In this document: in pieces, positions 1 through 38,755 of the stretch | Layout: each line of letters starts with the position of its first letter | How positions within the stretch are numbered: the stretch's first letter is position 1 | Source of the DNA: a virus | Length of the DNA stretch: 38,755 nt | IMG/VR virus record: IMGVR_UViG_3300020215_000096 | Location: 1-38,755 of that record | Strand: one strand, 5' to 3' | Position numbers and translations under genes: made by a program | Notes under the pieces: model-generated | Told to the model about the DNA's origin: nothing | Database searches by the model: none | What the model saw: the letters and a program-made list of their open reading frames with translations, nothing else

Positions 1-11
1 CGTTTCGCATC

Positions 12-120
12 GGGGCCCGTAGCGGCCCCCCTGTGCTAACCCGCCCCCCGGCGGGAGGTCGGCGACGCCCGAGAACATCGGGTAGAACGGGTACGGCACA
101 CGCTGAACGTACGCTCAGCG
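12..120. terminator. Group of three hairpins beyond the leftward operon
   Basis: Three short inverted repeats lie downstream of the last leftward gene. They are GGGGCC/GGCCCC with a 6-base loop (12-29), CCGCC/GGCGG with a 4-base loop (41-54), and CGCTGA/TCAGCG around ACGTACGC (101-120). None has a run of T, so they are not textbook rho-independent terminators. Their position after the operon makes a transcription stop the simplest reading, but an operator role for the 101-120 dyad is possible. Confidence 0.35.
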
Positions 121-146
121 GTTCAGGCACAGCAAATTTGGCTGAC

Positions 147-245
147 TCAGCCGATCTGGCCCGCGCAGGGGCTCATGTAGAGCAGGGCTGCCGCGACGAG
201 CGCGTAGACGAAGATGACGGCGGCCTCGCGTTCGCGCTCTCCCAT
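147..245 (-). CDS. Small single-pass membrane protein (32 aa)
   Basis: A 32-residue reading frame starts at ATG 245-243, five bases after the stop of the upstream gene, and ends in TGA. The protein starts with a charged stretch (MGEREREA) followed by one hydrophobic segment (about residues 8-24). This is the layout of a tiny inner-membrane protein. It would be the last gene of the leftward operon. No family is recognised. The tight spacing and clear charge/hydrophobic pattern support it, but the small size leaves real doubt. Confidence 0.45.
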   Translation of the reverse strand: MGEREREAAVIFVYALVAAALLYMSPCAGQIG

Positions 246-249
246 ACGC

Positions 250-435
250 CTACGACCGCGCGCTCCGGCGCCCTTCTGGCACTGGCTCGCGGCACCGCTT
301 GCACAAGGCGAACGCCCCCGTCGAGCAGATGAGGCGCGGCGCGCCGTCGATGTCGTGGTTGCCGAGGAGGCATGCGACCCCGTTGCGGATATCCGCGAGG
401 AAGCGCCGGGCGCTGGCGAGGAGGCAGGCAGCCAT
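250..435 (-). CDS. Small cysteine-rich phage protein (61 aa)
   Basis: It starts at ATG 435-433, two bases after the stop of the preceding gene. The C-terminal half carries an HD pair (GNHDIDG) followed by C-x7-C-x2-C (LICSTGAFALCKRC), which could bind one zinc ion. Short phage proteins with a similar 'LLG.HD..G.P...C......C..C' pattern are common in early regions of phages of high-G+C hosts, and none has a known function. I infer a small zinc protein translated by coupling to the membrane-protein gene before it. Confidence 0.6.
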   Translation of the reverse strand: MAACLLASARRFLADIRNGVACLLGNHDIDGAPRLICSTGAFALCKRCREPVPEGRRSARS

Positions 436-437
436 CG

Positions 438-848
438 TCAGGCCGCCGTGCTGCGGGCGTTCCCGGCCCGGCCGGCGAGGATCTCGAAGATGTTGTCCCG
501 GTAGAACCGGCCGCCGGCGGAGAGTGCAAAGAGGCCGGCGAGGCAGTATGCGATCGGCAACAGCGGGCCGAGCACGAAGTGCTGCGAGAACGTGTGCCCG
601 TCGATCTCGTGTCCGCGCACCCAGGACCAGCGGATGCTCTCCTCGGTGAAGACGACGACCCAGCCGCCCGAGAAGCCGTTGAATCGTCCGCGCCGGCGGT
701 CAACAAGCGTCCCCGGCCGAACAGTGTACTGGAGTACGCCGTCCTCGACGCCGGCGAAGCGGAGCTGCCCGAGCGCGACGAGGAGCAGGGCAGCGAGGAG
801 GGAGAGGACCGACTGCCCGGAAGCCCAGACATAGCCAGCAGCGCGCAT
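438..848 (-). CDS. Two-pass membrane protein (136 aa), unknown role
   Basis: The start is ATG 848-846 inside the stop of the upstream gene (TGATG overlap). A longer frame extends upstream to 1130, but that part is the shadow of the neighbouring gene. Hydrophobic segments lie at about residues 12-28 and 92-112, separated by a polar, aromatic-rich middle (residues 35-90) that would sit on one face of the membrane. No known domain is recognised. It could act in the cell envelope, for example in superinfection exclusion, but that is only inference from topology. Confidence 0.65.
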   Translation of the reverse strand: MRAAGYVWASGQSVLSLLAALLLVALGQLRFAGVEDGVLQYTVRPGTLVDRRRGRFNGFSGGWVVVFTEESIRWSWVRGHEIDGHTFSQHFVLGPLLPIAYCLAGLFALSAGGRFYRDNIFEILAGRAGNARSTAA

Positions 849-1078
849 CAGCCCTTCCTTCTTCGCGGCTGGGGGCGCTCCGGTGCCTGCCTTGGCTCGA
901 CCGGCACCCGGATCGGGCGCGGGAGCTCGAGCAGGATGACGCCGCTCGCATCCACGCCCGCGCTCGCGCTGACGGCGATCGTCTCGCCGCCCTCGAGCGT
1001 GAGCCGCACCTTCGCCTCGTCCGAGATGCCGTCGATCAGCCGGCGCAATGCCCCGGCCGTCAGTTGCTGTGTCGTCAC
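848..1078 (-). CDS. Small hypothetical protein (76 aa)
   Basis: It starts at GTG 1078-1076, overlapping the TGA of the HTH gene by four bases (GTGA). The first 55 residues alternate helix (TTQQLTAGALRRLIDGIS) and strand-like segments (KVRLTLEGGETIAVSA, SGVILLELPRP). The tail is basic and proline-rich, ending PQPRRRKG. The layout resembles a small beta-rich nucleic-acid or protein binding module, but no family is recognised. The next gene overlaps its stop, so it is almost certainly co-translated with both neighbours. Confidence 0.6.
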   Translation of the reverse strand: MTTQQLTAGALRRLIDGISDEAKVRLTLEGGETIAVSASAGVDASGVILLELPRPIRVPVEPRQAPERPQPRRRKG

Positions 1079-1284
1079 CCCGTTGCCTCCGCCTTCCCTC
1101 GCCGGCTGTTCCGGCCCGGCCCTGGCCCAAGCCCGGCCCGCTTCCGGATGCCCTGCACCGTAATCCTCTTCAGCCCCAAAGCCTCGGCGATGTCCGTGTT
1201 CGCCCAGCCCTTCCGCGCGAGCTTCACGATCTTCTCGCGCGTGTCCTCGTCCACCTGCTGCCGCTTCACCTGTCCCCGCATCAT
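1075..1284 (-). CDS. Helix-turn-helix DNA-binding protein (69 aa)
   Basis: Residues about 19-52 (IVKLARKGWANTDIAEALGL, then KRITVQGIRKRAGL) form a clear homeodomain-like or sigma-region-4-like helix-turn-helix. The recognition helix is followed by a Gly/Pro/Arg-rich tail. Two ATG codons lie in tandem at 1284-1279, directly after the TAG of the 397-aa gene. Such small HTH proteins usually act as local transcription regulators or help place terminase on DNA. Being alone in the middle of this operon, it could regulate the operon itself. The DNA target is unknown. Confidence 0.7.
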   Translation of the reverse strand: MMRGQVKRQQVDEDTREKIVKLARKGWANTDIAEALGLKRITVQGIRKRAGLGPGPGRNSRRGKAEATG

Positions 1285-2478
1285 CTACAAGCCGTCCGCG
1301 TCCTCGTGCATGGGCGCGATGCCGACGTGCTTCTCGAACGCCGGGTCCGGCCAGCCGGGGCCCATCGTGCCGCGGATCTTCGAGGCAGGGTGGTCGATGC
1401 GCACGACGCCGCTCGGCGTCGTCTCGCATTCCTCGGCGCCGGCCTCGTCGTCGAAGGACTCGGCCCTCGCTTTCCGAACCGTAACGATCCGCCCGCACAC
1501 GTTCTTGGTGACCTCGCCGTCTTCCGCGAGTGTGGCGATTTCGCCCGCGCTCAGGCTGAACATCGTCTCGAGTGGCTCGCGCGGGCCGCGCAAGTGCTCG
1601 ACCTCTTCTTCTGCGAGCAGCGCCCGGCGCTCCAGCGCATCGCGCGCCGCCGTCACGTTCTCGAGCTGCGCGTCGGCGATGCGGAGGTGCTCGCGGAGTT
1701 GCGACGCCTCCTCCCACGACTCCCGCGCGTAGCACTCCCAACACCGCAGGCCGCCGGTGCCCGCGATGACCGGCGCCGCGGGCTCGGAGCACACCAGGCA
1801 CTGAGGAGGCCCGGCCGGCCGCTGGGCCTTCCGCTCCGCCTTCAGGTGCTTTCTGCGGACGCGGAGCAGGTCTTCCATCCGCACCGGCAGAGGGAGGGTC
1901 GCGATCTCGGCGAGGATTGCGTCCACGGCGGACGCCGAGGCGCCAACAGCCATGAGGCTGTCGCGGTACGCTTCTATCGCCCGCGGCCAGGCCGTGTGCG
2001 GGTCGCCGCCCATCTCGCGCGCGAGGTCCTCGAGTTGGAGCCTGAGAGGAGGCGGCGGGGCCACACGCTTCCGCGCGGCGACGTGCGTCTCGTACTCGTC
2101 TGCCGGCAGCGCGCCGTTGGGGCCGAATCGCGTGTGCGGTTCGTGCGCGAGGCTGCGCCCGTGTTCGCCGCTCGCGCCGACGCGGTACGGCCCCGGGGCC
2201 CCCCAGAGACGAGAGGCAATCGCCCCAGCGTCTTTGCCGGTGCGTGTCCGCTCCGTGGAGACGACGCATATCGCGCCTGCGCAACAACCGCACACGCGGC
2301 CAGCCGGTGCCTCGATGCTGGAGACATAGAGCCCGTAGCTCTTGAACTTACAGAGCGGCCCAGACTCCGCGCGCCGCCCCTCATTGACGAGCCGGACGAT
2401 GGCGTGCCGCTCCTCCTCATCCAGGCCGGTCCCGCTCCACTCGATGAACTCCAGCCGCGCGCCACCGCTCTTCGACAT
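1285..2478 (-). CDS. Hypothetical protein with cysteine clusters and coiled coil (397 aa)
   Basis: This is the largest gene of the leftward operon, starting right after the stop of the HGG-type gene. The N-terminal part has a Cys group (VCGCCAGAICVV, about residues 62-73). A second group, CLVC..(about 18)..CWEC near residue 225-250, resembles a zinc ribbon. It is followed by a long heptad-like helix rich in Glu, Arg and Leu (about 255-300). The acidic C-terminal end carries no recognised motif. Zinc binding and self-association are inferred from the pattern. The family is not recognised. Confidence 0.7.
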   Translation of the reverse strand: MSKSGGARLEFIEWSGTGLDEEERHAIVRLVNEGRRAESGPLCKFKSYGLYVSSIEAPAGRVCGCCAGAICVVSTERTRTGKDAGAIASRLWGAPGPYRVGASGEHGRSLAHEPHTRFGPNGALPADEYETHVAARKRVAPPPPLRLQLEDLAREMGGDPHTAWPRAIEAYRDSLMAVGASASAVDAILAEIATLPLPVRMEDLLRVRRKHLKAERKAQRPAGPPQCLVCSEPAAPVIAGTGGLRCWECYARESWEEASQLREHLRIADAQLENVTAARDALERRALLAEEEVEHLRGPREPLETMFSLSAGEIATLAEDGEVTKNVCGRIVTVRKARAESFDDEAGAEECETTPSGVVRIDHPASKIRGTMGPGWPDPAFEKHVGIAPMHEDADGL

Positions 2479-3009
2479 CTACCGCCTCTTCTCCGCAAAC
2501 AGAGCCGCAAGCTGCCTTGCAGCCTGCTCGCGCCCGCCGCCTAACGATACCCGCGCAGCCGGGACCCGAGCCAACCCCGTTGTCCCGCTCCCGAGCTCGG
2601 GCACGATCTTCCGCAGCATCGGGTCCTCGAGAACGCTCCGCTCCTGGCGCCCGCCTCTGCCTCGCCTCCCGACGCGCCCAATCCCCCGCCGCTCGACCTC
2701 GACGAGGAAGGCCTCCTGGCTCCACTCCCCCGCCTCGACCAGCTCCCGGGCGAGCCTTCGCCGGAGGTGCTGTCGCCTCGCTCCCTCTGCGTGGTTGGCC
2801 TTCCCCTCCTCGGTCTTCGGCCCGTCCCCGCGATGGAAGCGACACCGCGGCCTCGCGCCCTTCGTCCGCACCGGCACAGGCCGCCCGGTCCAGCGGTCGT
2901 ATTCGGCCGCGCGACCGCACGGATGCCCGTCTCGGCAAACCGCTCCGCACTTGACGCGCTCCTCGTACGGAGGCAGCCGAGGCAGCCGGACCTTCTTCGA
3001 GAAGAGCAC
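2479..3009 (-). CDS. HGG-type phage zinc protein (176 aa)
   Basis: The protein has C-x3-C-x4-C (CGAVCRDGHPC, about residues 21-31), then RCRFHRGDGPKTEEGKANH (about 55-73). This matches the widespread phage pattern C...C....C / RC..HGG.STGPKT.EG. Members are often found near small terminase subunits or HNH genes and bind metal through Cys and His, but their role is not established. The start is GTG 3009-3007, one base after the preceding stop. The C-terminal half is basic and helical, ending AALFAEKRR. The variant HRGDGPKT replaces the usual HGG-STGPKT. Confidence 0.7.
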   Translation of the reverse strand: MLFSKKVRLPRLPPYEERVKCGAVCRDGHPCGRAAEYDRWTGRPVPVRTKGARPRCRFHRGDGPKTEEGKANHAEGARRQHLRRRLARELVEAGEWSQEAFLVEVERRGIGRVGRRGRGGRQERSVLEDPMLRKIVPELGSGTTGLARVPAARVSLGGGREQAARQLAALFAEKRR

Positions 3010-3010
3010 G

Positions 3011-3448
3011 TCAGCCCTCCCTGCAGCGAGGACACGAGACCTCGCTCCGGTCCCAGGTCGCCTCGAAGTCGGCGCCCGCTTGCCGCGGGTCCAAGCCGCA
3101 CATCGTCCGGTAGAGGAGGGGGTGCGAGAGATGGACTAGGCGGACGTCCTCTGCCGGCTTCGGCGAGAGCTTCTGTTCGAGCTCCCGCACATACGCGAGC
3201 AAGCGGGGGATGTCCTCGCGAGCGTGCGCGATGAACTCGCGGTCCGCCCGCCACGGCGGATACACGCCGGAGTCGGTCTCGATCACGACAGCCCGACACA
3301 GGCGTGCGAAGCCGTCGTACACGAACGCGCTGCGCTGGTCGCCGGGGAGGACGAAGCCCGCCAACATCTGGTCCTCGACCCAATCCCACGGGCCCGGCGA
3401 GGCCACGCTCGCTCGCGCCGCGATCGCTGCAAGCTCTGCCGGCGACAT
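3011..3448 (-). CDS. Ea22-like early phage protein (145 aa)
   Basis: The N-terminus (MSPAELAAIAARASVASPGPW) and the middle segment REFIAHAREDIPRLLAYVRELE match a well-known phage/actinobacterial pattern: 'L..I.AR...A.PGPW ... FIA.AR.DVP.LLA.VR.LE'. Proteins with it are often annotated Ea22-like and have no proven activity. A C-terminal CPRC adds a possible half zinc site. The ATG at 3448-3446 fits the conserved N-terminus. The gene is first in a run of eight closely spaced leftward genes and lies just below the palindrome at 3494-3509. Confidence 0.75.
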   Translation of the reverse strand: MSPAELAAIAARASVASPGPWDWVEDQMLAGFVLPGDQRSAFVYDGFARLCRAVVIETDSGVYPPWRADREFIAHAREDIPRLLAYVRELEQKLSPKPAEDVRLVHLSHPLLYRTMCGLDPRQAGADFEATWDRSEVSCPRCREG

Positions 3449-3493
3449 CCGGAGTAGTCTCTGCGCCGCATCGGACGGAGGTCAACCCAACGC

Positions 3494-3509
3494 CTGAACT
3501 TTGGTTCAG
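3494..3509. promoter_or_regulatory. Palindromic operator CTGAAC-TTTG-GTTCAG
   Basis: A perfect 6-base dyad with a 4-base centre lies between the 27-aa leader gene and the Ea22-like gene. On the minus strand it reads CTGAACCAAAGTTCAG. Its first 14 bases differ at only one position from CTGAACCAAGGTTC at 8002-8015 in the other control region. This points to a site for one shared repressor. A TTGACC hexamer follows on the minus strand (complement of 3480-3485), so a second weak leftward promoter here is possible. Confidence 0.55.
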
Positions 3510-3519
3510 CGCATCGGTG

Positions 3520-3603
3520 CTAGCGCGGGCAGACCGCGCTACAGATATGCCGCGCCTCGCCCTCCGCCTCGAGCGCGACAACCTCGGGGTCAAACGGGCG
3601 CAT
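3520..3603 (-). CDS. Small leader peptide gene (27 aa)
   Basis: ATG 3603-3601 is preceded by a near-perfect SD (GGGGAGG, with six to nine bases to the ATG) and lies about 67 bases downstream of the predicted start of the leftward transcript. The peptide begins MRPFDPEVVALEAEGEA and ends HICSAVCPR. A longer frame opening at GTG 3684 would begin upstream of the predicted transcript start, so the short form is preferred. It may be a true small protein or a translated leader that controls the genes below. No homolog is recognised. Confidence 0.4.
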   Translation of the reverse strand: MRPFDPEVVALEAEGEARHICSAVCPR

Positions 3604-3676
3604 GTCTTCTACCTCCCCGCCGCCAAGACGCCGGCGCATCTCTCCGAACCACCGTGGGATCCGGGTGCCCCGCAGT

Positions 3677-3705
3677 ATTATCACAGGCCCAACGGCGCCT
3701 CTCGA
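3677..3705 (-). promoter_or_regulatory. Leftward early promoter
   Basis: On the minus strand, TCGAGA (-35, complement of 3700-3705), a 17-base spacer and GATAAT (-10, complement of 3677-3682) are in sigma-70 register. An extended TG lies before the -10. The -10 matches the consensus at five of six positions and the -35 at four of six. Transcription would start near 3670 and read through the 27-aa leader into the leftward operon. Exact start and strength are inferred. Confidence 0.5.
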
Positions 3706-3787
3706 GCTGCGCTCGCGCCGACTGCTGCGCCCTCGGAGGGGGAGGATTGCAGAGCTGCACTCTATGCTGGGCGAGTCCGTACGGAGT

Positions 3788-3810
3788 CGCGCGCGCGCGC
3801 GCGCGTACGT
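3788..3810. repeat. Alternating CG tract
   Basis: Bases 3788-3805 are an uninterrupted run of CG dinucleotides followed by TACGT, giving 23 bases of alternating purine and pyrimidine. Such tracts favour Z-DNA under negative supercoiling. It lies upstream of the leftward promoter. A structural role is inference. Confidence 0.6.
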
Positions 3811-3970
3811 CTTCGAGGGTGTCCCCCCGGGATCCGGGTCTGTTCAGTGCCTGCGCCTCGTCCTGTTCAGCCCCGCCAAGTGCCTGGAACCACAGCGTCT
3901 TGACATAATCGCCGTTCTCAGACCTTGAGGCCGGATGCCCCGTAGTCCTTAGCGTGGCGCCGCTTCGGAT

Positions 3971-3995
3971 GCCCTACTCGGGGGCCGAGTAGGGC
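3971..3995. terminator. Perfect 11-bp hairpin in the control region
   Basis: GCCCTACTCGG (3971-3981) pairs perfectly with CCGAGTAGGGC (3985-3995) around a GGG loop. The stem is very stable on either strand. There is no T run. It stands between the divergent operons, so it could insulate them from each other or serve as a protein or RNA structure site. Confidence 0.5.
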
Positions 3996-4208
3996 TGAGG
4001 CAAGAGCCCCGTTGCGCCCTTCCCCCCGCGCGGGTTGCTCGACCGATGCGCAGCGATCGAGCGATGCGTGCGCCGCGGTAGTTCGTCGGCTCGGCGAGCA
4101 CGCTCGCCTTGCCTTGCCTTGGCGGGGAGCTGAGCTCGGTGCGGCGCAGGGGAGGGCTACGCCGCAGAACGCTCGCTCCGCTCGCTCCAAGACGCCTCCC
4201 CTCCGTAG

Positions 4209-4235
4209 GTCCCCCTCCTGCCGGTAGAGGGGGAC
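4209..4235. other. 9-bp hairpin in the control region
   Basis: GTCCCCCTC (4209-4217) is perfectly complementary to GAGGGGGAC (4227-4235), with a 9-base loop. It would form in a rightward or leftward leader transcript. Another dyad, GGCGAG-CACG-CTCGCC (4093-4108), lies nearby. Function is unknown. Confidence 0.45.
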
Positions 4236-4426
4236 GAGGTCCTGGCGTACGACGTGCGCGCTCTGTGTCTCGACGGAGCCCGTGTGCTGTGCGGCGCGGG
4301 CTCCTCCCGACGTCGCCTCGGTGTGGCGACAGCCCGGTCCTGCGTCGAGTCCCCTCGACCGTGCCACAGCTCGCCCGTCGGCCGCAAAATCCCACCTGCT
4401 CGCCAGAGCAGCGCTGAACGTCCGCT

Positions 4427-4540
4427 TGTCTCGCAGAGACACAGGTGCCGCTGTCGCACCTGTCGCATCCAGCGACAAGTCGCATCGTGCGACACTTTTC
4501 AGTGTCTCGCTAGTCGCACCTGAACAAGCAATTTCGCACA
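4427..4540. promoter_or_regulatory. Cluster of palindromic operator-like sites before the rightward operon
   Basis: Four dyads are packed within about 80 bases: TGTCTC-GCA-GAGACA (4427-4441), TGTCGC-ATCCA-GCGACA (4461-4477), GTCGCA-TCG-TGCGAC (4479-4493) and GACACT-TTTC-AGTGTC (4491-4506). The hexamer TCGCAC/T recurs six times in 4454-4540 on both strands. The same half-sites recur near 7903-7982. Overlapping dyads ahead of an operon suggest repressor binding; an iteron role in replication is the alternative. No convincing -35/-10 pair could be fixed here. Confidence 0.55.
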
Positions 4541-4650
4541 CTTGCGCTTGGCCAACCGCGTGCACATGGTTGCCGCGTCCGACGATGCGGCGCCGACCGG
4601 AGCGGCAACTCCGGCCAGCGCCTAACCACCGACCGAAGGAGACTCGACCG

Positions 4651-5181
4651 ATGGCTACCTCTTCACTCTCATCCCGTAAGCGTCTGAGCAAGGCTGACCG
4701 CGAGCTCGCGCTGTTCGCATCCGCCGTCCAGGCGGAACTCGTCAGCCTGCTTACGGACGCCGACCTACCGGTCGTCCTCGACTCGCGGAACCTCGAGCAG
4801 CCGTACATTCGGCGCCTCATCGCCGAGTTCCGCGCGCTCGAGTGCTCGCCCCGAGACACCGCGGAGCGGATCGTCCAGGACGTCCAGACGCGCTACGCCT
4901 ACCGCATCAGCGGAGACATCATCGTCGACCACCCGGAGCGCAGAGACGCGTCCTACAGGCCTGTCCCGGCCGGCTCGATCTCGCCGCTGCCGCACTACAC
5001 GTTCTCCGTGCGCTCGTACGCTGAGACCGCGCTCCGCCGCATAATGGCGGGCGAGGGCGACTTCTCGAGCGAGTACGTCGGTCGCCTCCGTCTCGAGCGC
5101 CAGGACTGGCGCACGGGCCTTTGGACCACGCTCACCGAGAAGCGCCGCGACGGCCGCACCGCGCAGTGGAAGGCGGTGTAG
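4651..5181 (+). CDS. Early protein, unknown (176 aa)
   Basis: This is the first gene of the rightward operon. ATG 4651 follows a strong SD (GAAGGAGA, 4635-4642). The frame is open further upstream, but that part has shadow-like composition, so the start with the SD is chosen. The protein begins MATSSLSSRKRLSKADRELA. It has a helical N-terminal half (to about residue 85) and a C-terminal half with strands and many aromatic residues (YRPVPAGSISPLPHYTFSVR). No known family is recognised. First position in an early operon suggests a host-takeover or regulatory role. Confidence 0.75.
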   Translation: MATSSLSSRKRLSKADRELALFASAVQAELVSLLTDADLPVVLDSRNLEQPYIRRLIAEFRALECSPRDTAERIVQDVQTRYAYRISGDIIVDHPERRDASYRPVPAGSISPLPHYTFSVRSYAETALRRIMAGEGDFSSEYVGRLRLERQDWRTGLWTTLTEKRRDGRTAQWKAV

Positions 5182-5183
5182 CC

Positions 5184-5459
5184 ATGGCAACCCCCGAAGA
5201 CCTCAACCGCGAAAACGAGGCCCACATGCACGCCACGCAGATGAAGACGAAGAGGACGATGACGGTGAAGGAGGCTCTGGCGGAGCGCGCTCGCGGTGCC
5301 GCGTTCTGGCGCAGCCTCGACAAGGCGAGCCAGCACGAACTCGGCGACCAACTCGTCCTCGGGTGCGTCGATTACCTCGGGTGGTTCGAGCGGCGGCCCT
5401 CGGCGGCGTTCCTGAACGGCCTCGACGAGGCCCGGATTCTCTCGGAGATGGAGGAGTAG
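5184..5459 (+). CDS. Small helical protein (91 aa), unknown
   Basis: It begins at ATG 5184, two bases after the preceding stop, with GGAAGG upstream. The N-terminus is charged (LNRENEAHMHATQMKTKR). The rest reads as alpha helices with conserved-looking aromatic residues (AAFWRSLDKASQHELGDQLVLGCVDYLGWFERR). It ends in an acidic tail (ILSEMEE). The next gene begins three bases after its stop. The family is not recognised. Length and spacing fit a true early gene in a polycistronic unit. Confidence 0.7.
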   Translation: MATPEDLNRENEAHMHATQMKTKRTMTVKEALAERARGAAFWRSLDKASQHELGDQLVLGCVDYLGWFERRPSAAFLNGLDEARILSEMEE

Positions 5460-5462
5460 ACC

Positions 5463-5678
5463 ATGATCAGCGCAGAGAAGCTCGCAGAGCGCCTGGATGG
5501 CGCGCGGTTTGTCCGGTTCGACGCCGACAGCGGCACCGTGTTCGCCTGGAAGGGCGGGCGCACGATCAACCTCTACAGCCTCGCCGGGGGCGAGGACGTG
5601 GCCTCGATGGACTACGGCGAGGAGCCGACCCTGGAGCGCGCTCAGGCGTGCATCGAGCGGCTGCGGACGGACTACTAG
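5463..5678 (+). CDS. Small beta-rich protein (71 aa), unknown
   Basis: ATG 5463 follows the stop of the previous gene by three bases, and that gene's end (GGAGATGGAGGAG) supplies the SD. The protein starts with a helix (ISAEKLAERLDG). It then shows a strand pattern (ARFVRFDADSGTVFAWKGGRTINLYSL) and ends in a second helix (LERAQACIERLRTDY). This looks like a compact alpha/beta fold. No known domain is recognised. It is co-transcribed with its neighbours. Confidence 0.7.
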   Translation: MISAEKLAERLDGARFVRFDADSGTVFAWKGGRTINLYSLAGGEDVASMDYGEEPTLERAQACIERLRTDY

Positions 5679-5687
5679 GAGCATCGG

Positions 5688-5927
5688 ATGAACGGCAACG
5701 GCAACAACGGCAACGACATCCTGGCCCTGATCGAGCTCGGGAAGGTGATCGCCAGCGACGTGAGGACGATCGACACGCGGCTCGCCGCGCTCGCGACCAT
5801 CGTCGAGGCCGGCTTCTCGCGGGTGACCAGCCACCTCGACATCGCGGCCAAGCGGTCGGAGAACCTCGAGGCGCGCGTGATGACACTCGAGGCCCAGGTC
5901 GCGGAACTGATGAAGCGGCTCGCGTAA
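5688..5927 (+). CDS. Coiled-coil small protein (79 aa)
   Basis: It starts at ATG 5688 with a GGAG eight bases upstream. After a short Asn/Gly-rich leader (MNGNGNNGNDI) nearly the whole protein is helical with heptad spacing (IASDVRTIDTRLAALATI, SENLEARVMTLEAQVAELMK). A self-associating coiled coil is the likely fold. Similar short phage coiled coils are of unknown use. A stable hairpin follows the stop codon. Confidence 0.7.
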   Translation: MNGNGNNGNDILALIELGKVIASDVRTIDTRLAALATIVEAGFSRVTSHLDIAAKRSENLEARVMTLEAQVAELMKRLA

Positions 5928-5946
5928 GCGCGCTCCCCGTTCGCTC

Positions 5947-5972
5947 GGGCTCGCAAGGCGACTTGCGGGCCC
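5947..5972 (+). terminator. 11-bp hairpin with a GCGA tetraloop
   Basis: GGGCTCGCAAG pairs with CTTGCGGGCCC (one G-U pair in RNA) around GCGA, a GNRA-type tetraloop that stabilises RNA. It lies 20 bases after the coiled-coil gene and before the next start, in an 82-base gap. A second GC-rich dyad (GGGGC/GCCCC, about 5976-5991) follows. With no T run it may be an attenuator or an RNase-stop structure rather than a terminator. Confidence 0.5.
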
Positions 5973-6009
5973 TGTGGGGCCGGGGAGCCCCGGAAAGCAG
6001 GACGAGACC

Positions 6010-6231
6010 ATGGCGAACACGACGACGACGACGACGAAGACCCGACCGACCGGCGATGACGCGCTCTACCTCCACCGACGCGCGCGCTACGTGCTGTGCA
6101 AGTATGCGGACCCGACCGAAGGCGCGCGGATCGGGCTCACTGAGGACGAGGCCCGGGAGATCATGCGCGAGGACCCGAGCCTCATCTTCGCCGCGCCCGA
6201 GGCCGAAGCGCGGGCTTGGTTCGAGGCTTAG
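6010..6231 (+). CDS. Small hypothetical protein (73 aa)
   Basis: ATG 6010 opens a frame that starts with a run of Thr (ANTTTTTTKTRPT) encoded by ACG repeats. The rest is an alpha-helical body with RRARYVLCKY and an acidic stretch (LTEDEAREIMREDPS). A possible upstream ATG at 5974 lies inside the hairpin region and is less likely. The following gene begins eight bases after its stop. No family is recognised. Confidence 0.65.
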   Translation: MANTTTTTTKTRPTGDDALYLHRRARYVLCKYADPTEGARIGLTEDEAREIMREDPSLIFAAPEAEARAWFEA

Positions 6232-6239
6232 GCGGCGAG

Positions 6240-6605
6240 GTGGCGAACCACCGCTCACCGGATCCGGCGAAGACGAGGCGCGTCGTGCTCTATGCGTCGC
6301 GCCCCGCCTTCGAGGCCATCCGGCAGTACGCGCGGAAAAGAGGTGTGGCGATGGGCACGGCCGCCGCCGAGTTGCTGGACCGCGCGTGCGGCATCGAGCA
6401 GCGAGAGGGCGCTGAGCCGCCGATTACACCCGATCGCCCGACGTGGGCGATCGTCCCGCGCGGCACCGAGGATACGAAGGCGGCCGGCATCCAGCCCAAC
6501 GCCTTCCCCTCGCGGGAGAGGGCGCGGCTCGCGATCGAGGTCCTGTGCGAGCAGGACCCCGGTTTCTACGGCGAGCCCGACGAGTGGGAGATCGTCGGGC
6601 TCTAG
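6240..6605 (+). CDS. Ribbon-helix-helix-like protein (121 aa)
   Basis: GTG 6240 is chosen as the start because the preceding gene ends at 6231 and a GGCGGCGAGG lies just upstream. Residues about 13-48 (RRVVLYASRPAFEAIRQYAR, then GVAMGTAAAELLDRA) have the beta-alpha-alpha pattern of RHH (CopG/Arc-like) DNA-binding proteins. The C-terminal part (WAIVPRGTEDTKAAGIQPNAF..., to WEIVGL) is a separate small alpha/beta module. The DNA target is unknown. It could act on the shared palindromes of this phage, like the second RHH protein at 8031-8252. Confidence 0.65.
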   Translation: MANHRSPDPAKTRRVVLYASRPAFEAIRQYARKRGVAMGTAAAELLDRACGIEQREGAEPPITPDRPTWAIVPRGTEDTKAAGIQPNAFPSRERARLAIEVLCEQDPGFYGEPDEWEIVGL

Positions 6606-6808
6606 CACAGCACGGAGCACCCAGGGCAGAGTCCGACCGCTCGATCGAGCACGCGATCCGACCCGAGCCGCAGGGGCACATCAGGTCGGTGGTCCCGCGA
6701 GATGCCTGCCCGTCTCGCGGCCCCATTGAAGTGACGATTCCGCCTGGTCGAGCAGCGACGGCGCTCCGCCTCACGGCGCGAGCGCCGTTCGCGTCTTAAC
6801 GCTCGTGG

Positions 6809-6814
6809 TACAGT
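6809..6814 (+). promoter_or_regulatory. Possible -10 element for a leaderless transcript
   Basis: TACAGT (TAnnnT type) stands six bases before ATG 6821, the spacing seen in leaderless genes of high-G+C bacteria. No SD precedes that ATG. No good -35 is visible. The 215-base gap before it contains the 12-base palindrome GCTCGATCGAGC near 6635-6646 but no gene that I can support. Confidence 0.3.
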
Positions 6815-6820
6815 CTCGGG

Positions 6821-7159
6821 ATGACCGACGCGAAGACCGAAGCGCAGGCCCTCCAAGAGCGGGAGGTAAACTGGACGCTCAACCAACTCGAGAAGCTCCT
6901 CGGCGCGATGCGAGCGCGGCAGGCCGCACACGCGTCCACAACAGCAGAGGACCAAGCCGACCTCGTGGCCGCGCTACACCTCGGCGCCGCCCTCGGCACG
7001 CTGCGCGCGTTCGCTGCGCTCATGCCGGCCCACCACGCCATCATCGAGGATGTCGCATCCTCGGTCGCGCGACACCGCATCAAGCGGGTCACGGAGCGCG
7101 CGATCGAGACGCCAGATGGCAAGGCGTTGATCGTCCCCGGGCGCGGCTCATCCGCCTGA
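6821..7159 (+). CDS. Helical hypothetical protein (112 aa)
   Basis: ATG 6821 is preceded by a 215-base gap and a possible -10, so this gene may have its own promoter. The protein is almost entirely helical: charged N-terminus (TDAKTEAQALQEREVNWTLN), an Ala/Leu/His-rich middle (LVAALHLGAALGTLRAFAAL) and a basic C-terminal third. The middle is amphipathic rather than clearly membrane-spanning. No family is recognised. Confidence 0.65.
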   Translation: MTDAKTEAQALQEREVNWTLNQLEKLLGAMRARQAAHASTTAEDQADLVAALHLGAALGTLRAFAALMPAHHAIIEDVASSVARHRIKRVTERAIETPDGKALIVPGRGSSA

Positions 7160-7160
7160 C

Positions 7161-7394
7161 GTGGCCGCGATCGACGTAGACGACGACGTGCAATACGGCC
7201 TGCGCTGCACTGGACCCGAGGTGCTCGCGCTGCTCGCCGCGATCACGCGGGGCGCCGACGAACTCGGAGCCGACGTAGCTGCTCGCCTCGTTGCGGTGCG
7301 ATCTCGCCTCCCGGCGCCGTCCGATGTCGAGGCTGCGATTCGTGCCGCTCGCTCGAGGCGAGAACAGACGGAGCTCCGGCGGAAGCGTCGCTAA
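7161..7394 (+). CDS. Small hypothetical protein (77 aa)
   Basis: It starts at GTG 7161, one base after the preceding stop. An acidic leader (AAIDVDDDV) precedes helices, and the C-terminus is strongly basic (AARSRREQTELRRKRR), suggesting contact with nucleic acid. Its TAA (7392-7394) overlaps the stop codon of the oppositely oriented lipoprotein gene, so transcription units converge here. The 5-base dyad AGCGT/ACGCT across the junction is weak. The family is unknown. Confidence 0.65.
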   Translation: MAAIDVDDDVQYGLRCTGPEVLALLAAITRGADELGADVAARLVAVRSRLPAPSDVEAAIRAARSRREQTELRRKRR

Positions 7395-7798
7395 CGCTGC
7401 TTGCGCACGTAGTCGAGATCGTACGTCGACACGCACGACGCCCCGCCTCGATTGTGGGCCGCCACAGTGGCCACACCCGACAACCTCGACGCGCCCGCGT
7501 CCTCCTGCGTTGTCGCAACACTGATATCGACGATCTCTTCCTCTGTCTCGCAGCGAGAGAGCGTCGTGATCGTGCAACCATCCGCGGAGATCCGCTGATC
7601 TACCGCCCGACACGGGCCCGCAGCAGGCCCTCCGCCCAGCATTACGACGCCCCTCCCGATCTCGGGGCAGGAGCCGGACACCTTCTTGGCGGTGAGATCG
7701 TAGGTCCCGCGGCGCTTTTCGATATCGCAAACGAAGTCGCCTCCACCGCACCCGGCGAGAGCGGCGATCCAGCAGAGCACGCACAAGCGGGACAGCAT
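7391..7798 (-). CDS. Secreted lipoprotein, candidate moron (135 aa)
   Basis: From ATG 7798-7796 the protein reads MLSRLCVLCWIAALAGC: basic n-region, hydrophobic core and a perfect lipobox LAGC with Cys at residue 17. It would be lipidated and anchored in the cell envelope. The mature part (about 118 aa) has several further Cys (for example GSCPEIG, GPCRAV, GCTITT, SRCETE) that could form disulfides. An alternative GTG start at 7822 adds eight residues. It is a single minus-strand gene among plus-strand early genes, typical of a moron expressed from a prophage. Phage lipoproteins of this size often block superinfection. That role is inferred. Confidence 0.75.
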   Translation of the reverse strand: MLSRLCVLCWIAALAGCGGGDFVCDIEKRRGTYDLTAKKVSGSCPEIGRGVVMLGGGPAAGPCRAVDQRISADGCTITTLSRCETEEEIVDISVATTQEDAGASRLSGVATVAAHNRGGASCVSTYDLDYVRKQR

Positions 7799-7901
7799 GC
7801 CCCCGGGATCGCCTAATTCCACCCTGAGTTCAAGGCCTTACAAAAAAGCCGAAAAAAGTAGTGGAAGGGGGTTGCGTTGTCTAAGGGACTTTAGTAGAAC
7901 C

Positions 7902-8024
7902 CGTCTCACGGTGAGACGAGCTGAGACACAAACGTCGGTGCTCGGGGATGAGCGGTGTAGCGGGCTGCGACAGGCTGTCGCACGCAGAGATAGTAGAGAC
8001 ACTGAACCAAGGTTCTCATAGAAC
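7902..8024 (+). promoter_or_regulatory. Second palindrome-rich control region with a rightward promoter
   Basis: CGTCTCAC-G-GTGAGACG (7902-7918) and TGCGACAG-G-CTGTCGCA (7966-7982) are perfect dyads with one central base. CTGAACCAAGGTTC (8002-8015) contains GAACC-AA-GGTTC. A plausible promoter has -35 GAGACA (7996-8001), a 17-base spacer that is exactly the third palindrome, and -10 TAGAAC (8019-8024), ending six bases before ATG 8031. An operator in the spacer is a classic repression layout. All three half-site types recur in 3494-4540. Confidence 0.55.
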
Positions 8025-8030
8025 TTTTCA

Positions 8031-8252
8031 ATGGTAGGGTACATAAATCGGCTCGTGAGAAAGCGTGCCATTGGTCGTCGGCCTATGGGCCGCCCACCCA
8101 AGCCACCGCACGAGCAGCAGAACGTTCAGGTTCAGGTCTACGTGCGAGCCGACGCTGCCGACATCCTCCTGCGCAAAGCCGAAGAGGAGCAGCGCAGCGT
8201 GAGCGATGTTGTCCGCGAGCTCATCTACCGAGAGCTGAAGATCGCGTCCTGA
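8031..8252 (+). CDS. Ribbon-helix-helix regulator with GRPP motif (73 aa)
   Basis: Residues about 35-70 (VQVQVYVRADAADILLRKAE, then SVSDVVRELIYREL) match the RHH fold: one DNA-reading strand and two helices. The basic stretch GRRPMGRPPKPP before it resembles an AT-hook-like arm. No start has a clear SD. ATG 8031 is taken because the proposed -10 lies six bases upstream (leaderless); ATG 8085, giving a 55-aa protein that starts MGRPPK, is the alternative. Its promoter overlaps a palindrome that also occurs before the leftward operon, so it may repress itself and that operon. Dimerisation is expected for the family. Confidence 0.7.
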   Translation: MVGYINRLVRKRAIGRRPMGRPPKPPHEQQNVQVQVYVRADAADILLRKAEEEQRSVSDVVRELIYRELKIAS

Positions 8253-8288
8253 ACAGACGCGCAGCGTGGCTGGGCGGGAGGAGTACAA

Positions 8289-8630
8289 GTGCCGACTTTT
8301 CTGAGGGAAGTCACAAAACAGCATGCCCCGGATCGTCGGCTGGGCACTCACACCGACTTGACGCTTCGGTTATGGAAGCGACCCGTGTCCCTACGGGGAG
8401 AACATGCCGGGCAACACGACATAACGTCTCTCATCAGACGCGTTCGTTGCCAATATTGGAAGCAACGTACCAAAGTCCGGGCTCGGCCGCAAATTTTTTC
8501 CCGCCTCAGCACCAGAGGGCTTCCCAAGGTTTCTTCCCTGGCTGCGGCCAATAATTCGTCCGAATTCTCTCATGGCCTGCAGGCGTGGGAGAGGGCGCCA
8601 ATTTCGCGACAACCTCCGGAGGTGGACTAA
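8289..8630 (+). CDS. Atypical basic protein, possibly a decayed maturase-like fragment (113 aa)
   Basis: GTG 8289 follows a strong SD (GGGAGGAG, 8277-8284), and the TAA ends one base before the next gene's GTG, as expected for a coupled gene. Codon use differs clearly from the neighbours: many codons end in A or T, while the surroundings prefer G or C. The protein is very basic. LIRRVRCQYWKQ resembles the 'LRRRLR..YWKQW' segment of group II intron maturase domains, but the rest aligns poorly and the reverse transcriptase part is absent. It could be a true recent acquisition, a remnant, or chance coding. Confidence 0.4.
   Translation: MPTFLREVTKQHAPDRRLGTHTDLTLRLWKRPVSLRGEHAGQHDITSLIRRVRCQYWKQRTKVRARPQIFSRLSTRGLPKVSSLAAANNSSEFSHGLQAWERAPISRQPPEVD
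8387..8467. repeat. Hairpins and a 14-base repeat in the atypical segment
   Basis: GTCCCTACGGGGAG (8387-8400) is repeated exactly at 23436-23449, where it overlaps the stop of a late zinc-ribbon gene. Both copies can form TCCC-TAC-GGGGA. CGTCT/AGACG (8425-8440) and CGTTGC/GCAACG around the perfect palindrome CCAATATTGG (8445-8467) follow. Their density in a lower-G+C stretch suggests a mobile or regulatory remnant. Confidence 0.4.
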
Positions 8631-8631
8631 C

Positions 8632-8889
8632 GTGCTAGGCGTGGAGCACCTCACACGTCTCGTCAACGACTTCGCCCGGGAATGGTCCGACTCCGCGACC
8701 AAGGCGGAAGTGCTGCTCCGGCTCGTAGAGGAACTGGTCGACGCCGCTCGGGCGGACGAGCGCGAGGCGGCGCTCGGTGCCGTGCGCGAGGTCCGCGAGT
8801 GGTGGGCCCGCTACGGGAGGCACGGAGCGGCGCCGCAGGCCCTCGCCGAGGTCGAGGCCAAGATCCTCGAGAGAGGAGGGCGCGGGTGA
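8632..8889 (+). CDS. Small acidic helical protein (85 aa)
   Basis: GTG 8632 is preceded by a perfect SD (GGAGGTGG) lying in the end of the previous frame. An upstream ATG in frame at 8572 gives an Arg-rich shadow-like extension and is rejected. The protein is helical and charged (HLTRLVNDFAREWSDSATKA, LRLVEELVDAARADEREAAL) with REWWARYGRHG near residue 55. No known family is seen. Its stop overlaps the next start (GTGA), so it opens a chain of coupled genes that includes two tiny membrane proteins and a winged-helix protein. Confidence 0.7.
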   Translation: MLGVEHLTRLVNDFAREWSDSATKAEVLLRLVEELVDAARADEREAALGAVREVREWWARYGRHGAAPQALAEVEAKILERGGRG

Positions 8890-8972
8890 CCCTCGTCCTC
8901 GTCAGCCTCGCAAAGCTGGCCCTCGTTGTGGGCCTGATCGCCGTCCTGGAGTGGAGAGGAGAGCGCGCATGA
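8886..8972 (+). CDS. Tiny membrane protein (28 aa)
   Basis: GTG 8886 overlaps the stop of the previous gene and its own TGA overlaps the ATG of the next (ATGA). Of its 28 residues, about 20 form one hydrophobic helix (TLVLVSLAKLALVVGLIAVL), followed by EWRGERA. This is the size of many small membrane peptides that modulate host membrane complexes. Coupling on both sides is the main reason to accept such a short frame. Confidence 0.6.
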   Translation: MTLVLVSLAKLALVVGLIAVLEWRGERA

Positions 8973-9154
8973 AGCGTCGCCTGGAAGCCGTCGAGGTCGA
9001 TCCGTCGCTCCTCGAGCAGAACTGGACCCGCCTACGGAACGCCCCGCGGCCCCCGCGTCCGGCTCGCTGGAGCGAGCTCGGACTCGAGGCGCTGCTCGTC
9101 CTCGCTGTCGTGCTCGGGATCTACCTCGGCATGTGGCTTGGGGGGGTGCAGTGA
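8969..9154 (+). CDS. Small C-terminally anchored membrane protein (61 aa)
   Basis: ATG 8969 overlaps the preceding stop and has GGAGAGGAGAG just upstream. The first 40 residues are soluble and proline/arginine-rich (NWTRLRNAPRPPRPARW). A hydrophobic helix ends the protein (ALLVLAVVLGIYLGMWLGG, about 43-61). This suggests a cytosolic domain with a C-terminal anchor. It pairs with the 28-aa membrane peptide in the same coupled unit. No family is recognised. Confidence 0.65.
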   Translation: MKRRLEAVEVDPSLLEQNWTRLRNAPRPPRPARWSELGLEALLVLAVVLGIYLGMWLGGVQ

Positions 9155-9564
9155 AGCGGGCCATGAAGAAGGCGCCCCGGCAGCCGACGCTGCGCAGCCA
9201 GAAGAAGGCGCCCCGGCAGCCGACGCTGCGCAGCCAGAAGAAGGCGCCCCGGCAGCCGACGCTGCGCAGCCAGCGGCCGGCGCCGGCGCCGGCGCCCCTG
9301 GACGCGGAGACGCTTCCGGCCGGGCAGCGACGGGTGCTCGAGACGCTCGTGCAACTCCGGCGACAGTCCGGCGGTGTGACGCCGTCGATGCGCGAGATCG
9401 CGGCGGCGCTCGGGCTCAAGAGCCCGCACGGCATCAAGAGCCACCTCGACGCACTGGAGCGGAAGGGCTTCTTACGCCGGCGCCCACATCTCGCGCGGTA
9501 CATCGAGCTTCTCTGGGCAGCGCCCGACGCACCCACGCTCTCCGACGAGGAGATCCCGTGGTAG
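9151..9564 (+). CDS. LexA-like winged-helix protein with a repeated basic tail (137 aa)
   Basis: It starts at GTG 9151, overlapping the preceding TGA. Residues about 4-42 contain three exact copies of the 12-residue unit KKAPRQPTLRSQ, then a Pro/Ala linker. Residues about 58-115 (RRVLETLVQLRRQSGGVTPS, MREIAAALGLKSPHGIKSHL, DALERKGFLRRRP) match the DNA-binding domain of LexA, with helix-turn-helix and wing. No LexA protease domain is present, so it is a DNA-binding-only regulator. The Lys/Arg repeats may add non-specific DNA binding. It lies next to the resolvase and replication genes, so it may control or assist replication. Confidence 0.75.
   Translation: MKRAMKKAPRQPTLRSQKKAPRQPTLRSQKKAPRQPTLRSQRPAPAPAPLDAETLPAGQRRVLETLVQLRRQSGGVTPSMREIAAALGLKSPHGIKSHLDALERKGFLRRRPHLARYIELLWAAPDAPTLSDEEIPW
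9166..9273 (+). repeat. Three exact 36-bp tandem repeats
   Basis: Units at 9166-9201, 9202-9237 and 9238-9273 are identical base for base and in frame, each coding for KKAPRQPTLRSQ. Each includes a small dyad GCAGC-CGAC-GCTGC. Perfect identity points to recent expansion or selection on DNA sequence. The number of units may vary between relatives. Confidence 0.9.
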
Positions 9565-10172
9565 CCGAGGCGAGGGTCACCGTGGCCGTCGATCCCGGCC
9601 CCGTCGAGAGCGCGTACGTCGTCTACGACGGGAACGTCATCGAGGCGGGGAGGGAGCAGAACGCCGCCGTCCTCGAGTTCGTCCGCGGGGCCGCGGCGTT
9701 CGAACCAGCGCGGCTCGTCGTTGAGAAGATCGCCTCGTACGGGATGCCCGTCGGCGAGGAGACCTTCCAGACGTGCGTCTGGACCGGGCGCCTCGTCCAG
9801 CGGTGGGCGGACGAGCGGTTCCGGGTCGGGTTCGACCCGCAGTGGCACGAGATCACGCGGCTCCGGGTGAAGCTGGCCCTCTGCCACCACCCGCACGCCA
9901 AGGACTCGAACGTGCGTCAGGCGCTCCTGGACCGCTTCGGCGGGAAGAGCAGGGCGATCGGATCAAAGAAGGCGAGGGGGCCGCTCTACGCCCTCTCCGG
10001 CGACATGTGGGCGGCCCTCGCGGTCGCGGTGGCTTGGAACGACATCAACGGGGGGGGCCTGGAGATGCTTCGTGTCAATTCGGTACCGGAAGGTCAGCCA
10101 GAAGCTCCACGCGAGTGCGAGCTTTCGCGCGCTGTCGGCGCCAAAACCCAACGCGAGAACCCTGTGGGTTGA
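9558..10172 (+). CDS. RuvC-like Holliday junction resolvase (204 aa)
   Basis: GTG 9558 overlaps the end of the winged-helix gene by seven bases. The protein shows the RNase H-like resolvase set: VAVDPGPVES with Asp12, RLVVEKIASYG with Glu56, and SGDMWAALAVAVA with Asp149 in the C-terminal acidic helix. RuvC-type enzymes cut four-way DNA junctions, resolving recombination and branched replication intermediates before packaging. The last 34 or so residues extend past the conserved core and overlap the next gene out of frame by 101 bases. Next to the replication and recombination genes this role fits well. The overall fold assignment is firm; substrate detail is inferred. Confidence 0.8.
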   Translation: MVAEARVTVAVDPGPVESAYVVYDGNVIEAGREQNAAVLEFVRGAAAFEPARLVVEKIASYGMPVGEETFQTCVWTGRLVQRWADERFRVGFDPQWHEITRLRVKLALCHHPHAKDSNVRQALLDRFGGKSRAIGSKKARGPLYALSGDMWAALAVAVAWNDINGGGLEMLRVNSVPEGQPEAPRECELSRAVGAKTQRENPVG

Positions 10173-11046
10173 GCTCTTGATCGGCCGCTACACATCCATG
10201 ATCCCGGGCGTCGTCATCGCCGGCCCCGCCGCGCTCGCCGAAGCATGCGGGAATTGGACCGCCTCGGAAATGCTCGAGTGTTTCAGCGAGCTCGAGCGCC
10301 AAGGCATGGCGAAGGCGGACTGGTCCGCGCATCTCGTCTGGCTCCCCGGAGCTGTTGCGCAGGGAGACCTACACAAGCCCGAGAGCCCCAACGTCGTGCG
10401 CGCATGGGGCAAGCGGTGGCTCGAGGTCCCGAAGTGCCCGCTGAAAAGCGAGGCATTCCAAGCACTAAAAGCCTTCGTCGAAGGCTTCGGGGAAGCCTTC
10501 GGGGAAGCCTTCGGGGAAGCCTTCGGTCACCCTTCCTCGAATCAGGAACAGGAACAGGAATATGATCTTAATGCACGGAGCGGCGAAAACGCCGCGTCCG
10601 TGCCGCCGTCGGGTCCGGGTCGGTCCGGCGAGGGAGAAACCCGAGGAGCCGGTTCATCCACTGAGGTGAGCCCGCCCACTGAGGCGTCCGCGGCCACTGA
10701 GCCACGGGGAACCCTCCAGCTCCTTCCCCCGACGACTCCGGAGCGGCCGGTGCTCGAGTTCCCGTGTCGGCCAGTTGGCACGCGCGGAGGCCGAGCGCCG
10801 GACCGGTGGCCACTCACCCGGGAGAGGCTCGCCGAGTTCGAGCAGCGTTTCCCGGAGCTCGATGTCCTTCTGCATTGCCGGAAGGCGCTCGAGTGGTGCC
10901 ACAGCCGCGACGCAGGCAAGCGCAAGACGTACGGCGGGATGCCGAAGTTCCTCGGCACTTGGCTCGCCAACGAGCTTGAGCGCCAGGCGCAGCGGGGCAC
11001 CGGCCCGCCCAAGCGCGACACACGGCCCGCGCTGCCGCAACTCTAG
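10072..11046 (+). CDS. O-type replication initiation protein (324 aa)
   Basis: GTG 10072 has GGAG eight bases upstream. The N-terminus (YRKVSQKLHASASFRALSAP, then PNARTLWVELLIGRYTSMIP) matches the phage replication proteins with 'FRALS.P.PNAQTLW.YLL..P.TT.IPG', a winged-helix initiator group comparable to lambda O. A repeated GEAFGEAFGEAFG at about residues 139-153 and QEQEQEYD after it are encoded by tandem DNA repeats likely to be the origin. The C-terminal domain (LLHCRKALEWCHSRDAGKRK, then LGTWLANELERQ) resembles the helicase-contacting part of such proteins. The DnaB-type helicase gene follows directly, as in primosome pairs. Confidence 0.75.
   Translation: MSIRYRKVSQKLHASASFRALSAPKPNARTLWVELLIGRYTSMIPGVVIAGPAALAEACGNWTASEMLECFSELERQGMAKADWSAHLVWLPGAVAQGDLHKPESPNVVRAWGKRWLEVPKCPLKSEAFQALKAFVEGFGEAFGEAFGEAFGHPSSNQEQEQEYDLNARSGENAASVPPSGPGRSGEGETRGAGSSTEVSPPTEASAATEPRGTLQLLPPTTPERPVLEFPCRPVGTRGGRAPDRWPLTRERLAEFEQRFPELDVLLHCRKALEWCHSRDAGKRKTYGGMPKFLGTWLANELERQAQRGTGPPKRDTRPALPQL
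10471..10573 (+). other. Candidate replication origin: five 12-bp iterons and an A+T-rich stretch
   Basis: Five tandem 12-mers lie at 10471-10530: GCCTTCGTCGAA, GGCTTCGGGGAA, GCCTTCGGGGAA twice and GCCTTCGGTCAC. Across unit borders they form the dyad GAAG-C-CTTC. CAGGAA is then repeated three times (10543-10560), followed by TATGATCTTAATG, one of the most A+T-rich spots of the module. This copies the plan of lambda ori, where iterons and an A+T-rich box sit inside gene O. Initiator binding and unwinding here are inference. Confidence 0.6.
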
Positions 11047-11085
11047 CCACCCTTCTCTCGCTGATGCCGACGGAGGCCCGCGACT

Positions 11086-12372
11086 GTGAGCCGCTACACC
11101 GACACCAAGCTGGAACGAGCCGTCCTGGCGGCCGTGCTGCAAGACGGCGACAACACGCGCGCGGCGTCCGTCGTCGCCCGGCTGTCGGAGGTCGACTTCA
11201 CCGACCCGTTCGCCCTGCGTGCGTACCGCGGTCTGGCGCGGTTGGCCGCCGAGGGGCGTCCGCTCGATCTGCACCTTCTCGCCGAAGTGCTGCGAGCGGA
11301 CCCCCTCGGCGCGAAGGTCGAGGGCAGCCTCGGCGTGCTCGCAGCGGAGGATGTCCTACCGTGGCACTCTGGCGCCTACGCGGACCGACTCCGAGAGCTA
11401 GCGCAACGAAGGGCCCTAGCTTCGCTCAGAATCGACGAAGTGCTGGAGGGTACCCAGACCGCGGCCGAGGCGGTTGCGTCGATTAGAGCGCAACTGGAGG
11501 CCATCGACGCGCGTGGTGCAGCGACCGAGGCGTTCGGGGGGCTCGAGATCGCCCGGGATGCGCACGAGCGGCTGCGAGAGGGTCACGAGGATACCCCGTG
11601 TCGCAGCAGGGGACTCCCGACAGGTCTGCTGAAGGTGGATGGGTGCCTCCGTGGGATGCGGCCCGGCGGTCTGTATGTCGCTGCGGCTCGGCCAGGGCAG
11701 GGGAAGACGGCGCTCGCGATCAACATCGCGATGCGGTGTGCGCTCCGGGAGCGTGGGCCGGTCGTCTTCTATTCCTACGAGATGTCGCGGGCGGAGCTCG
11801 GCGACCGGATCGCGGCGAGTGAGGCGCGCGTCAGCCTCGAAGACCTCGTCGCCGGGAGGTTGGCGACGAAGGAGATCGAGCGGGTCACTGCGACGCTCGC
11901 GAGGCTGGGGGATGCTCCGTTCCATCTCGTCGACCAGGATTTGCGCCTCGAGCAAATGGGCTCGCTGGCGCTTCGGCTTCACGCGCGGGCGCCGCTGGCG
12001 CTTGTCGTTGTGGACTATCTCCAGCTCGTGAAGACCGCCGTTCGGCGGGACTCTCGCGAGCAGGAGGTCGCAGAGGTCGCGCGGGGGCTGAAGCGGCTCG
12101 CGCGGTCGGTTGGTGCGCCGGTTCTCGCTCTGGCGCAGCTCAACCGGGAGCTCGAACGGCGGGAGGACAAACGGCCCCGGCTCGCGGATCTGCGGGAGTC
12201 TGGGGATATCGAGGCGGCGGCAGACGCGGTGCTCGCGATCCACCGGCCGCACTACTACGACGAGAGCGCGGACCCGCAACTCGCGGAGATCCTCGTGCTC
12301 AAACACAGGCACGGCCGAATCGGCATCGCGACGGTGCGATGGACGGGCGAGCACGTGCGCTTCGACGACTGA
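11086..12372 (+). CDS. dnaB: Replicative DNA helicase, DnaB type (428 aa)
   Basis: GTG 11086 has GGAGG nine bases upstream. An N-terminal DnaB domain (about 1-115) precedes a RecA-like motor: Walker A ARPGQGKTAL (201-210), Walker B LVVVDYLQL (306-314), and the DnaB signature QLNRELERREDKRP (351-364) with RESGDIEAAAD (370-380). It would form a hexamer that unwinds the replication fork in the 5'-3' direction. The length agrees with the family (about 430-470). It follows the O-type initiator, likely its loader or partner. No phage DNA polymerase is visible, so host polymerase is probably used. Confidence 0.92.
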   Translation: MSRYTDTKLERAVLAAVLQDGDNTRAASVVARLSEVDFTDPFALRAYRGLARLAAEGRPLDLHLLAEVLRADPLGAKVEGSLGVLAAEDVLPWHSGAYADRLRELAQRRALASLRIDEVLEGTQTAAEAVASIRAQLEAIDARGAATEAFGGLEIARDAHERLREGHEDTPCRSRGLPTGLLKVDGCLRGMRPGGLYVAAARPGQGKTALAINIAMRCALRERGPVVFYSYEMSRAELGDRIAASEARVSLEDLVAGRLATKEIERVTATLARLGDAPFHLVDQDLRLEQMGSLALRLHARAPLALVVVDYLQLVKTAVRRDSREQEVAEVARGLKRLARSVGAPVLALAQLNRELERREDKRPRLADLRESGDIEAAADAVLAIHRPHYYDESADPQLAEILVLKHRHGRIGIATVRWTGEHVRFDD

Positions 12373-12382
12373 GGAGAAAGAG

Positions 12383-12715
12383 ATGCATCGTCAACCGTGG
12401 ACAGAGGAAGAGACGAACAAGGCGATCCGCTTGCGGCGCGCGAGGCGCGGCTACGCGGCCATCGGGGCCGTGCTCGGCCGCACGCCGGCGGCTGTCCAGG
12501 TGCACCTGTCGAAAGTGCGCTGCGGTGAGGCGCGGAGCGCCGCTTTGCAGCCTGAGCCGACGGAAGGGCAGAACGCGCCGCCGCCAGCGCCGCCGCCAGC
12601 GACCCTCAGCGAGCGGCTGCGACTCGTCGAACAAGGGCACGCTGACTTCGCGGAGACGTACCAAGCCGTTGTCGAGCGGCTCGAGCGGCTTGAGCAGATC
12701 GTGGGGGTGTCGTGA
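12383..12715 (+). CDS. Myb/SANT-like helix-turn-helix protein (110 aa)
   Basis: ATG 12383 follows GAGGAGAAAGAG, a good SD. Residues about 5-45 (PWTEEETNKAIRLRRARRGY, then AAIGAVLGRTPAAVQVHLSK) match the 'W..EE...L..L...G.....IA..LGRT..AV..+' pattern of SANT/Myb and related homeodomain-like folds. A Pro/Ala linker (PPPAPPPA) leads to a helical C-terminus (about 75-110) that could dimerise. The DNA target is not known. Lying between helicase and exonuclease, it may regulate this replication block or act as an accessory DNA-binding factor. Confidence 0.7.
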   Translation: MHRQPWTEEETNKAIRLRRARRGYAAIGAVLGRTPAAVQVHLSKVRCGEARSAALQPEPTEGQNAPPPAPPPATLSERLRLVEQGHADFAETYQAVVERLERLEQIVGVS

Positions 12716-13101
12716 TGTACTTCGCGGTGACGAAATGCCCAATGGAGTACCGCTCGCTGCGGGCGGCCGGCGACACGAAGACGGAGGTCGCCGGGAAGAT
12801 GCGCGCCCTCCACATCAACCTCGGCGAGAGGTTCCCAATCGTCGAGTGGGAGATGTTCCACGTCTACGACTACTACCACTCGATGGCGAAGATCTTCGAG
12901 CACGGCCGGGACGCACTCATCGAGCTGGACCCTGAGCCGCTCGCTGTGACGACGCGGTTCGGCGCGCCCGACGACCTGCCGCTCGAGAGGCGGCCGTTCT
13001 TGGTCGAGGCGCACCGCGTGGATGTCTGGGGAAAGGTTGTCCCAGAGGACGATGTCGACCCCGCGAACGGGGCCGAGACGGTCGCGGAGGTCCCGGCGTG
13101 A
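12715..13101 (+). CDS. Hypothetical protein (128 aa)
   Basis: ATG 12715 overlaps the preceding TGA (TGATG); GTG 12712 would add one residue. The protein looks globular, with an aromatic-rich centre (PIVEWEMFHVYDYYHSMAKIFE) and an acidic C-terminus (EDDVDPANGAETVAEVPA). The N-terminal YFAVTKCPMEYRSLRAAGDT is not linked to any family that I know. Its stop overlaps the GTG of the exonuclease gene (GTGA). Translation coupled to the nuclease suggests use in the same recombination process, but this is inference only. Confidence 0.65.
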   Translation: MYFAVTKCPMEYRSLRAAGDTKTEVAGKMRALHINLGERFPIVEWEMFHVYDYYHSMAKIFEHGRDALIELDPEPLAVTTRFGAPDDLPLERRPFLVEAHRVDVWGKVVPEDDVDPANGAETVAEVPA

Positions 13102-14225
13102 CCCACGCAGAGCACAGCGCCGAAGGGCTCGACGTGATCGAGGAGAACGCGATCAGGCGGAACCAAGCCATGGTCGCGAACATCCTCGGCTTCGACGAGA
13201 ACGACCCGAAGCTCCCGCGGCTGGTCCCGAACACGCCGAGCCCGGAGATCCGGTTCTTGCCGAACTGCGGTGGCACGCCGGATCTGATGCTCCTCGGCCC
13301 GTCCGACGCGGCGGCGATCTGCGGCCTCTCGCCGTACCAGACCGCCCTCGATGTCTACGCCCGGGTCGTCGAGAAGTATCGGGCCCCAGTCTTGCCGCAG
13401 ATGCGGCGAGGGCATCGGTTCCAGGGCGTTGTGCTCGCGTGGATGCGGGAGGAACTCGCCGCCGCCGGCCGGTGCGGCTCCGTCGAGAAGTGGCACGAGA
13501 ACGTCCTCATCGAGGACCGGACGCGTATGTGGCTGCGCGCCAACATGGACGCGTGCGACGACCGCGTGCTGCGGCAGGACGGGCCGGGCGTCGTCCTTGA
13601 GGCGAAGACGCACCGCTCGGCGGACGGCTACGGCCCCGCGTGGAGCGCAGAGGTGCCGGAGCACGAGATGCTCCAGGTGCAGCTCTACCTCCACCTCTCG
13701 AAGGCTGGCGTCGCGTTCCTCGGCGCGCTCTTCGGCCTCGACGACCTGCGCGTGTTCGAGATCCCGCCAGACAGCGATGTCGGGAACCTCGCGCTCGAAG
13801 CCTTGGAGCGGTTCCACCGGGACCACATCCGGGCCCGGAAGCCGCCGCACCCAGGCGGGCCGGCGATCCTCCCGAAGCCGAAGGGGAAGGTCGCCGGCCG
13901 GAAGGCGTCGCCGTGGGAACTCGAGCTCGCGCGCCGCCTCAAGAGCCTCCGAGCCGAGGCGAAGCGCCTCAGCGCGGAGGCGAAGGAGGCCGAGGAGAAG
14001 CTCCGGCGCGGCGTCCACGAGCACGGACCGGTCATCGACGAAGAGGCGGGGCTCCGTATCTCCCTCGCCGCGTGCCGAGGGCGCCCAAAATGGGAGCAGA
14101 TCGCGCGTTGTGTCGCGACGCCGGAGCGCCTGGAGCAACTCGCTGAGGGGCTCCGCGGCGAGAACTACTACCGTATGTCGCTCCGGTGGAAGGGCGAGAA
14201 GGAAGAGGTCGAAGATGAGCGGTAA
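13098..14225 (+). CDS. YqaJ/lambda-Exo-type exonuclease (375 aa)
   Basis: GTG 13098 overlaps the previous stop. The core has GPSDAAAICGLSPYQTALDVY (67-87), RRGHRFQGVVLAWMREE (103-119), NMDACDD with Asp151, VVLEAKTH with Glu168 and Lys170, and MLQVQLYLHL (191-200). These are the PD-(D/E)xK motifs of the YqaJ viral recombinase family, which digests one strand of duplex DNA ends to give a 3' tail. Gln109 stands where this family usually has a metal-binding Glu in 'RGH..E'. The C-terminal third is a charged coiled coil plus a small extra domain. The RecA-like partner gene follows directly. Confidence 0.8.
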   Translation: MTHAEHSAEGLDVIEENAIRRNQAMVANILGFDENDPKLPRLVPNTPSPEIRFLPNCGGTPDLMLLGPSDAAAICGLSPYQTALDVYARVVEKYRAPVLPQMRRGHRFQGVVLAWMREELAAAGRCGSVEKWHENVLIEDRTRMWLRANMDACDDRVLRQDGPGVVLEAKTHRSADGYGPAWSAEVPEHEMLQVQLYLHLSKAGVAFLGALFGLDDLRVFEIPPDSDVGNLALEALERFHRDHIRARKPPHPGGPAILPKPKGKVAGRKASPWELELARRLKSLRAEAKRLSAEAKEAEEKLRRGVHEHGPVIDEEAGLRISLAACRGRPKWEQIARCVATPERLEQLAEGLRGENYYRMSLRWKGEKEEVEDER

Positions 14226-15348
14226 CCAAACGCGTCGAGACGCGGCCCCCGTTGGCCGCAGCAGGATTCAACTGCCAACCGAGAAGACGCCGGCGCGCCC
14301 CGACCTCGCCGGACTCGTGACGGTGCTTTACGGCCCCGCCAAGGTGGGCAAGTCCACCTTCTGCGCGAGCGCCCCAGACGCGCTCTTCATCGCGACCGAG
14401 CCCGGGCTCAACCACCTCGATGTGTATCGAGTCGACGTCACGTCCTGGCTGGAGGTCCAAGATGTCGCCGCGTTGCTGCAGCAAGAGATTCGCGCGGGGA
14501 GGTGCCGGTTCCAGACCGTTATCATCGACACCGCTGACCTCGCCTACGTCCGGTGCCAGGAGCACGTTCTGGGGCAGCAAAAGGTGCTCCACGAGTCGGA
14601 CCTCGGGTTCGGCAAGGGGTGGAGCCTTGTCCAGAACGAGTTCCGGCGAACCATCACACAGATCTCGCAGCTTGGGCTCGGCGTCATCCTTGTGAGCCAC
14701 GCCGACGAGAAGAACGTCGAGGACTTCAGGGGCAACAGGAGGACAAAGATCGTCCCCACGCTGCCGAAGGGCGCGCGAGATGTCGTGCTCGCGATGGCAG
14801 ACGTAATCCTGTTCTGCGACATCATCCAGCGCGACGACGGGTCGTGGCGCCGTGTGGTCCACACGAAGCCGCACAAAGACTTCGAGGCAGGGGACCGAAC
14901 CGGTCGCCTGCCTCCGATCATGGACCTCGACTACGCCTCCGTGATCGCGGCGATGGGGCGCACTTCGCCGGCCGCGGCCCGGCCCCGGGAGCCGCTTGCG
15001 GTCGCGCCGAACCCGCCGGAGACAGAGGCCCAACCACGCGAGGTTGTCGCTCCGTCAATCGATCGACTCCGCGCTGGGCTCGAGAGCCACCTCGCGACGC
15101 CCCCGGCACAGGACGCGCCGCCGGCGTCGAAGAAGCCCTTCGGCGGCCCCCTCGCCGAAGAGATTCTCGCGGTGAAGGACGAGATCGTGGAACTGCTCGG
15201 GCCGAAGCGGGCCGAGGCGGAGTGGAAGCTCAAAGTGCCCAAGGTGAGCGGGGCGACCGAAGAGGCCCGCCGACCCGTTCTCGAGGCGGCGAGGCTTCTC
15301 CTCGCCAAAGCCAAGGCGGACGCAGAGGCGGAGGAGAGTTGCAAGTGA
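14215..15348 (+). CDS. RecA-like ATPase, Sak4 type (377 aa)
   Basis: ATG 14215 lies within the last codons of the exonuclease gene (11-base overlap) behind GAAGGAAGAGG. Walker A is GPAKVGKST (40-48) and Walker B VIIDTADL (102-109), with GVILVSHADEK (156-166) as a sensor-like strand. This is the AAA_24/Sak4 group, RecA-core proteins in phages that promote annealing or strand pairing of single-stranded DNA. About 230 residues form the ATPase. The rest is a Pro/Ala-rich linker and a helical tail. The pairing with a YqaJ nuclease makes a two-component recombination system. A single-strand binding protein is not recognised. Confidence 0.8.
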   Translation: MSGNQTRRDAAPVGRSRIQLPTEKTPARPDLAGLVTVLYGPAKVGKSTFCASAPDALFIATEPGLNHLDVYRVDVTSWLEVQDVAALLQQEIRAGRCRFQTVIIDTADLAYVRCQEHVLGQQKVLHESDLGFGKGWSLVQNEFRRTITQISQLGLGVILVSHADEKNVEDFRGNRRTKIVPTLPKGARDVVLAMADVILFCDIIQRDDGSWRRVVHTKPHKDFEAGDRTGRLPPIMDLDYASVIAAMGRTSPAAARPREPLAVAPNPPETEAQPREVVAPSIDRLRAGLESHLATPPAQDAPPASKKPFGGPLAEEILAVKDEIVELLGPKRAEAEWKLKVPKVSGATEEARRPVLEAARLLLAKAKADAEAEESCK

Positions 15349-16508
15349 AAGCCCCGACGCAGGAAGAGATCCTCCGGCTGCTTCAGCCGAACTGCCACCT
15401 CGAGCCGGAGCTCCGGCCGACGATCTCCCAGCCGTTCAACCTTCGGCCCGAAGCCCGCAGTGGAGCAAGCCCCGAGCAAGGAAGGAGGCCCCAAGTGAAC
15501 GACACCCTTCGCGCCACCGACGCTTCGACGAGCTGGCACAGCTACCCGAAGATCTACAACCTCGGCCACGCTGCGCTCGCGGAGCTGCTCGCCGATCCCG
15601 TGCTCGTCGAGGAGAAGGTCGACGGGTCGCAGTTCAGCTTCGGCGTGATCCACGGCGTGCTCCGCTGCCGCAGCAGGGGTCAGGAGCTCATCGTCGCAGC
15701 GCCCGAGAAGATGTTCGAGCGCGCGGTCACCACGGCGATGATTCTCGCGCCGCGGCTGCGGCCCGGCTGGACGTATCGCGGCGAGTACCTCCAGAAGCCG
15801 AAGCACAACGCGCTTGCGTATGACCGCGTGCCCGCGCAGCACGTCATCCTCTTCGACATCAACCCGGCGCAGGAGACGTACCTCTCGTACGCCGGGAAGG
15901 CTGCGGAGGCTGCGCGCCTCGGACTCGAGGTCGTCCCCGCGCTGCACGACGGGCCGGTCGCATCCGCCGACGAGCTCCGCGCTCTCATCGACCGCGTGTC
16001 CTGCCTCGGCGGCGCGAAGGTCGAGGGGATCGTCGTCAAGAACTACCGCCGGTTCGGGCCCGACAAGAAGGTGCTGATGGGCAAGCACGTCGGCGAGGAC
16101 TTCAAGGAGGTCCACAAGGCCGAGTGGTCGAAGGCGAACCCGACCCGCGGTGACGTGCTCGAGGAGCTCATCCGCATCCATCGCACGCCGGCGCGGTGGC
16201 ACAAGGCGATCCAGCATCTCGCCGAACGCGGCGAACTCGAGACGTCGCCGCGCGACATCGGGAAGCTCATCCCCGAGGTGAAGGCTGACATCGAGGCGGA
16301 GTGCGTCGACGCGATCAAGGAGGCGCTCTGGCGTTGGGCGAAGCCGCACATCCTCCGCGGCGCCACAGCGGGCCTCCCCGACTGGTACAAGCAGCGGCTC
16401 ATCGACAAGCAGTTCGGCGCGCCGATCACGGATGGCCCCAACATGGGACCCGAGCAGAACACGAGCGCGACCGGGGCCACACCCGAGCGCAAGGAGACCT
16501 GCAAGTGA
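15345..16508 (+). CDS. RNA ligase, Rnl2-like (387 aa, or 337 aa from an internal start)
   Basis: GTG 15345 overlaps the preceding stop (GTGA) behind GGAGGAGAG. A second in-frame GTG at 15495 has an equally strong SD (AAGGAGG). The catalytic part begins after the second start: LVEEKVDGSQFSFG holds the lysine that accepts AMP (Lys91, or Lys41 from 15495), TYRGEYL is motif IIIa-like, KVEGIVVKNY is motif IV, and GKHVGEDFK is probably motif V. Such enzymes seal nicks in RNA, often repairing tRNAs cut by host defence. No kinase/phosphatase partner is seen. The C-terminus (about 110 aa) is helical. Confidence 0.8.
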   Translation: MKAPTQEEILRLLQPNCHLEPELRPTISQPFNLRPEARSGASPEQGRRPQVNDTLRATDASTSWHSYPKIYNLGHAALAELLADPVLVEEKVDGSQFSFGVIHGVLRCRSRGQELIVAAPEKMFERAVTTAMILAPRLRPGWTYRGEYLQKPKHNALAYDRVPAQHVILFDINPAQETYLSYAGKAAEAARLGLEVVPALHDGPVASADELRALIDRVSCLGGAKVEGIVVKNYRRFGPDKKVLMGKHVGEDFKEVHKAEWSKANPTRGDVLEELIRIHRTPARWHKAIQHLAERGELETSPRDIGKLIPEVKADIEAECVDAIKEALWRWAKPHILRGATAGLPDWYKQRLIDKQFGAPITDGPNMGPEQNTSATGATPERKETCK

Positions 16509-17578
16509 GCACCGCGACGAACATCGAGTGGACCGACGCCACGTGGAATCCGACGCGCGGCTGCTCGCGCATCTCGACCGGCTGCGAGCGCTGCTACGCC
16601 GAGCGCCAGGCGATCCGGCACGCCGGCCCCGGCCGACCGTACGAGGGACTCGTGCGGATGACGTCGCAGGGGCCGCGCTGGACCGGCGAGGTCCGCGTCG
16701 TCGATCACGCTATCGACGAGCCTCTCTCGTGGCGCGCGCCGCGGCGCGTGTTCGTTGACTCGATGAGCGACCTGTTTCACGAGGCGCTCCCTGACAGCGC
16801 GATCGATCGCGTGCTCGCGACGATGGTGCTCGCGCCGCAACACATCTTTCAGGTGCTGACGAAGCGCGCCTCGCGCATGCATCGGTACCTCTCCGATCCG
16901 AAGCTGTACGGCCGCGTTCTCGACGCCGCTGGTGAGCTGCGTGCCGCGCGCCCGGAGCTCACCGAGATCGGCATCAGCAACCCGTCGACGACCCCGCCGT
17001 CGTGGATCTGGTGGGGCGTGTCCGTCGAAGATCAGGCGAGCGCGGACAAGCGCATCCCGGCGCTCCTCGACACGCCGGCCGCTGTTCGGTTCGTCTCGTA
17101 CGAGCCCGCGATCGCGCCAGTCGACTTCCGTCGCCTCGAGGTCGTCACTCCTGAGCCGCCGCACAAGCCCGGCGTGTGGATCAACGCGCTGACCGGCCAC
17201 GTCTCCGGGCCGGACGAGATGATGCCGCGCCTCGACTGGATCATCATCGGGGGCGAGAGCGGTCAGCACCCACGCCTCTTCGATGCCGCGTGGGCGCGCG
17301 AACTGATCGCGCACGCGCGCGCCGCCGAGCGCGACGGCGTCCGGCCAGCCGTCTTCGTGAAGCAGCTCGGGAAGATCTCGCTCGACACGGACTACCGCGG
17401 GCTCGGGCCGCTCCCGCTGAAGCACCCGAAGGGCGGCGACCCGGCAGAGTGGCCGGAGGACATCCGCGTCCGTGAGTTCCCGCGCGACCGGCGACCCGCG
17501 GCGTACCTCGCGCAGCTCGGGCTCGGCCCGAACCCGCGACTCGAGCAGGGCAAGGGCCAGGAAGGAGCGGAGGGATGA
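16505..17578 (+). CDS. Phage Gp37/Gp68 (DUF5131) family protein (357 aa)
   Basis: GTG 16505 overlaps the RNA ligase stop. The N-terminus IEWTDATWNPTRGCSRISTG then CERCYAE is the family signature, with Cys20, Cys27 and Cys30 able to hold an iron-sulfur cluster. Later blocks also match the family: RRVFVDSMSDLFHE, FQVLTKRASRM, WWGVSVEDQ, DWIIIGGESG and VFVKQLGK. The barrel-like order and three-Cys motif suggest a radical-SAM-like enzyme, but no reaction is proven. It is widespread in phages and mobile islands. The middle has an insert (about 140-165) longer than I would expect. Direct coupling to an RNA ligase suggests a nucleic-acid substrate (inference). Confidence 0.8.
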   Translation: MSTATNIEWTDATWNPTRGCSRISTGCERCYAERQAIRHAGPGRPYEGLVRMTSQGPRWTGEVRVVDHAIDEPLSWRAPRRVFVDSMSDLFHEALPDSAIDRVLATMVLAPQHIFQVLTKRASRMHRYLSDPKLYGRVLDAAGELRAARPELTEIGISNPSTTPPSWIWWGVSVEDQASADKRIPALLDTPAAVRFVSYEPAIAPVDFRRLEVVTPEPPHKPGVWINALTGHVSGPDEMMPRLDWIIIGGESGQHPRLFDAAWARELIAHARAAERDGVRPAVFVKQLGKISLDTDYRGLGPLPLKHPKGGDPAEWPEDIRVREFPRDRRPAAYLAQLGLGPNPRLEQGKGQEGAEG

Positions 17579-17805
17579 GCCGATTCCGGGGCGCTCCGCG
17601 GGGCAACAGGGCCCCAAACGTGACGTTCACGAGGTCCGGTGAGCGCGTCATCCCGAGTCAGCGCGTTCGGGTCCGCGTCGATACCTGGACCGACGAGCGA
17701 CGCGAGGCGGCACGCCAGCGGGCGCGCGAGGCGTGGGCGCGCCGCCGCGCTGCCGCCGGCCCCAGGCCCGCACTTGAGCGCGACTCGAGCGGAGGTGGAG
17801 CGTGA
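17575..17805 (+). CDS. Small arginine-rich protein (76 aa)
   Basis: ATG 17575 overlaps the preceding stop (ATGA). The protein is highly basic (RFRGAPRGNRAPNV, QRVRVRVDTWTDERREAARQ, REAWARRRAAAG), with a short beta-like segment and one helix. Basic composition suggests binding to DNA or RNA. Its GGAGGTGGAG end provides the SD for the next gene. It is the first of ten coupled mini-genes at the end of the rightward unit. No family is recognised. Confidence 0.65.
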   Translation: MSRFRGAPRGNRAPNVTFTRSGERVIPSQRVRVRVDTWTDERREAARQRAREAWARRRAAAGPRPALERDSSGGGA

Positions 17806-17966
17806 TCGAGGTGCTCACAGCTACGGGCCTCGCGCTGCTCGCGTTCGATCTCGCCGAGGTGTTCGGCATCGAGATCGGCAACGCCAGCGCGGCGGCGATC
17901 GGCGTCGGAGCGGGAATACTGGCGGTCCATGCGGCCCGCTGGTCGAAGTCCGGAGGTGCGCGGTGA
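17802..17966 (+). CDS. Small membrane protein (54 aa)
   Basis: GTG 17802 overlaps the preceding TGA and has GGAGGTGGAG upstream. Hydrophobic stretches at about residues 4-21 (VLTATGLALLAFDLAEVF) and 28-46 (NASAAAIGVGAGILAVHAA) suggest two short membrane helices with a small acidic turn, ending in basic RWSKSGGAR. It is coupled to the next gene through GTGA. The role is unknown. Such hairpin-type membrane peptides can be holin-like, but this position is in the early unit. Confidence 0.6.
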   Translation: MIEVLTATGLALLAFDLAEVFGIEIGNASAAAIGVGAGILAVHAARWSKSGGAR

Positions 17967-18514
17967 TCAGCTTGGACCGCATCCTCGACATCGAGCAGAT
18001 GGCCCCGGCGGCGCGGCGCGGCGCCGCACGGGCCCGGGTCGCCGAGGCGATTCTGGAGCTCGCCGACGCGGCACGATCGCTCAAGGCGCGCGTCGCGACG
18101 CTCGAGGCGCAGCTCGCCACGCGCCCAGTGCCGCCGGTGACGGCGGCCGACCTCCTCCAGGCGCTGCGCGAGTATCGCGGCGTCGAGAGCCCGTGTCGCG
18201 TGTGTGGCGGGACGGGCGTCTGCTCGTACGCCAGCACCGCGACCTGGCGCAGCGGCGCGGGCGGCTGCGCGATCACGTCCGACGTGTGCGATCGGTGCTG
18301 GGGCTCCGGCGACGAGACGCGGTCGTGGACGGATCTGCGCGCGCTCGGCGCCCGCGTCGCCGGGCTCGAGGCGCTCATCCGCGAAGCGATGCCGCATCTG
18401 GGCGACGACGGCGCGAGCGAGGTGATGCGGCAGAGGATCGAAGGCGTGCTCAGGCGCTGCCCGGGGACGTCCGTCGAACCGCAGTCGGGCGGGAAAGGAG
18501 CCGACCGTGACTGA
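17963..18514 (+). CDS. DnaJ-type zinc motif protein A (183 aa)
   Basis: GTG 17963 overlaps the preceding stop. The N-terminal 60 residues form a coiled coil (AEAILELADAARSLKARVAT). Residues about 77-115 hold two CxxCxGxG-like elements, CRVCGGTGVC and CDRCWGSG, spaced as in DnaJ/Hsp40 zinc fingers. A second helix follows. The C-terminus (VEPQSGGKGADRD) is encoded by the repeated boundary sequence also seen at the end of the next gene. It probably binds one or two zinc ions. It is one of three such proteins in a row. Partner and function are unknown. Confidence 0.7.
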   Translation: MISLDRILDIEQMAPAARRGAARARVAEAILELADAARSLKARVATLEAQLATRPVPPVTAADLLQALREYRGVESPCRVCGGTGVCSYASTATWRSGAGGCAITSDVCDRCWGSGDETRSWTDLRALGARVAGLEALIREAMPHLGDDGASEVMRQRIEGVLRRCPGTSVEPQSGGKGADRD

Positions 18515-18893
18515 GGTCAGGTTGCCGTGCGGTACCTGTGGAGGCCGGGACTCCGCGGAGTGCCGCAAGTGTCGCGGCTCGGGGCTCGCCGAACCGCCGC
18601 GTCTGGTCGGCGGCGGATACTGGGTCACGCTCGGAGACGGGTCGGGGTTCCCGGCTCCGCGCTACTCGTACGATCTCGAGGGGCGGCTGCGGCACGGTCA
18701 GCTTCAAAAGAACGACCTGTCCGCCGCGGCGTCGTACCTCAACGCGTACCGCGCACTCATCGCCGCCACCGCGCGGCGCCGGGCGAACGTGGTGCGCGCG
18801 ATCCGGGCGGCGGACGTTGAGCCCGAAGACGAGGACGGCTCGAAGCAGGCCGTCGGGCCGCAGTCGGGCGAGAAAGGAGCCGAGCGTGGCTGA
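18479..18893 (+). repeat. Repeated gene-boundary sequence
   Basis: A 36-base sequence at 18479-18514 recurs at 18858-18893 with three differences. Each copy spans the end of one gene, the SD (AAAGGAG) and the GTG of the next. Weaker copies end at 19299 and 20135, sharing GGAGCCGA followed by CGTG. These sequences code for similar tails (PQSGGKGADRD, PQSGEKGAERG, PGGGGADRG). They look like a reusable coupling cassette. Confidence 0.8.
18507..18893 (+). CDS. DnaJ-type zinc motif protein B (128 aa)
   Basis: GTG 18507 overlaps the end of protein A by eight bases. The N-terminus LPCGTCGGRDSAECRKCRGS has CxxCGG and CxxCRGSG, a compact DnaJ-like double zinc knuckle at residues about 8-26. It is followed by a beta-like stretch (GGYWVTLGDGSGF) and a helix with many Arg and Ala. 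The C-terminus VGPQSGEKGAERG repeats that of protein A. Unlike protein A it has no N-terminal coiled coil. Function is not known. Zinc binding is inferred from the spacing. Confidence 0.65.
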   Translation: MTEVRLPCGTCGGRDSAECRKCRGSGLAEPPRLVGGGYWVTLGDGSGFPAPRYSYDLEGRLRHGQLQKNDLSAAASYLNAYRALIAATARRRANVVRAIRAADVEPEDEDGSKQAVGPQSGEKGAERG

Positions 18894-19299
18894 CATCGTG
18901 AAGAGACTCCGCAGAGTCGCTCAGGAGCGGGCGCGGAACGGCGCGAACTACGTCAACACCGTATCCGCTGCCGAGGAGATCGAGCGGCTCCGCGCTCATG
19001 TCGCCGAGCTGGAGGCGCACAACGCGTGGCTCCGCGTGTTCCACTCGCCGCACTTCGACGGGCGCATCAGGCGGGCCGTCGCAGGCGTGGAGCGGTTCCT
19101 CTGCTGCGTCTGCGACGCACCGGCGACGTGCTGGGGCAAGTACGACGACGAGGTCGAGAACTTCTACTGCGACAAGCACTGCGATCACGGGAACGAGGGC
19201 GGCTGGTGCAACCGCCTGCCTGCCCAGGTCGCGCCCGTTGCACGCCCGAACGCGACCAAGGGGCCGCCACCGGGCGGCGGAGGAGCCGATCGTGGGTGA
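18886..19299 (+). CDS. Cysteine-rich coiled-coil protein (137 aa)
   Basis: GTG 18886 lies inside the second boundary repeat. Residues about 25-50 form a coiled coil (AAEEIERLRAHVAELEAHNA), a common N-terminal piece of small phage proteins. The centre carries CCVCDAPATCWG and then YCDKHCDHGNEGGWC, with at least seven Cys and two His suitable for zinc. The tail is proline/glycine-rich and ends GGADRG. No exact family is known. The pattern suggests a self-associating zinc protein related in plan to proteins A and B. Confidence 0.65.
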   Translation: MADIVKRLRRVAQERARNGANYVNTVSAAEEIERLRAHVAELEAHNAWLRVFHSPHFDGRIRRAVAGVERFLCCVCDAPATCWGKYDDEVENFYCDKHCDHGNEGGWCNRLPAQVAPVARPNATKGPPPGGGGADRG

Positions 19300-19624
19300 C
19301 GGGATCCGGTTGAACCGGCCGGCGTACGAGAAGCTGATCGCCGAGGACATCGCGTGGCTCGAAAAGAGCGCGCCGGACACGTTGGAGCGGAAGCACATCC
19401 TCGTGGTGCTGCGCGCCTCCGTGGACCTCTACTACGGCCCGGACCCCGGCGACGCCTGCGCGCGATGCCGTGGGCGCGGCACGAGGACCATCAGCCGCGA
19501 CTACGACGGCGACCCCATCATCCCGTACGAGATGAAGTGCTCGGAGTGCGGAGGGAGCGGCCGGCTCCCGACGGGCTCCGCTGCGACACAGGAGCCGCGT
19601 CCGAGCGGCGAGGAGGCCAAGTGA
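19292..19624 (+). CDS. DnaJ-type zinc motif protein C (110 aa)
   Basis: GTG 19292 overlaps the preceding stop by eight bases. The first half is helical (NRPAYEKLIAEDIAWLEKSA). The second half has CARCRGRGTRTI (about 61-72) and CSECGGSGR (about 89-97), again the DnaJ-like CxxCxGxG pair, separated by a short beta hairpin (SRDYDGDPIIPYEMK). It ends with GEEAK, and the next gene's GTG overlaps its stop. It is the third zinc protein of this kind within 1.7 kb, which suggests duplication and divergence or modular exchange. Confidence 0.65.
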   Translation: MGDGIRLNRPAYEKLIAEDIAWLEKSAPDTLERKHILVVLRASVDLYYGPDPGDACARCRGRGTRTISRDYDGDPIIPYEMKCSECGGSGRLPTGSAATQEPRPSGEEAK

Positions 19625-19875
19625 AGTTTCGCGAACGCCCGAAAGCGGTCAGCGACGTTGATGCCCGGCGGAACGATGACGGCACCTGGACGATCACTGT
19701 GCCGGGATCGAAGCAGGCTCTCGTCGTCTCTGACGCGTACTTGCGCGAGCACTACCAACCCGTCGAGCCGGGCGAGGACCGGCCCTGGCTGACGCTCCAC
19801 TACGAGATCAACAGGGCGCTCGGGTCGTCCCCGACGCAGGAGCCGCACAGGGGCGGAGAGGGAGCTAGTGGATGA
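19621..19875 (+). CDS. Small beta-rich protein (84 aa)
   Basis: GTG 19621 overlaps the preceding TGA. The region VDARRNDDGTWTITVPGSKQ then ALVVSDAYLREHYQPV reads as two or three beta strands and a helix, a compact domain. The last 12 residues (TQEPHRGGEGASG) resemble the tails of neighbouring mini-genes and carry the SD of the next. No known family is seen. Confidence 0.6.
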   Translation: MKFRERPKAVSDVDARRNDDGTWTITVPGSKQALVVSDAYLREHYQPVEPGEDRPWLTLHYEINRALGSSPTQEPHRGGEGASG

Positions 19876-20135
19876 ACGCGCGCATCCGCAAGAAGCACGC
19901 GAAGGTTGGGCCGGTGCAGTCGAGGCGGCGGCGCGCACGCCTGTTCTGGCGGTACGTGTACCGGCGCGGCTCGTTCCGCTGGGGCGATCGCATGTACATC
20001 CGCGTCCTCGCCGCGGGGCGCGACACGCGGATCACCTGCGAGATCCGCTTCGCGGTTGTCGCGGAGACGCCGCTCGACCAGCTCGCAGCGCTCGGCGCGC
20101 GCCCCACTGCCACGAAGGAGCCGAGCCGTGGCTAG
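19872..20135 (+). CDS. Small basic protein (87 aa)
   Basis: ATG 19872 overlaps the previous TGA (ATGA). The first 40 residues are very basic (ARIRKKHAKVGPVQSRRRRA, LFWRYVYRRG). A second part has beta strands (MYIRVLAAGRDTRITCEIRF) and ends in the boundary-like tail ATKEPSRG. Charge suggests nucleic-acid contact. The family is unknown. Confidence 0.6.
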   Translation: MNARIRKKHAKVGPVQSRRRRARLFWRYVYRRGSFRWGDRMYIRVLAAGRDTRITCEIRFAVVAETPLDQLAALGARPTATKEPSRG

Positions 20136-20442
20136 GCGGGATCACTACTTCGATCTCCCAGCTGCGCACGAGGACGATGCGCTGCTGCGCGAGCACATCG
20201 CGCAGGGGAAGGTCCCACCCGGGTGTCTCTTGAGCGGCGTGCGTGTCGGCGGAGCGGTCGCCCTCGGGCGAGACCCCTGCGGCGACTGCGATGGGCCCCG
20301 GATGCGCTGCGGTGGACGGCCGAGAACCGACGGTGGGGGAGGGCACACGTGGGAGCCAGGCGAGAACGACGGCCCGGCCTACCGCCGGGAGCAGCGAAAA
20401 CAGGCCGTGAGCGCCCTCAGGGCGCTGCTGGAGGGCGAGTGA
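20128..20442 (+). CDS. Small hypothetical protein (104 aa)
   Basis: GTG 20128 lies in the last codons of the previous gene (overlap of eight bases), again behind AAGGAGCCGA. The protein has an acidic helix (AAHEDDALLREHIAQG), a middle with three Cys (GCLLSG, DPCGDCDG, RMRCGG) that could form a metal site, and a basic helical end (REQRKQAVSALRALLEGE). The next start GTG overlaps its stop with GGAGG before it. No recognised domain. Confidence 0.6.
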   Translation: MARRDHYFDLPAAHEDDALLREHIAQGKVPPGCLLSGVRVGGAVALGRDPCGDCDGPRMRCGGRPRTDGGGGHTWEPGENDGPAYRREQRKQAVSALRALLEGE

Positions 20443-20486
20443 GCAGCCTGAAGATCTACCTGTGGGACGCTGACGGGATCGACTAG
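20439..20486 (+). CDS. Mini-gene of 15 aa at the end of the rightward unit
   Basis: GTG 20439 overlaps the preceding TGA and has GGAGG four bases upstream. The peptide is (M)SSLKIYLWDADGID. Its TAG overlaps the TAG of the oppositely oriented late gene, the same arrangement as at 7391-7394. The coupling and the protein-like sequence (KIYLWDADGI) speak for translation, but so short a frame cannot be proven from sequence. It could also be the truncated start of a lost gene. Confidence 0.35.
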   Translation: MSSLKIYLWDADGID

Positions 20487-20821
20487 CCCCCGAGCGCGAG
20501 CGCTAGGACGGCCAATAGGGCTCCGACGCCGGTCCCCGCCCCGAACCACAGCCACCCCTCGTTACGCGGCTCCTGGGCGACAACAGGGGCCTCGTTACGT
20601 GTCTCCGCGAGGGCAGTCGTCGACCCCCGGACGTAGGAGAGGACGATCTCGAGCCGCGCCTCCGCGTCCTCGCGGAGGACGCGCTCCTGCCTCGCTCGCC
20701 GCTCCCATGTCTGCCAGCGGTCGTAGAGGACAATCTCGGTGGGGGTGAGGGGGCGGTCCGCCGTCGAGGTCTGGACTGGCCCAATCGCGAGCACAAGGCC
20801 GAGGCCGAGGGGAGGAGTCAT
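20483..20821 (-). CDS. Spanin-like protein with signal peptide and C-terminal anchor (112 aa)
   Basis: ATG 20821-20819 overlaps the stop of the preceding gene (ATGA). The N-terminus (TPPLGLGLVLAIGPVQTSTA) looks like a secretion signal. A central coiled coil follows (about 30-75, YDRWQTWERRARQERVLRED). The end is a clear membrane helix (WLWFGAGTGVGALLAVLALALGG). Secreted, coiled and tail-anchored at the end of the lysis cassette, it resembles a fusion or spanin-like protein that spans the periplasm. No lipobox is present, so it is not a canonical u-spanin. It is the last gene of the late operon. Confidence 0.6.
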   Translation of the reverse strand: MTPPLGLGLVLAIGPVQTSTADRPLTPTEIVLYDRWQTWERRARQERVLREDAEARLEIVLSYVRGSTTALAETRNEAPVVAQEPRNEGWLWFGAGTGVGALLAVLALALGG

Positions 20822-21165
20822 CGAACGCCGAGTTGGCACATGAGGTCGTGTCCGTGCTGAAGCACGCGCCCCCCGGGTAATTCGCCCTCGAGCCCGACCT
20901 CAACCTCTTGATCGATGCGGTCGATCGTCTTGTCGTCTTCGCGGATCCATACCGTGACGCGCCAACCTATGGCGTCGCAGGTGACGGCGCTGCGTACGTT
21001 GGCTACGCGGACGAACGATGGCCGCAGCGCGGCCAGCATGTTCGCAGCCAGGTCGTCCCACGGCTTGCCGCGGAGGAACTCGAGCACAGGGATGACGGCG
21101 AAGCCATAGCGCTCGGGGCGCTCCCATTTCACGCGGCAGGCGCTGCGGTAGTCGTCCGGCTTCAC
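20818..21165 (-). CDS. Conserved-looking lysis-region protein (115 aa)
   Basis: GTG 21165-21163 overlaps the preceding TGA and has GGAGGGAA upstream. Upstream frame is shadow. The sequence (KPDDYRSACRVKWERPERYG, FAVIPVLEFLRGKPWDDLAA, RPSFVRVANVRSAVTCDAIG) looks like a well-folded alpha/beta domain. It has no signal peptide or membrane helix, so it is cytoplasmic. I have seen similar 'KPDDYR...C...ERYGFA..PV..FL.G.PWDD' proteins next to phage lysis genes but know of no function. Confidence 0.65.
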   Translation of the reverse strand: MKPDDYRSACRVKWERPERYGFAVIPVLEFLRGKPWDDLAANMLAALRPSFVRVANVRSAVTCDAIGWRVTVWIREDDKTIDRIDQEVEVGLEGELPGGRVLQHGHDLMCQLGVR

Positions 21166-21437
21166 GGTTCCCTCCAGTCGTCCGGCTTCGCGAGTTCGGC
21201 CTCGAGCACGCGGAGCGTGGTTGGCGGCGTCTTCGGGTCGGCGCGGATCGCTGCGAGCTTCTGCGCCGTCTCCGGTCGAGGTGTCCTGGCTGCGTCGTCG
21301 ATGCGCCCGCGCAGGACGGCGTTGAGGGCGCGGATCTGGAGCCGCTCCTGGGCCTCGCAGCGTCCACGCCACCACCACCCGAGAGCGGCGGCTGCGACCG
21401 GGGCTAGGCAAGCAAGGGCGACGAGGAGGGCGGTCAC
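21162..21437 (-). CDS. Rz-like membrane protein, i-spanin candidate (91 aa)
   Basis: GTG 21437-21435 overlaps the stop of the holin-like gene. The first 25 residues form a membrane helix (TALLVALACLAPVAAAALGW). It is followed by a long charged helix (CEAQERLQIRALNAVLRGRI) and a soluble tail. This N-in, C-out layout is that of inner-membrane spanins (Rz), which link to an outer-membrane lipoprotein and fuse the membranes at lysis. An embedded Rz1-type lipoprotein is not apparent. Position after lysozyme and holin-like genes supports the reading, but similarity to Rz proteins is only in layout. Confidence 0.5.
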   Translation of the reverse strand: MTALLVALACLAPVAAAALGWWWRGRCEAQERLQIRALNAVLRGRIDDAARTPRPETAQKLAAIRADPKTPPTTLRVLEAELAKPDDWREP

Positions 21438-21637
21438 GCCGGCGGCGCCTCCGCGGCTCGCGGCTGCCGGCCCCGCACCCACGACTCCCCGCCGAGGAAC
21501 ACCGGGAGGCCGAACACGATCGCCTCGCCGAGGTCCGTCACGGCCGGCGACTTGAGTACGACGGCGACAAGCAGCACGAGGAGCGTCAGCACGTAGGCGA
21601 GGAAGCGCTTCGAGCGGAGCGGGTTCTCTGGGGTCAT
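21434..21637 (-). CDS. Holin-like membrane protein (67 aa)
   Basis: ATG 21637-21635 overlaps the preceding stop (ATGA). Residues about 10-29 (KRFLAYVLTLLVLLVAVVLK) form a strong membrane helix, and about 37-50 (GEAIVFGLPVFLGG) a second, weaker one. A basic tail follows. Small two-helix proteins directly next to the lysozyme are usually holins that open the membrane and let the enzyme out. The protein lies in a run of four small overlapping membrane genes, so the assignment could belong to a neighbour. Confidence 0.6.
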   Translation of the reverse strand: MTPENPLRSKRFLAYVLTLLVLLVAVVLKSPAVTDLGEAIVFGLPVFLGGESWVRGRQPRAAEAPPA

Positions 21638-21975
21638 TCGCCGCCTCCGCACCCGGCCCGCGTCTGCGCGCAGAGCCGGTCCACCTTGCGCTCGAGCCGC
21701 CGCAGCGTCCTCGCGGTGTCCTTCGACACCTCCGCCTGCTCCGCGACGATCGCCCGGAGACTCTCGACCTCCGACGCCCGTCTTGTCGCCTCGATCTTGT
21801 GCTCGCCGTAGCTCTGCTCGAGTCGCCCGAGGCGCTCCGCGCTCTCGGTGAGCTTGTACTGCCCAACGTACAGCGCCCCGACAACGCCGGCGGAGCCGAC
21901 GACGATAGGCCACAGCCTCGTCAGCAGCTCGAGCCCACTGACGGGCGGTCTCGCGACCGTATCTCTCGAAACCAC
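21634..21975 (-). CDS. Membrane protein with coiled coil, lysis accessory (113 aa)
   Basis: GTG 21975-21973 has a perfect SD (AAGGAGGGG) and lies 25 bases after the lysozyme stop. One hydrophobic segment (LLTRLWPIVVGSAGVVGALY, about 17-36) precedes a long coiled coil (about 40-100, SYGEHKIEATRRASEVESLR). It ends with two Cys in RLCAQTRAGCGGGE. The layout fits a spanin-like or antiholin-like protein, or a small structural anchor. I cannot choose between these from sequence. Placement between lysozyme and holin-like gene points to lysis. Confidence 0.55.
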   Translation of the reverse strand: MVSRDTVARPPVSGLELLTRLWPIVVGSAGVVGALYVGQYKLTESAERLGRLEQSYGEHKIEATRRASEVESLRAIVAEQAEVSKDTARTLRRLERKVDRLCAQTRAGCGGGE

Positions 21976-21999
21976 CTGCCCCTCCTTCAGAACGTCTCG

Positions 22000-22605
22000 T
22001 TAGATCGTTTCGTCGGGACCGAACCCGTTGTCCTTGAAGACGGCTCCTCGTGTCAGCACATCCTCGGCGTAGTCTTTCCCGGTTGTGCAGACGTCGGGGT
22101 CCCCGCCTGCGCGCACGACCTCGGCGACACGCTGGAGGGACGCGTTGTACGCGGCGACGGCGGCGCGAAGGAGGGCGCCGTTCGATAGCTTCGCCGGCCC
22201 CTTGTCGCGGAAGTAGCGGATGCGTTCGGAGAGGATCTCCGCGCCCTTCCGGATGTTGGCGGTCGGGTCGCGCGGCTTGCCTTCGTAGCCGGGGAGTGTG
22301 CCCGCGAGCCACTTGTCGACCCACGCCCTGTGGTACGGGATCGTGATCTGGCAAAGCCCGAACCCGCGCGGGCTCAGCTTCCGCTTCGGGTCGATGTAAT
22401 CGCCCTCGATGTTTGCGACGTTCGTCTCGCGAGAGATGATGCCCGCGAGCACCCAAGGAGCCAGCGTGACGCGCTTCTGCGTGTAGAACTGCGCGAAGGA
22501 GCCGATCTCGTAGTCCTTCGCCGCTTCGACGATCGCGGGGCGGTACTCGAGCAGCTTCTGGATGTGCCGCCGGGCGATCCGCCGGGACTCGTCGCCGCGC
22601 GGCAT
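22000..22605 (-). CDS. Endolysin, G-type lysozyme/transglycosylase fold (201 aa)
   Basis: ATG 22605-22603 lies just after the preceding stop. An N-terminal helix is followed by VLAGIISRETN with probable catalytic Glu60, RGFGLCQIT (80-88), YHRAWV, and DPTANIRKGAEIL (113-125). This order matches goose-type lysozyme and SLT domains, which cut the glycan chain of peptidoglycan. No signal peptide is seen, so release would depend on a holin. Cys85 replaces the Met usual in 'GLMQ'. The C-terminal part (VCTTGKDYAEDVL) has a further conserved-looking block. Confidence 0.8.
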   Translation of the reverse strand: MPRGDESRRIARRHIQKLLEYRPAIVEAAKDYEIGSFAQFYTQKRVTLAPWVLAGIISRETNVANIEGDYIDPKRKLSPRGFGLCQITIPYHRAWVDKWLAGTLPGYEGKPRDPTANIRKGAEILSERIRYFRDKGPAKLSNGALLRAAVAAYNASLQRVAEVVRAGGDPDVCTTGKDYAEDVLTRGAVFKDNGFGPDETI

Positions 22606-22606
22606 G

Positions 22607-23380
22607 TTAGCGCCGCACCGTCGCCGTGATCTCGGATGCTGCGATAGCCCTGCACACGACCTTCGCACAGCCCGCCGAGATCGCTGTCCGCAGGGTTGTG
22701 TCCGAGGATGAAATCGTCGAGCACGTGTTCCCGGTGCTCCGGGTTCCGGCGTCGTTGCAGTCGGAGGGCACCGAACAGAACGGCCGCGCCGCCATGTTCT
22801 GCTGCGGCGTGTTCTTGTAGAGGAAGAGCGTTGTGTTCCCGCTGCACAGGCCTGGCTGGTAGCCGCCGATGCTTGTGCTCGAGGCCAGGTCCAACCACTT
22901 CGGCACGAGCACCGCCTGCGGCGCGTTCTTCGTCAGGCTGACGCACCGCCCCGGGCCGTCGTACTGCGTCGCGAAGTTGTTGGTGTCGTTGATTAGCGCG
23001 GCGCTCGCTCCGTCCTGTGCGCCCAGCGCGACGGTTGTCGTCAGCGTGAGGCAGCACGTCATGTCGAGCTCGGTCGCGATGGCCGCGTACGCCGTCAGCT
23101 CGATCTTCGTCCCCCACGGGAAGCAGGCGGGGGCGGTCGTGCTCGAGGAGACGTTGATGGGATACGTCACCGTGTTCGTCGCCATCGTGCGGTGGTAGGA
23201 CCACGCCGGGCTCTGCTGGTCCCCCAGCGGCCCAGGCGCGGCGGCGGCCGGCGCGGGATCGAGGCACCCAGCGACGTACGTCATCACCAACAGTGCGATG
23301 ATGCCGAAGAACAGGCCGTAATCGAGAGGCGTGGGGCGGTACTCGAGCCCGACACCGCGGGCAAGACGGGGGGCGCGCAT
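22607..23380 (-). CDS. Secreted lipoprotein-like late protein (257 aa)
   Basis: From ATG 23380 the protein has a basic start, then YGLFFGIIALLVMTYVAGC with a lipobox-like VAGC at Cys39. Other starts (GTG 23353) would give a shorter leader. After an Ala/Pro linker come about 190 residues rich in Thr, Ser and Cys, beta-like, with at least ten Cys (for example TCCLTL, DCNDAG, NTCSTIS, KVVCRAI), probably disulfide-bonded. It has no known family. It sits between the tail-fibre and lysozyme genes, so it may be a surface lipoprotein or a virion-associated protein. A single membrane anchor is the alternative. Confidence 0.65.
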   Translation of the reverse strand: MRAPRLARGVGLEYRPTPLDYGLFFGIIALLVMTYVAGCLDPAPAAAAPGPLGDQQSPAWSYHRTMATNTVTYPINVSSSTTAPACFPWGTKIELTAYAAIATELDMTCCLTLTTTVALGAQDGASAALINDTNNFATQYDGPGRCVSLTKNAPQAVLVPKWLDLASSTSIGGYQPGLCSGNTTLFLYKNTPQQNMAARPFCSVPSDCNDAGTRSTGNTCSTISSSDTTLRTAISAGCAKVVCRAIAASEITATVRR

Positions 23381-23439
23381 GGCGCAACCGTACCTGCGCC
23401 ACACGGGTCCGCCTAGGTGCTCAAGATTACACTACGTCC

Positions 23440-23670
23440 CTACGGGGAGGCGCGCGGCTTCTCTCCGTGCGTCCAGCCCTCGAGCGTCACGTCGTCCGCG
23501 AAGCCGCACGCCTCGTCCGGGCACCGGAGGGTCGGCGACACGCACCCGACGGCGGAGACGGCATGCGCGATCGTGATGCGGCGCCCGCACGTGAACTGCG
23601 GACAGATCAGCGTGATGTGGCGCGGGTCGTCCTCCCGTCGTCGCCAATGCGTGCTCGGGATGATCGTCAC
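23440..23670 (-). CDS. Zinc-ribbon protein (76 aa)
   Basis: GTG 23670-23668 has GGAGGG upstream. LICPQFTCG and LRCPDEACGF are two 'CPxxxC' knuckles about 20 residues apart, a zinc-ribbon-like pair (about residues 22-57). The C-terminus is Lys/Pro-rich. It may contact nucleic acid, or be a Com-like translational regulator of the tail-fibre gene that precedes it by nine bases. The exact role is unknown. The stop codon lies in the 14-base hairpin repeat also found at 8387-8400. Confidence 0.65.
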   Translation of the reverse strand: MTIIPSTHWRRREDDPRHITLICPQFTCGRRITIAHAVSAVGCVSPTLRCPDEACGFADDVTLEGWTHGEKPRASP

Positions 23671-23679
23671 CCAGCCCTC

Positions 23680-24930
23680 CTACCAACTCAGGCCCATGTC
23701 GAGCATATGGAGCGGGCCCCAATCGCAGCCACGGCTCGCTCCGGCTGCCGCCGCTTGCGAGAACGCGAGCGAGACACGGGTGAGAGAGAACCAGTCCGCT
23801 GCGTCCATCTTGTGCGTGTAGATGAGCCGCAGGTCCTCGTCCGGCGGCGGGTTCCCGCTCGACCCGTGGCCGTAGAAGAAGCTCGCGATCCCGTCGTGCA
23901 TCGCGATCTCGAGCCAGTCCTGGCCGTCGAAGGCCATCAGCGTCCCCGACGTGCGCAGGACGGCCGCTGTGCCGGCGTCCCACGCGACAACCGTCCCGCC
24001 GCTGCCGTTCACGTACATCGCGAGCGCTGTGTTCCCCGAGGCCGCTCGGATCTGGAGAATCGGGAAGGACGAGCCGTCGAGCGTCGAAGAGATCAGCCGG
24101 GCCCGCACACGGAAGCGCCAGCCGTTCACGACGTCCGACATGTTGCGATACACGTTCGGCGAGTTGTAGCCGGACACGCCGTTGTACGTCGTCGTTGCCC
24201 CGGCGTTGACGCTGAGCCGCACGAGGTTCGATGCCTCGACGATGTCACAGGACGTACTGGCCGGCTGCTCTTCCGTCCACGGCCCCGGGTCCGCATCGAA
24301 CGTGTAGTTCGTGTTCGTGCCGACGCCCCAGAGCTCGCCCGTGTGCGCGAGGGCGCGGGCCGTCCCGCCGATATACGCCTGCGGCCTGCCCGTCGTCGTG
24401 TTCATCCCGATCTCGCCGGCGGCGGCGGGGACGGCCGTCGCCAGCTTGATCGTGCCGCTGGTCCCCGGATCCGCGCCGACGCCGAGCGCGTTCAACACCT
24501 TGAAGTGCCCGCCGGCGAAGGTACGCGCCGCCTCCGTCGCGGAGTGGGCGCCGGTCCCGCTGGCGACCGTCGTATGCGCGTACAGCTTGACGATGCCGGC
24601 GGTGCCGATCCCCGTGCCTTTGCCGGCCCGGATCTCGGTGTCGTTCCCGGTGACGTTCGTCCCGGTGTTGTCGCCGGCGCGGAACACGGCCGGCGTGTTC
24701 GTCGTCGATGCTCGCGTCGGGAAGCCGTTCCCGTGGATCGTCGGCCCCAACGCGTAGATGCCGTCCTGCTGCTTGGCCGTGCAGTCGAGGATCGTGTGGA
24801 GCGAGAGCGTACCGGTGTAGTTCGGCGTCGTCTCGCCGGCGGTCGGGGTGAGGTTCGCCGCCTCACCGACGCTGACCCAGTAGACGATCGCCCCGAGGCC
24901 ACTGTCCTTCGCCGCGAGGGTCCAGAACAT
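23680..24930 (-). CDS. Tail fibre or receptor-binding protein (416 aa)
   Basis: ATG 24930-24928 starts a protein rich in Thr, Gly, Ala and Asn. The first 210 residues carry repeats typical of fibre shafts (GDNTGTNVTGND, FKVLNALGVGADPGTSGTIK, GEIGMNTTTGRPQAYIGGTA). The C-terminal half (about 215-416) looks like a beta-sandwich with aromatic residues, such as a carbohydrate-binding or tip domain. Fibres of this plan form trimers and bind the host surface. It lies after the large virion genes and before the lysis genes, as in many podoviruses. The host receptor cannot be read from sequence. Confidence 0.7.
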   Translation of the reverse strand: MFWTLAAKDSGLGAIVYWVSVGEAANLTPTAGETTPNYTGTLSLHTILDCTAKQQDGIYALGPTIHGNGFPTRASTTNTPAVFRAGDNTGTNVTGNDTEIRAGKGTGIGTAGIVKLYAHTTVASGTGAHSATEAARTFAGGHFKVLNALGVGADPGTSGTIKLATAVPAAAGEIGMNTTTGRPQAYIGGTARALAHTGELWGVGTNTNYTFDADPGPWTEEQPASTSCDIVEASNLVRLSVNAGATTTYNGVSGYNSPNVYRNMSDVVNGWRFRVRARLISSTLDGSSFPILQIRAASGNTALAMYVNGSGGTVVAWDAGTAAVLRTSGTLMAFDGQDWLEIAMHDGIASFFYGHGSSGNPPPDEDLRLIYTHKMDAADWFSLTRVSLAFSQAAAAGASRGCDWGPLHMLDMGLSW

Positions 24931-24933
24931 GCG

Positions 24934-27900
24934 TCAGCGCCCCCGCATCTGCTCTCGTCGCTGGAGATCGAGCGCCGCCTTCAGGGCCTGGTAGTCCTTC
25001 TTCGCCTGCTCGATGTCGGGGTCGTGCGTCACGTTCCAGAGCGGGTCCAGCGGCGTCTGCACCGCCGGCCCGTAGCCCAGCGTCGAGCCGAGCGCCTGGA
25101 GGGCCCAGAGGTTGTCCCGGTCCTGCGCGAGCGGACGTGCAGCGCCGTATGTGATTGCGGGGCCTGTCACATCGCCACCGGCCCCGCCGAACGCGCGATT
25201 CGCGGCGTTCAGCACGAGCGGCGAGCCGAGGCCGTAGGGCAGGTACCCTGAGAAATACCGCGTCAGCCAGGGGTTCTGGCCCTCCTTTGCGAGAAGAGCC
25301 TCGGGGACGAACGGCGTTGCCGCGGGGAACATGCTGCTTCGCGGTCCGCCCTCCCATCCGAGGAACGTCGGCGCCGACATGGGCCTCTTGCCGATGATGT
25401 CCTTCTCGGCGAGCGACTCAGCGGCCATCTTGGTCGCCGGGCCAAGCTGCTGCCCGATCGACTCGAGGTTGCCGCCAGCCAGTTCAGCGTAGGGGACAAG
25501 CGGCTCGATGAAAGTGTCTCTGGAGATGAAGAACGGCGTCTCGTGTGGGCCGAGCGGCTGGCCGCCGAACATCTGCCGAAGGTTCGATGCCACCTCGCGC
25601 CGCCGGTCCCCCTGCACCGCGAACGTCGGCGAGCGCTCCGTCATGTACCGCCGCGGCTCCGGCGCTCCTTCCTGCGGGAAGGCTGCATTCAAGACCTTGC
25701 TTGTCGCCGTCAGGGCGGCCGGATTCCGGACCGCGGCCTTCGCGACCATCGCGGGCGACTTCGCGAAGAAGGTCCCGAACGGCATCACGAGCCGCATCAG
25801 GTTCGTGAGGTCGTTTCGATCGCCGTAGTCGAGCTGTGTGTCCATCGCAACACGCACAGCGCGCTCGACGGGGTCTCCGCGCTGGAGGCGGTACATCAAC
25901 ACGCCGAGCTTCGCCCGGTCGGCGACGCCGGCCTGGAAGCCTTCACCGGTGTGCTTCCACTGCTCCCATGCGCGCGAACCGTACGCCTTCGACCCTTTGT
26001 GCGCCTCCTTCGAGAGCACCTGCATCCTCTGCGACGGCTCGGAGAACCGCAGCAAGCCCTCCTTCGTCGCGCCCTTCTGGAACTCCGGGAAGCGCCGACG
26101 AGCAAGCTCGAAGAGCTGCGCTCCAGACCACGCGCCGCCCGGCGTGCGGAGAACGGTCGTCGACCGCTTCATGGGGTCGATCACGTTGTCCGCCTGGTTC
26201 AGCCACTCGAGCGGGTTCGCCATCCCGCTCGCCGTCATCTGGATCGCCTCGTTCACCGGGTTCACGGTGTGGAAGGCGGGGCGGTACATCAGCACGTTCT
26301 GCTTGAACATGCCTTGGCCGCGAACGATGGCGTCGGCCACCGGCAGAACCGCCCGCCCCAAGGGCGTCGTCTGGATCGACGGCACCCACTTCCGCAGCGC
26401 GTCGGCGAAGTTCGCCGGCACAGGGCCAGAGCTGAACAGTTCGTCGTAGAAGTTCTTGACCGCGGCCGGAACGACCCTGCCGTTGGTGCCCTCGAGCTCC
26501 TTCAGGTGCGAGAAGGAGTCCCAGTCCTTCGGCTTCCTCGTCGCTACGTGCTTCGCCATCCACCGGCGGAAGCGCTCCTTCGCAATCGCGTTGGCGTACT
26601 GCTGCGCGCGGATCGGGAACGCCTCGTACGGGTCCTTGATCGCGTCGATCCATGGACGCTTCTCGAGCGCACCGAGCGGCGTCCCGAGGCCGAACTCGCC
26701 GCCGCGAGCCGTCTTGAAGCCGAAGCCGCCGCCCGCCTTCTTCGTTGCGTCGAGGACTGAGAGCTCTTCCGCGACGCCGGGCGCCTGACGGAACATGCGC
26801 GGGAAGTAGAAGCCGGCGCCGTCGAGCCCCTCCGGGTTCTCGCTCTCGCCGACACGGACGCCGCGTCGCTTCATCTCGGCGAGTTGGCGCGCGCTCTCCC
26901 TCTTGATCGCCTGCCACCCCGCCTTCTCAGCGGCCGTGACCGGGCTCGATGTCGGCGGGCTCGTTTTTGTCGTCACGATCGGGACGCGCCCCGCCTTCGT
27001 CGCGGGGCCCTGCGCCCGGACAGCGTAGAGGTCGGGGTCGGCGTACCGCATCGCCTGTTCGATGCGCCGCTTCTTGTCGCTGGAGAGCGTCGCCGGCGCG
27101 CCGTCGCTCTTCACCCGGCCCGCGGCGATGTTCTCGAAGCCCTCCTGGAACTCGCGGCCCTGGATGTGTGCCTGTGCTCGCGCGCCCAGCTTCATCGCTC
27201 GCGCTGCGGCCACGGTCGGCTCGTAGTACCCGGAGCCCTTCCCGACGAGGCCCCGATAGACAACGTTCAGGGCACGTCGGCCCATGTGTTCGCCCCCGCC
27301 GGGGAGCGCCTTGCCGACGCCCGGGATCTTGCCGAGCGCCGGGCCGAGTTCGAACTGCGGGGCCCGGAGCGCGGCAGCGACCTTCTCGCCGGCCTTGGCG
27401 TGCTTCGTTATCCGCCCGATCGTCTGCGCCGCCGAGGCCATCGTCTCCGCCATCGGGATCGGGTTGACGGCGAACTGACCGCCCACGCCGACATACTCGC
27501 CCGCGGCGCCGAACGCGCGCCGGATCTCGTCCTCGGGCACGCCTTCAGCGAGCAGGAGCTTCTTCAGGTCCCGGAACGCGGCTGTTGTCGTCTTGCCGGT
27601 CCGCACCATCGGGACGGCTCCGGCCTGCGTCGCTGGCCCCGCCGCACGCACCGTGTCGGGAACGATGTGCCGCGCGTCCATCTTCGCGACGAGCCGCTCG
27701 ACCGCCGGCGCAATTGCCTTCGCCCGAGCCGGGTCAATCTTGCCGACCAGCCTCGCCGCCGTCGCCGCCGTGCTCTTGCCCGCGCCGCCGGCGGAGCCCA
27801 GATACGACAGCGGGTCGCTCCCCCACTGCTCGGCAGCCTCGCCGCCGGTCTCGATGCCACCGAGGACTGTCTTGCCGGCGTTCTCAGCGACGTCGCCCAG

Positions 27901-28560
27901 GGTCCTTTCGCCGCGAGCAAGGCCCGGTATGTCGGAGATCGCGCCGATGCCGGCAGCGAGCGCACCGCCGAGAACACCAGGGACAGCGCCGACAGCGTGC
28001 GTCCCAACCCTGTAGGCGGCAGAGATCGGGTTCGAGATCGGGTCCTCGGAACGACGCCTGAGCTCCTCCGAGAACTCAGCGTCGGTCGCTCCGAGGGTTG
28101 CCCGCTGGACGGCCCGTTTCGGGGCCTCCAGCGTGTGCGCAGCGCGCTGAGCGAAGGCGACCGTACCCTTGGCGGCCCGGCCCAGGAGAGACGATTCTCG
28201 GGCCTTCTGGAGGCCCTCCTGGAGGTCTGGCCGCTGCGCCTTCTTCGCCTCCTCCCCGACGACCGCCGCCTGCCGGTGTAGGCCCTTTAGCGCCGATCGG
28301 GCCGCACGGACCCTGCCGACCGCCTCCTCCCTTTTCTCGGGCGGGTAGAGGTGGATCGCACGCTCCGCTTCGTCGAGGTCTTTCAGCGTGAAGCGGCCGA
28401 GGGCTTTTTGTGTCGACTTCGCCGCGCTCTCGATGCGGAGCTTCTGCGAGGGTTCGACCTCCGCGACGCCCGCGTTGATCAATGCCTCGATGGCCGGGTC
28501 CTGTGCGGGCTCGTGGCCCGCGTTGATCAATGCCTCGATGGCTGGGTCGAGCGGCGGCAT
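24934..28560 (-). CDS. Giant internal virion/ejection protein with LPD38-like region (1208 aa)
   Basis: The ATG at 28560-28558 follows the previous stop by nine bases. The N-terminus contains DPAIEALINAG twice (about 5-15 and 21-31), then charged helices. A Gly/Ala-rich part (about 175-245) could insert into membrane. The middle (MFKQNVLMYRPAFHTVNPVN) and QLDYGDRNDLTNLMRLVMPF then GTFFAKSP resemble the LPD38 type of large polyvalent proteins, often part of phage ejection proteins. I infer delivery with the DNA into the host. No lytic enzyme motif was found. It is the longest gene of the late operon. Confidence 0.7.
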   Translation of the reverse strand: MPPLDPAIEALINAGHEPAQDPAIEALINAGVAEVEPSQKLRIESAAKSTQKALGRFTLKDLDEAERAIHLYPPEKREEAVGRVRAARSALKGLHRQAAVVGEEAKKAQRPDLQEGLQKARESSLLGRAAKGTVAFAQRAAHTLEAPKRAVQRATLGATDAEFSEELRRRSEDPISNPISAAYRVGTHAVGAVPGVLGGALAAGIGAISDIPGLARGERTLGDVAENAGKTVLGGIETGGEAAEQWGSDPLSYLGSAGGAGKSTAATAARLVGKIDPARAKAIAPAVERLVAKMDARHIVPDTVRAAGPATQAGAVPMVRTGKTTTAAFRDLKKLLLAEGVPEDEIRRAFGAAGEYVGVGGQFAVNPIPMAETMASAAQTIGRITKHAKAGEKVAAALRAPQFELGPALGKIPGVGKALPGGGEHMGRRALNVVYRGLVGKGSGYYEPTVAAARAMKLGARAQAHIQGREFQEGFENIAAGRVKSDGAPATLSSDKKRRIEQAMRYADPDLYAVRAQGPATKAGRVPIVTTKTSPPTSSPVTAAEKAGWQAIKRESARQLAEMKRRGVRVGESENPEGLDGAGFYFPRMFRQAPGVAEELSVLDATKKAGGGFGFKTARGGEFGLGTPLGALEKRPWIDAIKDPYEAFPIRAQQYANAIAKERFRRWMAKHVATRKPKDWDSFSHLKELEGTNGRVVPAAVKNFYDELFSSGPVPANFADALRKWVPSIQTTPLGRAVLPVADAIVRGQGMFKQNVLMYRPAFHTVNPVNEAIQMTASGMANPLEWLNQADNVIDPMKRSTTVLRTPGGAWSGAQLFELARRRFPEFQKGATKEGLLRFSEPSQRMQVLSKEAHKGSKAYGSRAWEQWKHTGEGFQAGVADRAKLGVLMYRLQRGDPVERAVRVAMDTQLDYGDRNDLTNLMRLVMPFGTFFAKSPAMVAKAAVRNPAALTATSKVLNAAFPQEGAPEPRRYMTERSPTFAVQGDRRREVASNLRQMFGGQPLGPHETPFFISRDTFIEPLVPYAELAGGNLESIGQQLGPATKMAAESLAEKDIIGKRPMSAPTFLGWEGGPRSSMFPAATPFVPEALLAKEGQNPWLTRYFSGYLPYGLGSPLVLNAANRAFGGAGGDVTGPAITYGAARPLAQDRDNLWALQALGSTLGYGPAVQTPLDPLWNVTHDPDIEQAKKDYQALKAALDLQRREQMRGR
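28471..28548 (-). repeat. 30-bp duplicated segment at the N-terminus of the giant protein
   Basis: Bases 28471-28500 and 28519-28548 are identical except for one base. On the minus strand both code for DPAIEALINAG. The near-identity at DNA level points to a recent duplication of a short peptide motif in an otherwise non-repetitive gene. Confidence 0.85.
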
Positions 28561-28569
28561 CAGCGCCCC

Positions 28570-29358
28570 CTACTGGAAGTAGGCCCGTGCCGCGGCCTCG
28601 TCCGGCTCATAGCCCCTCGCAACACGGGCTTGGATGATGGCTTGCTGCGCCTCCGGCGGCAGGGAGTGGAATCGGGCCTTCTCTTGGCGAGACGCCGGTC
28701 GGCGCTGTTTCGGCTGGCCAGGAGACGCCGACGCGGCGTCGCCGGGCCTCGACGGGAGCTCGCCAAGCCTTCGGAGCTCCGCAGCCGCAGCCGCAGCCGC
28801 AGCCTGGCCTTCGTCCGTCCATGCGTCGAGGCCGTCACGAAACGTGAGCCACAGTTCCTTCGTTCTGCGCCGCTCGGGCGGCTCGGCGGGCCGCGACGGA
28901 CGACGAGCGATCGGTTTGACTTTGAGCTGCTGCAACTCGCGCATCCGTTTCGCAGCCGCGAGATCATCCCAGCCCTCCGGCCGCACCCCTCGCTGGAGAT
29001 CCGAGAGCTCGTAGCCGAGCTCGGTCATCCGGTCCTCCTCGGCGCGGATGCGCGGGACCTGGAGCGTCGCGCCCGCGTAGACGCCGGCGACCTTGAGCGC
29101 GTTCTTCCGGTTCTCCTCGGACTGCGTCCTCTTCAGGTCGCGGTCCTCCCGCGCCTGGTCGGCCGCCGACGTGATCTTGTCGCGGTCGTTCTGGAGTCTC
29201 CCCCGGTAGTACGACTCCTTGTTCTTGAGGGCCCGCTGCTGGAGATCGTACGCTTGGCGAGCCGCGGCCTCCCTCCGCGCCCGCTCCATGGCATCGCCAT
29301 AGCCGGCGAGAGCGCCGGAGCCGATCGTGCCGATCCCGTAGAGCAGTTCCTTCAGCAC
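28570..29358 (-). CDS. Helical internal virion-like protein (262 aa)
   Basis: GTG 29358-29356 has GAGGAGG upstream. After a short Gly-rich start (KELLYGIGTIGSGALAGYGD) the protein is one long charged helix region (about 25-140, MERARREAAARQAYDLQQRA). The C-terminal half is basic and Pro/Ala-rich, including a run of eight Ala encoded by GCAGCC repeats (28781-28804). A possible DNA-associated internal core protein, between two larger internal proteins. No domain is recognised. Confidence 0.65.
   Translation of the reverse strand: MLKELLYGIGTIGSGALAGYGDAMERARREAAARQAYDLQQRALKNKESYYRGRLQNDRDKITSAADQAREDRDLKRTQSEENRKNALKVAGVYAGATLQVPRIRAEEDRMTELGYELSDLQRGVRPEGWDDLAAAKRMRELQQLKVKPIARRPSRPAEPPERRRTKELWLTFRDGLDAWTDEGQAAAAAAAAELRRLGELPSRPGDAASASPGQPKQRRPASRQEKARFHSLPPEAQQAIIQARVARGYEPDEAAARAYFQ
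28781..28804 (-). repeat. Four tandem GCAGCC units (poly-alanine)
   Basis: GCAGCC occurs four times in a row on the plus strand. On the coding (minus) strand it gives an alanine run in the 262-aa internal protein. Slippage at such short repeats can change the length of the run. Confidence 0.8.
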
Positions 29359-29386
29359 ATCGCCTCCTCAGATCACCAGCTGTGCC

Positions 29387-30946
29387 TCACCAGTCGTGGA
29401 GATAGCTCGCCGGATACGGGCGGCTCCCGGCTGCTGCGCCCCCGGCCCCTCCTGCGAACAAGAACGGGACCGCGCGCTGTGCCGCACCAGAGAACGCACC
29501 CACGACATCCTTGAAGGTGATCTCGTCCGCCGCGTCCGCCTGCATTCGGGCGAGACGCTCCTGGAACATGTGCGCCATCTTCTGCGCCTCGAGCGACGCT
29601 GCGAGGTCCCGCTCCCTCTCGTAGCCCTGAGAGAAGAACGCCGCCTTCATCCGGAGCGCTGCCGCTTTCTGCTGCCACGCCACCATCTGTGCCTCGAGGT
29701 TCTGCGCCTCCATCTGGTACTGAAGCTGTGCCGCCTGCGCCTCGGACTCGAGCGATCCGGTCAAGAATGTGTCCCCGACGGCTCCCGCGATGGCCTCCGG
29801 CGACGCACCCTGGTTCGCGAGCATCGCCTGCTGGAACGCGCCGGCGCGCTGCTGCTTGTGCGCCATCCGGGCCCGCTGCGTGTTGATGCGCTGGTCCATC
29901 GTCTCCTGCGACATCTGCGGGACGTTCCTGTCCATGGCGGCGATGTGCTCGTCGATCTGTCGAAGCGCCTCCTGTCGGTCGGCCTCCGTCATCGCTTTGA
30001 TGCGGCGGTAGATCTCCTCGGCGGACTCCTGCTGCGGCGCAGGCTCTTCGCCGCCGCCTTGGATCGCCTTCTGGATCTTGTCGCCAGCCCACCCCCCAGC
30101 CGCTGCGATCGGTCCGCCGATGGGCCCGCCGCCCGCGATCCAGCCGATAATGCCTCCGGGCGAGATCGAGATCGCCTGCGACTGCTCTCCGGTCGGCGGA
30201 GGTGCTTCGAACGGAGTCGGCGGAGGCGGTTCCTCGGCCGGGGGCATCGGCGGCAGCTGGCGGTTCGAGACGATCTCCGCCTCCGGAAGATCCGCGGCGT
30301 CGGCCTCGCCAGCGCTATCCTCGCCGCCTCCGGAGGCGCCGGAGAAAGGGCGGAAGCGCAGCGCCTCCGCCCGCGCGCGCGCCAGCTTCCCCGAGTAGGT
30401 GTCGTCGGCACCGAGTTCTCGTCGCGACTCGCCGTATTCGATGCCGGCCGGGTACCGGCCTAATGTCTCGGTCTGCGTCCCTGAACTGAAGACGGGCTCC
30501 GGCCCGACGGATGAGAAGAGATTCGCCGGCACCGGCTGCGCGTAGTTGACGGTGGTGTTGAGCGGCGTTTCGCGCCAGCCGGGGCGGTTCGACCAGACGC
30601 TGTAGCGCGTCTCCGCACTCTGTGGAGACAAGCCGAACCGGTCGCCTTCGCCGCGCGTCGAGATCGCGTCGCGGCTCGACGTCTGGTTGCCGCTCGACAG
30701 CAAGCCCTCCGGACGCGGGGCCTGCGTCGGGGCGATAGCCCCGAACCGCGTCCCGGTCGGCGTCGTGTCTGTGCTCGGCGGCTGGATGCGCTGCGGGCCG
30801 GCGGGGGAGAACGAGTCGCCGCCAGAGAGGCGGCTCCGCACGCCCTGCTCGGCGCCGGCGCTCATATACGGCGTCATCGGCCGGTTCGCCTTCGCCGCCT
30901 GGAGGCCCCGCATCGTCGTCGGTGCCCTGGGCTTGAACATCGCCAT
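29387..30946 (-). CDS. Internal virion protein-like (519 aa)
   Basis: ATG 30946-30944 follows an excellent SD (GGAGGAGA). The first 240 residues are low complexity (Pro, Ser, Thr, Gly), probably unstructured. A Gly-rich hydrophobic piece (IIGWIAGGGPIGGPIAAAGG, about 265-290) could insert into membranes. A long Gln/Glu/Ala-rich helical part (about 310-480, EALRQIDEHIAAMDRNVPQM, LQYQMEAQNLEAQMVAWQQK) follows. The C-terminus is Gly/Ala-rich. The mix of disorder, amphipathic and coiled regions resembles podovirus ejection proteins. It has no enzyme motif. Confidence 0.65.
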   Translation of the reverse strand: MAMFKPRAPTTMRGLQAAKANRPMTPYMSAGAEQGVRSRLSGGDSFSPAGPQRIQPPSTDTTPTGTRFGAIAPTQAPRPEGLLSSGNQTSSRDAISTRGEGDRFGLSPQSAETRYSVWSNRPGWRETPLNTTVNYAQPVPANLFSSVGPEPVFSSGTQTETLGRYPAGIEYGESRRELGADDTYSGKLARARAEALRFRPFSGASGGGEDSAGEADAADLPEAEIVSNRQLPPMPPAEEPPPPTPFEAPPPTGEQSQAISISPGGIIGWIAGGGPIGGPIAAAGGWAGDKIQKAIQGGGEEPAPQQESAEEIYRRIKAMTEADRQEALRQIDEHIAAMDRNVPQMSQETMDQRINTQRARMAHKQQRAGAFQQAMLANQGASPEAIAGAVGDTFLTGSLESEAQAAQLQYQMEAQNLEAQMVAWQQKAAALRMKAAFFSQGYERERDLAASLEAQKMAHMFQERLARMQADAADEITFKDVVGAFSGAAQRAVPFLFAGGAGGAAAGSRPYPASYLHDW

Positions 30947-30963
30947 CTACTTCTCCTCCGGCG

Positions 30964-31548
30964 TCACGACGAAAGCTCCGACTTGAAGACGAACGTGACG
31001 TACACCCCGCGCGCCTTCCCGTCCTCGGTGGGGTCGTCGGCTGCGCACGCTGCGTCGATCTTGATCTGGTCGCCGTTTGCGAGGGCGAACAGGGGCGCCG
31101 CCAGCGGGTTGTCGTTCGCAGCCTTGTACGTCGTGTCGTCGGCCTTGAGATCCACCGTCCAGATCAGCGTGGTGTTGACGTAGAACGAAAGCCGCGGGTA
31201 CGAGGCCCCTCCGGTGCCGGCTGTCAGCGCGAGAACGTAGACTTCGATCTCGCAGAGGTACGCCTCCTGGCCGGACTTCGCCGTGTGGTAGCGCTTGAAG
31301 ATCGTCGTCGGCGACACCGGGAAGATGACCTCTGCCGACGCAACGAGAGTGCTGCTGCCCCCCTGCGGAGGGACGATGACGATCGTCTCCTCGCTTCGAG
31401 AGAAGCGGTCGGAGAGCATCTTCGCCGTGATGCCAGTGCTCGGGGCCTTCTGGTCGATCGCCGCAGCGAGGTCGCTGTTGTTGGTGTTGTGCTGCGATGC
31501 GGCGATCGTGCCGCCGGCGGAGAAGCTGTGCGTTACGGTCGTGCCCAT
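30964..31548 (-). CDS. Virion protein, tail-fibre-like (194 aa)
   Basis: ATG 31548-31546 follows the previous stop by 12 bases. After an Asn/Ser-rich start (TVTHSFSAGGTIAASQHNTN) comes a beta-rich globular part (VIVPPQGGSSTLVASAEVIF, YLCEIEVYVLALTAGTGGAS, LSFYVNTTLIWTVDL). This is like a small jelly-roll structural domain of tail or head-fibre proteins. The role is inferred from neighbours in the late operon. Confidence 0.6.
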   Translation of the reverse strand: MGTTVTHSFSAGGTIAASQHNTNNSDLAAAIDQKAPSTGITAKMLSDRFSRSEETIVIVPPQGGSSTLVASAEVIFPVSPTTIFKRYHTAKSGQEAYLCEIEVYVLALTAGTGGASYPRLSFYVNTTLIWTVDLKADDTTYKAANDNPLAAPLFALANGDQIKIDAACAADDPTEDGKARGVYVTFVFKSELSS

Positions 31549-31560
31549 CGTCGTCCCTGC

Positions 31561-32604
31561 TCAGTCGTAATCGAGATGTCCCCCTCTTCTTACCCCGGTC
31601 GCGCTTCGGAGCGCGAAAACCGGCGAGTGAGCCATCCCGACGACGTGGAGCAGGTCCGGGAAGTCGCCCATCGCTGTCCCGAGGGGTCGGGTCTTGTATC
31701 CGCAACGCAGGAGCTCGGCGCGCGAGTCGTCGACAACAACTCCGCCGCCGGCACCCTGGAGCACGCCCCCGTGGAAGACGACGTACCCGTCCGCCGCGCT
31801 CGAGTAGGTGACGATGTCGTGGTAGCCCGTCGTCAGCGTCGCGCTCGCTGATACCGGGGTCGGCGTCCCTGTCCGCGTCAGCGTTGCCTTCGTAACAAAG
31901 AGCGAGTCCCGGAGGAGCAGTGTCGCCGTGTGCGCCGGGTTCCGGCTCCCGAGCTGAGCGAGCACCGTCACCGTGCGGTTCGACGGCACGTAGAAGTAAG
32001 CGCGTCGATGAGGCGTCGTCCCCGGGATCGGGTCGTTCGACGCGTAGAACTCGATGTCGCTCTCCGTCGTCGTCGTCGCGGAGACGGAGAGCGTCGAGGG
32101 GCAGAGCCACTCCACGCTCGCGGCGCTGTTCTGGTAGCCGACCGCGTAGATGTGCCGGCGGGGGTCGAGGACAACCTCCCGCTCGAGCTCGATCTTCACC
32201 TTGCCCTCGGCGTCCGGGTCAAACACGAGGCCCGTGCTCGCGCCCGTCAGGGCTGTCACCTTCCGCCACGGGTACGCCTTCACGCTCTCGATGAGGCTGT
32301 CGCGGCTTACGAGGGCCCGCGGCTGCTCCATGCGGTAGAGGGCGAGGGCGACGGTCCCGCCGTTCCCGAGGTGCCCGGAGATGTGGCGGAGCCGCAGCAG
32401 GCCCGGGAGCTCGATCGGCGCTAACCAGACGCCGAAGGCCTCTGCCGAGACGTGCGTCGCCGTCGCGACGGCGCCGACCGGCGGCGCGGTCCACGCCTCG
32501 TGGATCTCGAGGACCGCAGGCTCGGCCATACGCGCCTGGAGGTTCTCGACGTCGCGCTGAAGTCGACGAACGGTTTCCTCGAGAGGGAAGGAGAGGCCCG
32601 ACAT
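31561..32604 (-). CDS. Beta-rich virion/tail protein (347 aa)
   Basis: ATG 32604-32602 follows the preceding stop immediately. An N-terminal coiled coil (LEETVRRLQRDVENLQARMA) is followed by long beta-rich sequences (VSAEAFGVWLAPIELPGLLR, RHIYAVGYQNSAASVEWLCP, TVTVLAQLGSRNPAHTATLL). Coiled coil plus beta sandwich suggests a trimeric fibre or spike component attached to the tail. No catalytic motif is visible. It lies directly after the 906-aa tail protein gene. Confidence 0.65.
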   Translation of the reverse strand: MSGLSFPLEETVRRLQRDVENLQARMAEPAVLEIHEAWTAPPVGAVATATHVSAEAFGVWLAPIELPGLLRLRHISGHLGNGGTVALALYRMEQPRALVSRDSLIESVKAYPWRKVTALTGASTGLVFDPDAEGKVKIELEREVVLDPRRHIYAVGYQNSAASVEWLCPSTLSVSATTTTESDIEFYASNDPIPGTTPHRRAYFYVPSNRTVTVLAQLGSRNPAHTATLLLRDSLFVTKATLTRTGTPTPVSASATLTTGYHDIVTYSSAADGYVVFHGGVLQGAGGGVVVDDSRAELLRCGYKTRPLGTAMGDFPDLLHVVGMAHSPVFALRSATGVRRGGHLDYD

Positions 32605-35325
32605 CTACCGGCCCCGATGCCCGCTCTTGCGGCACTGGAGCGTCGCCCCGTAGTACCGCCAGCGGGACGAACCGCGGAGCTCGATCTGGATCTCGTGTCC
32701 CCGTGTCCCGTTCGCGAAGTTGATTGGCACCTTGTCGTCGCGCTCTTCGGCGTACGTCGCGGTCCCGAACACGCCCGTCCCGTACACCGCCGCTCCGTCG
32801 TCGAGGGTGATGTCCGCGTTCAGCGCTGTGCTCTCGCTGCCGTCGAGGTACGCGCGCACCGTCATCGTCTCTGTGGCGCCAAGCTCAGCGGCCTCGAGGA
32901 CAAGGCGCGAGAACGACGCGTCGAAGCTCTTGTATGGGCGGAACGGCCGCGAGCGAGCGTAGCCGGTGATCGTCTTCCCGTCGTCGTCCGGGAAGTCGCC
33001 CATCGTCATTACGTGCCCGTCCTCGGTGCCGACGAGGAGCAGCTCGCTGCCGTCTGGCAGGCGCTGCGTCGCAAGCGACGACACGCCGAACGGCGCCGTC
33101 CACACCCAGTACGTCTTCCGCTGGTAGTCGATGACGAGCATGTGCCCGTTCGACGTGCCGCTCCCCTTCATGCAGAGGCCGAGGATGTACAGGTTCTGTG
33201 TGAGGAGGGTGGTGGCGCAGGAGTCCTTGAGGCGCCGCGTGTTGACGTCGCCGATGCGCCGCCAGTCGTCGAGGATGTACACAGGCTCGCCGCCGCTCCA
33301 CAGGACGACGCCGTCTCCCGCCGGCCCGATCAGCGCCTCGCGGCCCGCGAAGGGGATAGCGCACGTCGCGTGGTGCGAGATGAACCCGGTGCCCCGATAC
33401 ACCGGCTGCCAGTTCATCTGATTCAGCGAGAACGCGGCGTAGCTGCCCTCGTAGAGGGCTGACGGGGTGAAGGCGATCAGCCGGCCAGCAAACGAGATCA
33501 AGCCGCTAATCTCGTCGTTCGAGACGTCGCGCAACGTCGCCCGGTTGCGGAGCGGCCAGATCGCTCCGCCTGTTGTCGGCGCGCTCCAGGCGACATCCTG
33601 CCCGCGCGAGCGCAGGTTAGCGATGAAGATGGACCCCGCGTGGTCGACCAAGAACTTGCCGATCGGCGGGAACTTGAGCAGCCGCGCCGCCGGGTGCGCG
33701 TTCGGGTCGTGCATGTTCGAGCCGTCGTCGGTGAACTTCCCCTCGAGCTCGATCGCGATCCGGCTCGTCGTGTCCGCCTCGAAGATGCGAAGCCGGCGCC
33801 CGTCGTACGCAAGGATCGGCGAGCGTCCGTTCGCGAGGAATAGGACGCCGGTCCCGGGCTCGTACGCGTGCGACCACTTCTCGCCGGCCTCGACCGCCCA
33901 CGGCACGGGCCGCCCGACCTCAAAGAGGTACGGTCCGTCGCTCGGTGCCGCCGCGGCGTACGTGTTTGTGTCGAGCGTAATACCGTCGGCGTCGTTGCTC
34001 TTGACGTCGTAGCACTCCGTCGCCTGCCCGAGCAGCTTCACCTGCGCTGGCGGCGGCCGGAGCTTGAAGCGTGTGCTCGCGACGGGCGCCGCAGTGAAGC
34101 CGGAGTGGTACAAGCTCCACGTCGCTCCGTTGTCTGTGTGCTTGTAGACCTCGGCAACCTCGTTCGCGGCCGGGCCGCCGCCGCCGCCGGTCGTAACGAT
34201 GAGCCGGTAGCCCTCGAAGCGGTTGCTCTCGAGGGTCATGCGCGTCGGCTCCGTGATGTTGAGGACCGAGGCCGTCGAACTGCCGGAGTCGCTCAGGCTC
34301 GTCAGCACACCGTCGCCGGCCCACATGTCCGTCCGCCAGTCGTAGTCGACAGCAACGCCGTTCACGAGGATCTGTTCGAGCGTCTTCTTGAGCACGTTCG
34401 CCGTGCCCCAGGTCGCGGCGGCAGGCTGGCCTGCCGAGTTCGACCAAGACGCCGGCGCGGCGGTGCTCTCCTGCGTCGTCGGCTGCGTGATCTGGCCGTA
34501 GTTCGCGCCGCCCTCGTCGCCAACGACAAACAGCCGCTCCGTCTGCGCGCCCTCGTCTCGCCGAATGCCGAGCTGCGCCCCGAGCTCGCTCCCTCGCGGC
34601 GGGTCCCGGTCGCTCCCGATAACGAGCGCGGACTGGCTAGCCTTGAACCGTACCGGCACGATGCCGTTGACGGGGGAGAGGATGACGGCCTTGGCCCCCG
34701 GCTGCGTGTGCGTCGGGATGACGACGTTGGCGTTGTCCCAGCGAATGGCCGACCCGGAGGACTGGAGAACTAGAGCGATCCGGATCCAGTACCGGCTGAA
34801 GCCATTGTACGTCTGGAGGGCCCAGGATGTGAGTTGCGACCGATGCCAGGAGATGCGGCCGTCGCGCGAGAGCGGTTGGTGGTACGTGGCGCCAACGAGA
34901 ACCGTCGAGTCGTGCGCGATCTGAAACGTCGTCCAGCCGAGGCCGTTGCTGTACGACGCAGCGAGACCGATGTTCGCGAGCGGGACGATCGTGTTCGAGA
35001 TCCGTCTCCAGTCGATTCCGTCGAACTTCTCCTCCGCCCCGATGAGGATCGCTTGGGCCGATGACCCGACCGGGATCGTCCGGGCGGTCCGCGTTGTGTA
35101 CGAAGCACCGCCGGCATCTTCGAGAAGGAAGGTCGTAGCGGCGGCCGGGAGTACGTGCGGGGCTGCGGTTGCGATCGTCTTGAAGCCGTCCCGCCGCCGA
35201 AGCTCGTCCTCGGTCGCGATGACGTCGAGCGCCTCTGCGAGCTCGCCGTCCTTCGACTGCGCCTCGAAGCGGTTGAGCCCCCCGAGCAGCGCCGGGATCT
35301 CGAAGCTGTCGTTGACCTTCGGCAT
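32605..35325 (-). CDS. Large beta-propeller-like tail protein (906 aa)
   Basis: ATG 35325-35323 follows the previous stop by 12 bases. The N-terminus (IPALLGGLNRFEAQSKDGEL, then LRRRDGFKTIATAAPHVLPA) resembles the 'GG......L.DGE...A.N....G.LRKR.GF' opening of podovirus tail-nozzle/stabilisation proteins. Repeated blade-like segments follow (YLFEVGRPVPWAVEAG, GPAGDGVVLWSGGEPVYI, MLVIDYQRKTYWVWTAPFGV). It ends IQIELRGSSRWRYYGATLQC, as in such proteins. I infer a ring below the connector that helps hold and guide the DNA. It is the second largest gene in the window. Confidence 0.7.
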   Translation of the reverse strand: MPKVNDSFEIPALLGGLNRFEAQSKDGELAEALDVIATEDELRRRDGFKTIATAAPHVLPAAATTFLLEDAGGASYTTRTARTIPVGSSAQAILIGAEEKFDGIDWRRISNTIVPLANIGLAASYSNGLGWTTFQIAHDSTVLVGATYHQPLSRDGRISWHRSQLTSWALQTYNGFSRYWIRIALVLQSSGSAIRWDNANVVIPTHTQPGAKAVILSPVNGIVPVRFKASQSALVIGSDRDPPRGSELGAQLGIRRDEGAQTERLFVVGDEGGANYGQITQPTTQESTAAPASWSNSAGQPAAATWGTANVLKKTLEQILVNGVAVDYDWRTDMWAGDGVLTSLSDSGSSTASVLNITEPTRMTLESNRFEGYRLIVTTGGGGGPAANEVAEVYKHTDNGATWSLYHSGFTAAPVASTRFKLRPPPAQVKLLGQATECYDVKSNDADGITLDTNTYAAAAPSDGPYLFEVGRPVPWAVEAGEKWSHAYEPGTGVLFLANGRSPILAYDGRRLRIFEADTTSRIAIELEGKFTDDGSNMHDPNAHPAARLLKFPPIGKFLVDHAGSIFIANLRSRGQDVAWSAPTTGGAIWPLRNRATLRDVSNDEISGLISFAGRLIAFTPSALYEGSYAAFSLNQMNWQPVYRGTGFISHHATCAIPFAGREALIGPAGDGVVLWSGGEPVYILDDWRRIGDVNTRRLKDSCATTLLTQNLYILGLCMKGSGTSNGHMLVIDYQRKTYWVWTAPFGVSSLATQRLPDGSELLLVGTEDGHVMTMGDFPDDDGKTITGYARSRPFRPYKSFDASFSRLVLEAAELGATETMTVRAYLDGSESTALNADITLDDGAAVYGTGVFGTATYAEERDDKVPINFANGTRGHEIQIELRGSSRWRYYGATLQCRKSGHRGR

Positions 35326-35337
35326 CGCACGGCGGGC

Positions 35338-35898
35338 CTACTGCTTTTCGGCCGCGACCTCCCGCGCCGCTTGCTTCGCGTTGATCCGCGCTTCCCGCTC
35401 GGCGAGCTCCGCCGCCTTCCGCTCGTTCGCGACCCGCACTCGCTCGGCCTCGCGGAGAGCCTTCTGCGCGTCCCGGTGCATCTTCGCGATGTCGGCCTCG
35501 GTCTCCGCGCGCTTTTCCTCGTACGTGCGGAGGACGCAGATCTCGGCGCCGTCAGGACCAACAGGGCGGTGCGTCTTCCCGTTGTTCTTCCCGTCGAGGG
35601 CCCACTGCGCGACCGGCGCAGCCACATCGAGGAAATTCTCCTTGTTGCCCTCGCGGATGCGCTTCCACTGGATGCGGCCTTCGCGCGACTTCAAGCCTCG
35701 CTCCTTGTTGACGTGGACCTCGAACTTCTTCGTGCGCTCGTACACGCCGTTCGCGGGCTGCACGACAAAGCTGTTCCCGCCGTAGTCGAACTCGACGGGA
35801 GCGCCCGGGGCGTTGTTCTCGAGCACATCCGCGCCTGGGCTCGGGTCTTCGTTGTAGAGCCGGACCCTGAAATCGTGCTTCTGGTTCTTCTTCTTCAC
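35338..35898 (-). CDS. Virion-associated protein with C-terminal coiled coil (186 aa)
   Basis: GTG 35898-35896 follows the preceding TAA by three bases. The first 125 residues are beta-like (DFRVRLYNEDPSPGADVLEN, SFVVQPANGVYERTKKFEVH). The C-terminus is a long, very charged helix (about 128-186, EEKRAETEADIAKMHRDAQK, ALREAERVRVANERKAAELA). No known family. It is between the connector-like protein and the large tail protein, suggesting a head-tail junction or scaffold-like part. Confidence 0.65.
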   Translation of the reverse strand: MKKKNQKHDFRVRLYNEDPSPGADVLENNAPGAPVEFDYGGNSFVVQPANGVYERTKKFEVHVNKERGLKSREGRIQWKRIREGNKENFLDVAAPVAQWALDGKNNGKTHRPVGPDGAEICVLRTYEEKRAETEADIAKMHRDAQKALREAERVRVANERKAAELAEREARINAKQAAREVAAEKQ

Positions 35899-35901
35899 GT
35901 C

Positions 35902-36603
35902 TTACGACCTTCCTCTGCGCCTTCTCGGGAGCCAATGCGTACCGCGGTGCTGCCGCTGCCCCCACTTCGTGAATTCTGCGAGCGCCTGTTCGTAGCGCCG
36001 CTCCTGCTGCGCCGTGAACTCGTCCTCGATCGACGCGAGCGCACGCGCGGCGTGCAGCGCGACGAGCTCCGACCAGTCCGGCGAGAGCAGAGGCGACGTG
36101 TCCGCGTCGTCACCAGCGACGAACGGCGCAGCGATATGCCAGACACGCAGCGAGCGAGAGGCGCTCGGCACCGGGCGGATGGCGATGCTCCTCGATGTCG
36201 CCGTCGCGAGCAGCGAGTACACCTGCTGCGGGAGCGAGGGCCAAAGCCCGCCGGAGTAGCGGTGCCGCTCGAGCTGTGTCGGCTCGACGTACGGGATCTC
36301 GAGCGGGACATCGGTGTTGTCGATGTCGAACACCTGGAAGATCGGCTGAACCAAGAGGTCGCCGGTCAGGGCCGTCGAGTCCGCTGCCGCCGTGTACGTG
36401 ACCGTCGTCGCGACGAGCGCGTACGCAGGCTGCACACCGGACATCATGCGCTGGAAGAAGCAGAGCGCATCGTTCAGCGCCTGGTTGATCTCGGTGTTCG
36501 AGAACTTCTGTTGCGCCGTCGAGGTCGACTTGTCGCCGAGTTCAAGCCGAGCGCGCGTGCGGAGCGTCGAGAGCGCCTCCGCCGCCTTCCGCGTAACCGC
36601 CAC
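35902..36603 (-). CDS. Head-tail connector/adaptor-like protein (233 aa)
   Basis: GTG 36603-36601 starts right after the small membrane gene. The helical N-terminus (LSTLRTRARLELGDKSTSTA, QKFSNTEINQALNDALCFFQ) matches the usual opening of podovirus/siphovirus adaptor proteins: 'L...R..L.D......+.sD.ei...lN.A'. Later strands (VPLEIPYVEPTQLERHRYSG, SIAIRPVPSASRSLRVWHIA) also fit a T7 gp11-like or DUF6682-like adaptor that forms a ring under the portal. The portal gene itself must lie beyond the right edge. Confidence 0.65.
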   Translation of the reverse strand: MAVTRKAAEALSTLRTRARLELGDKSTSTAQQKFSNTEINQALNDALCFFQRMMSGVQPAYALVATTVTYTAAADSTALTGDLLVQPIFQVFDIDNTDVPLEIPYVEPTQLERHRYSGGLWPSLPQQVYSLLATATSRSIAIRPVPSASRSLRVWHIAAPFVAGDDADTSPLLSPDWSELVALHAARALASIEDEFTAQQERRYEQALAEFTKWGQRQHRGTHWLPRRRRGRS

Positions 36604-36606
36604 GGC

Positions 36607-36714
36607 TCACATTCCCCAGCCGGGGCCGGTCAGAGCGATCACGGCCAGGACGACAGCGGCGGCAAGCAGACGCAGGGACACGTCCACCGCGATACCCATG
36701 CGCCCGCGCTTCAC
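36607..36714 (-). CDS. Tiny membrane protein between structural genes (35 aa)
   Basis: GTG 36714-36712 overlaps the preceding TGA (GTGA), and the frame ends in TGA four bases before the connector gene. The peptide has a basic start (KRGRMGIAVD) and one membrane helix (SLRLLAAAVVLAVIALTG), ending PGWGM. The precise spacing on both sides and the topology argue for a real gene. It may be a small membrane peptide or a virion component. The function is unknown. Confidence 0.55.
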   Translation of the reverse strand: MKRGRMGIAVDVSLRLLAAAVVLAVIALTGPGWGM

Positions 36715-37721
36715 ATGACCCTCGGAGGCTTCTGCGGCCTGTTCGCGATCACCGCGCGCCCGGCCTCGAGCAACTTCCGCTGCCGCTCACGCTCCTGCTC
36801 ACGCGACAGGTCGGCGACGAGCGCGGCGTGCTTCGACATGACCTCGTCGGTGGCGCGCTGCTCTCGTTCAGCCTCGGTGCGCTCATCCATCCGCTTCCGG
36901 ATAACCGTGTAGCCGTTCCGCTGCTCGCGCACGTAGCGGTCACTGCGGCTCTGCGGATCGCGGGAGAGCGCAACGAACGGCACGCTGTATTGCTTGCTGC
37001 CGCCGTTCGCCGCTGTGTTGATCGCGAGGTAGTAGTAGTCGAGCGACTCGAAGTCCTGATCGGCGAGGCGCTTCTCCGCTGCGAGCGCGCGCAGGTCGTC
37101 TTGTAGGTCGTGCCTCGCGACGAGTTCATCGACGGAGAACCGCCAGCGGTCGCCGTAGTAGACGATCGTCTCGAAGTCCTGCCGCGTGAAGAGCTTGAAG
37201 TCGCCGAGGACGCCGCGGAGATGCTCGTACCGCTTCCCCTCGGCGGCGAGGTCGGCTGGCAGCTTGTCGTCCTCCGCCGGCTCCATCGCGATCGAGAAGC
37301 ACTGGTAGCGGCCCTCGCCCTGCGACGGGTCCCGCACGCGCTGGAACGCCGCCCAGCGCTGGAAGCCGGGGTGCCATGCGAGCTTGTATTCGGGCGGCTT
37401 CCCGATCACGTCGGCGAAGGCCGCCTGCATCTGCGGCGGCGGCTTCGGGTCACAGACGAGCTTGTCTGGATCGAAGAAGCCGAACAGTTCCTCGAAGAGC
37501 TCCTTCCGCAGCGCGCGGTGCAGACCCCGGTTCTGCCGCCGCACGCCGTGCGGCGCGACGGCGATCAGCGGTCTCCCGTCCGGCCCGATCTCGAACGGGC
37601 CACAGAGGGGAGGGAGGTCGCGGGCGTAGGATTCGAGATCCCGCTCGGCGATCGAGGGCTGGCGGTGCGAGGCTTTCAGGAGGTCACCCCGTGTATCCGG
37701 CGAGGGAGTTGGGAGGCGCAC
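36711..37721 (-). CDS. Late structural-region protein (336 aa), unknown
   Basis: GTG 37721-37719 starts the frame, ten bases after the preceding stop. The SD is weak and downstream starts are possible. The protein is globular (FEELFGFFDPDKLVCDPKPP, LAWHPGFQRWAAFQRVRDPS, FKLFTRQDFETIVYYGDRWR, FESLDYYYLAINTAANGGSK). It ends in a long basic-acidic coiled coil (about 270-325, ERTEAEREQRATDEVMSKHA). No known domain. Position between a head-region protein and the connector suggests a head or assembly protein. Confidence 0.65.
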   Translation of the reverse strand: MRLPTPSPDTRGDLLKASHRQPSIAERDLESYARDLPPLCGPFEIGPDGRPLIAVAPHGVRRQNRGLHRALRKELFEELFGFFDPDKLVCDPKPPPQMQAAFADVIGKPPEYKLAWHPGFQRWAAFQRVRDPSQGEGRYQCFSIAMEPAEDDKLPADLAAEGKRYEHLRGVLGDFKLFTRQDFETIVYYGDRWRFSVDELVARHDLQDDLRALAAEKRLADQDFESLDYYYLAINTAANGGSKQYSVPFVALSRDPQSRSDRYVREQRNGYTVIRKRMDERTEAEREQRATDEVMSKHAALVADLSREQERERQRKLLEAGRAVIANRPQKPPRVM

Positions 37722-37731
37722 GCCCCGCGGC

Positions 37732-38457
37732 CTACCAGTTGGGCGTCTTGTAACGGATCACCACCGCGTCCCCGGTGTTGATGTCCGTCCCGGCGCTCCG
37801 TAGGTCGATTGAGTTCTGGCGAGAAGAGAAGGTGAGGGAGCTGATCACCGACTTCGAGGAACAGCGCGGCATGTCGCGCACGTCCGACGAGATCTTGCAG
37901 ACGGCCTCGACGTTCCCGATTGCCCGGATGCGCGTCGGCAGCGCGATCTCCGAGCCCTTGCTTGCGAGAACCACCTCGCTGCCGGCCTCGCCGTCGCAGC
38001 CCGTGGTCTCGACACGCGTAACGAAGGAGAACGAGTTCACCGTCTCCTTTGGCGTCTCCGTGATCGAGGTGACAACCTCGCGGATATCCTGCCCGTCCGC
38101 GCCGCGGCCCACGATCGTCATGGTCTCGCAGTTGTCGGCGGTGCTGCTCGCCGTCGTCGTTGCGCTGTCGACATGTGCGACCCATAGGGGCCCGGCGTAG
38201 GCCGGATTCGCGATCGACGTCGTGCGGATGTGATGCGTCAGCCCGTTCCCATCGAGGACGACGATGTTGCCGCCGTGCCCCTGCGAGTTCGCCTTCATCG
38301 TGCCGGCCGTCGTCACGACGAACCGCGGAACCACGAAGGTTCGGGTGCGCAGTTGGTCGTCGAGCTGCTGCGCCGTGACGGCGCCCGTGAGAACGAAGAA
38401 CCCGAGCAGGAGCGCGATCCGCCCCAACAGTCCCCTTCGCGCTTCGAGCTTGCCCAT
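37732..38457 (-). CDS. Late protein with a signal-peptide-like N-terminus (241 aa)
   Basis: ATG 38457-38455 opens MGKLEARRGLLGRIALLLGF then FVLTGAVTAQQ: basic n-region, hydrophobic core and an AxA-like cleavage site (VTA). The remainder is beta-rich with some Cys (TIVGRGADGQDIREVVTSIT, SEVVLASKGSEIALPTRIRA). The block MTIVGRGADGQ resembles phage head or decoration-type proteins. A secretion signal on a protein among head genes is unusual. It may instead be a membrane anchor, or a virion protein whose leader is not used for export. No family is firmly recognised. Confidence 0.65.
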   Translation of the reverse strand: MGKLEARRGLLGRIALLLGFFVLTGAVTAQQLDDQLRTRTFVVPRFVVTTAGTMKANSQGHGGNIVVLDGNGLTHHIRTTSIANPAYAGPLWVAHVDSATTTASSTADNCETMTIVGRGADGQDIREVVTSITETPKETVNSFSFVTRVETTGCDGEAGSEVVLASKGSEIALPTRIRAIGNVEAVCKISSDVRDMPRCSSKSVISSLTFSSRQNSIDLRSAGTDINTGDAVVIRYKTPNW

Positions 38458-38517
38458 GTGGCCAATGACCTCCGCTGGAACTTCTCGCGCCCTGCTCGGT
38501 GCCGGACGGCCCTCCGA

Positions 38518-38755
38518 TTACGGAGTGGTCGTGATCTCCGAAACGTCGAACGTGATGTCCTCGAGCGACCCGTTCGAGATCGGCACCGTGCAGAAGATGT
38601 TTCCCGCCATGTGCATGATGACCTCGTGCGAGTCCTTGTCCGCGACCCAGCGCTCGCCGACATCATCGATCGGGCCCATCGGGCTGTTCGACAACCAACC
38701 GAACATGCCCTTCTTGAGCCCGAACATGATGCCGGGGAAGCAGTCGCGTCCGCGG
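38518..38755 (-). CDS. C-terminal part of a virion protein, cut by the window edge (at least 78 aa)
   Basis: The frame is open to the end of the window, before the internal ATG at 38727. The visible part (GRDCFPGIMFGLKKGMFGWL, VADKDSHEVIMHMAGNIFCT, SNGSLEDITFDVSEITTTP) looks like the end of a larger beta-rich protein. In late operons of this type the major capsid protein often precedes the connector genes, so this could be its C-terminus, but I cannot prove it. A complete 69-aa gene from ATG 38727 is the alternative. A 60-base gap without a gene follows. Confidence 0.55.
   Translation of the reverse strand, partial: RGRDCFPGIMFGLKKGMFGWLSNSPMGPIDDVGERWVADKDSHEVIMHMAGNIFCTVPISNGSLEDITFDVSEITTTP

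Follow-up and report, generated by a model that had tools for sequence, protein, structure and literature searches.

Two short, nearly identical sequences stand in separate control regions of a 38,755-base virus record, which as a whole forms the window analyzed here, and they raise the question of whether one regulator reads both and, if so, which protein that is. The first-pass annotation had placed near-identical 14-mers, each with a GAAC...GTTC dyad, on the minus strand at 3509-3496 and on the plus strand at 8002-8015, and both sequences were found there, as CTGAACCAAAGTTC (site 1) and CTGAACCAAGGTTC (site 2), respectively. Both are noncoding; site 1 lies 47 bases before a start codon, at the head of a leftward gene block as had been described, and site 2 ends 15 bases before the ATG of a small ribbon-helix-helix-like (RHH-like) gene. 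The gene blocks behind the two sites point opposite ways, and the phage is unclassified. The features concerned are as follows.

3494 to 3509, minus strand: site 1, a dyad of 16 bases, CTGAAC-N4-GTTCAG, ahead of the leftward gene block (sequence scan)
8002 to 8015, plus strand: site 2, before the small RHH-like gene (sequence scan)
3011 to 3448, minus strand: 145-aa gene that opens the leftward block, with a phrog_1667 match of unknown function
8031 to 8252, plus strand: 73-aa protein, borderline ribbon-helix-helix/Arc-like (Pfam, PHROGs)

When the 14-mer was counted across the whole record, as had been suggested, the pattern CTGAACCAARGTTC gave exactly two matches, sites 1 and 2, both of them noncoding, and its reversed control gave none. 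At up to three mismatches to the 14-mer there were four matches against 2.17 expected (at least four in 21 of 100 shuffles), one of the four being site 1 read on the opposite strand. Site 1 is built as the 16-base dyad CTGAAC-TTTG-GTTCAG (3494-3509) and site 2 as GAACC-AA-GGTTC (8004-8015), which is overlapped by a second dyad, GTTCT-CAT-AGAAC (8012-8024). Each site is thus a GAAC-N4-GTTC dyad, of which the record holds no third copy; the numbers of half-sites (202 x 196 / 38755) predict about one.

Chance was assessed with dinucleotide shuffles of five hand-delimited noncoding segments totaling about 2.1 kb. GAAC-N4-GTTC occurs twice in these segments against 0.03 expected, and 0 of 2000 shuffles reached two; corrected over all 4-base dyad classes with spacings of 0-8, the family-wise probability is 0.10-0.14 (600 shuffles). 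The segments hold four 14-mer pairs with at most one mismatch (mean in shuffles, 1.25), and in two of these, the site 1/site 2 pair and a G+C-rich pair at 3707/6774, both copies contain a dyad. At least one equally good dyad pair arose in 9% of 300 shuffles and at least two in 3%. As a bare pair, and as a dyad class after correction, the sites are marginal.

The half-site CTGAAC ranked first among 1053 hexamers in the hand-delimited noncoding DNA, with seven occurrences against 0.94 expected, three of the seven lying inside sites 1 and 2. With four more segments added, the count was nine against 1.13 (family-wise 0.004, 500 shuffles), one of the added segments, 1-147, having been picked after a site had been noticed there; when genes were called automatically, CTGAAC ranked 3 of 913 (family-wise 0.067). 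The left-end segment contributes the following feature.

103 to 126, minus strand: further CTGAAC/GTTCAG half-sites in left-end noncoding DNA, with the dyad CTGAGCGTACGTTCAG, one base off GAAC-N4-GTTC

The shuffle frequencies of the dyad pair and the dyad class would fit an accidental likeness between short dyads, unrelated to each other, at two places in control DNA. Against this stand the enrichment of CTGAAC in control regions, the proximity of both dyads to start codons, and the lack of other copies in the record, and we regard an accident as rather unlikely. The same three observations, together with the common dyad layout, make one regulator at both sites plausible, and sites 1 and 2 probably constitute a shared operator. 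The proposal of the first-pass annotation, that one repressor acts at both places, is to that extent moderately supported; the part that named RHH proteins as that repressor did not hold up as a preference over other readers, as set out below.

A further candidate reader is encoded by the phage itself.

9163 to 9564, plus strand: 133-aa homologue of the LexA DNA-binding domain (PF01726, 61.6 bits, cut-off 23.7), candidate reader of the sites
9561 to 10172, plus strand: Holliday junction resolvase (phrog_1770), the next gene after the LexA-like one

GAAC and GTTC half-sites separated by four bases, as in the LexA (SOS) box, are present at both sites, and because the phage also carries a LexA DNA-binding domain, the RHH proteins are no better as candidates than the 9163-9564 protein. 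It matches phrog_3502 (51 bits, unknown function) and PDB chains of LexA (E 7.1e-6 to 8.8e-4). The match to the domain extends to residue 112 of 133; there is no S24 self-cleaving peptidase domain, and no peptidase family appeared among the Pfam matches at E up to 0.1. Lacking a peptidase domain, the protein would not be released through RecA-triggered self-cleavage. Its structure model, in which the helices are placed with moderate confidence, consists of helices in residues 53-119 (block pLDDT 74-84) and no wing strands. We tentatively propose that a single phage regulator acts on both sites as its operators, with this peptidase-less LexA homologue as the likeliest reader; the core GAAC-N4-GTTC would then be a LexA-box-like dyad recognized by a LexA-type winged-helix protein.

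How such a protein might act depends on the promoters, for which the following matches and neighboring dyads were considered.

7996 to 8024, plus strand: putative promoter that encloses site 2, GAGACA-17-TAGAAC (8 of 12 matches)
3456 to 3485, minus strand: putative weak promoter close downstream of site 1, TTGACC-18-GAGACT (8 of 12 matches)
3677 to 3705, minus strand: putative promoter TCGAGA-17-GATAAT of the leftward block, 9 of 12 matches, situated some 170 bases upstream of site 1
7966 to 7982, no strand assigned: perfect 8+1+8 dyad TGCGACAGGCTGTCGCA, a second motif, common to the control stretch 4450-4520
7902 to 7918, no strand assigned: perfect 8+1+8 dyad CGTCTCACGGTGAGACG, in front of the RHH-like gene

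The 14-mer at site 2 had been said to fill a promoter spacer exactly; it occupies 14 of the spacer's 17 bases (8002-8018) and so falls short of filling it, and the promoter match is a weak one, tied with a GCGACA match at 7967 (also 8 of 12) and absent from a stricter promoter scan. The site 2 dyad falls between the elements of this putative promoter of the RHH-like gene, its -35 and -10, where a bound protein would be positioned to repress. At site 1, which stands just upstream of one putative leftward -35, binding could activate; alternatively, site 1 lies downstream of the better promoter match, and binding there would repress. If the 3677-3705 promoter is real, site 1 falls within a transcribed leader, and activation from site 1 is disfavored by this best leftward match (3705-3677, 9 of 12), which does not fit it. 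The promoter matches thus give conflicting positional hints on late-promoter activation by a truncated LexA, and since they score only 8 and 9 of 12 and conflict at site 1, promoter geometry weighs little. It is a long shot that the peptidase-less LexA homologue works as a two-way switch through the altered LexA box GAACCAARGTTC, repressing the RHH-like gene and activating the leftward block. Such a switch would repress from inside a promoter spacer and activate from just upstream of a -35, the leftward block perhaps being the late genes, and, if true, it would represent an SOS operator rewired as a damage-independent timing device.

The RHH-like protein (8031-8252) could instead regulate its own gene via site 2 and act at site 1 as well, as the closeness of site 2 to its start codon and its weak RHH/Arc-like matches would allow. 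Phage and plasmid RHH repressors commonly self-regulate. Its scores stay under the Pfam cut-offs, though, for both RHH_7 (21.1 bits against 27) and RHH_1 (19.8 bits against 20.5), beside a match to the Arc-like phrog_2639 (E 8.6e-4), and its structure model is uninformative. Moreover, the longer perfect dyads at 7902-7918 and 7966-7982 in the same control region could be its operator. Autoregulation that extends to site 1 therefore appears doubtful. The second protein named as an RHH reader, 6240-6605, matched no RHH family when Pfam and PHROGs were searched at E up to 0.5, and neither protein is favored over other candidates.

The SOS-box layout of the sites is also consistent with reading by the host's LexA, which would couple the phage promoters to DNA damage; phage GIL01 is under host LexA control (PMC6182141). 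The LexA box of Bacillus subtilis and Staphylococcus aureus is given as CGAACN4GTTCG in PMC9578287, and that of Myxococcus xanthus as CTRHAMRYBYGTTCAGS in PMC9705874. The Gram-positive box shares half-sites and 4-base spacing with sites 1 and 2 but has CGAAC flanks where these have TGAAC, and the outer CT...AG of the Myxococcus box recurs in site 1. Inner bases of LexA boxes follow R...Y (RNRY in Gram-positives, RYBY in Myxococcus), a rule that both sites break. Unlike the bacterial boxes, moreover, the sites stand before phage genes. For comparison, we used the best 80 chromosomal LexA-domain loci among the matches listed, which are not independent since 57 of 80 are from Streptomyces or near kin. 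GAAC-N4-GTTC with at most one mismatch occurred upstream in 79 of these 80 loci and in 1 of 80 downstream control stretches; exact copies were upstream in 19 of 80, with two in the remaining 443 kb. T or C occupied the inner right position in 132 of 136 upstream boxes (at most one mismatch), whereas only one of the 136 carried the inner pair found at site 1, T..G (C..A when read from the opposite strand), and none carried the C..G of site 2. Of the first 16 positions in the Myxococcus consensus, site 1 agrees with 14; the reverse strand of site 2 agrees with only 12 of 16 (hand count) and was not among the scan matches. A Myxococcus-type host was considered because of the high G+C and the CTGAAC...GTTCAG flanks, and it is not claimed, a scan of the window with this consensus at up to three mismatches having given no excess (19 against 17 expected). 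With inner bases so rare among the boxes examined, control by the host's LexA seems improbable. That another host or phage regulator reads the sites, such as the small 1075-1284 protein, whose HTH_23 match scores 31.6 bits and so exceeds the cut-off of 24.6, is quite improbable, for although dyads of 12-16 bases are read by many repressor families, nothing ties such a regulator specifically to this one.

No close relative of the phage was found in searches of viral contigs, phage records and plasmid records. No phage record matched bases 1-25000 of the 38,755 in a megablast search; the RHH-like protein had no relatives in viral contigs, phages or plasmids, and the leftward protein (3011-3448) had none in viral contigs and only weak Gordonia phage matches. 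The 9163-9564 protein as a single query had no match in viral or genome contigs, and relatives of its domain were recovered once an alignment served as query. Relatives of the helicase and tail protein are distant (29.9-37%), and none of the 15 records that hold them has a LexA domain. Judged from the gene order of MW202622, the contig seems to end before the portal and terminase genes, neither of which was matched among the proteins scanned (a subset of ORFs), apart from the weak terminase matches of the 1075-1284 protein.

Of 146 confirmed viral loci, 80 were kept, and 56 of these had LexA-domain-only genes, so that a defined operator pair for one of them would be a useful test case. These phages were set aside as support for the operator: GAAC-N4-GTTC showed no excess in the 56 loci (six in 706 kb against a mean of 11.6 for 14 other spacings), and CTGAAC was not enriched in the noncoding DNA of 14 such loci from three groups. 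One of the three groups has a similar SPHG recognition helix. The LexA DNA-binding domain likewise stands alone in LexA-like genes carried by phages of E. coli and Shigella (mEp460, SfV, cdtI and others), whose products are 34-37% identical to the 9163-9564 protein over the domain. In mEp460, a 108-aa LexA-like gene is followed by a Holliday junction resolvase gene (RusA), the same order as 9163-9564/9561-10172, and the 8.2-kb stretch examined contained no GAAC-N4-GTTC.

The nearest functional parallel is GIL01 gp6, described in PMC6182141 as a phage-encoded truncated LexA homologue consisting mainly of the DNA-binding domain. There, gp6 reads the palindrome GaCACAC GTGTGaC and host LexA reads dinBoxes, of which dinBox2 and dinBox3 lie at the late promoter P3. 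Sites 1 and 2 differ from the gp6 palindrome in being GAAC-N4-GTTC, and binding to them is proposed only; that a protein of the same kind reads a different palindrome in GIL01 counts against the 9163-9564 protein as their reader. If true, the proposal would offer a natural inner-base change of the LexA box for study. Like gp6, the 9163-9564 protein is phage-encoded and has the DNA-binding domain only, and LexA-box-type sites stand at putative phage promoters; should it read them, it would be a further case, beside gp6, of the LexA fold serving as a damage-independent phage regulator.

The first-pass annotation had described two near-identical 14-base sequences, and both are present, at 3509-3496 (minus strand; site 1) and 8002-8015 (plus strand; site 2). 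A count of the pattern over the whole record returned these two matches only, and they also hold its only GAAC-N4-GTTC dyads. The 14-mer of site 1 is separated by 47 bases from the ATG at 3448 (minus), and site 2 by 15 bases from the ATG at 8031 (plus). The features of the control regions are:

3509-3494, minus: site 1 dyad, CTGAAC-TTTG-GTTCAG, the better palindrome of the two
8002-8015, plus: site 2, with dyad GAACC-AA-GGTTC
3705-3677, minus: TCGAGA-17-GATAAT, highest-scoring candidate promoter of the leftward block (9/12)
3485-3456, minus: candidate promoter TTGACC-18-GAGACT (8/12; weak)
7996-8024, plus: candidate promoter GAGACA-17-TAGAAC (8/12; weak)
7902-7918: perfect 8+1+8 dyad, RHH-like promoter region
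7966-7982: perfect 8+1+8 dyad, RHH-like promoter region

At the left end, the noncoding stretch 103-126 (CTGAACGTACGCTCAGCGGTTCAG) also has CTGAAC and GTTCAG half-sites and may be a third such site.

Five hand-delimited noncoding segments (3449-4650, 5928-6009, 6606-6820, 7799-8030, and 8253-8631) were shuffled with dinucleotides kept. In 9% of 300 shuffles, two different segments shared at least one 14-mer, a single mismatch being allowed, that formed a dyad in each copy. Two or more such pairs arose in 3% of the shuffles; two is the number observed, and the second observed pair (3707/6774) is G+C-rich. GAAC-N4-GTTC was found twice in these segments against 0.03 expected, with a probability of 0.10-0.14 after correction for all dyad classes. 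Stronger evidence than these statistics is the enrichment of CTGAAC, the top over-represented of 1053 hexamers (7 vs. 0.94 expected), an unplanned by-product in which three of the seven copies belong to sites 1 and 2. With 1-147 and three other segments, the count was 9 vs. 1.13 (family-wise probability 0.004; 500 shuffles), segment 1-147 having been added only once the site at 103-126 had been noticed. Under automatic gene calls CTGAAC ranked third of 913 (6 vs. 0.76; family-wise 0.067; 150 shuffles), below ACGAGG and CGTACG. A signal common to the control regions is probable, and a chance likeness of sites 1 and 2 is unlikely. As to the proposal that one regulator acts at both places, a shared operator is moderately supported, while the protein that reads it, RHH or other, is unproven.

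If both 8/12 matches were promoters, transcription of both genes would start almost at the ATG. Site 2 would lie inside the spacer of GAGACA-17-TAGAAC, where binding would repress, whereas site 1 would sit immediately ahead of the TTGACC -35 element, a position from which binding could activate. If TCGAGA-17-GATAAT were used instead, site 1 would fall in the transcribed leader and only hindrance would be possible; this predicted promoter would speak against activation from site 1. We infer this whole scheme from weak promoter matches.

The RHH-like protein, encoded immediately beyond site 2, is an unlikely reader of the two sites, about as unlikely as a chance likeness. The 14-mer shares its control region with other motifs. 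Regions 4427-4520 and 7902-8001 have two further motifs in common, TGCGACA/TGTCGCA (5 of 12 copies noncoding) and GAGACAC (5 of 10), and half-sites of the 7902-7918 and 7966-7982 dyads reappear in 4427-4520, ahead of the rightward genes. Among 7-mers in noncoding DNA, CGATGCG ranked first, TGCGACA second, and GAGACAC third, with family-wise probabilities of 0.05, 0.08, and 0.18, respectively. At least two regulators may act in the RHH-like control region, and therefore closeness alone cannot tie the RHH-like protein to the 14-mer. The divergent control region also holds a long perfect stem at 3971-3995, GCCCTACTCGG-GGG-CCGAGTAGGGC.

We tentatively propose that the phage's LexA-type protein, the leading candidate, binds sites 1 and 2. 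The LexA DNA-binding domain in the product of 9163-9564 (61.6 bits to PF01726, with LexA matches in the PDB) is followed by only 21 residues; ahead of the domain, KKAPRQPTLRSQ occurs three times in tandem (9166-9273; residues 2-37). Table 1 of PMC9578287 gives SOS boxes with the core GAAC-N4-GTTC for Bacillus subtilis and Staphylococcus aureus, and the Gram-positive consensus CGAACRNRYGTTYC (PMC2248561) has this core too. The Myxococcus box, given in PMC9705874 as CTRHAMRYBYGTTCAGS, has its outer CT...AG in common with site 1. At 8249-8264 (minus), across the point where the RHH-like gene has its stop codon, CTGCGCGTCTGTTCAG shows one mismatch to the Myxococcus LexA consensus.

Among the 80 chromosomal LexA-domain loci best by E-value of the matches listed, which are non-independent because 57 are from Streptomyces or near kin, 79 had GAAC-N4-GTTC at no more than one mismatch within 450 bases upstream, compared with 1 of 80 downstream control stretches of equal length; LexA-domain chromosomal relatives therefore accompany this dyad. 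Exact copies occurred in 19 of these 80 loci (450 bases upstream to 30 into the domain match) and twice in their remaining 443 kb. Eight of the loci were inspected and had open frames of 222-312 codons. The inner bases of sites 1 and 2 speak against a simple LexA reading: T or C stood at the inner right position in 132 of 136 upstream boxes (none or one mismatch), and one of these boxes had site 1's inner pair (as C..A, opposite strand) and none had that of site 2. That a host LexA reads the sites is improbable, and that another regulator does so slightly more improbable still.

When a LexA-domain alignment was used for scanning, 146 viral loci were confirmed; by a length rule, the best 80 of them comprised 56 with domain-only genes, 20 longer, and 4 neither. 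Forty-five of the 56 domain-only genes were on loci above 60% G+C, and 39 had SPHG, SPHA/SPHS, or SPNG/SPNS in the domain. Across the 56 loci, some of them near-duplicates, there was no excess of GAAC-N4-GTTC (6 in 706 kb vs. 11.6 on average over 14 other spacings). CTGAAC ranked 1132/1352, 297/1602, and 560/1696 in 14 representative loci of three domain-only groups; these ranks do not surpass the one in five LexA-less control loci taken together (681/1817).

The window, one linear virus record, has 38,755 bases (~69% G+C), and neither a tRNA nor an Rfam match at gathering score was found in it; its bases 1-25000 gave no megablast match to 50,697 phage records. One leftward gene product is 29.9% identical to a protein that in two Manatee Spring phages carries the annotation phage stabilization protein. 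Another leftward gene (7391-7798), among the small genes between sites 1 and 2, probably encodes a small lipoprotein, judged by eye from its signal peptide and cysteine; the protein has no Pfam match. The rightward block includes genes for a Holliday junction resolvase, a DnaB-like helicase, a RecE-like exonuclease, and an RNA ligase.

In the account of PMC6182141, gp6 of GIL01, a truncated LexA homologue, reads the palindrome GaCACAC GTGTGaC rather than a LexA box. Because of this palindrome and the null results in domain-only loci, the window's LexA domain may, by analogy, read another motif, for example CGTCTCACGGTGAGACG at 7902-7918, which by eye is like the gp6 palindrome. Both in the window (9163-10172) and in mEp460 (locus L026:3995-4707), a Holliday junction resolvase gene comes directly after a LexA-like gene; the two resolvases are named differently, that of mEp460 belonging to the RusA family and that of the window to phrog_1770.

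Follow-up and report, generated by a model that had tools for sequence, protein, structure and literature searches.

A probable phage replication origin embedded in its own initiator gene, with DNA signals kept in distant relatives

In phage lambda, the helicase function is encoded beside the initiator gene. The lambda iterons lie in the middle of that gene, and the sequence that opens comes after them (PMC7466680). The Rep protein of pSK41 binds, through a winged-helix N-domain, four Rep boxes located centrally in its own gene (PMC5703833).

We analyzed a window of 38,755 bp, which is a whole IMG/VR virus record. Judged from its sequence, the stretch at 10469–10603 is very probably a phage replication origin embedded in its own initiator gene, and its layout suggests that it would work as lambda ori and the origins of pSK41/RepA_N plasmids do. 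As in lambda, the iterons are inside the initiator gene, between the N- and C-terminal domains. As in pSK41, the repeats lie centrally in the initiator gene, whose N-domain is predicted to be a winged helix. For lambda, four iterons (six in Stx phages) and a region rich in A+T are described; the window has five iterons with 12-bp spacing. Unlike lambda, the element has 7-bp cores, a (CAGGAR)n tract, often a hairpin, and usually a second cluster upstream, and the neighbouring gene in the window is DnaB itself, not a P-type loader. Unlike the window and its relatives, pSK41 is described, in the accessible part of PMC5703833, with no mention of a CAGGAR tract or a recognition-helix cluster. The original prediction had been a lambda ori architecture with different sequences. 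The layout held, but there was no lambda O family match, and the 12-bp spacing and the second cluster of most relatives set the element apart.

The locus and its gene context

The features of the locus, in window coordinates, are as follows.

10072..11046, plus strand: initiator gene, 324 aa (ORF call, fold prediction)
Initiator residues about 1–120: N-domain, predicted winged helix (model)
Initiator residues about 133–165: linker, encoded by array and tract
10469..10528, plus strand: iteron array, five AAGSCTT cores (Tandem Repeats Finder, sequence)
10528..10534, plus strand: possible degenerate sixth iteron, CACCCTT, 11 bp past the last core (sequence)
10540..10560, plus strand: hexamer tract AAT(CAGGAA)3, counterpart of the AAT(CAGGAR)n of relatives
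10561..10572, plus strand: A+T-rich stretch, TATGATCTTAAT (composition)
10573..10603, plus strand: hairpin, GCACGGAGCGGCGAAAACGCCGCGTCCGTGC, 13-bp stem with a bulge and an AAAA loop
11086..12372, plus strand: replicative helicase, DnaB family (PF03796, PF00772; profile match)

The five cores are found at 10469, 10481, 10493, 10505, and 10517, with a spacing of exactly 12 bp. Tandem Repeats Finder reported 10469–10526 with a period of 12, 4.8 copies, a score of 95, and the unit AAGCCTTCGGGG, as well as three copies of CAGGAA at 10543–10560. The array had been located correctly in the original prediction, but its start is two bases before the 10471 given there. The five tandem 12-mers with internal dyads, the three CAGGAA units, and the A+T-rich stretch described within the initiator gene were all confirmed. 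The next gene, described as a DnaB-type helicase, is indeed DnaB (PF03796, E 1.6e-75, for the product of 11086–12372); it starts 40 bp past the end of the initiator ORF.

The core AAGSCTT is nearly palindromic, and inverted repeats of 20–27 nt consequently overlie the array. The codon register of the array is GAA-GCC-TTC (EAFG). When the window gene was shuffled synonymously, with protein and codon usage fixed, its four 12-bp-spaced core pairs were matched in 2 of 5,000 shuffles, and there are no such pairs elsewhere in the 38,755-bp record. The tandem CAGGAR run at 10543–10560 is the only one in the record; the top strand of the tract is purine-rich, with YTCCTG on the bottom strand. The 40 bp from 10533 hold 15/40 G+C; only two other places in the record are as rich in A+T. 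The hairpin at 10573–10603, which the original prediction did not include, had a z of −4.4 (0/200 shuffles). Rfam and tRNA scans gave no matches.

A GC-skew change had been looked to as a sign of an origin at this site, and none was found: over the whole record, the cumulative minimum lies at about 7–8.5 kb and the sign is unchanged at the array. GC skew appears to track gene orientation here, which makes it uninformative as an origin test. Near the minimum, 7500–8500 is the region of lowest G+C in the record (59%) and holds two of its three most A+T-rich 40-mers. In ORF 9133–9564, whose product is a winged-helix protein of the LexA type, three nearly perfect 36-bp repeats at 9160–9273 encode KKAPRQPTLRSQ three times over at the N-terminal end. 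The ORF at 13351–15348 matches a Sak4-like ssDNA annealing protein over residues 309–556 (E 7e-43); with 665 aa, it far exceeds this match in length.

The search for the family of the window initiator revealed only a 10.6-bit PHBC_N match in Pfam, below the cut-off, and in PHROGs only phrog_25711, a family of unknown function (E 0.0017). Neither database gave a lambda O family match. The C-terminal part is a domain without a recognised family, and the C-terminal halves of some relatives match phrog_345, "replication initiation O-like." No RepA_N domain was matched in Pfam or in the PDB sequence search, where the N-domain profile gave only weak matches, to DHT03 proteins. The N-domain was modelled as a winged helix with a pLDDT of 91.9, and the array region was predicted to be helical. 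The model aligned over 82–87 residues to 4pql, 4pt7, 4pta, and 5kbj, which we take to be RepA_N-type initiator structures, with a Z of about 6, no better than to CRP-type winged helices. Since there was no sequence match, and since the fold match to RepA_N was no better than that to the CRP type, membership in lambda O or RepA_N was not assigned.

Selection on the DNA in relatives

Viral contigs and bacterial genomes, scanned with protein and profile queries, yielded about 95 N-domain relatives, mostly 40–50% identical to the window over the N-domain. They include loci in the genomes of Paraburkholderia, Pandoraea, Trinickia, Granulicella, a Syntrophaceae bacterium, and others. A representative set of 63 relatives had <90% mutual N-domain identity. 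In most relatives, 12-bp-spaced iterons are followed by AAT(CAGGAR)n (n = 2–10 as counted), and in 32 of 61 loci a DnaB gene follows within 3 kb. With the closest relatives found only about 40–50% identical, the evidence for synonymous conservation comes from the relatives and not directly from the window's own copy.

Conservation at synonymous sites in relatives had been named as a check on the origin, and the repeats pass it. The 63 representatives together contain 304 AASSSTT words, against 112 ± 9 in synonymous shuffles (maximum 133), and 132 pairs of such words at 12 bp, against 8.7 ± 2.5 (maximum 15). The initiator genes, 61 kb in all, hold 133 core pairs, and 544 kb of flanking sequence only 4; at least three tandem hexamers were seen at 46 loci in initiator genes versus 0 in flanks. 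Per-codon constraint peaks at the array and tract and at a stretch about 200 bp upstream. Codon choice in array and tract was compared with the rest of the same genes at 46 loci: CCT made up 70% of proline codons versus 15%, GCT 62% of alanine versus 15%, AAG 97% of lysine versus 60%, AAT 98% of asparagine versus 23%, and CAG 99.6% of glutamine versus 66%.

The reading frame of the tract was taken from ORFs with an initiator N-domain, as choosing the longest ORF gave false frame switches. The tract is read as QEQE in 67 of the 75 initiator ORFs found by pattern and as GTGT in the other 8, which are spread over several N-domain lineages; five frame-switched tracts were among the first 63 representatives. 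The iteron core is in codon phase 1 in 112/117 cases in the upstream cluster and in phase 0 in 148/192 downstream.

The repeats might instead serve a repetitive helix or linker of the protein (EAFGEAFG, QEQEQE), with the DNA repeat as a by-product of slippage and codon use. This would agree with an array and tract that are in frame, with the predicted helix of the array, and with QEQE as the commonest reading, but it is contradicted by the frame switches to GTGT; the two codon phases, the codons unlike those of the rest of the gene, and a copy without coding in locus L154 also stand against it. We consider it very improbable. As far as sequence comparison goes, these results show that selection in the relatives acts on the DNA itself, independently of the encoded protein.

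A second iteron cluster and concerted change of words

In most relatives, iterons also form a second cluster (GAAGCCTTCGACGAAGCCTTCCGGGAAGTCTT..., protein EAFDEAFREVF) some 200 bp upstream; the window has no iterons at this position. The segment coded by this cluster corresponds to the predicted third helix of the window N-domain, residues 64–76. From the fold, we infer that the iteron-encoded helix would be the DNA-contacting recognition helix.

Where a lineage has another iteron word, the two clusters share it. Both carry AACSGTT in L028, L038, and L070, AAGGGTT in L018, L133, and L163, AAGGGTG in L084, AAGGGGCTT in Acinetobacter phage A3926.3, and AAGGCTAA in Citrobacter phage Chris1. Matching of words between a locus's own clusters gave a trace of 136 versus 58 ± 13 when permuted, and 0/50,000 permutations were as high; the 14 loci were picked for differing words and some are related, so that the exact P is not reliable. 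In these comparisons, the two clusters of a locus change their word jointly. The word also tracks the initiator lineage, as expected for the initiator's own binding site.

The initiators of Chris1, A3926.3, and Klebsiella phage ST13-OXA48phi12.4 are homologous or distantly similar to that of the window. The Acinetobacter and Klebsiella phages have two iteron clusters and a CAGGAR-like tract, with words that differ from the window's (AAGGGGCTT, AAGGGTT), and Chris1 has a CAG-rich variant tract. None of the feature tables examined for these phages marks an origin at the site, and no description of the iteron/CAGGAR layout was found among the results listed from the literature searched, mostly outside subscription journals.

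Iterons can double as regulatory sites in iteron plasmids, and both clusters are in a transcribed region; the repeats could be an operator array for autoregulation of the initiator rather than an origin. Both clusters are, however, deep in the gene and not at a promoter, neither tract nor hairpin has an evident part to play in repression, and the position fits that of the origins established inside the initiator genes of lambda and pSK41 (PMC7466680, PMC5703833). An operator array is highly unlikely in our judgement.

The claim that the encoded peptide is shaped by the DNA repeat was supported by the conservation at synonymous sites, the multiple frames, and the concerted change of words, and these lines together support the reading as an in-gene origin. 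The absence of the upstream cluster from the window and of a skew switch counts against an origin, as do three exceptions among the 63 representatives. Most relatives keep the repeats with the protein, but L094 retains the N-domain and lacks both iterons and tract; in L095 and L091, different repeats occupy the position of the array.

The CAGGAR tract and the hairpin

The A+T-rich stretch had been named as an element of the origin. It is present in the window, as a 12-bp stretch with locally low G+C, but in relatives the excess is confined to about 10 bp, the 10 bp after the tract having an A+T content 22 percentage points above the gene mean. By sequence conservation, the neighbour kept beside the iterons in relatives is the (CAGGAR)n tract, often with a hairpin, more than an A+T-rich box. 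Since CAGGAR is constant across differing iteron words and N-domains, it is probably used by something common to these phages or their hosts; a role in helicase loading or priming is our guess. CTG is the start triplet of E. coli primase, and the bottom strand of the tract presents CTG every 6 nt. The tract varies to CAGTTAA (L023), CAGATAA (L010), and CAAGAR (L024, L084). Several variants retain CAG at 6–7 nt, and L024 and L084, which carry CAA instead, would be counterexamples to a primase-start reading. The initiator gene of L082 has a variant tract spaced by 7 nt, CAGGAAG CAGGAAA CAGGAAG CAGGATA.

Stems of at least 6 bp occur within 60 nt past the tract in 31 of 74 loci, compared with 5, 6, and 2 of 74 in the next three 60-nt windows. 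The stems vary in sequence with the dyad retained, several with a CTNNCG centre. Speculatively, the hairpin may be a loading or priming site in single-stranded DNA or an RNA signal. These hairpins, with their varied stems and kept dyads (31/74 vs. 2–6/74 in controls), would also suit a phage signal of a different kind, either in DNA, for packaging or partition, or in RNA, for example an antitermination hairpin. In almost every locus examined, though, the gene that holds the tract is of the initiator type, and the word of the iterons follows the initiator lineage, which leaves such a signal with very little probability.

For the in-gene origin, we propose the following steps. The winged-helix domain of the initiator would bind the AAGSCTT iterons spaced by 12 bp, and the nucleoprotein formed would strain the adjoining CAGGAA tract and A+T-rich stretch into opening. 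Going by the gene order and by lambda and pSK41, the C-terminal part of the initiator might recruit the neighbouring phage DnaB, which would load on the exposed strand, where primase would begin synthesis. More speculatively, the hairpin could fold once single-stranded and aid loading or priming, or could act in the transcript.

These signals recur in the DNA of dozens of phages that are only distantly related, even where the protein reads differently, and this speaks for a widespread type of origin. It is possible, although we hold this tentatively, that they form a class whose initiators, with differing words, share one platform for opening, loading, and priming, a common (CAGGAR)n tract often accompanied by a hairpin, and in which one cluster lies in the recognition-helix codons, site and reader changing together. 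Origins are rarely annotated in phage genomes, and AASSSTT iterons at 12-bp spacing with (CAGGAR)n after them could serve as a signature that locates them by sequence in many temperate phages, the named Acinetobacter and Klebsiella phages among them. A stretch retained through changes of reading frame also illustrates cleanly how the function of DNA can prevail over protein sequence, and the joint change of two clusters and the encoded helix makes initiator–site co-evolution directly testable.

The copy in L154 (3894–4040) consists of six AAxxxTT words at a spacing of 11–12 bp together with (CAGGAA)6 and a hairpin. The gap in which it lies holds no long ORF, and the copy resembles the in-gene element of L122 and L170. 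It follows phage structural-type genes, and an ORF like the C-terminal part of the initiator lies about 3.7 kb away, at the other end of the contig. BLAST of the element against phages gave no match, with a filter that masks simple repeats. The copy is apparently non-coding and may be a second origin; it could also be a decayed duplicate, against which the retained spacing argues without proving the point. In the representative set, the only runs of 12-bp-spaced AASSSTT outside the initiator gene begin at 1393 in L066 and at 4495 in L072.
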